Shown one piece after another: positions 1-35,020 of a DNA stretch of 35,020 bases. The notes below the pieces were generated by a model. The model did not search any database, had not been told where the DNA came from, and was given only the letters and a program-made list of their open reading frames with translations. The DNA comes from a virus. The position numbers and the translations under genes are program-made. Position 1 is the first letter of the stretch, and every line of letters begins with the position of its first letter. Location: IMG/VR virus record IMGVR_UViG_3300013307_000034, positions 1 to 35,020 of that record, one strand, 5' to 3'.

Positions 1-1256
1 CTTCTTGATACTGCCTCTGCTATCTTCTTTTTTTGCTTGCTGTTGTAAGTTCCTGATAAAGCCGAACCTACTGTAGCAATAGAACCACCCATAACACCAC
101 CAACTATAGCGGCATCAGGCACTCCTTCCATTAAATCTTTGTCGGGATTGATGGTGTATTTATCCACTACGTTTTGAGAGAACTGAGTAGTCATCTCTTC
201 AATAGCGTTCTTAACAGCAGATGTAATAGGTTGTACTTTCTGAATAGCTTTAGTTAAATATCCCGTAGCTATATCCTTAACTTGACCAACGGCAACATCT
301 CTTCCTTCTCTGCCAAATGTTGAAATAACGTTATCTAAGATAGCCTTTGTGCCAAACTCCTGCTCAAATACTACCTCTGATAGTCCTGTTAATGCTGCAT
401 TTACAGGCTTAATGTATTCGGGAATGTCCGTTCTGTCTTGTAACTCTGAGTTCTTTTGTGAAGCAAATGGAAGTGCTGTGGCTGCTGTCTTACTTACTGC
501 TCCTAACTTAGCGGCATTACCTGCACCGCCTGTCATGTACATTCCTATTAGTGCCGGAACTGATTGAGCGATGTTGTTTACTATTTGCTCTCCTGCTATT
601 TTATAGTTACCGTCAGATAGGGAATCAAATATTCCCTTCTCGTACTTCACCATTTTGTTTTGCATAGCCTCTGCATCATCAGAAGCCCAATCTCCAAGCC
701 TGTCTATAAAACCAAGAGGGTTTGCTTTCCCTTGTGAGATAACATCGTAATCAGCTTTCCATTCAGGTTTATTAGCAAGTTCTGCAACAAAGTTTTGTGG
801 TGCAGCAGCTAAGTCGTATATAAATCTCGGTGTTTTGAATATACCTTCATTGAATTTAGCAGCACCAATGGAAAATGCAGTGCCTATCCCTCCATCACCG
901 CCTTTATCTTTTGCCTTAGTTTCAGGTAGTTTACCGCCATGTGATGCCTTGTAGGCGTTTACAGCGTTGTTTATAGAGGATCTACGCTTATCTACAACCT
1001 CTTGCGCTTGCTTCTTGGCATCACCTATAAGTACTGATGGAATTTCAGGTGTCTTCTTGCCATTTATCTGGGAATTTAGGCTTCCAAGACCACCATAGTT
1101 TGAGTTCTTGCCAGTATTGTTTGAGCCTGACGATAAAGGCTTTTCCACTACAGCCGAACCTCCAAATTCAGCAAACGGGTCTTTAGTTGGTTTTGTAGTA
1201 TCTTCCTTTACTGTGTTTCCTCCAAACTCTGCAAATGGGTCTTGATCTTCTGCCAT
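1..1256 (-). CDS. Large internal virion / ejection-type protein, partial (3' end beyond window)
   Basis: This frame is open for 418 codons from an ATG at 1256 to the left edge, so the protein is longer than seen. The N-terminus carries the octapeptide DPFAEFGG twice (about residues 6-13 and 27-34), separated by a Lys/Thr-rich linker. A mostly helical, Ala/Gly-rich part follows, with hydrophobic stretches near residues 215-235 and 390-408. It starts 3 bases after the stop of the upstream virion gene and is therefore co-transcribed with the tail module. Position after the tail genes and low-complexity helical make-up suit a giant protein ejected with the DNA or a multi-domain protein with a downstream enzyme. 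No catalytic motif is visible in the part present, so the function is inferred from context only. Confidence 0.75.
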   Translation of the reverse strand, partial: MAEDQDPFAEFGGNTVKEDTTKPTKDPFAEFGGSAVVEKPLSSGSNNTGKNSNYGGLGSLNSQINGKKTPEIPSVLIGDAKKQAQEVVDKRRSSINNAVNAYKASHGGKLPETKAKDKGGDGGIGTAFSIGAAKFNEGIFKTPRFIYDLAAAPQNFVAELANKPEWKADYDVISQGKANPLGFIDRLGDWASDDAEAMQNKMVKYEKGIFDSLSDGNYKIAGEQIVNNIAQSVPALIGMYMTGGAGNAAKLGAVSKTAATALPFASQKNSELQDRTDIPEYIKPVNAALTGLSEVVFEQEFGTKAILDNVISTFGREGRDVAVGQVKDIATGYLTKAIQKVQPITSAVKNAIEEMTTQFSQNVVDKYTINPDKDLMEGVPDAAIVGGVMGGSIATVGSALSGTYNSKQKKKIAEAVSR

Positions 1257-1259
1257 GAT

Positions 1260-2729
1260 TTACCTTCTTTTAGCCGTCGGATACTTCTTCTGGAAGTCAG
1301 CCGCTTTATCAGCAGGTATCTGTCCAGTTTGTCCGTTTGGCATTATAAAAGTAACCATTTTGGATGCTTGATTATTTTGTTTTGGTTGACTTGACTGTTG
1401 TTGAGTGGCAGGTTTGAATGTCCCTAATATAGCTTGCTGTTGCTTTGTTAGAGTCCTTGGAAGGTACTTATAATCAATTAGATGCTTTTCAGGAGGCAGT
1501 CCACTTACCTCAGATTTAATTTGAACATTTAACATAGGTTTAAGTTCAACTGCGTTAGGGTTTTGTTCTGCATATTTGTCTTGAACCAATCCCCCTGCTT
1601 TTATCACCCTTGTTTTCCCGCTCTTATCTGTTATTTTAAGGTCTTTCTTAGCGATATAATAATTACCTACAGATACTATTTCTCCATCATTTGATGCTCT
1701 AGCTATAGTTGATGGTTGCCCATTGCTCAGATTTATACCCTTCGATCCTTGAAGATTCATGTTGCGTAGAGGAAGTTTTACAACTCCTTTTCCTGTTGCT
1801 ACTGGTTGAGTACCATTCGCATTATCTGATGGGCTACCAAAATACAAAAGAAGGTCTTGAGGTTGGTCTACAATGGTACTTGAACCGCTACCGTCCCCTT
1901 TAGATTCTTTAAAGTCCCACTTATATTCAGGTTTAACATCTCTTGCTATTCGTCTTTGAGAAACCAACGTTTTCAATGCTTGATCTTTTGCTACTTGTGG
2001 GTTGTCATCCCAAGGCAATTCAGGCATTGCTTGTTCTAAATATGCTTTAAAAATATCATCTGTTTCATACCTCTTTGAATATCTTTCAAATTGTTTATTA
2101 GGATCAACAACCTCTTGTCTTCTTATCTCTGTACCAACTTGATTTCCCATCCTAACCCTTCTCTCAGTAGGATTGGTTTGTGTAGATGTGGTTTGTAATA
2201 ATTGGTCGTCCTCCTTGTTTAACAGATCGGGTATTTTAGAAAAATCATGACCTGTCAATATTTGATTGTAATCGCCTATATCATTTTCTGAATCCAACTC
2301 TGCATCAAGCGATTTTTGCCATCTCTCCCTTTGTTCTTTTGGTAGCAAGTGTGGCTTTGTTATAACCATCTTTCCTATCTCAAAATCCCTTTGTGCTTTT
2401 TGAGCCGACCTTGCAGGTAGATTTAAAAGGTCTTGATATTGCTTCTCAGCTTCATTCTGTAAATCAAATCTTTTTCTACTATCACGCTCCCTATCGGCTT
2501 GTTGAGATAAGTCTCTCCATTTTTCAAACCCTGAATAGTATTTATTCTTGTCCTGCTCTCTTAATCCTTTGGTATTAAGCTTTGCTAATTTATCGGCAAC
2601 AGCTTTCTGTTCGGCTGCTTGTTGAGCCTGTTTGTTTGCTAATATCTTGCCGTATAGGTTTACACTACTGGATGTATTAAATACAGGATATGCACCTAAA
2701 GATTCTGCTCCTTCAAAGTTATTTGCCAT
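1260..2729 (-). CDS. Internal virion / tail-associated protein, coiled-coil N-terminus
   Basis: The protein has 489 residues. Residues about 25-110 are rich in Lys, Glu, Gln and Ala (for example QAQQAAEQKAVADKLAKL) and should form long helices or coiled coils. The middle is charged, and the C-terminus is Gln/Lys-rich with low complexity, ending in basic residues (KKYPTAKRR). There is no signal peptide or membrane segment. The gene sits one base after the 220-residue protein and 3 bases before the giant virion protein, in the tail end of the structural operon. The make-up resembles internal core or ejection proteins of podoviruses, but no family motif is recognised and the role is inferred. 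Confidence 0.7.
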   Translation of the reverse strand: MANNFEGAESLGAYPVFNTSSSVNLYGKILANKQAQQAAEQKAVADKLAKLNTKGLREQDKNKYYSGFEKWRDLSQQADRERDSRKRFDLQNEAEKQYQDLLNLPARSAQKAQRDFEIGKMVITKPHLLPKEQRERWQKSLDAELDSENDIGDYNQILTGHDFSKIPDLLNKEDDQLLQTTSTQTNPTERRVRMGNQVGTEIRRQEVVDPNKQFERYSKRYETDDIFKAYLEQAMPELPWDDNPQVAKDQALKTLVSQRRIARDVKPEYKWDFKESKGDGSGSSTIVDQPQDLLLYFGSPSDNANGTQPVATGKGVVKLPLRNMNLQGSKGINLSNGQPSTIARASNDGEIVSVGNYYIAKKDLKITDKSGKTRVIKAGGLVQDKYAEQNPNAVELKPMLNVQIKSEVSGLPPEKHLIDYKYLPRTLTKQQQAILGTFKPATQQQSSQPKQNNQASKMVTFIMPNGQTGQIPADKAADFQKKYPTAKRR

Positions 2730-2730
2730 A

Positions 2731-3393
2731 TTACCCGTTTACTCCTATTGTGTCTAAATAAGGTAAATCCTCTTGTGGTGTTTTTCTACCTATACCAAGT
2801 CCTCTTAATAGCGGATTCCCACTAATATAGCTTTGAGAATCTCCATTACCGAAAGCTCCACCAGCTAAACCCATCATACCTAAGTTAGTTAAGCCCTGTA
2901 GCCCTCCGAACATATTTTGCTTGGCTGCTCCTGCTTGTTGTGCGATACTTGCGGCTTCCATTTGGTATCGTTTCCGATTGTTCCAGTCCCATACTCTGTT
3001 TTGTTCGTTAGCAAGCACTCCTCTTTGTCCTATAGCAAAACGTTGGTTGGCGTTTCTTGCTTGTGCATCCTGAGCATCTAAATTCATCGTAGCATCATTT
3101 GTGCCTCTTAGTAATGATGCAAGGTTTGTTCTTTGTGGATTCCTGCCAAACATGGTTAATGCACCTGCCTGATTACGCATGATGTTATTTAGGGAGTTGT
3201 TGTACTGCTGTTGTGGCAACCCGACTCTTCCCATATTCTCTGCTATAGCTGCGTTCTGTTGTAGTAATGGATTAACCTGTTCAATAGGGTACTTAAGGTT
3301 TCTTGCTCTGCGGTTTGCTTTACCCAAGCCAGACAATCCTGAAATTCCTTGAATTATGCTCGGTGCGGCGGCTAACAATAACGGAATTGGCAT
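2731..3393 (-). CDS. Small virion protein, likely internal/ejection protein
   Basis: The protein has 220 residues and begins with a hydrophobic Ala/Leu/Ile stretch (MPIPLLLAAAPSIIQGISGL). An Asn/Gln/Ala/Arg-rich helical body follows, then a Gly/Met-rich segment (GGLQGLTNLGMMGLAGGAF, about residues 163-181). This hydrophobic-start, Asn/Gln-rich design is common in internal virion proteins of podoviruses of Bacteroidota and in P22-type ejection proteins that pass through the envelope. The start is preceded on the minus strand by AGGAGAGAAAT, one of the better Shine-Dalgarno-like sites in the window. It lies between the tail stabilization genes and a coiled-coil virion protein. The assignment rests on context and composition. 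Confidence 0.65.
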   Translation of the reverse strand: MPIPLLLAAAPSIIQGISGLSGLGKANRRARNLKYPIEQVNPLLQQNAAIAENMGRVGLPQQQYNNSLNNIMRNQAGALTMFGRNPQRTNLASLLRGTNDATMNLDAQDAQARNANQRFAIGQRGVLANEQNRVWDWNNRKRYQMEAASIAQQAGAAKQNMFGGLQGLTNLGMMGLAGGAFGNGDSQSYISGNPLLRGLGIGRKTPQEDLPYLDTIGVNG

Positions 3394-3427
3394 ATATTTC
3401 TCTCCTATTTTAAATCAAAGTTAAATA

Positions 3428-4345
3428 TTATCGGCTTCCTATTTTTGATTGTGCCGAGTGTACGTTTACAGAGAACAATCTTAGTATTCCTTCTTCTGCT
3501 GTTTTTAGGTTAATAGCAATCCAATTTCCTTTAAGTTCTGCTCCTTCTATTAACCCTCCATTGTTTTTGTCTCTCATAAATGCCGCAGAATACACCCCTT
3601 CTTTGCTGTAGTGCCTTATTTCTGTAATTCCATCGTCTATTATGTCTTTTAAGAAATCTTCGTCTATAAGTTCTGAAATACCTCCTAATGAAGTCTGTAT
3701 TCCATCTTCGGTAGTCACCATGAGTATACTATTCTGTAAAGAGATGGATTGAAAGGTTTTGCTTACCATTGGTTGTTGATTAGCAAGAATCTCTATCTCT
3801 GACTCGAATTGTATCCCGAAGAAGTTATTTCTATCTCCTGAGTCTGGTTTACTCACATAAGGCAATCCATTCTTCCAGTTAAACACATTAGTGAACATAC
3901 TCACACTTGCATCAGGTGTGTAAGTTAATCTCGTTGTCCATTTAGCATTCTGTGGGCTAAATACAACAGAATCCGGCTTGGTATTGCTCGTTACCACTAC
4001 TTGTTCTTTAATGTCCAATATTTCTATCTCGGCATTGGCGTTAGAATCAAAGTTTAATAATGGGTTTGTTCCTGCGGCAACTACTGTTTCAACATAAAAA
4101 CCAGATGTTGTTCTTGATGTTCCTGCTGTTGTGCCTACGTATGGTCTTACATACCCTGATGATACCGTTAGCTGATAGCTGAATACGTAAGTGCTTCCTG
4201 CTGTTAGCGGTTGTGTAACTAAATAGATTCTTCCGGAATTGCACGTTTCATGGGTAGCCTTAGTGCCATTTACTGACCAACCTGTAGACCTGCCCTGTAA
4301 AAGCAAGTCTATTTCTACGGGTGTATTTTCTAAGGTTGTTATCAT
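3428..4345 (-). CDS. Tail stabilization protein, C-terminal piece on a separate gene, with N-terminal beta-sandwich
   Basis: The protein has 305 residues. Residues about 1-115 look like a carbohydrate-binding-type beta-sandwich (Thr/Ser/Gly-rich, alternating hydrophobic pattern, ending in AEIEILDI). Residues about 125-205 carry the pattern VVFSPQNAKWTTRLTYTP, then FNWKNGLPYV, NNFFGIQFESEIEI and KTFQSISLQN. In P22 gp10/crAss-like stabilization proteins this block normally follows directly on the conserved core within a single chain. Here it starts a new gene whose ATG overlaps the stop of the 1324-residue gene (ATGA), so the two are probably translationally coupled. The natural reading is that the tail protein is split in two with receptor-binding-like domains at the break. 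Confidence is high for a tail gene and moderate for the split. Confidence 0.7.
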   Translation of the reverse strand: MITTLENTPVEIDLLLQGRSTGWSVNGTKATHETCNSGRIYLVTQPLTAGSTYVFSYQLTVSSGYVRPYVGTTAGTSRTTSGFYVETVVAAGTNPLLNFDSNANAEIEILDIKEQVVVTSNTKPDSVVFSPQNAKWTTRLTYTPDASVSMFTNVFNWKNGLPYVSKPDSGDRNNFFGIQFESEIEILANQQPMVSKTFQSISLQNSILMVTTEDGIQTSLGGISELIDEDFLKDIIDDGITEIRHYSKEGVYSAAFMRDKNNGGLIEGAELKGNWIAINLKTAEEGILRLFSVNVHSAQSKIGSR

Positions 4346-7300
4346 GTGATTGTTACCAATTTAGTGATCCTGTCGTATGTGTAGGTTTGTAGTACAGGCA
4401 AGGTGTTGTCGTACACACCGTCTGCGCCATCTCCTATTCCTACTAATATTGCTCCCGATGTAGATGCTGTTCCTCCTGTATGGTACGGTTGATAGTATCC
4501 TGAACTAATATCCATGTTGGCACTTGATCCACCAAAGTAAACCACGTAAGCACCTGATAGTGTTCCTGCTGATACCGCTCTGCCCCTTAACTTAATCGGA
4601 AAACTGTTGATTAATGGATTGTCTGCAAGCAATGGTGTCAAGTTGATGATAAACCTCCAACGTAATGTAACCTGAGGAATATAATCAGAAGCCAATAGCC
4701 AACAGTTATTCGGTGTTGCTGCATCTGCTGCCAATACAAAGTTACTACCTGTGTAAGCCAACTCGGTAGTTCCGATGCTTGGTATGTCTGTCAAATCAAG
4801 CAATAGGTTCGTTGTATTAGGTTCACCATAAATATCAATCTCTATCAGTTCCTTGGCAGATTCTCCACCGGATATAGTAGTGACAGAGAAGGTATCTGAA
4901 TAAGTACCTACAGTTAGAACCGTATTAGTAGTTACTCCTCCTGAACCTGATGACGTTTGTCTAACTTTTACTGTGTCTCCATTATTAACAAATCCTGTTG
5001 TACTTACCCAAGCTCCTCCGTTTATTTGATACTGACCTCCTGTGATTGATATTGAAGTTGGAATGTTAATCCCGTTAATCAATATCGCATTGCTTTCTAT
5101 TAAGGTGCTTTGTGACTGATCTATTAAGTCTCCAAAGGTAAATGAGTCGGGTGTTTTATCTCCTGCCTCTACGGTTATACAAGCGTTCTTTGTTATTGGC
5201 ACTCCTATGTTATTAGTGAAGCTAAAAGCGAATCCTGCATTGCCTGTATATCCTGTTGTGGGAGTAAATACAGCCTTACCTGTTGTAGTATTGATAGACA
5301 CACCTCCGTTGCTTGGAGAGCCACTTAAAGCCAATGAAGATGCTACTACGGTGTATGGTTCTAAATAATCGAAATTAGAAGCGCTAAACACTATAGAAGT
5401 CAGTGTATCGCCCACTCCTTCAATGAATAACCTGTATTCGTTGTTGTAGTCATCAAATGTACCGATCATCTTCCTACCTTCTTTGTAAGCCTTTTGTAAG
5501 GTCTTTAAGAAGTACTTGGACATTTTAAACGATATTGGATTCACGCCATTGGCTCCATCACGTATTGGTAAAGAGTTGTTAGGGTCTATAAAGTAAATAT
5601 CTCCATTCTTAGACACCGAAAAAGACTCCTTTGACTTTCCTATACCCCACTTACCCTGAGCGTATCTAACATAGTTTAACAGCTTAGTTGAGATAGCTAC
5701 ATTCGTTGTAGATGCCTGATCTTCCAAGATTGATATGTTAACCGGAATATGACCCACCTTTAACTCTTGCAAGCAAATTAGGTAATTGTCCCTCATGTAC
5801 ATCTTGGTAATAGCACCGTAGTTAGACGATGTTTCACCTGCTAAATCTCCATATACTCTTTCTTTATAGAATCGTGTTAAGCCGTTTGATTTGCTTCCTA
5901 CAATTAATGGATCAGAATACCGGATGCTTGCCTTGTTTCTTGTTCTTTCTGGTGTATCGAAATAGGTTCGCTGTCTGCCAAATGAGTAATAATTACTTTT
6001 GTAGTAGTCACTAAAATTAAAGTCCTCAACAACATATTGGTAAGATTCGTTAGTGTCTGTAGACCGAGGCATCTCCCTACTCTTGTAGTAAACATCTCCA
6101 TCGGTTATCGTTCCTGACGTTACGGTATATTGACCGTCTTCAATAAGGAACTGTTCCCCTATTTCATAAAATACCGTTGAAGCATATTGAACTTCATTAT
6201 TTACAGTCTCGGTTCTCTTTTTAGGCGTGTATATCTCAAGAAGAACATTTTTACCGTTTAGTGTATCGGTGGAAACAGAAGATGGTTTTCTTACCTTCAA
6301 CAAGAAGTTGGTAACATCAGGATCAGGAGTCGTATCTGTCTTTATCTCAAAATCAACCACCTCTACATCAACAGCAGGATTTTCAAACCATGCAATGTTT
6401 ACATCTCCATCATGATAATAGTTAAACGTTACCCTATCGCCTTCTGAGTACTCATAATTAAGAACAGAGGAACTATTGGTTTCATTGAATTTCTTTAATG
6501 AGTTTATTTTGAATACCAAGTAATCATTGGTTGATAAGTCATTGTCTATAACACCAACGGTATATAGTGTGCTTTGGTGGGTGTTATTAGGTGAAATTAG
6601 CCATTGATATGATACTGCGTCTTCCGGTGGTGTGCTATTTAGAGCCCAATTGATAATCGGTGTATTCCCTTTTGTTTGAGCATAAGATTGTGTCTTAAGA
6701 ACAAAGCTTGTATCCGTAGCTATAGGGAAGTACCGACCGTACTTGTCGTAGTGGGCTAATGCTAATTGATAAGAAGAGTTTAACTTTAGGGCGTGAAGAG
6801 ATGTTGATGTTCCTGTTCCTGAATTGTTTAAATCCAAAACATAGTTCTTCATTGTCTCCCTTTTTCCATCAGGAGTATCACTAACCCTTCGTGCTGAAAA
6901 ACGAAGAATTACTCGGCTGGTATCTACTCCCGTAAAAGGACTGTAGTAGTACCTAACAGAATACGGATACGGCATATTAGCCCCTACAGATTTTGCTACC
7001 TCCCACAAATTGTTATTTTGGGACAATGGAACTTGGTAGGTGTAAGTATTGTAAACATCTCCATCTACGCTTGCCATTACAAAGCTTATCTTGTCACCAG
7101 TTTTAGGCAACCCTCTAAACGTTACATCTATTTTCTCATACGGGTTGTCTCCACCTGTAACATCTGCTATAGTAAATTCTAACTTTAGGTCATCTGTGGT
7201 GTCTGCGGCAGGTTGTCTTATTCCGGGATCGTAAGAGGTTGCTGAGAATGTAGCATCTACCACAGGTCGGTTATACCCTTCTGTCAAATCAGCTAACGCC

Positions 7301-8316
7301 AACGTATTATTGTTTAACACTTCTAACGCTCCCGCTTTCTGAGGAACAAAGTCGTATGGAAGGTCTGTAAACAACACATCCAAGTTGGTAAACAAACCAT
7401 CATTATAGAAAGCGAACGTGTATTCATTTGTAGTGGCGTTATAAGCCTCTCTAACGAACAATCCTAAGTCTATGGCACTTGGTAGCGTTAATACTTTATC
7501 TCGCTCGACAGAGGCTATAACGAACCAATCCAAGTTGTCATACCTTGCTGCTACGTTGATCGTCTTAACCCTGTTTCCTCCGGCATTAACGGTAATCAAC
7601 AGCGTGTTTGATTTTGTTACGTCTGTGCCGATGGTTGGTGTAGATTCCTGTGTCGGTATTAACCTCTTAGAATAGCTTGATAGAGTGCTTTCTTCGTACT
7701 GTTCGTAGGTATAGAAGTAGGCAAACTGAAATAGTTTCTTAGATAGCGTATTGGTAGATCGGGTACTGTCATTTGCAAATACCGCCTTTGGTATTTTTAA
7801 TGGCTGCGCCTTGATTAAACTAAGGTCATCTAATGTTACTACTCCATATTCTCCTGCCTTTAGCTTTTGATAGTCGATATAGCACAACTGATCCAAACCG
7901 TCCGTAAAAACCAAAAACTGATCGTTAATCAGCTTTATGTCACATATCCTTTGGTTAGGGTCTAACTTTAGTATGTCCTCTCCACCGGAATCTGTTATAT
8001 TAGTGAATATGACTGTTTCTTCATCGGTATCGTAATCTATCTCTGCTATTTGATGATAATTCTGAGAGTTGTAATGGAAAGCAAATATTTTACGAGTCGT
8101 TTCAAATGCTGCTGAACCTACGGTCTTGTTTAGTCCGGCAGGGCGAGTAGCATCAATAGGGTGCATAGACTCCAAGTTGGTAATGTAGCCATGCTCTCCC
8201 TCTTGTGTTCCAACATTACGAATATTATAGGCGTTACGATAGTCATTAGCGGCAACCAACTCAGGTGCGCTATCCACATCCATTCCACCTCCGGTAAAGT
8301 TCTTTAATTCGTCCAT
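4342..8316 (-). CDS. Large tail stabilization / tail hub protein (P22 gp10 / crAss-like type) with Ig-like insertions
   Basis: The protein has 1324 residues. Its start (FTGGGMDVDSAPELVAANDY, then RNAYNIRN) matches the N-terminus typical of stabilization proteins of crAss-like and related Bacteroidota podoviruses, where a GG-x-D-x-x-P-x-x-Y segment opens the protein. The long middle is beta-rich. Near residues 945-975 there is the familiar EGRKMIGTFDDYNNEYRLFI followed by SIVFSASNF. An Ig/cadherin-like repeat follows (SINTTTGKAVFTPTTGYTG then FAFSFTNNIG, about 1005-1045), with further beta-sandwich material to the C-terminus. Its role is to plug or extend the connector and form the tail barrel. 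It overlaps the upstream connector gene by one base and the next gene by four. The Ig-like additions suggest a role in adsorption. Confidence 0.8.
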   Translation of the reverse strand: MDELKNFTGGGMDVDSAPELVAANDYRNAYNIRNVGTQEGEHGYITNLESMHPIDATRPAGLNKTVGSAAFETTRKIFAFHYNSQNYHQIAEIDYDTDEETVIFTNITDSGGEDILKLDPNQRICDIKLINDQFLVFTDGLDQLCYIDYQKLKAGEYGVVTLDDLSLIKAQPLKIPKAVFANDSTRSTNTLSKKLFQFAYFYTYEQYEESTLSSYSKRLIPTQESTPTIGTDVTKSNTLLITVNAGGNRVKTINVAARYDNLDWFVIASVERDKVLTLPSAIDLGLFVREAYNATTNEYTFAFYNDGLFTNLDVLFTDLPYDFVPQKAGALEVLNNNTLALADLTEGYNRPVVDATFSATSYDPGIRQPAADTTDDLKLEFTIADVTGGDNPYEKIDVTFRGLPKTGDKISFVMASVDGDVYNTYTYQVPLSQNNNLWEVAKSVGANMPYPYSVRYYYSPFTGVDTSRVILRFSARRVSDTPDGKRETMKNYVLDLNNSGTGTSTSLHALKLNSSYQLALAHYDKYGRYFPIATDTSFVLKTQSYAQTKGNTPIINWALNSTPPEDAVSYQWLISPNNTHQSTLYTVGVIDNDLSTNDYLVFKINSLKKFNETNSSSVLNYEYSEGDRVTFNYYHDGDVNIAWFENPAVDVEVVDFEIKTDTTPDPDVTNFLLKVRKPSSVSTDTLNGKNVLLEIYTPKKRTETVNNEVQYASTVFYEIGEQFLIEDGQYTVTSGTITDGDVYYKSREMPRSTDTNESYQYVVEDFNFSDYYKSNYYSFGRQRTYFDTPERTRNKASIRYSDPLIVGSKSNGLTRFYKERVYGDLAGETSSNYGAITKMYMRDNYLICLQELKVGHIPVNISILEDQASTTNVAISTKLLNYVRYAQGKWGIGKSKESFSVSKNGDIYFIDPNNSLPIRDGANGVNPISFKMSKYFLKTLQKAYKEGRKMIGTFDDYNNEYRLFIEGVGDTLTSIVFSASNFDYLEPYTVVASSLALSGSPSNGGVSINTTTGKAVFTPTTGYTGNAGFAFSFTNNIGVPITKNACITVEAGDKTPDSFTFGDLIDQSQSTLIESNAILINGINIPTSISITGGQYQINGGAWVSTTGFVNNGDTVKVRQTSSGSGGVTTNTVLTVGTYSDTFSVTTISGGESAKELIEIDIYGEPNTTNLLLDLTDIPSIGTTELAYTGSNFVLAADAATPNNCWLLASDYIPQVTLRWRFIINLTPLLADNPLINSFPIKLRGRAVSAGTLSGAYVVYFGGSSANMDISSGYYQPYHTGGTASTSGAILVGIGDGADGVYDNTLPVLQTYTYDRITKLVTIT

Positions 8317-9086
8317 TAGTGTTTGGCTGTAAGTTTAATACTCCTTAAATGGGCATCTATCGCTTCGTTCAAAATAAATGGATTTAAACGCATCTTAGCA
8401 AGCCTTTTCTCTCTGTAAAATTCTCTCTTGAAGTATTGAACCTGATTAGTCCCAAATTTCTTCCTGCTATCTTGTGAATCGTACCATCGTATGTAGGCTA
8501 ACATAGCTGAGGATGCTCTTACATCTATTTCCGGTTCACAATATTCTGACACATCCGATAGGTACTCCAATACGATATGTCCGTATTCACATTCAGGGTT
8601 CAATAAAATAATCTTATTCGCTTCGTCTATTTTATACTCTCCGATTACCGGAACACCTGACAATCCAAACAATTGAAAAGAAGTGCCATTATCCCAATAG
8701 TTGAAGTAATTGTTATTTCCCCATATCCAAGGAGTGCTTGTCGGGTTGTATCCACCAATTTCAGGAGCATTGGTTGTTCTGCTACAGAACTCCTGTGTAT
8801 CAAATGAATTTAGGGAACTTAACTTATCGTTACGCTTAAACGTTAGAACCTCTCCTGCACCGTTCATTACACCAATCTTAGAGTAGTTAACATAGTCTAC
8901 CGGAAGGTTAACTGTTCGGTTGGCGTTAACTTCCAAGACAACTGTTTTGATCTCTCCGGTAATATCTAAGTTAAACTCTGTTTTAAGACCCCATACAGCC
9001 CCGTTATACAATCTTCTGAATTGATGTGAGCTTTGGTCTGCACTATCCAAGAACTGTCCTACAATCGCTTTTAATCCTATCTTCAT
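8316..9086 (-). CDS. Head-tail connector / tail tube-like protein
   Basis: The protein has 256 residues, mixed alpha/beta, with an ordered N-terminal helix region (LKAIVGQFLDSADQSSHQFR), a beta-rich middle, and a basic helical C-terminus (YFKREFYREKRLAKMRLNPF). It is one of three short proteins between capsid and giant tail protein, the place where podoviruses encode gp4/gp11-like adaptor and tail tube proteins. The 'values versus position' style segment PEIDVRASSAMLAYIRW is common in such connector proteins. It overlaps its neighbours on both sides by 1 to 4 bases, which points to coordinated production. I did not recognise a named family, so the call depends on position and general pattern. 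Confidence 0.6.
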   Translation of the reverse strand: MKIGLKAIVGQFLDSADQSSHQFRRLYNGAVWGLKTEFNLDITGEIKTVVLEVNANRTVNLPVDYVNYSKIGVMNGAGEVLTFKRNDKLSSLNSFDTQEFCSRTTNAPEIGGYNPTSTPWIWGNNNYFNYWDNGTSFQLFGLSGVPVIGEYKIDEANKIILLNPECEYGHIVLEYLSDVSEYCEPEIDVRASSAMLAYIRWYDSQDSRKKFGTNQVQYFKREFYREKRLAKMRLNPFILNEAIDAHLRSIKLTAKH

Positions 9087-9706
9087 AATTCAACTTGGTC
9101 GTTAGGGTTATTTACTGGAACAGCTTTTTGAGGAAGTAACATTTGAAGGATTTCCATCATAATTCCATCTTCTGTGTTCTTTGGTACGTTAAGCGTAAAG
9201 TTGAACACATTGTCACTTGGACAAGCCCCTACCATCTTAATCGTTACCTGACCTTCTATGAATGGATTAGATGTTTCGTAAACAATGTACTTACCCTCAT
9301 TCTTAAAGAACACCATTCCTTTAGGTAATCCTATTAACCCCTGAGAGAATGAACTTTGCGCCTTCATTGGTATGCAATCCATACAGTTATTCCCCTCTAT
9401 TCTTACACTTACAATCTCTTGTCCGTTTGGTAAGGAAGCAGGTATAGCGGGTAATTCACTTACTTTCTCGCCATAGGTATTTTCAGTAATAGGAATATCC
9501 CTAAATGTGGTTATGAACTGATTGTTGGCGTATGTGGTTTCTCCGACATTACTGCTCTGAAAAGCATCTATAGTAGCAAATTTGGCTACCTTAATAGCAA
9601 TCAACTCTGCAAAGTACCGTAACTCATGATTGGCATCATCGGGGTTCTTCGATTTGTAATACGTATCAGAGATTAGCTCTGCCAAATGTCCTATTGTCCT
9701 TGCCAT
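9083..9706 (-). CDS. Connector-region structural protein
   Basis: The protein has 207 residues. Residues about 1-50 are helical (HLAELISDTYYKSKNPDDAN, then RYFAELIAIKVAKFA). The middle is beta-rich with a short CMDC motif (NNCMDCIPMKAQ, about residues 105-116). The C-terminus is helical and hydrophobic (DGIMMEILQMLLPQ) with an acidic end. It overlaps the upstream adaptor gene by one base and the downstream connector gene by four, so it belongs to the head-tail junction set. Comparable proteins sit here in podoviruses of Bacteroidota. Its exact position in the virion cannot be read from the sequence. Confidence 0.55.
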   Translation of the reverse strand: MARTIGHLAELISDTYYKSKNPDDANHELRYFAELIAIKVAKFATIDAFQSSNVGETTYANNQFITTFRDIPITENTYGEKVSELPAIPASLPNGQEIVSVRIEGNNCMDCIPMKAQSSFSQGLIGLPKGMVFFKNEGKYIVYETSNPFIEGQVTIKMVGACPSDNVFNFTLNVPKNTEDGIMMEILQMLLPQKAVPVNNPNDQVEL

Positions 9707-10350
9707 TAGATACTTCCTTGTTGTTGCTTACGTAGATTAAATGCTTCTACTTCTTGATCTCTCATATTTAATCCCATATCCTGACCACACAAATAAATAA
9801 TCTCATCTATATTCATTTCATCCCATATTGGGTCAACGCTATTATCTTCATCGTATACTGCCCTTTGTCCAACTACTGTATATCCCCAAAAAGAAGGTGT
9901 CAAATTCTTTAGATAGACAATCTTTGCTGAGGTTAAATTGGTCGGATAGAACTGTATTGTGTTGTTGTACTCAACGAAGATAGGAAACTGTAGTGTTGGT
10001 GCATTGTAGGAGCTACTTAAATAGCTTGCCAAGCGATCTTCTTCTACTTTGACTACAGGAACTTCTTTTCCTTCATAAGTGGCTCTTATGGCATCTACAC
10101 GTAGCAAATCAGCTTGCTTAGTGAATGTTCCTGTATTGGGTATAGAGATAGTTATTGGATCGGTCTTGAATGGATGTAACGCTTCTTTACTTGCTTCTAC
10201 GGTATCGTAGGTTTTGTATTTGGCATTGAAGTGACGCTTCTCTGCTCTGTTCCATATCAGGTTGAAGTCCTTTGGGCTGAGATAGCCAAGGTAGCCGGAC
10301 TTGTTTGCCCTGTATTCCAATAACTCTTTTACCTCGTTTATTGTTGCCAT
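9706..10350 (-). CDS. Head-tail adaptor-like protein
   Basis: From the ATG at 10350 the protein has 214 residues. A TTG two codons earlier is possible but less likely. The order of elements (helical start TINEVKELLEYRANKSGYLG, beta strands LLRVDAIRATYEGKEVPVV, a NTIQFYPTNLTSAKIVYLKN segment, then a helical end DEIIYLCGQDMGLNMRD) matches the adaptor or 'head completion' proteins that dock under the portal in phages of Bacteroidota. A TAnnTTTG promoter box ends only 3 bases before this ATG and a terminator lies just upstream, so this gene probably starts a new transcript covering the tail genes. Confidence 0.6.
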   Translation of the reverse strand: MATINEVKELLEYRANKSGYLGYLSPKDFNLIWNRAEKRHFNAKYKTYDTVEASKEALHPFKTDPITISIPNTGTFTKQADLLRVDAIRATYEGKEVPVVKVEEDRLASYLSSSYNAPTLQFPIFVEYNNTIQFYPTNLTSAKIVYLKNLTPSFWGYTVVGQRAVYDEDNSVDPIWDEMNIDEIIYLCGQDMGLNMRDQEVEAFNLRKQQQGSI

Positions 10351-10353
10351 ATT

Positions 10354-10361
10354 CAAATATA
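10354..10361 (-). promoter_or_regulatory. Bacteroidota -7 box directly before a start codon
   Basis: The minus strand reads TATATTTG, then AAT, then ATG of the connector operon. This fits the TAnnTTTG -7 element. No TTG lies at the expected -33 spacing, so promoter strength is uncertain. A minus-strand terminator sits 25 bases upstream, which makes a new start necessary here. Confidence 0.5.
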
Positions 10362-10385
10362 CCTACAATTACAGGCTCGTTTTAA

Positions 10386-10418
10386 TGAAAAAAGCCGCCA
10401 TCGATTAAGATGAACGGC
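10386..10418 (-). terminator. Rho-independent terminator after the 132-residue gene
   Basis: On the minus strand, GCCG-TT-CATC pairs with GATG-G-CGGC around a six-base loop and is followed by six T residues. It lies 28 bases beyond the stop of the gene at 10446-10844. Confidence 0.7.
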
Positions 10419-10445
10419 AGTATATATTGGGGTAATTGTGGATAC

Positions 10446-10844
10446 CTATAACCCTGCAAGGTTCTTATAGTGCATTTTTTGAACTACATCTAAATTCTGA
10501 TTGTCCAAAATGGCAGTAAATGCGTTTTTAAGAGCATCATACGAGGCTTTGCTAACTTTAGTCTCTGATTCATCAATGTCCTCTTTTAGCTCCGCTTGTT
10601 CAGAGGTTTTCTGCGGGTTATACGGGTCGGTCTTGATAACTGATTCAGTTGCATCGGTTGGAGCTATGGCTTGAATACCTGCTTCCGGTTGCATCTTGTT
10701 TGATTCAGATAGACCGATGTTTACTTGTTTAACTCCTGTGTCTTCTGGTGCAGGTGCTACAGTTGTTGCTTGGTTGCCTGTTTCTACTTTTTCAGGCTCT
10801 CCTAAATTAGATTCCTTGGCTGTTGTTTTTTTGTTTTGTGTCAT
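10446..10844 (-). CDS. Acidic, low-complexity structural-module protein of unknown role
   Basis: The protein has 132 residues. The first 95 or so are disordered in character (rich in Thr, Glu, Pro, Ala, Gln and Lys), and the last 35 look helical (KASYDALKNAFTAILDNQNL, ending HYKNLAGL). The gene stands alone between two terminators, one at 10880-10915 upstream and one at 10386-10418 downstream, inside the capsid/tail block. It is thus transcribed as a separate unit or mainly by read-through. Such separation often sets a protein's dose. It could be a minor capsid or scaffolding-type protein, but nothing in the sequence proves this. Confidence 0.6.
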   Translation of the reverse strand: MTQNKKTTAKESNLGEPEKVETGNQATTVAPAPEDTGVKQVNIGLSESNKMQPEAGIQAIAPTDATESVIKTDPYNPQKTSEQAELKEDIDESETKVSKASYDALKNAFTAILDNQNLDVVQKMHYKNLAGL

Positions 10845-10879
10845 GACTTTACTTTTATAGATGTTAACAATTTATATAC

Positions 10880-10915
10880 CAAAAAGAACCGCCCATGTAT
10901 CACTACAAGGACGGT
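10880..10915 (-). terminator. Rho-independent terminator after the 295-residue gene
   Basis: On the minus strand, ACCGTCC (10915-10909) pairs with GGGCGGT (10894-10888), with one G-T pair and a 14-base loop, followed by TCTTTTTGG. It follows the gene at 10954-11841 and would end transcripts carrying the capsid genes. Confidence 0.65.
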
Positions 10916-10953
10916 CACAAGAGAGAATTAGGAATAAAAGTCCTCTCTCATTT

Positions 10954-11841
10954 TTATAGCTTAGTTATATGAGAATAAGCCTTAGTAACTCCCTCATCTC
11001 CCACAATTGCTTTTTTAGCTAATTCAGCCGCTATATCTTCCCTTGGATTTACCTTTGTAATAAAGGCGTTGCTTTCGGTGAAGTGTACATTGCCGTTCTC
11101 TAAATTAACGTTGATAATGTTCTTTTTAAGTGCCTTAGCGAACGTATAAACGAATTTGTTCTTAGGGTCTACGATATGCTTCACAAAGAAATCAGGATTC
11201 GCCTTGGCTTGCATAATGAAATCTCTCTTAACACCATTTGAGCCCTGTTCAAGATCAATTCCCATCAAGTATGCGGCTGCGTACATTTCTTCTTCTGTAG
11301 ACTCTCTTGCTGCTTTCTCTGCTTCGTAAGAGGTATCTAAGGAGTTTAGTGCTGCTTCGATAACTTGGTCAGGGTTGATTAATCGGAAGGCTTTAACTGT
11401 GTTGGCTTTAACCTGAACCTTTTTACCTTCAAACATATCCAATGCCGTAAGGTATTTAATCTTGTTAAGATCAACTCCTCTTACAACTAACTTACCATCC
11501 TTAAACTCAATAAAGTTATCTGAATCAGTCAGAAGTTGAACTTCCTCTTCTGTCTCCATTTCCCTTTGTTCATCTACAAATATGGATGATTCGCTGTTGA
11601 TGTAACGGATGGCACGTTGTTTCTTTTTGTCCTCATCATAACAAATAGTTTTATTAGGTAAACTAAACACCGGAGGATAAAGATTTGCTACTTTATTTCC
11701 CTGCTCATCGGTTGGTTTGTACTTCTCATAAGTTTGAATCAACTCAAACTCGTACATCTTTTCAGGATCAAATTCTTGTTTCTTTTGCGCTGTTTTTCCG
11801 AAGTTAGGATTGCCTACTTTCTTTTCTGCTACTGCTTCCAT
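10954..11841 (-). CDS. Capsid-region protein of unknown function (possible minor capsid protein)
   Basis: The protein has 295 residues, is soluble and mixed alpha/beta, and is rich in Lys and Glu. It starts with a basic tail (EKKVGNPNFGKTAQKKQEF). The middle has alternating strands (FIEFKDGKLVVRGVDLNKIK), and the end returns to mixed charge (PREDIAAELAKKAIVGDEGV). It is the first gene after the major capsid protein, 68 bases away, and is followed by a terminator, so it probably shares the capsid transcript and may be made in high amounts. Its leader carries ACAAGAGAG 8 bases before the ATG, a string shared with two other genes in the window. No family is recognised. Confidence 0.6.
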   Translation of the reverse strand: MEAVAEKKVGNPNFGKTAQKKQEFDPEKMYEFELIQTYEKYKPTDEQGNKVANLYPPVFSLPNKTICYDEDKKKQRAIRYINSESSIFVDEQREMETEEEVQLLTDSDNFIEFKDGKLVVRGVDLNKIKYLTALDMFEGKKVQVKANTVKAFRLINPDQVIEAALNSLDTSYEAEKAARESTEEEMYAAAYLMGIDLEQGSNGVKRDFIMQAKANPDFFVKHIVDPKNKFVYTFAKALKKNIINVNLENGNVHFTESNAFITKVNPREDIAAELAKKAIVGDEGVTKAYSHITKL

Positions 11842-11909
11842 GTATTGTCTCTCTTGTTTTTTTTATTAAATATGGGAGTAGAATTAACTACTCCCTATTG
11901 GATTAATGA

Positions 11910-13247
11910 TTACGCCTTGGAGATTATTGCATATTGGTTCGCACCCATAAGTTGAACTCCCATGTGCGCTTCCTGAGAAACTACTAATTCCATCTTAGGT
12001 GTTTTACCGTTCGATGATAGTGCTCCTGATTCAGAAATCACAACCTTCTGACCGTTAATTGTTTGATAACGAATACAGAATTGAGGAATCAAATTCTTAG
12101 TCTTCGCATCTTGACGTTGGCTGTTTTTAGGGATCAATAGACCGAAGTTATTACGAACCCCTACTCCTGCTCCACCGTAAAATGCGCTATCAGAGAATGG
12201 TTGATAACGAGTGAAGTTGTATTTGCGTTGGTATGGAGTGAATGACTTAAAGCCTCTTGCAAGGTCTAAATTACTCATATCTCCTGATTGTGCATACAGT
12301 ATCGCACCGTTGTTAAACTCGTTACCTAAAGAGTTTTGAATGTCGATAGTCTGGTTAATATCAGACAACCAATCGTACTCTGCCGGGCCTCCTTGTGCAT
12401 CTAATTGACGCTCTAAAGTGGCAAGCGTGGTTTGTGCTCCCCATGAACCATAAGTTGTGTTGATACCGTTAGCCTTAACCTGTTGAATAACTCCCGCTGT
12501 TCCTGACTCTGCATAACCTAAGTTGTCTGTTAAGTTAGAATCCAAAAGCATAAGTTCTTTCTCAAGCATCCATTTCTGATTGTCATCTGCCAGTTGCTTA
12601 TACTTGTAATAATTCTGACCTTCAAATTCAAAGTCGATACGTTCAGCCAATGACAAATCTGTAAACTTAGAATCTTTACGTAACTGAGAACAGTAATTGG
12701 TGTATTTGTCAATGTTCTGAACAACTGTTGCAGTGTAATCAGAAGCCTCACCTACGTATTTGAAACCACGGCATTGTAGTTCATCTGTAGCGGCAACCAC
12801 CGAAGCATTTGTTCCTGCTACTACCGGAGTAATAGTAAATGTGTGAGCACTTGGTGTTGTTTTATTGGTTGCTGTAACACGAGATTCTACGCCTGTACGT
12901 GAGTTGAAATAAATCATACCTACCTCAGGTGTTGAACGAGTTCCTGCTGCTGAATAACCACCTGTAGTTGAAATGGTGATTGTTGCTGCTGCTGAGTTCG
13001 CTACCGTAACGTCTGCCGTAGCCTTAACAAAGCTCATGTGGCGACCTGCTGACTCGTACCAATAAAATAGTTTATTGTCGGTAGCAAGTTCATTTCCGGC
13101 AAGCTCGTTCATCATAATGTATGGAACGAATTTGTACTTGTCGATGAAGCCGTTGTAGGCACGAGGAACAATAATGTTCAACTCGGAGATAAGAGTACCC
13201 GCTCTCGAAATGGTGGGGGTACTATAATTAGATGGTAATTGTGGCAT
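11910..13247 (-). CDS. Major capsid protein (probable)
   Basis: The protein has 445 residues. It follows an acidic scaffold-like gene by 26 bases and the portal gene before that, the standard place for the capsid protein. The N-terminal segment is extended and basic-hydrophobic. Residues about 75-155 are very rich in Thr, Ser, Ala and Val with alternating strands (VTVANSAAATITISTTGGYS), which looks like a beta-domain inserted into an HK97-type fold. The helical middle (LSLAERIDFEFEGQNYYKYK, then EKELMLLDSNL) resembles the spine helix, and the C-terminal half is beta-rich. Length fits the HK97-type family (about 300-500 residues). The call relies on position, size and composition; a structure prediction would test it. 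Confidence 0.75.
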   Translation of the reverse strand: MPQLPSNYSTPTISRAGTLISELNIIVPRAYNGFIDKYKFVPYIMMNELAGNELATDNKLFYWYESAGRHMSFVKATADVTVANSAAATITISTTGGYSAAGTRSTPEVGMIYFNSRTGVESRVTATNKTTPSAHTFTITPVVAGTNASVVAATDELQCRGFKYVGEASDYTATVVQNIDKYTNYCSQLRKDSKFTDLSLAERIDFEFEGQNYYKYKQLADDNQKWMLEKELMLLDSNLTDNLGYAESGTAGVIQQVKANGINTTYGSWGAQTTLATLERQLDAQGGPAEYDWLSDINQTIDIQNSLGNEFNNGAILYAQSGDMSNLDLARGFKSFTPYQRKYNFTRYQPFSDSAFYGGAGVGVRNNFGLLIPKNSQRQDAKTKNLIPQFCIRYQTINGQKVVISESGALSSNGKTPKMELVVSQEAHMGVQLMGANQYAIISKA

Positions 13248-13273
13248 TTGTCTTTTGTTTTAATTGATGAATA

Positions 13274-14341
13274 TTATGCGTCTAATGCAGTCTCAGCAAA
13301 CGATTTTGTCACAACTCCTGCGGGTGTCGACTTCCCTTCAATCGGAATGTTCTTAATGTCTCTTGCTATAACTTCTTTGGTTATGGCAGGTTTAGCGTGG
13401 GTTATTGCAGATGCAATGATCTTGTCGATGTTTTTAAGTTTAAACCTATCCTCGGCAATCTTTAAAACATTCTCTACACCATTGTCATCTACCCAACCAA
13501 GCTCTTTCGCCATTGCAACACCGTCAAAGGTTTTCATGTATTGAACTTGTTCCTTCCTTTCCTCGTCGGTTACTTTGTAAGAAACTTCCTCGTCTCCTAC
13601 TTTGAACTTTAACTCAGATAGTTTTGGAACTTCACTCTCTACATGAGCTTCCCATTGCTTCCTGTATGCGTCAATCTCTTCCTGAGATGGCGCATCGGTT
13701 GGTTTAGGTGCTTCTGTTGAAGTTATTTTTGGTAATACTACATTTTTCTTTTGTTCGTTCAGCCATTTACGGGCATCGCTTGCAGATACTTCTAACAGGT
13801 CTAATTTTTCTTCGACCGCCTGATTGTGTTTAACTGCTTCTTTATATTCATCAGGATTAAGCGTTTCGTCAATGGAGTCTAAGTCGATAGGCTCTAATGA
13901 ACGACCATATTCTGATTTGAATTTAGCATCAATATTCTTTTCGTTGTAATGGGGAAACTCTTTACGCAACTTCTCCTTAACTACATCCACATCGGACATT
14001 CTATCGTAGTCCTTGAATTTCTCTTGAAGGTATCCGTAAATAACATCCTCTTTACCTTCTTGGAGTGCTGCAAGTATCTGTTGAGCGTTTTCATCCAATT
14101 CAGGATACTTCTCAACGATCTTTTCTACAATCTTCTCCTGAATAATAGGATCAGGCTTTGTTTCTTCTGCTGCCGGAGGTAATGTTTGATTTTCCTCTGG
14201 CTTTGGTTCTTCTACAGGGGGTTGAGTTTGTTCCGGTGTTGGTTCTGGTATAATTTCAGGTTTTGTTTCTTCTACCTGAACAACCTCGAAGTTGTCATTC
14301 ATAGCATCTTCGAAGCTATTTACTTTTAGAATTTCTGCCAT
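13274..14341 (-). CDS. Scaffolding-like protein
   Basis: The protein has 355 residues and is strongly acidic and helical. Residues about 25-65 are Pro/Glu/Thr-rich and disordered. The next part is coiled (IIQEKIVEKIVEKYPELDEN), and most of the remainder is Glu/Lys-rich helix. It lies between the portal and the capsid gene, exactly where tailed phages encode the scaffold that guides shell assembly and is then lost. It ends in a less charged segment (PAGVVTKSFAETALDA) that could contact the capsid protein. No protease motif is seen. The leader contains AACAAGAG followed by an A/G-rich tract before the ATG. Confidence 0.7.
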   Translation of the reverse strand: MAEILKVNSFEDAMNDNFEVVQVEETKPEIIPEPTPEQTQPPVEEPKPEENQTLPPAAEETKPDPIIQEKIVEKIVEKYPELDENAQQILAALQEGKEDVIYGYLQEKFKDYDRMSDVDVVKEKLRKEFPHYNEKNIDAKFKSEYGRSLEPIDLDSIDETLNPDEYKEAVKHNQAVEEKLDLLEVSASDARKWLNEQKKNVVLPKITSTEAPKPTDAPSQEEIDAYRKQWEAHVESEVPKLSELKFKVGDEEVSYKVTDEERKEQVQYMKTFDGVAMAKELGWVDDNGVENVLKIAEDRFKLKNIDKIIASAITHAKPAITKEVIARDIKNIPIEGKSTPAGVVTKSFAETALDA

Positions 14342-14363
14342 TTTATTTCCTTTTTCTCTTGTT

Positions 14364-14371
14364 CAAAAATA
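14364..14371 (-). promoter_or_regulatory. Possible -7 box upstream of the scaffold gene
   Basis: The minus strand reads TATTTTTG, which matches TAnnTTTG, 22 bases before the scaffold ATG and just after the portal stop. No TTG lies at the usual -33 spacing, so this is a weak candidate for extra capsid-gene transcription. Confidence 0.3.
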
Positions 14372-14391
14372 TACAATAAATGCACTGTTTT

Positions 14392-16821
14392 TTACATAAC
14401 AGGCTGTTGCTCCTGCATCTGAGGTTGTGCCATCTGCTGTTGTTGAGCCATCATCTCCTGTTCTTCCATCTGCTGCTCCATAGCCATGTCCTCTAATTCT
14501 TCTGCAAGTGTTTCTTCCTGAGTTTTGTTCACAAGCCCAATCCCTGCGAATACCCAAGGAGCTTCTGCTTGTACCTGTTCGATTGTTTTCCCTTGTGTAA
14601 GTAAACCTTCTACAACCTTGGTCTTAAGAATAGAACTGAATGTTACAATCTCTTTAGTCTTAGCCGCCTCTGTTTCTTGTCTTAGATATTCAAGTTTATT
14701 ATTGTGCTGTTGAGTATCCAAGGCTTTATCTCCTTCACTCTTAGCTTGCGCTGCACGTATTGCCTGTTCTGTATTGGCTTCTGAATTTATTTTAGCTTCC
14801 TCTATTGCTTCTTTTCTACGCTTGTTGTAACGTGCCATTAAGAAGGCTGTAGCGTACTTGATATTGGTCTTAGCCAAACGTCTTGCTTCGGTTATGTCAG
14901 GCAGCATTGTAGGATCACCTGCGAGAACCACTTGGCAATTGTTTTCAAATTGTATTTGTTCTCCATCATCCAATATCGCCTCTACCTTAATGTCGAAGTT
15001 GGTTTTCTCAAAGTCATCGGATGCTTCTAAGCGTATGTACTCAACTTTATCTGTGCCTAAAGCTTGTATATAGCCGTCATAGCCTCCTTTTTGGTAAACC
15101 AGTATATCCCATCCCCTCATCTGAATTAGCTTAGCTGTGCGCCTGAAAATATTCAAATAAGCATTATAAATGTAGTTTGACGCACTCTCTCCCTGCTTTC
15201 TTGCATCTTGGTATACTTTTGCTCCTAATGCTTGGTTACTTATTTGACCGGAGTCTATACTGTTAGACCCAACTATGATTATCAGTTTTTGGTATTCAGA
15301 CTGCCATTGCTGCTCTAATGCTTCTAATTTATTAGAATATGGAGTCGTGTTGTATTGAATGGGTGCAATGCGTTTAGTTTCGTTGTCATCATCCAATCCT
15401 TTGTAGTACTTAACACCTGTTTGTAGCCATATTTCCATTAGCTGCATTGGTGAAACTACTCCTACTCCTGCTCCTAAATCAATATCCGACAGTCCGGTTA
15501 TATCAACATCGTATCCATCAGGAACAGTCTTGGCAATAATCAATTGTGTTTTAAGGCTCAATAGCTGCATCATCTTGATAGAAGGAATCATTGTTTCTAT
15601 CAAAGGAGTATTGGTCATGCCTGTGTTGTTGTGCATAAACACAACGTATGGAGAGTATATTTCAGTAAGGTTATCCTGCGGCTTAATCATGTTCTTTGTT
15701 AAACCCCACTCTAAAAGATGGTTGGTGTCTACAATCCAACAACCTGTATAAGAAACGTAGTATGGTTTTGACCTTTCGTATTCCTTACCTTCTTTTATTT
15801 TGTTTGTTTTGTCAAGTACTGTCTTACCGTATTTATCGCTGTTTATCTCGTATGTAAGGTTATAAAGCGTCTTGTAGCACAATTCTACCACCTGAACCCT
15901 AAAACCGTCATAGGGACGAGCTAATGCGTTCACATAGTCCACATTCCACGTATAGTTCCAATCAGTTCTGTTGCCGTACCTGCCTGTGTGTGATTTAGCT
16001 AAATCGTATAGCTGTTTCTCTGATATTTTTTTAGGATAGCGAAGTCTTATCTCTGAGATAGTAGCCCACCTTTGTTCTCCCTGCCATTCCCATGTTCTGA
16101 AATCGTTCTCTTCGCTGTAGGAGGTTATAAAGTCTTCCGGTTTAACATTTCTGTTTTTTATTCTACCGTTCTCATCCAGATAGGTTTTCACTACAGCAAA
16201 TCCGCAATGAATAATGTCATCTAAGATTTTATCTTTAATTACATCACTCCAACTATTATCGTACAAAACCAAATCAATCAGATTTTGCATGATAATCTCT
16301 TCACGCTCTTTGTAGTTGAATCCGAACTGTAGTTCTAACTCTTGTTCATCTTGTGGATCGGTATCTTTAAACTCTTCTAATTGTACTCCGGCTTCTCCTT
16401 GTAGTTGCTGTATCTTCTCTTTGTTCTTTAGCTTGAATAGCGCATTAGCCTTTGCTTTCTCTTTTTTGGATTGGGTGAACGGATCGATAGCATCGCATGA
16501 AATCTTCTCGAAGCGTTGGTTGTATCTGTCTTTTACTTTATTGATAATTGGTATAGCGACCTTACAAGGTGTGTAATCTAAGTTGGCAATATTAAGAGTT
16601 CCATTGAAGGTAAATCTATCAATGTACTCCTGCATAGTCTGCTTCCCTAATCCAAAAGACCTATTGTAATCGTAGCGAAGCTTTCTTTGTGCCCAACTTT
16701 CGTTACCGTAACCATTTCTGAATCTTTCGTAACAGTCTTTTATAACCTTCAATCCAAATTCGGCTGAATCCTTATTTTGATCTGTATCTAATGGATTGGG
16801 TAGTGAGCTAATATCAGCCAT
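14392..16821 (-). CDS. Portal protein
   Basis: The protein has 809 residues, the size expected for podovirus and crAss-like portals (about 700-850). It lies just after the large terminase gene and just before scaffold and capsid genes. The body has the mixed alpha/beta clip and stem region (RNRNVKPEDFITSYSEEND is characteristic in style, about residues 225-243). A long helical barrel region follows (RKEAIEEAKINSEANTEQAI), with a Gln/Met-rich tail at the end (MAMEQQMEEQEMMAQQQQMA). The portal ring is the entry channel for DNA and the base on which the connector proteins dock. The terminal Gln/Met-rich tail is low complexity and may vary between relatives. Confidence 0.85.
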   Translation of the reverse strand: MADISSLPNPLDTDQNKDSAEFGLKVIKDCYERFRNGYGNESWAQRKLRYDYNRSFGLGKQTMQEYIDRFTFNGTLNIANLDYTPCKVAIPIINKVKDRYNQRFEKISCDAIDPFTQSKKEKAKANALFKLKNKEKIQQLQGEAGVQLEEFKDTDPQDEQELELQFGFNYKEREEIIMQNLIDLVLYDNSWSDVIKDKILDDIIHCGFAVVKTYLDENGRIKNRNVKPEDFITSYSEENDFRTWEWQGEQRWATISEIRLRYPKKISEKQLYDLAKSHTGRYGNRTDWNYTWNVDYVNALARPYDGFRVQVVELCYKTLYNLTYEINSDKYGKTVLDKTNKIKEGKEYERSKPYYVSYTGCWIVDTNHLLEWGLTKNMIKPQDNLTEIYSPYVVFMHNNTGMTNTPLIETMIPSIKMMQLLSLKTQLIIAKTVPDGYDVDITGLSDIDLGAGVGVVSPMQLMEIWLQTGVKYYKGLDDDNETKRIAPIQYNTTPYSNKLEALEQQWQSEYQKLIIIVGSNSIDSGQISNQALGAKVYQDARKQGESASNYIYNAYLNIFRRTAKLIQMRGWDILVYQKGGYDGYIQALGTDKVEYIRLEASDDFEKTNFDIKVEAILDDGEQIQFENNCQVVLAGDPTMLPDITEARRLAKTNIKYATAFLMARYNKRRKEAIEEAKINSEANTEQAIRAAQAKSEGDKALDTQQHNNKLEYLRQETEAAKTKEIVTFSSILKTKVVEGLLTQGKTIEQVQAEAPWVFAGIGLVNKTQEETLAEELEDMAMEQQMEEQEMMAQQQQMAQPQMQEQQPVM

Positions 16822-16878
16822 GTACTATTTGTTTATTTACCTGTTATCAAAGGTAATCGTTTCAATTGTATGTATTTT

Positions 16879-18888
16879 CTATGCAGACTGCTTAACAACG
16901 TGTAGTATAGACAGCTTGCTTGGTTCTTTTTTCTTAGTATTTACGCCATCTGTGCCACCAATTAAAGCCATAAAGAAAGCAATGGCATCATCGAACTTAG
17001 TTCTATCTTCTGGATCAAAGTTGATAAGCTGCTTAACTAACTCAACAAAGTAAATCTTGTGATACCTTGTCTTAATATACTCATCGGCTATCTGAACCTG
17101 TTTCTGTAAAGCAAAGGCATCATTCGATGGTGTACCGTATTTTGTCTTTACATTCTTTCTCTGAGGGTCAATGGTACATTTAGGTCGCCACATAACGTAT
17201 TGCTTGAATCCTTCCTCTATAAACTTCTCGTAGAAGTCATCCACGTTAGATTCATAGTTTGCCTTGCACCCGTAGTATTGGCACAATAGCATTATGTTTC
17301 GGTGGAAGTCTGATTTGAATTTAGTTCTCTGAGCATATCTAACAACGCATAATCCGCTATTTTCAGGGTCATTTATATCTCCTTTACGGTATACATACGC
17401 TACACCCATTGATTTCTCTGTTCCGGTAATAATAGTAGCAGCAAATGGATCGACACCTATAGCAAAATTAGAATCGTTGTCCGGTTGCCATAGTCCCGAT
17501 GAGTGAAACTTTCTTTTGTTGCTTTCTTGTGGGTCTTGAAAATCCCATACCATTTCAAAATAACCTTTAGGGTCATCTCTCCATTTAACTAACCCTGCTT
17601 CGGTTTTGTAGAATGTTACCTTACGAACAATATTCTTTGGCGCATTCTCATCTTCTCGCTCATTATTCCCTTGTAGGTAATCTAATTGATCTTCTAATAA
17701 ATCGTTATCGAAGCACCCACCAAAGTTTTTAAGCTGCCATACGTGCTTTATAGTAAGAGGGTCTTTACGTTGCGCTGAGGCTAAGTCATTCCCTTCTAAT
17801 CCCTCCCAACTATCTAAAATATACTGTCTGGCTAATTCTCTTTTAGAATAACCGTATTCATCTACAAACCATTCTCCCGTAACCGGATGTTGAGCATAAT
17901 AACCGAAATCAGCAGGAATAAATAATCTTGTGGCAAGAGCAGGGTTTCTTCCTGTTTTTACATTTATCTTTTTTGAATCTGCCCTTTCCCAGACGAGTTT
18001 AAAGTACTTACCACCCTTTTTCTCCATCTCTTCCACAGTAGTGGTCTTTAATCCCTTCCCTGTTATGGTAGCAGCTTTCATAAGACATTTCATTACTACA
18101 TCATGGCGTTCATTTACGTTAGCATCTACCGTCTTTCCCTCCTCATCTCCAAAGTAAGTATCTAACTCCTCTCCGTCATATCCAAGCTCCGATGAAGCTC
18201 TGAAATCTATCTTTGAATTAAGAGCCTCTCCATATACTTTCTTTTCCTTACCTGCTCTCTTTCTTGGTTCGTAAAATTCCAACACACTTGCAGGTCGTGT
18301 CTCTCCTGTATCGATAGGCTTGAGCCATTCAGGAAGAGTTGACCAAGATGCTACCAACTTGTTAAAAACGCCTTTACCGTCACCGTTGGTTTTTGATTGT
18401 ATACCACCGTATGAAAATTGCTTTAGTACAGTCCTGATATACAAAATGCAAGTACCCCACACTGTTTTACCAAAACGTCTATTTGAAACCAATAACCCAA
18501 AGGCGAGGTTGCTATCTAATTCTATTTGCCTCCACCAATAAAAAGCATCTCTCTGAGCATCAATGAAGACTAATCGCTTACCCCTATCTCTCCAATAATT
18601 CAGAAAAAAATAATTGTATCCAGTCAGCCATTCAAGATTGCCATTATTAAAGAACCAATAACCATTATTTATCCTATCTGCCTCTTGTTGTAAAAACTCA
18701 TCTGTTGGCTCTTCTCCACGTTTTGGCTGTACTGTATAGTTGAACTTTTGCTTTTCTTTAGGCAGATTATAATTCTCTATTTTATTCCATGCAGGAGGCT
18801 CAGGCAACATTGTTGTGAGTTCACCTACAGTCCTTTGCCTTTGGAAAGACTTTATTGCTTCTTCGACTACTACAGATGGCTTACTCAT
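16879..18888 (-). CDS. terL: Terminase large subunit
   Basis: The protein has 669 residues and is the DNA-packaging motor and nuclease. The ATPase domain carries a Walker A motif VSNRRFGKT (about residues 134-142) and a Walker B stretch LDTYFGDEEGKT (about 241-252) with the acidic pair needed for ATP cleavage. The C-terminal RNase H-like nuclease shows FAIGVDPFAATI (about 478-489), with its first catalytic Asp, and KFDDAIAFFMAL near residue 640, with the closing Asp pair. Length is normal for the family. The start overlaps the stop of the upstream 101-residue gene by 8 bases, and the portal gene follows after 57 bases, the classic packaging order. Confidence 0.93.
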   Translation of the reverse strand: MSKPSVVVEEAIKSFQRQRTVGELTTMLPEPPAWNKIENYNLPKEKQKFNYTVQPKRGEEPTDEFLQQEADRINNGYWFFNNGNLEWLTGYNYFFLNYWRDRGKRLVFIDAQRDAFYWWRQIELDSNLAFGLLVSNRRFGKTVWGTCILYIRTVLKQFSYGGIQSKTNGDGKGVFNKLVASWSTLPEWLKPIDTGETRPASVLEFYEPRKRAGKEKKVYGEALNSKIDFRASSELGYDGEELDTYFGDEEGKTVDANVNERHDVVMKCLMKAATITGKGLKTTTVEEMEKKGGKYFKLVWERADSKKINVKTGRNPALATRLFIPADFGYYAQHPVTGEWFVDEYGYSKRELARQYILDSWEGLEGNDLASAQRKDPLTIKHVWQLKNFGGCFDNDLLEDQLDYLQGNNEREDENAPKNIVRKVTFYKTEAGLVKWRDDPKGYFEMVWDFQDPQESNKRKFHSSGLWQPDNDSNFAIGVDPFAATIITGTEKSMGVAYVYRKGDINDPENSGLCVVRYAQRTKFKSDFHRNIMLLCQYYGCKANYESNVDDFYEKFIEEGFKQYVMWRPKCTIDPQRKNVKTKYGTPSNDAFALQKQVQIADEYIKTRYHKIYFVELVKQLINFDPEDRTKFDDAIAFFMALIGGTDGVNTKKKEPSKLSILHVVKQSA

Positions 18889-19186
18889 TGTCCTTTTTTA
18901 ATACAAAGTCTTGAATGTTTCTTTTCTTAGTTACCGTTGTTGTTACAGTTTCTACTTCTTCCTTTTCACCCTTAACTGACGTATCAGGTTCTTTAGCCAT
19001 CAACGCTTTTATCTTAGAGGCTTTGTCCAACACTTTTAGTATATTATCGAGCTTTTTATCATCACCTAATACAGAGCCTTTAGAGCGACTTTCTCTTATT
19101 TCTGATGCCAAGGTCGAACAAGTTAAATCAAGCTCTTGCAGAAGCTCTGAATAGCCTGTATTTTGATTTTTAGCTTTAGTCTTCAT
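18881..19186 (-). CDS. Small protein upstream of TerL (possible terminase small subunit piece)
   Basis: The protein has 101 residues and is largely helical, with SELLQELDLTCSTLASEIRE at residues 13-32, then KKLDNILKVLDKASKIKAL and a Lys/Glu/Thr-rich tail. Its start overlaps the end of the winged-helix gene by 11 bases, and its stop overlaps the TerL start by 8, which ties the three together. Small terminase subunits have a DNA-binding domain and an oligomerising helical part; this protein looks like the oligomerising part only, so it may work with the winged-helix protein. No family motif is seen. Confidence 0.6.
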   Translation of the reverse strand: MKTKAKNQNTGYSELLQELDLTCSTLASEIRESRSKGSVLGDDKKLDNILKVLDKASKIKALMAKEPDTSVKGEKEEVETVTTTVTKKRNIQDFVLKKDNE

Positions 19187-19889
19187 CTACTCTTACTTTA
19201 ATATTAGTCCATCCCTTTACCCGTTTTAGGTTTTCATTAAATCCTTTGATGAGTATTCGGTTTCTTTTCTTGTGTTCTTTCTTTATTTCGGCAAATAACA
19301 TCTGTCCTTTCACACTGAGTACATACGAGTGCTTCCTTCCTGTGAACTTTTCTATCAATCCGTCATGGCGAAGTTTATCAAGCCAGTAGAATACATTTTT
19401 GTAAGTAAACCCAAATGTTACAGCATCCATAGCCATAAACCAATTATGATGCGCTATAATCACAAATAAGGCATAGTATCTTGGTCTCCATTCTCTCTCC
19501 CTTAACATCTCGCTAATCGTTGCAAATGCTGTGATACCATCTATAAAGTTGGTTGACTTTAGCATCCATAGTTTTAGCTTGTCGTTATAGATTTCCCTTG
19601 CCCTATCGTTCATCTGTTTTTGGGTAACAATGAAGTTCTCTTTCTTCCTTTGCCAAATCTTAGAGTTTACTTTTTTTACAACCCTATCCCTTTGTTCTCT
19701 ACTTCTTTGGATTTGCTTTTCTTTGGATTTACGAAGCTTATTGTTTTGCTCCATCAAGTAATCTATACGCTTATCCTTTCGAGCAATGATTTCATCCTTC
19801 TCTGAATCTACAGCTTTGCGTACACGTCTTGTTATCCTTGGCTTAACAGGGAGTATTTCATCTGTTTCTAATAATTTAAGCCTACCCAT
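19176..19889 (-). CDS. Winged-helix DNA-binding protein, candidate terminase small subunit or packaging regulator
   Basis: From the ATG at 19889 the protein has 237 residues. This start is chosen because a clear GGAGGT lies 6 bases upstream, overlapping the stop of the previous gene; an in-frame ATG 15 bases earlier has no such site. Residues about 10-90 are strongly basic and helical (IIARKDKRIDYLMEQNNKLR), coiled-coil-like. The C-terminal half has a MarR-like winged-helix pattern (MDAVTFGFTYKNVFYWLDKL then GLIEKFTGRKHSYVLSVKG). It sits two genes upstream of TerL, so DNA recognition for packaging is plausible. A transcription regulator of the late operon is the alternative. Confidence 0.6.
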   Translation of the reverse strand: MGRLKLLETDEILPVKPRITRRVRKAVDSEKDEIIARKDKRIDYLMEQNNKLRKSKEKQIQRSREQRDRVVKKVNSKIWQRKKENFIVTQKQMNDRAREIYNDKLKLWMLKSTNFIDGITAFATISEMLREREWRPRYYALFVIIAHHNWFMAMDAVTFGFTYKNVFYWLDKLRHDGLIEKFTGRKHSYVLSVKGQMLFAEIKKEHKKRNRILIKGFNENLKRVKGWTNIKVRVDED

Positions 19890-19890
19890 A

Positions 19891-20493
19891 TCAAACCTCC
19901 ACAATCTTGTTATTTACCAGTTTGCAGGTCATCCATTCAGAGGTTATTTTGATGTATTTTTTGCCATCAACTTCTAATTCGTACTGATTGTCATCATAAC
20001 TGATGATTATATCCCCCTCTTTAAAAAACCTGTCTTTAGGCGCATGGGTGATTTTCACTTGAAGTGCTTCTTTCTTTTCAGCCCAAGGAACTAAGTATAT
20101 ACCGCTATCGGTCTTTACTCCTTCTGTATAAACCTGCTCTCCTAAGAATGTATTAGGCATCATGGTGTATGATCCGTCCTGCTCTATCTTTAAGAATACC
20201 TGACTCTTTTTGATGAAGTGGCAAAGCTGTCCTTCGTATTCTAATTCACTTCCGGTATCTATTGCCAAGTAGTGAACGAATATCTTTTCTCCTTTTTTTA
20301 CAGGAAACTTAGGGTTCTCAGAGATTACAGTTGCAATCTGTGGGTTGGTTTGCTTCTTATCCCTGTTCTCATCCCATTTCTGTACGCCATTTACTTCTTC
20401 AAACAGCCATTGATCCGGTCGTATAAAGTCACCGAACTTCTTATTGTGGTTCATATCGAAAGCCACTAATATCCAATCATTAATACATTCCAT
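19891..20493 (-). CDS. Tandem GroES-like (Cpn10) co-chaperonin
   Basis: The protein has 200 residues and can be read as two GroES-fold units in one chain. Unit 2 (about 105-200) shows the mobile-loop signature EGVKTDSGIYL, equivalent to the GroES loop with its IVL tripeptide. It continues with FFKEGDIIISYDDNQYELEV and DGKKYIKITSEWMTCKL, matching the GroES 'VKVGD...DGEEY...D.LA' core. Unit 1 (about 1-100) has DWILVAF at the start and PVKKGEKIFVHYLAIDTGSE then GQLCHFIKKSQVFLKI; its loop region is extended by about 30 residues. T4 gp31 is a single-unit phage counterpart, and chloroplast Cpn20 is a tandem one. It begins the packaging/structural operon, so folding of capsid proteins with host GroEL is likely. 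Homology is judged by eye. Confidence 0.7.
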   Translation of the reverse strand: MECINDWILVAFDMNHNKKFGDFIRPDQWLFEEVNGVQKWDENRDKKQTNPQIATVISENPKFPVKKGEKIFVHYLAIDTGSELEYEGQLCHFIKKSQVFLKIEQDGSYTMMPNTFLGEQVYTEGVKTDSGIYLVPWAEKKEALQVKITHAPKDRFFKEGDIIISYDDNQYELEVDGKKYIKITSEWMTCKLVNNKIVEV

Positions 20494-20514
20494 AAATTCT
20501 CTCTTGTTTATGTA

Positions 20515-20522
20515 TACTTTTG
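20515..20522 (+). promoter_or_regulatory. Probable -7 box for the lone plus-strand gene
   Basis: TACTTTTG matches TAnnTTTG and lies 44 bases before the ATG at 20567. No TTG is found at the usual -33 distance. The box overlaps the leader of the divergent GroES-like gene, so the two may influence each other. Confidence 0.35.
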
Positions 20523-20566
20523 GTTTAAGTAATTATTTATTCACTAATTAAAATCATTTAAAGCTT

Positions 20567-20806
20567 ATGGCACAACTATTAGTATTTGTCAGCGTGGCTC
20601 GTGATGGTGCGGCTTATGCTCAAACTATCGGAGTTCCAGTATCAAGGGTTCTTACCGTAAGACCCGCTACAACTGGTGAGATCGCCTCTTTTTCAACTGC
20701 CTTAACAGGAATTGAAGTTGAATACATTTACGGTAACTCCCGAAGGATTCAGACATTCCTCTCTTCCACGGCAACAAATACCGTATTTACTGCGGCAAAC
20801 GCATAA
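20567..20806 (+). CDS. Small beta-rich protein of unknown function, lone plus-strand gene
   Basis: The protein has 79 residues and is rich in Thr, Ala, Val and Ser with alternating hydrophobic residues (GVPVSRVLTVRPATTG, then GIEVEYIYGNSRRIQTFLSS), so it is probably a compact beta protein. It has no signal peptide and very few Lys residues, unlike its neighbours. It is divergent from the structural operon, has its own -7 box and is followed within 7 bases by a strong terminator, so it is an independent unit, like a moron gene. A small decoration or accessory protein is one possibility; I do not recognise a family. Confidence 0.75.
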   Translation: MAQLLVFVSVARDGAAYAQTIGVPVSRVLTVRPATTGEIASFSTALTGIEVEYIYGNSRRIQTFLSSTATNTVFTAANA

Positions 20807-20812
20807 ACGAGC

Positions 20813-20850
20813 AAAGCCCCTTGAATTATCTTGGGGCTTTTTTGTTTCTT
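20813..20850 (+). terminator. Strong Rho-independent terminator of the lone plus-strand gene
   Basis: AAAGCCCC (20813-20820) pairs perfectly with GGGGCTTT (20833-20840) around a 12-base loop and runs into TTTGTTTCTT. On the minus strand no T run follows, so it acts mainly on the plus gene. The stop codon of the opposing 44-residue gene lies in the loop. Confidence 0.85.
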
Positions 20851-20960
20851 ATAAACTCGTACTTTAACTCCTTATAGAACTTTTGTGTGATGTCTATCCT
20901 GTCACCCACAGGTAGTGTTTGAGATACCTCCCTTAACTTTCTTGCTACTTTACCTTTCAT
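20826..20960 (-). CDS. Small basic protein (44 residues) of unknown function
   Basis: An ATG at 20960 opens a 44-residue frame beginning MKGKVARKLREVSQTLPVGD and ending in a basic tail (RNKKAPR). It is preceded by ACAAGAGAGAATAAAAGT, a leader shared with the GroES-like gene and the capsid-region gene. It is strongly basic with a predicted helix and could bind nucleic acid or peptide. It follows the 122-residue gene by 25 bases and converges on the plus-strand gene, its last codons lying in the terminator of that gene. Too short to place in a family. Confidence 0.6.
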   Translation of the reverse strand: MKGKVARKLREVSQTLPVGDRIDITQKFYKELKYEFIRNKKAPR

Positions 20961-20985
20961 ACTTTTATTCTCTCTTGTGACCCAG

Positions 20986-21354
20986 TTACGCTACTGCTAT
21001 TTGCAGGAATAAGTTTAACTGATTATGTGCAATGTGCGAATTTTTGGCTTGTGTTTTTTTAGCCTGAAAGACCTTTACTGTGGGAGCGTGTCGTTCTTTA
21101 GGTATTGGTAGTTTAACATCAAGGTTGTCCGGTTTCTCCATTTCTTTTATCAGAGGCTTTAGAGCTACTGAGTTCATCTGCCAGTTCCTTCCGTATAGTC
21201 TGCTTGCGTTGTTTGCCGTTACGTCTGAGGTGTGGAAGATGATATTGAATAGCATCTCTTCAAATAGCTTGGAGTCGCCTGTGTTGAAGTAGTATACAGC
21301 TTCATGCAGAAATGGGTGCTGTATCAATTCCTTTACTTGTTGCGTGATAGTCAT
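20986..21354 (-). CDS. Hypothetical protein (122 residues)
   Basis: The protein has 122 residues. Residues about 1-65 look helical (TQQVKELIQHPFLHEAVYYF and KLFEEMLFNIIFHTSDVTAN); the rest is more basic with loops (PIPKERHAPTVKVFQAKKTQ). It has no signal peptide or membrane segment. It is first in the short leftward unit ending at 20826 and is preceded by one of the best-formed promoters here (21373-21403). A regulator or host-interaction protein expressed apart from the replication block is possible, but no motif proves it. Confidence 0.65.
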   Translation of the reverse strand: MTITQQVKELIQHPFLHEAVYYFNTGDSKLFEEMLFNIIFHTSDVTANNASRLYGRNWQMNSVALKPLIKEMEKPDNLDVKLPIPKERHAPTVKVFQAKKTQAKNSHIAHNQLNLFLQIAVA

Positions 21355-21372
21355 GTACGTGTGATTTTACAT

Positions 21373-21403
21373 CAAATTTAGACTCTTACAACAACATTAG
21401 CAA
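21373..21403 (-). promoter_or_regulatory. Bacteroidota-type promoter
   Basis: The minus strand has TTG (21403-21401), 20 bases, then TAAATTTG (21380-21373), both in the consensus form. The ATG of the 122-residue gene is 18 bases further on. Confidence 0.6.
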
Positions 21404-21430
21404 ATAATTGGTTCACACCCATTTTAAAGC

Positions 21431-21808
21431 CTATTTGAATAACCATTTTTGAATGATTTCCACTAACTCATAAGCCCTCTCTTCACTTTCTACATTTATC
21501 TCTAAAGCATCTTTCTGTGTCGCTAACTTCACAAACCATACACCCTCTTTATTCCAATAAGCTGCTGATACTTGATGGATTGCATCTTTTCTGTAGTAAG
21601 ATAATTCTCCTACAATGTTATCTTCTGTTCCTAAGTACTGATCTTCCTCGTCCTTGTACTTTGTTTCGGTATACTTAACACTAAATTTCAAATAGGTATC
21701 GTAAAGTTGAAGAATGCAAGGACTTCCTACTACCTCAATTGAGTTTTTACCTCCTGTTAATTGTTGCTTGATTTCTATCATTGTTTGTTGATTAGTGATT
21801 TTATCCAT
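21431..21808 (-). CDS. Hypothetical protein (125 residues)
   Basis: I take the ATG at 21808, since GAAGGAAG lies about 8 bases upstream and the ATG overlaps the stop of the previous gene (ATGGATAA); a TTG start 18 bases earlier is less likely. The protein is mixed alpha/beta with strands such as VGSPCILQLYDTYLKFSVKY and a C-terminal helix (EERAYELVEIIQKWLFK). It ends the replication-side leftward block. A PH-like or small beta-barrel fold is imaginable from the strand pattern followed by a final helix, but no family is recognised. Confidence 0.65.
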   Translation of the reverse strand: MDKITNQQTMIEIKQQLTGGKNSIEVVGSPCILQLYDTYLKFSVKYTETKYKDEEDQYLGTEDNIVGELSYYRKDAIHQVSAAYWNKEGVWFVKLATQKDALEINVESEERAYELVEIIQKWLFK

Positions 21809-22142
21809 GGATACTACTTCCTTCAATGAAGGTTTGCCATCTACAGTACATTTCTATCTCTTGGTCTGTAGACAGGTTTAAAAGATTGCCATGCCATTCT
21901 AACTGTACGTTCTGTAGAAAGAGCTTATTGTCTTTTCTGTAGGCTCTAAAGTGGTTATTGAATTGCAATACGGTCATCACATCGCCTAATCTTACGCTGT
22001 TGTTATCTTCCACCTCCAATATGCAGTTTACAGATAAGTAAGGGTCTTTAGTAAGTATCCTCTTTCCACCCTTTGTTGTTCTTATAGGGAATACCGGATT
22101 AGCGGTAATGTTAATCCCTATTATTTTAGTTTTTATTATCAT
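21801..22142 (-). CDS. Hypothetical beta-rich protein (113 residues)
   Basis: The protein has 113 residues and consists mostly of predicted strands (MIIKTKIIGINITANPVFPI, then PYLSVNCILEVEDNNSVRLG). It has a basic loop (TTKGGKRILTKD) and ends near CRWQTFIEGSSIHG. The ATG overlaps the stop of the 90-residue gene by 4 bases (ATGA), and its own stop overlaps the next start, so the set is translated together. An OB-like or other small beta fold fits the pattern, with nucleic-acid binding as a weak guess. No motif supports more. Confidence 0.65.
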   Translation of the reverse strand: MIIKTKIIGINITANPVFPIRTTKGGKRILTKDPYLSVNCILEVEDNNSVRLGDVMTVLQFNNHFRAYRKDNKLFLQNVQLEWHGNLLNLSTDQEIEMYCRWQTFIEGSSIHG

Positions 22143-22411
22143 TTATAAAACAGTTCTATAGTTTCAATCCAATGTTTATATCCTCTTTCTTTACACCAAT
22201 CGGGAGTATGCTCTGCCGGAATCCTTTTGAACTTCATGTTATTACGATCAATTACCAAGCACTTCCCGTAGTTCTCGCTGTACTTCTCTAAAGCTGCTAA
22301 GAACTGTTCTAAGTCAGGTCTGTCTTTAGTGATGTTGTAGAGTTGTTTGAGTTTAACTCGTTCGTCTACGTTTTTAAAGATTTGCTGCTCGTAGGGGGTT
22401 AAACTATCCAT
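22139..22411 (-). CDS. Hypothetical protein (90 residues)
   Basis: The protein has 90 residues and begins with a helical segment (YEQQIFKNVDERVKLKQLYN). The middle is mixed and basic, and the end carries Trp and Cys (HTPDWCKERGYKHWIETIEL). It overlaps the DUF4326 gene by 8 bases and the next gene by 4, so it is part of the same operon. It could be a small partner of the neighbouring DUF4326 protein, but this is inference from position alone. Confidence 0.65.
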   Translation of the reverse strand: MDSLTPYEQQIFKNVDERVKLKQLYNITKDRPDLEQFLAALEKYSENYGKCLVIDRNNMKFKRIPAEHTPDWCKERGYKHWIETIELFYK

Positions 22412-22841
22412 TTACTATTTTTAATAATATGTCTACATGGCAGGGCTTATCAAGAGCGCAAAAGCAAGCAAGATTTTTACCTCGTAGTTTTCCTAACTCG
22501 TACATAATAGACCCATTTCCCTCTACTTCATCATACATTAAATAGTTCTCCCATTGCTTTTCATATAAGGTTACTGCAAGTTCATAATCAAGTACTGTAT
22601 TCTCGTCAATCTTGTTTAAGCGCATAAAGTTTTCAGTATAGGGTTGCCTAAGCGAAATACCTCTGCCAAATAAATCAGTTTCCTTAAAGTATGGATTAGG
22701 AAAATAATCACACTCTTTTATGGTCTTACCTACTTTGTAAATATTACCAAACTTAGTAGGTCTGCCTACGTAAGCTGTATTCTCTGGCATCTTCCATCCT
22801 TTGGTTCTTTTTCTTTGAACTCTTATTGGTTTACTTTCCAT
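22404..22841 (-). CDS. DUF4326-like protein
   Basis: From the ATG at 22841 the protein has 145 residues; an in-frame ATG 81 bases earlier would overlap the upstream gene far more and adds a non-matching basic tail. The core shows the DUF4326 pattern: AYVGRPTKFGNIYKVG near the start and LGKLRGKNLACFCALDKPCH with DILL near the end. In this family the two blocks give a compact domain with conserved Gly-Arg-Pro and Cys-x-Cys/His residues. It is common in phages and its role is not known; a nucleotide- or nucleic-acid-linked function is usually suspected. It overlaps both neighbours in the early block. Confidence 0.8.
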   Translation of the reverse strand: MESKPIRVQRKRTKGWKMPENTAYVGRPTKFGNIYKVGKTIKECDYFPNPYFKETDLFGRGISLRQPYTENFMRLNKIDENTVLDYELAVTLYEKQWENYLMYDEVEGNGSIMYELGKLRGKNLACFCALDKPCHVDILLKIVNG

Positions 22842-23059
22842 AAATTGAAATCTATTTGTGATTTTATGTCCTCTGCGAACATTGTTACTTCTGTTAATTC
22901 TGTCTTTCCTTTTGATACCCATCGGTCGTACTGTAATTTGTAGATAGGGCGATCAAGTTTTACTTTCTTTTTCTCTACTATCTTGTGGGTTACTATCTCC
23001 TTTACTGTTACTGTAGAGTTGAAGAGAGTTCGGTGGAACTTATCTCCTACTTTAAACAT
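22823..23059 (-). CDS. Small beta-rich protein (78 residues), unknown
   Basis: The protein has 78 residues and is strand-rich (MFKVGDKFHRTLFNSTVTVK, then YKLQYDRWVSKGKTELTEVT) with many Lys residues. The opening 'VGDKF' followed by Val/Thr strands and a 'LTEVTMFAEDI' end resembles small SH3-like barrel proteins seen in phages, many of which bind nucleic acid or partner proteins. It overlaps the DUF4326 gene by 19 bases. No conserved family name can be given. Confidence 0.6.
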   Translation of the reverse strand: MFKVGDKFHRTLFNSTVTVKEIVTHKIVEKKKVKLDRPIYKLQYDRWVSKGKTELTEVTMFAEDIKSQIDFNLWKVNQ

Positions 23060-23103
23060 TTGCTGTGTTCCTTGTTGAACTTCTTTTCGGCTCTATCTTC
23101 TCC

Positions 23104-23169
23104 TCACATCTTACCCATTGTAAATGTTACGTAGATTATCATGATATAATAAATAATCTCTCTCTTCAT
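23104..23169 (-). CDS. Possible 21-residue hydrophobic peptide
   Basis: An ATG at 23169 opens MKREIIYYIMIIYVTFTMGKM, hydrophobic and possibly membrane-seeking. The ATG overlaps by ATGA the end of a short open stretch that continues in frame beyond the primase-helicase stop. It is very short and could be chance. Confidence 0.25.
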   Translation of the reverse strand: MKREIIYYIMIIYVTFTMGKM

Positions 23170-23219
23170 ATTGCTTCTATTTGCTTGTTTAATATTTCTA
23201 ATTGTCTTTTTAAATCTGC

Positions 23220-25025
23220 TTAAAATGTCAACTCTTCTGTTGGTTCATTTGGATCGAAGATTGGCATCTCATCTTTTTTTGGCTCTTCTTTAATTTCCGT
23301 TTGTGTGCCGTTTTTTATTAGCCAATTCGTATTATCCCAATCTGATCCGACTTCTACAAATCTGCCATTATTCATATTGTATCGAACTTCAACCTTACCT
23401 GTTTCTCCTAAATGCTCATGCTTAAACTTCTGTATATAAACCTCACCCTTGGAAGTCTCAAAGTTCCTGTAGTAAGTTATTCCAATGTCAGGCTTGTTAT
23501 ACCAGTTGGCAGAGTCGGATATATCGTAAAGAGAAGGGACTTCGTGAAGTGTCGATTTAAACATCTTCTTTATCTTGGCAGGGTGGGCTACTATAATCGT
23601 GAAAACACTATTCTTTTGGTTGAATTTTATCACGTTATCCAACTGCCTTGATATGTACTCTGTCTTGTCTTCTGATTTCTCTTTTTTGTGTTCAAGCTTA
23701 TTCCATGGGTCAATTATCAATCCCTTGATGCCCCTTGATGACACAAGTTGTTTAGCTTTTAGGAGTATGTTATCTACAGAATAGTCTTCATCTTTCGGCT
23801 CAATGAAGAAAAAGTGGTTGGATATAAATTCCTTTGCTAAGTCTTTCTCCATGGTTGTAAACCCAACTCCTTTTCTCATTCTCTTACCAAGCAGCAACTC
23901 ACACACTTTTGCCATAAAAATCTTTAGTGGCTTGTGTTCAGGGGAGAATATACCCCACTTCCAACCATGGTTTATTGAAAGGCACGCCATAATCATCAAG
24001 GCGAATGGAGATTTGCCATGGTTAGGTATCCCTGTAAGTACCATAAGTTGCCCCAACTCAAATGAAACTTTTTGGTCGAAAGAGGTTAACCCACCTGTTA
24101 CAACTCCCCTTCTCAATCCATTTTGGAACAGGTCTTCCATATCATCCCAAATGGAGTCAGCAGTAATAATTCCGTCTATTGGATATTGCTTTAAATTAGC
24201 CTCTATAAAGCAACTTTTTAGGTCTTTTGGTAGTCCTGCCTCCAAAAAGCTATTTGCGTCCTTATACGAGCCGAAATCGACCTTAAAACAGCGTTCTTTT
24301 CCTAACCTCCTTGCCAACTCATCACGTAAACATATTCCGGCTTCATCATTATCTGTAGCAATAATTATTCTTTTCTTGTTTTCAAAGTACCCTATGCAGT
24401 TGTCAAGGTACTCAAGATTGACATTGTTAGACCTTGATGCTCCGTTTGGAACTGACACTACAGGTTCAAGTCCTATCTCTATGCAAGACAAGGCATCCAT
24501 CTCTCCTTCTGTGATTATGCACCAATCTGAATCTTTAATTGAGTCAATGTTGTAGAAGATCAATTCGGCATCCTTAACCATCTTGAAGTTCTTCCGAGCG
24601 TCCCTGTATTTGATGTTGACTAATTCGCCATTTCTGAAATAGTTGAACTGAATCGTTTTTTCATCGTTCTGAGTTTGCGGCATATACTGCATTCCTTCGG
24701 TAACGTTCAGTTTGTTTAACGTCTTTTGAGAGATCCCCCTTTTGAAAAAGTAATTAACAGTCTTCTCGGAAAGCTGAGTTGTGTTTACAAATTTAGGTTT
24801 TGCATAAACCTTAGCCTTTGGTTCAAATATTGGAACTCCTACCTTACCATGGAAGTCGCAGGTATCGTTATGGCAATTATATGTGCCGTTTGTTACGTCT
24901 ACGCTTAAGCATGGATCGTTCTTCTTTGTTCTTGTATGGCTACATTGAGGGCAAAGTGTTTTGCCGGAGGTATGTATTTTACGTACATCAATACCAAGTT
25001 GAGTCAATAGTTCTTTGTTATCCAT
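23220..25025 (-). CDS. Bifunctional primase-helicase (T7 gp4-like)
   Basis: The protein has 601 residues and combines primase and replicative helicase. A zinc-binding segment has CPQC at residues 25-28 and CHNDTCDFHG at 51-60. The Toprim part shows IITEGEMDALS (170-180) and IATDNDEAG (222-230), with the acidic residues for metal binding. The RecA-like helicase has a Walker A GIPNHGKS (332-339), a Walker B LIIDPWN near 445 and a later IIVAHPAK. The C-terminus is acidic, as in single-strand-binding partners. It would unwind the fork and lay primers. It sits just after the loader candidate and organizer genes, which makes a complete initiation set. Length is normal for the type. Confidence 0.9.
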   Translation of the reverse strand: MDNKELLTQLGIDVRKIHTSGKTLCPQCSHTRTKKNDPCLSVDVTNGTYNCHNDTCDFHGKVGVPIFEPKAKVYAKPKFVNTTQLSEKTVNYFFKRGISQKTLNKLNVTEGMQYMPQTQNDEKTIQFNYFRNGELVNIKYRDARKNFKMVKDAELIFYNIDSIKDSDWCIITEGEMDALSCIEIGLEPVVSVPNGASRSNNVNLEYLDNCIGYFENKKRIIIATDNDEAGICLRDELARRLGKERCFKVDFGSYKDANSFLEAGLPKDLKSCFIEANLKQYPIDGIITADSIWDDMEDLFQNGLRRGVVTGGLTSFDQKVSFELGQLMVLTGIPNHGKSPFALMIMACLSINHGWKWGIFSPEHKPLKIFMAKVCELLLGKRMRKGVGFTTMEKDLAKEFISNHFFFIEPKDEDYSVDNILLKAKQLVSSRGIKGLIIDPWNKLEHKKEKSEDKTEYISRQLDNVIKFNQKNSVFTIIVAHPAKIKKMFKSTLHEVPSLYDISDSANWYNKPDIGITYYRNFETSKGEVYIQKFKHEHLGETGKVEVRYNMNNGRFVEVGSDWDNTNWLIKNGTQTEIKEEPKKDEMPIFDPNEPTEELTF

Positions 25026-25028
25026 TTC

Positions 25029-25304
25029 TTAGTATACCATGGGTCTGTCAACTAATCTTAAAGCATTGAAGATATTCTGTATCCCAACATGAGGATTAAA
25101 GTCTACCTCTCCTAACTTTAACTTATCGATTGCTTTTTTTAAGTCCTCCAATTTTAAGTTAGGCTTTAGTTCATCTATACTTTTAGCCCAAGCAATAATG
25201 TTTTCGTCCGAAATAGGGAATGGTGTAAGTTGATTTACGTGGTAAATAATTTTACCAATTTGCATTTCACGATCACTAACTGAAGATTGATTTTTGTTGT
25301 CCAT
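25029..25304 (-). CDS. Helicase loader/inhibitor candidate (G39P-like by pattern)
   Basis: The protein has 91 residues and is almost all helix: EMQIGKIIYHVNQLTPFPIS, DENIIAWAKSIDELKPNLK, EDLKKAIDKLKLGEVDFNPH. The theme of several helices with a 'W...L' segment and a 'DLKKAIDKL...F.P....I' segment recalls SPP1 G39P-type proteins, which load and restrain the replicative helicase. It lies between the organizer-like gene, which it overlaps by 29 bases, and the primase-helicase gene, 3 bases further, exactly where a loader is expected. The match is by pattern only and needs a profile search. Confidence 0.5.
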   Translation of the reverse strand: MDNKNQSSVSDREMQIGKIIYHVNQLTPFPISDENIIAWAKSIDELKPNLKLEDLKKAIDKLKLGEVDFNPHVGIQNIFNALRLVDRPMVY

Positions 25305-25968
25305 TTTTCTTTTCTGTTTTGTTAATCCAATTTGTTAATACCTTTTGTTTCCAATTAACAACCTTATTGCCTTTTGAGTCATGCCAGTTACTCTCAGCGT
25401 AATGATCGTATGCCTTTTTTGCCAATGATATGTCGGCATCTTTTGATTTAAAATACTCTTCAAATTCTTCAATCGTAGGTATATCCTTTAGTATAGTTTT
25501 ATTTAGTTTACTATCCTCTAGTATAGTTTGTGGTTTTTTGATAGCACTACTCTTTGATAAACCAAGTAATTGATAACCTAAACTTTTTAAATGCTTGCAT
25601 AAACTATCATAATTCATACATTTATTATTTCTGCGATAGTAAGCATCTTGAATACTATCAATAAATGATTGACACCATATTATCTTGTTTTCCCACAACA
25701 TCTTGTCAAATACACTCAGTCTTGTAAGGTCTGTAATTATGCTCAAAAGAGTTTGTTCGGATATATGGCACTTCGCAGCTAAGTACATTATTTCGCCTTC
25801 ATCGTTTAAGTCCAAATAATGAAATTCTGTAGTGGCTAACTTTTCCAGTATTTTAAACCAAGTGGCATACCCATCGTTCTTGTACTTATTCTCAATAGAG
25901 AACATCTTTTTCCCATCACTTATTAGGTGTGGAAAGTAATCGACTGTATTTCTTTCGGGTCTTGCCAT
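25276..25968 (-). CDS. DUF4373-type replisome organizer
   Basis: The protein has 230 residues. The N-terminus (MARPERNTVDYFPHLISDGK, then KYKNDGYATWFKILEKLATT) matches the DUF4373 / Lin1244-like domain, a winged-helix DNA-binding domain found in phage replication initiators. Residues about 100-120 continue the domain. A variable linker follows, then a short C-terminal segment AYDHYAESNWHDSKGNKVVN with WKQKVLTNWIN, the usual end piece of such proteins that contacts the helicase side. It is followed by the loader candidate and primase-helicase genes. Its role is to mark the origin and recruit the helicase, inferred from family and context. Confidence 0.8.
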   Translation of the reverse strand: MARPERNTVDYFPHLISDGKKMFSIENKYKNDGYATWFKILEKLATTEFHYLDLNDEGEIMYLAAKCHISEQTLLSIITDLTRLSVFDKMLWENKIIWCQSFIDSIQDAYYRRNNKCMNYDSLCKHLKSLGYQLLGLSKSSAIKKPQTILEDSKLNKTILKDIPTIEEFEEYFKSKDADISLAKKAYDHYAESNWHDSKGNKVVNWKQKVLTNWINKTEKKNGQQKSIFS

Positions 25969-25973
25969 GTTCT

Positions 25974-26297
25974 TTATTTTTCACTTTCTACACTCGATTC
26001 TCCGAAAATATTATTAAAATCTTCATACAGCTTTTCTTTTTCATCAAACGATATGCTTTTAAATAATTTATCTTCGGTAGTAAAGCATTGGTTTCTTGGT
26101 ATTTTTAATCTTTCGAAACCTCCATACTCTTCTCCCAATAATAAGTAGCTACAACTTTTAGTATGATCTCTTTCAAGGTTAATTATAAGTCCAGTTACAA
26201 TATCCCTATGAACGGCATTGTCTTTTAAATAATAAACCTCATCACCTATCTCAATTCCGTATTCAATTCGTGTTTTGTTTTTGAATGTTATTTTCAT
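25974..26297 (-). CDS. Hypothetical protein (107 residues)
   Basis: The protein has 107 residues. The first 60 or so form strands (TRIEYGIEIGDEVYYLKDNA then VTGLIINLERDHTKSCSYLL), and the C-terminal part is acidic helix (SFDEKEKLYEDFNNIFGESS). The opening 'IEIGDEVYYL' is often seen in small phage proteins with an SH3-like fold. It is immediately upstream of the organizer gene (5 bases) and may be made with it. No family is known to me. Confidence 0.6.
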   Translation of the reverse strand: MKITFKNKTRIEYGIEIGDEVYYLKDNAVHRDIVTGLIINLERDHTKSCSYLLLGEEYGGFERLKIPRNQCFTTEDKLFKSISFDEKEKLYEDFNNIFGESSVESEK

Positions 26298-26301
26298 GTT
26301 G

Positions 26302-26493
26302 TTATAGTATGAATATGTTTCCTAAACGTCTTGCTAATTCCTTGGCTACAATTGCTCTTTTGTCTTCCCAAGTCCAACTTTCCTGATTCATCTCTGTTTT
26401 TAATTGATCTCTCCACGCTACACAGAGATCAATTAAGGAGCATAGGTCGGCAATGCTTAATTGCTCAAGTGCCTCTTTATTTACTTCGATCAT
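26302..26493 (-). CDS. Hypothetical helical protein (63 residues)
   Basis: The protein has 63 residues and is helical and acidic, with three Trp-containing turns (ALEQLSIADLCSLIDLCVAW, then QESWTWEDKRAIVAKELARR). It is packed one base after its upstream neighbour and 4 bases before the next gene. It has no signal peptide and no known motif. It belongs to the early cluster of tiny genes. Confidence 0.6.
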   Translation of the reverse strand: MIEVNKEALEQLSIADLCSLIDLCVAWRDQLKTEMNQESWTWEDKRAIVAKELARRLGNIFIL

Positions 26494-26494
26494 A

Positions 26495-26728
26495 TTACGT
26501 GTTTTTAAATTCAGCTAATCGAATGATTCTGTAAACGGTGATTGGGAATGTGCCTAAGTCTCTTGCTACACCAAAATCTTCTCCGATATGGCATACATTG
26601 CCTTTAGCATCCAAGCAAATAGTTGGCACGTACTTGTAAGGTTTAAACCATGATGATGCTTTGTTTACCCAATTGCTGTGACTGTGAAAGTGGAATAGTT
26701 CCTCCATGTTGATTAATTTCTGATCCAT
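26495..26728 (-). CDS. Hypothetical protein (77 residues)
   Basis: The protein has 77 residues and is His- and aromatic-rich at the start (ELFHFHSHSNWVNKASSWFK), followed by a strand-like middle (YVPTICLDAKGNVCHIGEDF) and a helical end. The middle, where a residue pattern 'V.TICLD..G.VC.IG.DF' is seen, resembles small domains found in phage early genes of unknown role. It lies one base before the following gene in the operon. Confidence 0.6.
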   Translation of the reverse strand: MDQKLINMEELFHFHSHSNWVNKASSWFKPYKYVPTICLDAKGNVCHIGEDFGVARDLGTFPITVYRIIRLAEFKNT

Positions 26729-26777
26729 TTGTTATTGATTTTGATTACACTTTGCGAAAGTTTAAAGCCAAAAAAAT

Positions 26778-26939
26778 CTATGCTATGATGATAGTAGCAC
26801 CGTTGATTTCAATGGCTTTAATTTGTTTTGATTCGATTTTCTTGTCTACTGTCGGTCTGCTTATCTGATAAGCTTTAGCATACTCACTCTTTGTGTAAGT
26901 TTTGCTTGGAACGATCTCTATTGGTTTATCCTGTTTCAT
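26778..26939 (-). CDS. Small helix-turn-helix protein (53 residues), excisionase/regulator-like
   Basis: An ATG at 26939 opens a 53-residue frame. Residues about 15-33 (YTKSEYAKAYQISRPTVDKK) show a clear helix-turn-helix of the MerR/excisionase sort, 'SEYAKAYQISRPTVDKKI', followed by a small wing-like end (IKAIEINGATIIIA). It would bind DNA as a regulator or as a replication/recombination accessory. Its ATG lies 5 bases after a well-formed promoter. The gene leads the cluster 25974-26728, with the first of those genes beginning 49 bases beyond its stop. Confidence 0.7.
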   Translation of the reverse strand: MKQDKPIEIVPSKTYTKSEYAKAYQISRPTVDKKIESKQIKAIEINGATIIIA

Positions 26940-26944
26940 TGAGT

Positions 26945-26974
26945 CAAATATACGGATACTTTACAAAATGTCAA
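26945..26974 (-). promoter_or_regulatory. Strong Bacteroidota-type promoter before the small HTH gene
   Basis: On the minus strand TTG (26974-26972) is followed after exactly 19 bases by TATATTTG (26952-26945), then ACTCA and the ATG. Both elements match the consensus. The transcript would start at or within a base or two of the ATG. Confidence 0.7.
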
Positions 26975-27123
26975 TAGGTAACTGAATATTTTTTATTTTT
27001 CTCTTCCTCAATAATCAACTCCCTTGCTTTCCTATATCTCTCAATAATATTCTCCCTAAAGTTGAACTCCAACTGTCCTCCTTCCTTCTTTGGCTTCTTT
27101 ATCTTCGTTTTAAGACGTTTCAT
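26971..27123 (-). CDS. Small basic protein (50 residues)
   Basis: An ATG at 27123 opens a 50-residue frame starting MKRLKTKIKKPKKEGG and continuing into a charged helix (ENIIERYRKARELIIEEE). The highly basic first third could bind nucleic acid. Its last codons overlap the -33 element of the promoter for the HTH gene. The start lies in the overlap with a short open stretch ending at 27110. Confidence 0.5.
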   Translation of the reverse strand: MKRLKTKIKKPKKEGGQLEFNFRENIIERYRKARELIIEEEKNKKYSVTY

Positions 27124-27208
27124 AGTCTTGGACAAGCAAATACACTGCCACGTAATTATAATCGATTGTAGAGGCTCTGAGATAGCTTATTTTGGCTTTA
27201 AGCAACAT
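27110..27208 (-). CDS. Possible 32-residue protein overlapping two genes
   Basis: An ATG at 27208 opens a 32-residue frame (KISYLRASTIDYNYVAVYLL in the middle). It begins inside the end of the 61-residue gene and ends across the start of the 50-residue gene, a typical coupled arrangement. It fills an otherwise empty 63-base gap. No family; could be chance. Confidence 0.35.
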   Translation of the reverse strand: MLLKAKISYLRASTIDYNYVAVYLLVQDYETS

Positions 27209-27372
27209 TCAACAACCTTAGCATTCTTATTTATCAGCCAAGGCTTTATTTCCTGTAGTGTTTTACCTTTCATCCAAGCATTAATGTGTGCCGTTTCTAT
27301 GATTGTGTTGTTAATGGATACAATACCAAAGGTGGCGTAATGTATATCTATCCAAAAAAGACGTTCGTTCAT
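27187..27372 (-). CDS. Hypothetical protein (61 residues)
   Basis: The protein has 61 residues with Trp, Cys and a Lys-rich end (AKVVECCLKPK). Residues 1-35 give strands (LFWIDIHYATFGIVSINNTI), followed by a helical piece (AHINAWMKGKTLQEIKPWL). It starts 6 bases after the stop of the membrane peptide gene. No family is recognised. It lies in the block of tiny genes between 26.9 and 27.5 kb. Confidence 0.55.
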   Translation of the reverse strand: MNERLFWIDIHYATFGIVSINNTIIETAHINAWMKGKTLQEIKPWLINKNAKVVECCLKPK

Positions 27373-27378
27373 GGTTTT

Positions 27379-27489
27379 TTATTTTGGACAATAGCTATAG
27401 ATTGCTAATATGATTCCCAAGACAAAGGCAAAGGTTAGTACGATAATGATGAAAATAGAGAGGAAGCAGGAGTGTCGTGGGCGGGTCAT
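27379..27489 (-). CDS. Small single-span membrane protein (36 residues)
   Basis: An ATG at 27489 opens a 36-residue frame: a basic start (MTRPRHS), then a hydrophobic stretch of about 25 residues (CFLSIFIIIVLTFAFVLGII) to the near end (YSYCPK). The positive start and the long hydrophobic span predict insertion in the inner membrane with the N-terminus inside. It could be a host-takeover or superinfection-exclusion peptide; no homolog is known to me. It is preceded at 3 bases by a TATCTTTG box and by a terminator, so it probably leads its own transcript. Confidence 0.6.
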   Translation of the reverse strand: MTRPRHSCFLSIFIIIVLTFAFVLGIILAIYSYCPK

Positions 27490-27492
27490 GTA

Positions 27493-27500
27493 CAAAGATA
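27493..27500 (-). promoter_or_regulatory. -7 box directly before the membrane-peptide gene
   Basis: The minus strand reads TATCTTTG, then TAC, then ATG. It matches TAnnTTTG and follows a terminator by 3 bases. No TTG is at the best -33 distance. Transcription would begin at the ATG itself. Confidence 0.5.
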
Positions 27501-27503
27501 GGG

Positions 27504-27534
27504 AAAAGAAAAAAGCCCCCGATTAAGAGGGCTT
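27504..27534 (-). terminator. Rho-independent terminator after the 65-residue gene
   Basis: On the minus strand AAGCCC (27534-27529) pairs with GGGCTT (27518-27513) across a 10-base loop and is followed by a T run. It ends the gene at 27562-27759. Confidence 0.75.
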
Positions 27535-27561
27535 GATTTACCGCTAAAGACTTAGCAGAAC

Positions 27562-27759
27562 TTATGCAGTTTCTTTTGGTATTTCAAGAAAGTCAAAACA
27601 CTCTTCTCTCAATTGATCGATAGCCTCTCTTGTAGAGTAGCTGTATTCGTAAGATGGATGACCTAAGTTTTGAGTAGCCTGTAAAAGCTTTTGTTCGGTT
27701 TCCTTAAGAAGTTCAACTACTTCTTCTTTGGATAAATTGTCTACGTTGTTACTTTTCAT
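27562..27759 (-). CDS. Hypothetical helical protein (65 residues)
   Basis: The protein has 65 residues and is acidic and helical (NLSKEEVVELLKETEQKLLQ at residues 8-27; then REAIDQLREECFDFLEIPKE). It has its own promoter box (27795-27802) and its own terminator (27504-27534), so it is a single-gene transcription unit. Such separate small genes are often delivery-stage or host-modifying factors. No family is recognised. Confidence 0.65.
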   Translation of the reverse strand: MKSNNVDNLSKEEVVELLKETEQKLLQATQNLGHPSYEYSYSTREAIDQLREECFDFLEIPKETA

Positions 27760-27794
27760 TTTTGCTAAGTTTTACTTTGGCGTTATTGCCGGAT

Positions 27795-27802
27795 CAAATA
27801 TA
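27795..27802 (-). promoter_or_regulatory. Probable -7 box for the 65-residue gene
   Basis: The minus strand reads TATATTTG, matching TAnnTTTG, 35 bases before the ATG at 27759. A TTG at the normal -33 distance is missing (one lies at a 26-base spacing). It follows directly on the terminator at 27804-27844. Confidence 0.45.
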
Positions 27803-27803
27803 A

Positions 27804-27844
27804 GAAAAAACCCTGCCGGAGATAATCACAAAACTTCGACAGGG
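27804..27844 (-). terminator. Rho-independent terminator upstream of the 65-residue gene
   Basis: On the minus strand CCCTGTCG (27844-27837) pairs with CGGCAGGG (27818-27811), with one G-T pair, around an 18-base loop, then six T residues. No minus-strand gene lies just upstream of it, so it probably shields the next promoter from read-through. Confidence 0.65.
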
Positions 27845-27894
27845 CTGAAAGAGAGTTATGGAGAACTCAATGGCGAAAGTAAGGGTAATTAGCT

Positions 27895-27902
27895 TATATT
27901 TG
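27895..27902 (+). promoter_or_regulatory. Probable -7 box for the plus-strand 72-residue gene
   Basis: TATATTTG matches TAnnTTTG and lies 44 bases before the ATG at 27947. A TTG at the expected -33 distance is missing. A gap of 44 bases from box to ATG also precedes the other lone plus gene at 20567. Confidence 0.4.
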
Positions 27903-27946
27903 TGATGCCATTCGAGCAATGTAGCCAGTGGTTAAATTAAAACATC

Positions 27947-28165
27947 ATGGATAGTAAAATCAGAGTCGAATACGATTTCGACACCAAAGAGCCTTATTTA
28001 CAAATCACCCTCGGTCAATCAGAAGATTTACGTGACCAAATGCTAAAACACTTCGTACAGTCAATTTCACTTGGTTCAAGCTACTTAGGGGTGATTTATC
28101 CACCTAATAATAAAGATAACTCAGTAGTCCAAATCAGAATGTTTCCTAATACTACAGAGGGGTAG
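27947..28165 (+). CDS. Hypothetical protein (72 residues), lone plus-strand gene
   Basis: The protein has 72 residues and is mixed alpha/beta (KIRVEYDFDTKEPYLQITLG, DLRDQMLKHFVQSISLGSSY, then GVIYPPNNKDNSVVQIRMF). It reads against all its neighbours and lies between two minus-strand terminators with its own -7 box. It therefore forms an independent unit, like a moron gene. Its overall pattern of strands, one helix and strands is that of a small compact domain. No family is recognised. Confidence 0.7.
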   Translation: MDSKIRVEYDFDTKEPYLQITLGQSEDLRDQMLKHFVQSISLGSSYLGVIYPPNNKDNSVVQIRMFPNTTEG

Positions 28166-28173
28166 TAGCAATA

Positions 28174-28202
28174 AAAAAAGCCCCTACATCTCTGTGGGGG
28201 CT
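28174..28202 (-). terminator. Rho-independent terminator after the 182-residue gene
   Basis: On the minus strand AGCCCCCACA (28202-28193) pairs with TGTAGGGGCT (28188-28179), with one G-T pair, around TCTC-complement loop bases, followed by seven T residues. It lies between converging genes and acts mainly on the minus transcript, since the plus strand has no T run after the stem. Confidence 0.8.
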
Positions 28203-28229
28203 AAACCTAATTATAACAATGAAAGAGCC

Positions 28230-28778
28230 TTACTTGTCCTCAAAAAAGCTTAACTGATTGGTGATGGTATTTGCGTTCTTACCTTTCTCCCATTCTTCGC
28301 ATTCAAACTCTAATGTTTCCAAAGAAGCCTGAACTAAGTGATTCAAAGCATAATGCTCAGGGTCTTCACGATCAAAATAGATAACTCCTGACTTTAAAGG
28401 GCAAATGTCGCCTTTGCTGTTCTCCTTGTACCCAATGATTCTAATTCCTTCAATCGAGTCTTTGCCGAAAGTGTCGATACGTGTTACCTGCACACCTTCA
28501 AAGCGGTCATCGTCATCAAAGTGAAGTCCGGTAAACCATTCTTCTGCTGATAAGCTTTCAGGAATAGCTACTTTGTGGTCTACAAGTTCTGTTTGAAAGA
28601 GCAAATGTGGAATAAATCTGCTAAAAGCGTTGGATAGGTGGCGGTGAACAACCTTATCTGATGTTTTTTTGATCGTAGCAATTGCCGCATCGTCTACGCC
28701 ATTTACACCTACCTCTGTTTGTCTGTAATCTAATTTAAGTAATCCCTTTTTGGTGAGTTCGCACTTTAATAGTCTCAT
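28230..28778 (-). CDS. Protein of unknown function with a possible sliding-clamp binding motif
   Basis: The protein has 182 residues and is mixed alpha/beta with an acidic middle (EEWFTGLHFDDDDRFEGVQV). The extreme C-terminus is TITNQLSFFEDK. The QLSFF pentapeptide fits the bacterial beta-clamp binding motif (QL-x-LF/FF) and sits at the chain end, where such motifs usually lie. It is the last gene of a unit beginning with recombination and nucleotide-related genes, so a replication or repair role is plausible. It starts with a one-base overlap with the upstream gene (TAATG). No enzyme family is recognised. Confidence 0.7.
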   Translation of the reverse strand: MRLLKCELTKKGLLKLDYRQTEVGVNGVDDAAIATIKKTSDKVVHRHLSNAFSRFIPHLLFQTELVDHKVAIPESLSAEEWFTGLHFDDDDRFEGVQVTRIDTFGKDSIEGIRIIGYKENSKGDICPLKSGVIYFDREDPEHYALNHLVQASLETLEFECEEWEKGKNANTITNQLSFFEDK

Positions 28779-29002
28779 TATTTTGTTGTGTTAGATGTGA
28801 TAAAGTTGTAAAATTCAGTTGCTTCTTGTGTTATTTCTTCTGATGATTTTGGTATCATTTCTCCCATATCCGTTCTTTTATACCTTTCTACCATCCTTAA
28901 ACAGTCAATCTTTAACTCGAACAGTCTGCTGTTTACCCATTCAGGATTAATCATTGATTGAACACCAATTGTTTGATTTTCTACTAATTTACTCTCTTCC
29001 AT
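28778..29002 (-). CDS. Hypothetical protein (74 residues)
   Basis: The protein has 74 residues and is helical (NPEWVNSRLFELKIDCLRMV at residues 19-38, then SEEITQEATEFYNFITS). It is coupled to the 182-residue gene by a one-base overlap. A -7 box on the minus strand (29023-29030) lies 20 bases before the ATG. No family is recognised. Confidence 0.6.
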   Translation of the reverse strand: MEESKLVENQTIGVQSMINPEWVNSRLFELKIDCLRMVERYKRTDMGEMIPKSSEEITQEATEFYNFITSNTTK

Positions 29003-29022
29003 TTTTGTGATTTTTTGTGTTT

Positions 29023-29030
29023 CAAATATA
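29023..29030 (-). promoter_or_regulatory. Probable -7 box for the 74-residue gene
   Basis: The minus strand reads TATATTTG, a match to TAnnTTTG, 20 bases before the ATG at 29002. A -33 TTG at the normal spacing is not found. Confidence 0.35.
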
Positions 29031-29032
29031 CT

Positions 29033-29485
29033 TTAAAAATTGATTTTTGATTGTGTATTAGGGTCTTCGATAACTATCCCTAAGAACTCACTCGCCCATT
29101 TCTGTATGCTTGCGATATAGTCCATAAATTCAACCGTTGTAAGCTCAGATGTGGACTTTGTAACGGTTATTACATCTCCTGTCTTTTCGCTTATGATTTC
29201 TGTTTTTAGGAACTGTTCTTTCAGGAACTCATGCACCACCTCTGAGTTTAACTTGTGCCTCTCGTATCCGTTATCAACCAATCCATCAAGCACAGCAGGT
29301 ATCACACAAGCGTGGTAATATCCGTTCTGAGGCAATGATCTTGTCTTCCGGTACTGGAACAGCTTCATCTTGAAAAGCTTTCCCTTGAAGAAGGTATTTA
29401 CGTCCTGAATGAAGCCTCTCTTGTTGCGTATAGTAATTTCGCCATCTTCATTGCACTCGCAGATGTATTCAAGGTTTGCAGCCAT
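29033..29485 (-). CDS. NinB-like recombination protein
   Basis: The protein has 150 residues. The middle segment matches the lambda NinB/Orf family: RKTRSLPQNGYYHACVIPAV (residues 46-65), then a helical region with VVHEFLKEQFL and the closing KSTSELTTVEFMDYIASIQK with WASEFLGIVIEDP. In lambda the NinB (Orf) protein assists Red recombination by handling single-strand DNA with SSB, and can stand in for RecFOR. The gene lies 4 bases after the MazG-like gene, with nucleic-acid metabolism genes either side. The match is by motif and order; no recombinase pair is visible in the window. Confidence 0.8.
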   Translation of the reverse strand: MAANLEYICECNEDGEITIRNKRGFIQDVNTFFKGKLFKMKLFQYRKTRSLPQNGYYHACVIPAVLDGLVDNGYERHKLNSEVVHEFLKEQFLKTEIISEKTGDVITVTKSTSELTTVEFMDYIASIQKWASEFLGIVIEDPNTQSKINF

Positions 29486-29488
29486 AGG

Positions 29489-29992
29489 TTAATCCTTTAT
29501 AAACGTACCATGTTCATTTGTTTTTCCAGTTCTGTTCTTTATGACCTGATAGGCACTTTCTAAGCAATCTTCAATATCAAACCCACATTGATTCGCCAAG
29601 ATGATTAAAGTTACGACACAATCACCAAGTGCATCGATCTGTTCTTCCTTATTGTCCTTAATTAAAGCATCGCCAAGTTCTCCAACTTCTGAAACGGTTT
29701 TAGCGAACTGAACAAATCTGTTCTCATACTTTAAAAGGTTTTTAGATGCAGCCCAATCAAGAACGTTCTGCTTGTTACGCATAGGTGGAGATGCCTGTTC
29801 CCATATTATTTTAGTATTTACAGGCTCTACAGGCGATTCTTTTTCCTTTTTGATGTAATCATATACTTCTTGCATGTTGTTCGTTCCTAAGTCGTATATT
29901 ACTTTTAAGAGCTTCCATACAGGGACACCTAATTCTAATGCTGCATAATTTAATTCATGTGGCTGTTGGCTGATTGTTTCGTGATCTTTCAT
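29489..29992 (-). CDS. MazG-like nucleoside triphosphate pyrophosphohydrolase
   Basis: The protein has 167 residues. The C-terminal half is MazG-like: AKTVSEVGELGDALIKDNKE with the E-x-x-E pair, then QIDALGDCVVTLIILANQCG with the D-x-x-D type metal site, and ECLESAYQVIKNRTGKTNEH with GTFIKD at the end, all hallmarks of the family. These enzymes cleave (d)NTPs to monophosphates; phage forms are linked to lowering the alarmone (p)ppGpp or clearing modified nucleotides. Residues 1-80 form an additional helical domain not needed for the fold. Its start overlaps the upstream stop by 4 bases. Confidence 0.82.
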   Translation of the reverse strand: MKDHETISQQPHELNYAALELGVPVWKLLKVIYDLGTNNMQEVYDYIKKEKESPVEPVNTKIIWEQASPPMRNKQNVLDWAASKNLLKYENRFVQFAKTVSEVGELGDALIKDNKEEQIDALGDCVVTLIILANQCGFDIEDCLESAYQVIKNRTGKTNEHGTFIKD

Positions 29993-30381
29993 TGTTGTGT
30001 TGTTTTTAGTTGTTTGTCTAATCCGGCTTTCTTAAGCCACATTTCTCTGAATTTCTTGTTTGATTCCTTATCTCTCCCTCTTTCGCCATCTACAAAGTCT
30101 GTATAGTCATGAATTAAGCTATTAAAAGCTTTTTCCAGCTTATCGTATTTAGCTTGTAGGGAGGAGAGTTCTTGGTCTATACGAAGGTCTTTCTTTAATC
30201 CTTCACTCATATCTTCTACACGTAGGATTTCTGCTATGTTGCTGCCTCTCCTCATCTTGTACCATTCCGGTAGATGATAATAAGACTCTTGTTCACCCTG
30301 AAAGTAAACCATTTTTGCCATCTGTTGAATGTAGTTTGCTACATCTTCGGGCAATTTGTATTTTATGGGTTCTTTAGTCAT
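29989..30381 (-). CDS. Hypothetical helical protein (130 residues)
   Basis: The protein has 130 residues and is mainly helical. The central 65-105 region looks like a coiled coil (DQELSSLQAKYDKLEKAFNS), followed by acidic and basic pieces (DFVDGERGRDKESNKKFREM). It is coupled with the MazG-like gene by a 4-base overlap. It may act as an adaptor or oligomerising partner, but this is inferred from the coiled coil alone. Confidence 0.6.
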   Translation of the reverse strand: MTKEPIKYKLPEDVANYIQQMAKMVYFQGEQESYYHLPEWYKMRRGSNIAEILRVEDMSEGLKKDLRIDQELSSLQAKYDKLEKAFNSLIHDYTDFVDGERGRDKESNKKFREMWLKKAGLDKQLKTTQQ

Positions 30382-30392
30382 TTGTCAACCAT

Positions 30393-30470
30393 TTATTTAA
30401 GTGATTTAAGTAATTCTTCTGCTTCTTTAATTGTATTTACCAATAGTTGATCTCTTTCTAAAAGAGCCAA
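30393..30470 (-). CDS. Possible 25-residue helical peptide (TTG start)
   Basis: A TTG at 30470 opens a 25-residue frame (ALLERDQLLVNTIKEAEELL) that is strongly coiled-coil-like. The same frame is open from the stop of the 75-residue gene, so it is either a separate tiny gene or an in-frame tail beyond that stop. It lies in a gap without any other gene. The start is uncertain. Confidence 0.3.
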   Translation of the reverse strand: MALLERDQLLVNTIKEAEELLKSLK

Positions 30471-30488
30471 CCTGTTTTTTTCGTGTAT

Positions 30489-30710
30489 TTACAAGTTGAA
30501 ATCATTTAATAAGTCCACAGCGATTGATTTGGCATCGTAAGTTCCTTTTATTGAGTACGTCTTAGGTCTTATACATACTGTAGACTTACGGCTTTCTCTC
30601 AAGTCGTGTAAAGCTAAATTCCCCTCTATCGCAAAACACTCCTCTCCATCTACCAATCCTGTAAAGTGGTTTTTGAAACCCTTCCATTTAACCCATTTTA
30701 TTCTCTTCAT
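30489..30710 (-). CDS. Hypothetical protein (73 residues)
   Basis: I take the ATG at 30710 because it overlaps the stop of the upstream gene as ATGA; an ATG 6 bases earlier is the alternative. The protein is basic with Trp residues at the start (KRIKWVKWKGFKNHFTGLVD) and strand-like after (SRKSTVCIRPKTYSIKGTYD would be typical in style), ending in DLLNDFNL. No family is recognised. The open frame beyond its stop is described separately. Confidence 0.6.
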   Translation of the reverse strand: MKRIKWVKWKGFKNHFTGLVDGEECFAIEGNLALHDLRESRKSTVCIRPKTYSIKGTYDAKSIAVDLLNDFNL

Positions 30711-30805
30711 AACCATTTATTAAGTTTAACTTTCTTTGCTTGTTCTTTCTTCCTTGCTTGGTATTCCTTCCATGTAAGGTGTTCTATCTTTAGGATTTTA
30801 GGCAT
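30707..30805 (-). CDS. Tiny basic protein (32 residues)
   Basis: An ATG at 30805 opens a 32-residue frame (EYQARKKEQAKKVKLNKWL in the second half), strongly basic and helical. The ATG overlaps the stop of the upstream gene (AATGCCTAA), and its stop overlaps the next start (ATGA). This tight coupling on both sides supports real translation. It may bind nucleic acid, but no homology is known. Confidence 0.55.
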   Translation of the reverse strand: MPKILKIEHLTWKEYQARKKEQAKKVKLNKWL

Positions 30806-30983
30806 TGGGTAATTTGTCTTTAAATCCTATTATTTTCTTACATTCACCTGTACAAAAGCACCGACCATTTTGGCATCCTTTATAGATCGGAACCTTATTA
30901 CCATCGTTGAACTTTTTTGCCTCTGACTTATATTTATCTACCAGCGATGATAAGTCTATTTGTTCGTCTTTATTGTCTTTCAT
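30798..30983 (-). CDS. Small Cys-rich protein (61 residues)
   Basis: The protein has 61 residues. The second half holds GCQNGRCFCTGECKK (residues 36-50), four Cys within 13 residues, as in a small zinc-binding knuckle. The first half is charged and helical. It overlaps its upstream gene by 4 bases (ATGA) and its downstream gene by 8. Metal binding is inferred from the Cys pattern. Confidence 0.6.
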   Translation of the reverse strand: MKDNKDEQIDLSSLVDKYKSEAKKFNDGNKVPIYKGCQNGRCFCTGECKKIIGFKDKLPNA

Positions 30984-31147
30984 TTTACGTTTTCTATTAT
31001 CCAGTTAGCTAATTCAAGAGCGTGAGATGTTTTTAAAATACAATATGCCGTTCTCCCCGTATGTAGTGTGGTTTGAATTGTTAATGTGCCATTAAATGAA
31101 TACATCTCGATCTCACCTTCAATGCCTTTTAATTTTTTCTCTTCCAT
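30980..31147 (-). CDS. Small protein (55 residues)
   Basis: An ATG at 31147 opens a 55-residue frame with strands (GEIEMYSFNGTLTIQTTLHT) followed by a helix (SHALELANWIIENVK). It resembles the next gene upstream in plan (MEE start, strands, C-terminal helix with ALELANWI versus CRQLAEFL), which suggests the two are paralogs. The overlaps are 1 base upstream (TAATG) and 4 downstream (ATGA). Confidence 0.6.
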   Translation of the reverse strand: MEEKKLKGIEGEIEMYSFNGTLTIQTTLHTGRTAYCILKTSHALELANWIIENVK

Positions 31148-31320
31148 TATTCTTCGCTTACTTTAAGTAAAAACTCTGCTAATTGACGGCACTCTTGTTT
31201 GGAGAGTTCTATATGGGCTATTTGATCTCCATTTATAGATTTTACCATTATTTTTTTATAAAAATCAGCTTTGGCAAAGATTAACCTGCTCCCTAAATTG
31301 GTAAATTCGATTTCTTCCAT
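31147..31320 (-). CDS. Small protein (57 residues), possible paralog of the next gene
   Basis: An ATG at 31320 opens a 57-residue frame (MEEIEFTNLGSRLIFAKADF, then DQIAHIELSKQECRQLAEFL). Strands followed by a short terminal helix, like its downstream neighbour. Its stop shares one base with the next start (TAATG). It is separated from the homing endonuclease gene by 25 bases. No family is recognised. Confidence 0.6.
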   Translation of the reverse strand: MEEIEFTNLGSRLIFAKADFYKKIMVKSINGDQIAHIELSKQECRQLAEFLLKVSEE

Positions 31321-31345
31321 TGTTATTTAGTTTTTAGTGATTTTC

Positions 31346-31981
31346 TTAGTATGTTTTTGTTTCGATCCGGTTTTTATGCTTACTCATAACCCAATCTATA
31401 AATTCAGGGCTGTAAATATTCTTATCGAAGTTTATTGCAGCGAATATCCCGTGATACGTTAAAGCCATACAGTCGTATAAAATAGCAGCATACCTCTCGT
31501 TAATAGTCATAATCTTAACGGTTCTCCTTATTCCCCTAAATTGACATTCAACGCTTATAGACATTTTACTTTTTGTATAGCCCTTGTACTGGTTAAGCTT
31601 GGAGTATTTTAATCTATTTGATAAATTTTCACTTTGGGTACATACTTTAAGATTGCAAAGACGATTATCTAAAGGATTCCTGTTAATATGGTCTACCTTA
31701 AGAGACTTATCAGAAACTCCTAAAATAAAGCGACCGTATGATTGGGTTACTGTAACTCCATTATTGGTGTTAGATACATAACACTCTACATATCCCTTCC
31801 TTACTCTTATTGAAACATATCTCTTCTCAGTTGATTTATCAACCAATAACCTTTTGCCACTAAAATGCCTGAACTCACTATTGTCATCTAATAGACTATC
31901 AAGTTCGTCGGATTTAGCTTTATACGCCAATTCGTTGTCTTCTTTGCTAAACTTTAACCTTGCCTGTTTATTCCTATTCAT
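31346..31981 (-). CDS. HNH homing endonuclease with AP2-like C-terminal part
   Basis: From the ATG at 31981 the protein has 211 residues. The HNH core is FILGVSDKSLKVDHINRNPL, then DNRLCNLKVCTQSENLSNR, with the paired Asp-His, Asn and later Asn of the motif. After it comes an AP2/NUMOD-like segment: KGYTKSKMSISVECQFRGIR and, at the end, YAAILYDCMALTYHGIFAAI with NFD. Such enzymes cut DNA at defined sites and help their gene move between phages. The ATG overlaps the RepL-like stop by 8 bases (ATGAATAG), so it is a parasite of the initiator gene's expression. The nearest cutting site may be in the initiator gene of relatives without the insert. Confidence 0.85.
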   Translation of the reverse strand: MNRNKQARLKFSKEDNELAYKAKSDELDSLLDDNSEFRHFSGKRLLVDKSTEKRYVSIRVRKGYVECYVSNTNNGVTVTQSYGRFILGVSDKSLKVDHINRNPLDNRLCNLKVCTQSENLSNRLKYSKLNQYKGYTKSKMSISVECQFRGIRRTVKIMTINERYAAILYDCMALTYHGIFAAINFDKNIYSPEFIDWVMSKHKNRIETKTY

Positions 31982-32438
31982 CACCCATTTTAAAATTAAA
32001 TTGAACCTTTAAGCCCTCGTCCATTAACAATTCTTTTCTCTTGCCCTTGTCGCCTTTCCAGAAGATAATAGGGTTTATTATAAACTCACCCTTATCACCG
32101 CTTATTAAATCCTTATCTCTAAGCCTTTTCAAACTTTTTGATATTGAATCATTTCTTATATTCAACTCGTTCGTTATTTCAAGCCTCCTCTTAGGCGTTA
32201 GGCTTACTTCACCAGTATCGAACAAAGCCCACTCATTAAGCTTTATAATCATCTTTATGTCGTCAGCATACTTTAACTCATAAAATGATGATAGGTAATT
32301 ACAGAACGTCATAAAGAACTCCTCCTGCTTACCCATATTTATCTTGAATACTTTAGTAGTATCGGTTCTTAGAATCTCACCTGTCTCTGGGTCTGTGTAT
32401 TCTGCTGTTTTACTCTCTATAAAATGTTTCTTTGCCAT
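31974..32438 (-). CDS. RepL-like replication initiator
   Basis: From the ATG at 32438 the protein has 154 residues; an in-frame ATG at 32495 would lie in the promoter. The first 30 residues are charged; residues 36-70 are helical. The core from about 80 to 135 matches RepL-type plasmid initiators: LTPKRRLEITNELNIRNDSI (winged helix), SKSLKRLRDKDLISGDKGEF, then IINPIIFWKGDKGKRKELL. These proteins bind an origin within or next to their gene and begin replication. The gene is preceded by iteron-like repeats and a long non-coding region. The HNH gene is fused to its tail by overlap. A plasmid-type initiator suggests a plasmid-like stage or acquisition from plasmids. Confidence 0.78.
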   Translation of the reverse strand: MAKKHFIESKTAEYTDPETGEILRTDTTKVFKINMGKQEEFFMTFCNYLSSFYELKYADDIKMIIKLNEWALFDTGEVSLTPKRRLEITNELNIRNDSISKSLKRLRDKDLISGDKGEFIINPIIFWKGDKGKRKELLMDEGLKVQFNFKMGDE

Positions 32439-32476
32439 ACTGATTTGTTTACTCAAAGATATATTAATTGGATTTA

Positions 32477-32509
32477 TATTCCAAATGTATTTCATTATAA
32501 AATCAACAA
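32477..32509 (-). promoter_or_regulatory. Promoter of the RepL-like initiator, overlapped by a repeat-like operator
   Basis: The minus strand has TTG (32509-32507), 17 bases, then TACATTTG (32489-32482). The plus strand from 32477 reads TATATTCCAA, overlapping the -7 box and sharing its core with the repeats at 32511-32558. The shared core allows the initiator to bind at its own promoter. Confidence 0.55.
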
Positions 32510-32510
32510 A

Positions 32511-32558
32511 CTTGGCATATACTCCAAGAAGTTAGGCATATATTCCAAGACATTAGGG
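32511..32558. repeat. Iteron-like direct repeats (21-base period)
   Basis: Two near-identical units, CTTGGCATATACTCCAAGAAG (from 32511) and GTTAGGCATATATTCCAAGAC (from 32531), repeat with a 21-base period, and a third partial unit (TTAGGG) follows. Both contain GGCATATAYTCCAAGA. They sit just upstream of the initiator gene, as do binding sites of plasmid initiators. Confidence 0.65.
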
Positions 32559-33220
32559 TACGACAAATAGCTAACTCTCTGATTACTAATGGCATTTTTA
32601 TAATCCCTTCTTATATTATTAGGTACTTATTTAATTAGTCTTTTATGTAATCGGTATACCCATACCTAAATGGACTGTTTATAGGTGAATGGGGTGGGTT
32701 TCTTTTATATGTTCGAGTAGTTAGGATTATCCTGCCTATTTAGACCACTACCCCATTCAAAAGAAACCCAAAAGCACAGACCGGGCACCCCTCACTTCCA
32801 AATCCTTTTATCACCCCTTATCACTCACTCCCTCATTAAACACCACAAAGCGAACGTCTAAAGCACGATTGATACTCAAGCCTTGTCATTGTATAGCTAA
32901 GCATCAAAGTAGCTTACACGCAAGCTAAGAAGGTAATTGGATTAACAGCTATAAAGATTATTGATAGGCAATAGACTGTTATAAGGATTATCTATATCGT
33001 TGTGTGATGGTATAGATTTTAGTGATAATCACCATCATTAAACCCTGAAATAAGCTTAAATCAAGTGATGACATAATAATATTATGATGTTGAATGAATG
33101 AGTTTAGGCAATAAGTAAATGAATGTCAGTTGATTAGGTGTATAAGATTGATTGATAAAGGAATAGGAGAGGTGTTAGAGTTGTTTAGGCTTGTTAGTAT
33201 AGATGTTTAGGTAGAAGTGT
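32559..33220. other. Long non-coding region with inverted repeats (origin/control candidate)
   Basis: No gene longer than about 30 codons is credible on either strand. The AT-rich stretch holds many small inverted repeats: CATAATA-A-TATTATG near 33072, TAGCTT/AAGCTA near 32920, TGATGGT...ACCATCA near 33006-33036 with GTGAT-A-ATCAC inside it, and AGGAT-T-ATCCT near 32723. Two crossed long inverted repeats occupy 32686-32769. Short TTATCACYC repeats lie near 32807-32825. Placed between a replication initiator and a divergent regulator, this fits a replication origin. Confidence 0.5.
32686..32769. repeat. Two crossed inverted repeats (pseudoknot-like order)
   Basis: TGAATGGGGT (32686-32695) pairs with ACCCCATTCA (32750-32759), and GGGTTTCTTTT (32696-32706) pairs with AAAAGAAACCC (32759-32769). 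The order A-B-A'-B' cannot form one hairpin but can form a pseudoknot. A short palindrome AGGATTATCCT lies between them. Confidence 0.6.
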
Positions 33221-33253
33221 GTATAGCCTATAGTTATTAGTTATAGGCTATAC
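33221..33253. repeat. 12-base perfect hairpin at the end of the 63-residue gene
   Basis: GTATAGCCTATA (33221-33232) pairs perfectly with TATAGGCTATAC (33242-33253) across a 9-base loop. The stop codon of the minus gene lies in the 3' arm. After the stem the plus strand continues TTTGTTT but the minus strand has no T run, so it may be an operator or a processing stop rather than a terminator. Confidence 0.6.
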
Positions 33254-33432
33254 TTTGTTTGGGGAATGCAATGTCTGTATGCAATGTGATTAAGTTGGTT
33301 AATTAGTTCCTGTGTAGTTATTTCATTGTTGCAGGTTATAGAGATTGTTTCCTTCTTAATGTGGAATTGATATAAAGTTTCTGCGTTTAGAATATCTCTA
33401 TAGTATTTAGTGTTTGGTAATGTATGTATCAT
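33241..33432 (-). CDS. Hypothetical protein (63 residues)
   Basis: The protein has 63 residues, with strands at the start (TLYQFHIKKETISITCNNEI) and a helix after (TTQELINQLNHIAYRHCIPQ). It is the last gene of the leftward unit starting with the ribbon-helix-helix regulator and ends inside a perfect hairpin. It follows its neighbour by 11 bases. No family is recognised. Confidence 0.55.
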   Translation of the reverse strand: MIHTLPNTKYYRDILNAETLYQFHIKKETISITCNNEITTQELINQLNHIAYRHCIPQTKYSL

Positions 33433-33443
33433 TTGTTTTTGTA

Positions 33444-33653
33444 TTAGCTGTTAGTTTCCCATATATAGTATTTAGTTCCTGATTTTGTGAATGCGTGGTA
33501 AATTGAGTAGGTTTTTTTAAAGTCTACTGAATAAGTGTATCGATCATGTGTTGCAGACTTTGGTAATTCGCGAGGGTGATTGACCTTAAATCCTTCTATT
33601 GTTTCGCCTGTGAATGTTTCGATTTTAATATAATCTCCTTTTACTGATTTCAT
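33444..33653 (-). CDS. Hypothetical protein (69 residues)
   Basis: The protein has 69 residues, rich in Lys, Thr and Tyr and mostly strands (GDYIKIETFTGETIEGFKVN, then DRYTYSVDFKKTYSIYHAFT). Tyr-rich small beta proteins with such 'KxYxIYxxFT' stretches occur in mobile elements. It starts 5 bases after the regulator's stop and could be its partner, as in a two-gene module. No family is recognised. Confidence 0.55.
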   Translation of the reverse strand: MKSVKGDYIKIETFTGETIEGFKVNHPRELPKSATHDRYTYSVDFKKTYSIYHAFTKSGTKYYIWETNS

Positions 33654-33658
33654 AATGT

Positions 33659-33811
33659 TTATTTATTAGGGTTAATAATAATAGCGTTTGCCTGCTCTGT
33701 TAATATCTTTTCAATGTATGGCTTTACTTGTAATCCGTATTGTTTAGCTTGTTCAGTAAGCTTGTTTACTATAGTAGTATCTAAATCTATTAATTTCCGT
33801 TTCTTAATCAT
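33659..33811 (-). CDS. Ribbon-helix-helix regulator (50 residues)
   Basis: An ATG at 33811 opens a 50-residue frame: MIKKRKLIDLDTTIVNKLTE and QAKQYGLQVKPYIEKILTEQ, then a short tail. This is a ribbon-helix-helix (Arc/MetJ/CopG-type) pattern, with a basic strand for DNA contact and two helices with the turn near Gly-Leu. It would bind as a dimer to short repeats. Its promoter and the divergent plus promoter both have TA-rich spacers that could be its operators. It is followed by two small genes that it may control with itself. Confidence 0.75.
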   Translation of the reverse strand: MIKKRKLIDLDTTIVNKLTEQAKQYGLQVKPYIEKILTEQANAIIINPNK

Positions 33812-33815
33812 ACCT

Positions 33816-33845
33816 CAAAGGTAATTATATATATGTATATATCAA
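33816..33845 (-). promoter_or_regulatory. Bacteroidota-type promoter before the ribbon-helix-helix gene
   Basis: The minus strand has TTG (33845-33843), exactly 19 bases, then TACCTTTG (33823-33816), then AGGT and the ATG. The spacer is all A and T but for one C, with ATATATACATATATAT. The transcript would start very near the ATG. Confidence 0.65.
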
Positions 33846-33934
33846 TAGCTAAATTATTTTTAATTTATTTTATGCGTTTAAATAGCAATGAAGGCTGTTT
33901 TTGTAATTATTTGCAATTTATTTTAAAAAAAGAC

Positions 33935-33966
33935 TTGACACGTATATATATTTTTCCGTTACTTTG
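33935..33966 (+). promoter_or_regulatory. Divergent promoter for the plus-strand genes
   Basis: TTGACA (from 33935), 21 bases after the first TTG, then TTACTTTG (33959-33966), which differs by one base from TAnnTTTG. The spacer has CGTATATATATTTTT, like the TA-rich spacer of the opposed promoter. The first gene starts 101 bases on. Two direct repeats TAGTTAAGAG (33994-34003 and 34038-34047) and a small hairpin ATTGC...GCAAT (34011-34028) lie in the leader. Confidence 0.5.
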
Positions 33967-34067
33967 TTTCAACAAATCGGAACAATAGCGGTTTAGTTAA
34001 GAGGTCACAGATTGCACCTGTAAGCAATATGATAAAGTAGTTAAGAGCTACAATAGAAAAAGAGAAT

Positions 34068-34397
34068 ATGAAAACTTTAAGCATCCAAGACGTACAAATC
34101 GAGATTATTGTAGAGGACGAAACATTTAGCGCTCATGAGCAATTGGGCGAATGTATGAGTAAAGAAGAGATTGATTCTCTTTTGGACGAAGCAAGAAATG
34201 TGAATGTTTGGAAGTGGTGTATGGTTGAGGTTAAAGGCACTTACAAAGGCTTAACAGCTTCCGAATACTTAGGTGGCTGTTCTTATGAATCAGAAGAGGA
34301 TTTCAAGAATGATTCTGGCTATTACGAAGATATGGTAAACGCTGTTATCTCAGACCTAAACAAACAGATTGCAGAATTAGTATCAGACTTTAATTAA
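34068..34397 (+). CDS. Hypothetical acidic protein (109 residues)
   Basis: The protein has 109 residues and is strongly acidic (DEARNVNVWKWCMVEVKGTY, then YESEEDFKNDSGYYEDMVNA), with a C-terminal helix (AVISDLNKQIAELVSDFN). The acidity and lack of a known motif recall DNA-mimic or host-blocking early proteins, which is only a suggestion. It is the first gene of the rightward unit, with an AAGAGAAT leader. Confidence 0.65.
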   Translation: MKTLSIQDVQIEIIVEDETFSAHEQLGECMSKEEIDSLLDEARNVNVWKWCMVEVKGTYKGLTASEYLGGCSYESEEDFKNDSGYYEDMVNAVISDLNKQIAELVSDFN

Positions 34398-34423
34398 TCC
34401 TTTTACCCTTTAATCCTTTTCAA

Positions 34424-34597
34424 ATGAAAAAGTCACACGTTGCAATAGCCTCTGTTTACGGTGGAATTATCCAGTATAACAATTGGGTTAAGTTTCCTAA
34501 CTATTCAAAAGCCCCTGTTATAGATGGATATAAGCTATCCGGCTGTTGGTTGGTAGACCTTCTAAAGTTTCACAAATCACTTAATCAATCCCTTTAA
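34424..34597 (+). CDS. Hypothetical protein (57 residues)
   Basis: An ATG at 34424 opens a 57-residue frame (HVAIASVYGGIIQYNNWVKF, then DGYKLSGCWLVDLLKFHKSL). It is basic, with aromatic residues. The gap before it contains the pyrimidine-rich string shared with the next gap. No family is recognised. Confidence 0.6.
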   Translation: MKKSHVAIASVYGGIIQYNNWVKFPNYSKAPVIDGYKLSGCWLVDLLKFHKSLNQSL

Positions 34598-34608
34598 TCC
34601 TTTCAAAC

Positions 34609-34878
34609 ATGAAAACTTCAAAAGAAGCTTGTTTAAATAAGATAGCTAAATTAAGGTTACTGTATATCTATAAAGACCGTAACAAAACGATAAAGCAGGT
34701 TTATACGGTCGACTTATCAAAAATCGAAAAGATTGGCGGGTTAGGTTCAGAGGGCTACGGACTTATTTTCTACCCTGAAAATAAAAAAAGCAATACGGTT
34801 ATTACATATACAGACTTGCTTTACTTGTTAAGAGGCGAAGAAATCAAAAACGAATCATTTACAGTACTTGCACTTTAA
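34609..34878 (+). CDS. Hypothetical protein (89 residues)
   Basis: The protein has 89 residues and is basic and strand-rich (KIAKLRLLYIYKDRNKTIKQ, then GSEGYGLIFYPENKKSNTVI). It has no signal peptide. It follows its neighbour by 11 bases. No family is recognised. Confidence 0.6.
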   Translation: MKTSKEACLNKIAKLRLLYIYKDRNKTIKQVYTVDLSKIEKIGGLGSEGYGLIFYPENKKSNTVITYTDLLYLLRGEEIKNESFTVLAL

Positions 34879-34894
34879 TAAATCCCTTACAATT

Positions 34895-35020
34895 ATGAAA
34901 ACGCTAATAACAGCAATATTACTCTTTGCTTGCATGACAAGCTACGCCCAAACTAAGCCTTTTAAGCTATCTAAGAACGATACTGTAGTAAAGGATACAA
35001 TAATTAACAAAGTGCCTGTA
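34895..35020 (+). CDS. Secreted or periplasmic protein, partial (3' end beyond window)
   Basis: An ATG at 34895 opens a frame that runs to the right edge (42 codons). The start MKTLITAILLFACMTSYAQ is a signal peptide: positive start, hydrophobic stretch, then a cut site likely after SYA. The remainder (KPFKLSKNDTVVKDT) is short and hydrophilic. A Cys in the hydrophobic part is not in a clear lipobox. In the early arm of a phage this suggests a secreted host-interaction or surface-exclusion protein. Confidence 0.65.
   Translation, partial: MKTLITAILLFACMTSYAQTKPFKLSKNDTVVKDTIINKVPV

Follow-up and report, generated by a model that had tools for sequence, protein, structure and literature searches.

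The window analysed here is a linear virus record of 35,020 bases, a 35-kb fragment in which a minus-strand ORF with its ATG at 20493 and its stop codon at 19891-19893 encodes a 200-aa protein that we identify as a putative tandem co-chaperonin of the GroES type (Table 1). The next two genes leftward encode about 237 and 101 aa; the genes for the large terminase subunit (TerL) and the portal follow, and after them a gene encoding 355 aa and a candidate capsid gene encoding 445 aa. The last has no PHROG match and is named by position, and the PHROG search likewise gave no useful family match for the 101-aa gene. The product of the ~237-aa gene has no assigned function, and related loci carry a similar sequence at the same position. 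The window TerL shares about 25% identity with that of Elemovirus. Because the 79-aa gene to the right is oriented oppositely, the co-chaperonin gene is the first of a leftward packaging/head operon; the ORF map, read leftward from 20493, thus bears out the initial annotation on this point. Five other loci (L014, L015, L016, L034 and L045) have small ORFs weakly similar to the 79-aa one, with weak scores, in the corresponding gap and likewise on the strand opposite to the co-chaperonin gene. A consensus scan revealed no convincing promoter at the co-chaperonin gene, and the window yielded no Rfam matches and no tRNA. A one-unit GroES and a GroEL were both looked for in this 35-kb fragment, and none was seen.

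Table 1. Features of the co-chaperonin gene and its neighbours in the window
Feature	Coordinates	Strand	Basis or remark
Tandem GroES-type co-chaperonin gene (predicted), 200 aa	19891..20493, stop included	minus	ORF; PHROG; AF2 model against Cpn20 7ekq_R, both units
GroES unit 1, residues 1-105	20179..20493	minus	Alignments with 1p3h_A and gp31 1g31_A; profile against shuffles
Unit 1 mobile-loop region, residues 13-52	20338..20457	minus	40 residues, 24 in GroES; modelled with low confidence
GroES unit 2, residues 106-193	19915..20178	minus	Alignment with 4v4o_P; profile against shuffles
Unit 2 mobile-loop hydrophobic motif SGIYL, residues 130-134	20092..20106	minus	GroEL-contact type, G-hydrophobic-x-hydrophobic
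Downstream neighbour gene, function unassigned	19176..19889	minus	About 237 aa with an ATG start at 19889; 242 aa in the ORF list, with a TTG start at 19904
101-aa gene, possible small terminase subunit	18881..19186	minus	By position only
Large terminase subunit TerL, 669 aa	16879..18888	minus	PHROG 6681, E 1.6e-57
Portal protein, 809 aa	14392..16821	minus	PHROG 6547, E 3.4e-64
79-aa gene	20567-20806	plus	To the right of the co-chaperonin gene, opposite orientation

Two GroES-type units in one chain

Most known tandem co-chaperonins are plastid proteins. In plastids, the reason for fusing two units and the way in which a sevenfold ring accommodates an even domain number are standing questions. 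The initial annotation had read two GroES-fold units in the window protein and had suggested a PF00166 search for each half. This search gave no match for either half, nor for the whole protein, at the curated cut-off. The protein did match two PHROG families labelled co-chaperonin GroES, namely PHROG 13932 (E 5.8e-6; window residues 45-185 on positions 34-192 of a 200-position profile) and PHROG 3188 (E 1.2e-5), and NCBIfam gave a match to unit 2 at 9e-4. Four relatives (L013, L034, L071 and L072) passed the PF00166 (Cpn10) cut-off. In phage L071, with a TerL that shares 37% identity with the window's and lies adjacent to the tandem gene, a single 200-aa chain (2102-2704) was matched twice by Cpn10 (Pfam, E 5.4e-19). 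An ORF that by eye resembles an IS200/IS605-type TnpB (3198-4442, minus) lies at the same locus, two genes upstream of the tandem gene.

When the family profiles of the two units were compared with GroES, unit 1 scored 37.0 (shuffle maximum 17.0) and unit 2 scored 55.4 (shuffle maximum 19.4), and in neither case did any of 300 column shuffles reach the score. The two unit profiles compared with each other scored 18.8 against a null maximum of 19.0, which is not above chance, so that the internal repeat is demonstrated via GroES and not directly. Judged by sequence, the window protein is strongly diverged from GroES, a kinship that single-sequence searches barely detect and that the relatives make clear.

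An AF2 model of the window protein, built from 12 window-family sequences (alignment A5, window included), had a mean pLDDT of 78.8; residues 19-48 of the unit 1 loop were uncertain, with pLDDT under 50 at residues 19-30 and 32-48 of the mobile-loop region. The top Foldseek matches in the PDB were the tandem co-chaperonin chains 7ekq_R and 7ekq_Q, followed by GroES chains. The Cpn20 chain 7ekq_R, the best match among solved structures over both units, gave a Foldseek E of 3.5e-6 and a VIA Z of 10.3 with 162 residues aligned, model residues 1-193 falling on chain residues 11-194. By unit, VIA placed GroES 1p3h_A on residues 1-105 (Z 9.7, rmsd 2.6, 73 aligned) and T4 gp31 1g31_A also on unit 1 (Z 7.6), and GroES 4v4o_P on residues 108-193 of unit 2 (Z 8.3, rmsd 3.6, 84 aligned). 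The model of the relative L013, built from the same alignment set, matched 7ekq_R at Z 10.6 with 177 residues aligned. Together with the profile controls, these models show the ORF product to consist of two GroES folds arranged head to tail in one chain; the two units and the resemblance to Cpn20 noted initially are both upheld. The GroES-like fold is also present in medium-chain dehydrogenases, which were rejected as fold relatives because their Z scores reached only 4-6, below those of GroES, for both the window and L013 models. A phmmer match in the PDB to Japanin (E 0.044) received no support from the fold search.

GroES docks on GroEL through its mobile loops. The loop of unit 2 is standard in the window; G[IL]x[LI] occurs in 12/12 close family members with an invariant glycine (alignments), and the SGIYL motif pointed out in the initial annotation lies within it. 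The loop of unit 1 is longer, as had been claimed, by about 16 residues (40 against 24 in GroES 1wnr) and not by the ~30 first estimated; an excess of ~30 is seen by alignment in the relative L018. Most relatives have NG[IVL]x[LI] in this loop, with inexact versions in L018, L035 and the window (FGDFIRP), where the NG[IV]xL motif has been lost. Six unit 1 residues (W29, N43, P51, Q52, H74 and Y75) are invariant across the close family, which argues that unit 1 has a constraint of its own. Both units have a short roof segment, of 7 residues against 15 in GroES.

These features place the protein among several known systems. With bacterial GroES/Cpn10 (PF00166) it shares the fold and the unit 2 mobile-loop motif, but the bacterial protein has a single unit and the window sequence lies under Pfam detection. 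T4 gp31 is likewise phage-encoded and of GroES fold, but has one unit per chain in a sevenfold ring, as opposed to two units per chain here. The short roof and longer loop of the window protein parallel gp31, in which roof loops are absent and mobile loops are longer (PMC6318259), an arrangement thought to give gp23 room (PMC6318259, PMC3012670). Plastid Cpn20 (Chlamydomonas 7ekq; also Arabidopsis and Plasmodium) has the same head-to-tail build, but it is 15-18% identical to the window protein, belongs to plastids, and differs in that the window unit 1 loop is longer and without the motif. We file the window protein as Cpn20-like, and not as Cpn20, a name that would imply shared descent of the tandem and not a separate fusion.

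Relatives among phages and co-encoded chaperonins

A search of IMG/VR with the window TerL retrieved 21 loci, 6 of which (5 distinct sequences) have a close tandem homologue upstream, and a later profile search brought the close family to 12 distinct members, window included. With the portal as query, IMG/VR gave no relatives. The sole IMG/VR match of the window protein itself, L002, was spurious, as it falls inside an intein-like insert of a portal-like gene (3649-6810, plus), which by eye also appears to contain a homing endonuclease. Matches to Klebsiella phages from a tblastn search of the protein against phage records were attributed to chance. At L014, the TerL frame (4582-7650, plus) spans 1022 aa, about 350 longer than that of the window, as if it held an insert or extension.

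The initial annotation regarded known phage co-chaperonins as single-unit. This does not hold, since Cellulophaga phage phi18:3 (gp096, 200 aa), phi19:3, phi38:1, Calle_1, Elemovirus (gp30) and Maribacter phage Panino carry proteins of the same kind, all members of PHROG 13932. In Elemovirus, Panino, Callevirus and Baltivirus these genes encode 180-200 aa, lie immediately upstream of TerL or with one gene in between, and are already annotated as co-chaperonin GroES, so the window gene has precedents. The phages with this placement belong to several families. They resemble the window gene in length, family and proximity to TerL, but their products are only 13-20% identical to the window protein, and the window and its close relatives, in which the tandem gene sits a few genes upstream of TerL, differ from them in having two further genes in between. 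The protein kind is thus already in databases, labelled GroES in marine Bacteroidetes phages, and the window protein is a diverged member. In the literature searched, most of it open access, we found no description of the tandem build of phage GroES, nor of a pairing of two-unit with one-unit phage GroES. What seems to be undescribed is the two-unit anatomy and the frequent presence of a separate one-unit phage GroES.

Among the tandem carriers, a one-unit GroES was found in 11/19 distinct ones, fragments included (G001, G002, G003, G004/G006, G012, G013, G014, Elemovirus, Panino, Calle_1 and phi18:3). In phi18:3 it is the 84-aa gp080, separate from gp096; in L016 the gene lies 4 bases upstream of the tandem gene, and in L022 it overlaps the tandem gene's 3′ end. 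No one-unit GroES was found in the remaining 8/19 (G007, G008/G009, G010, G015/G018/G019, G016/G017, G020, G023 and the window), some of which are fragments and in any of which a strongly diverged gene could escape detection. As 4 of these 8 groups have records longer than 60 kb, a phage-made partner does not appear to be obligatory. GroEL is encoded in five records (Elemovirus, Panino, Calle_1, phi38:1 and G014), in line with earlier reports of GroEL in phi38:1-type marine phages (PMC5332604) and of GroEL with GroES in Panino (PMC11590407). Gundel, a phage that belongs to the same TerL group, gave no match to the tandem protein, the one-unit GroES or GroEL. A different arrangement occurs in a human faecal phage (MT835539.1, L011), where a 193-aa protein (1293-1874, plus) joins an N-terminal extension of ~75 residues to one GroES unit; a TerL-like stretch follows some kilobases downstream of its gene.

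Proposed role and alternative readings

We consider it likely that the gene encodes a phage co-chaperonin in which two fused GroES units form a lid that suits the GroEL cage to a phage protein. A GroEL lid is the most likely function of the protein, and the make-up of the ring is what we infer. The lid reading draws on the fold and profile tests, the double Cpn10 match in L071, the unit 2 motif, the gene position, the accompanying one-unit GroES and GroEL genes, the gp31-like roof and loop, and the 7ekq precedent; the strong divergence of the window protein, its missing unit 1 motif and the carriers without a one-unit GroES weigh against it. Tandem chains would form a GroES-like ring of about seven domains, alone or with a one-unit GroES that would be phage-made in many relatives and host-made otherwise. 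The ring would dock on GroEL mainly via the unit 2 loops, given that unit 1 of the window is without the motif. The cage closed in this way would suit one of the phage's own products, of which a head protein encoded in this operon is the likeliest, just as gp31 serves gp23 in T4. That the client is a head protein is the weakest step, and one we regard as probably correct from gene position and the gp31 analogy.

The initial annotation also raised a symmetry problem for a fused pair on a sevenfold ring. The problem is real, but answers to it are known (PMC5780408, PMC4242682), among them functional mixed seven-domain rings of Cpn20 and Cpn10 (PMC4242682). The chains of 7ekq (two Cpn20, one Cpn23 and one Cpn11) amount to seven GroES domains if Cpn23, with two matched stretches, is taken as two. 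A co-encoded one-unit GroES, echoing these plastid rings, would ease the problem in the phages. We tentatively suggest that a Bacteroidetes phage lineage builds mixed rings of one-unit and two-unit GroES, some with their own GroEL, in which the seven places would be non-equivalent and the lid asymmetric to fit a particular head protein, making it an independent counterpart of plastid Cpn10/Cpn20.

A variant of the GroEL-lid reading, possible though not what we would expect, is a homo-oligomer that contains no one-unit partner and has six or eight domains, contributed by three or four chains. Homo-oligomeric Cpn20 is functional with GroEL, as are GroES concatamers with 6 or 8 domains (PMC5780408), plastid Cpn20 is active alone in vitro as well as in mixed rings with Cpn10 (PMC5780408, PMC4242682, PMC3542282), and Plasmodium Cpn20 substitutes for GroES in E. 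coli (PMC3542282). The several tandem carriers over 60 kb in which no one-unit GroES was seen agree with this variant, whereas the one-unit gene in more than half of the distinct carriers, adjoining the tandem gene in two, speaks against it.

It is unlikely that the co-chaperonin fold has stopped working with GroEL and been repurposed as an assembly or packaging factor, for instance one that assists the terminase or the procapsid. The tandem gene stays terminase-adjacent even where TerL has diverged to E 7e-35, which would suit such a factor, but gene order in phages is also maintained for reasons that have nothing to do with function of this kind. The strong divergence of the window sequence from GroES, the missing unit 1 motif and the many carriers that own another GroES able to serve GroEL point the same way; they are countered by the retention of the unit 2 motif throughout the close family and by the several carriers that encode GroEL too. 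A chance resemblance to an unrelated GroES, for which the silence of Pfam on the window protein and its halves could be cited, is extremely improbable in view of the fold matches, the shuffle controls and the relative with a double Cpn10 match.

For the GroEL-lid reading, the tandem build and the one-unit partner co-encoded in many relatives merit experiments. The culturable phages phi18:3, Calle_1, Elemovirus and Panino, with one-unit and two-unit GroES and in some cases GroEL, offer a small bacterial test system for the questions of fusion and symmetry, and such phages may reveal how the GroEL cage is tailored to a phage's own proteins.
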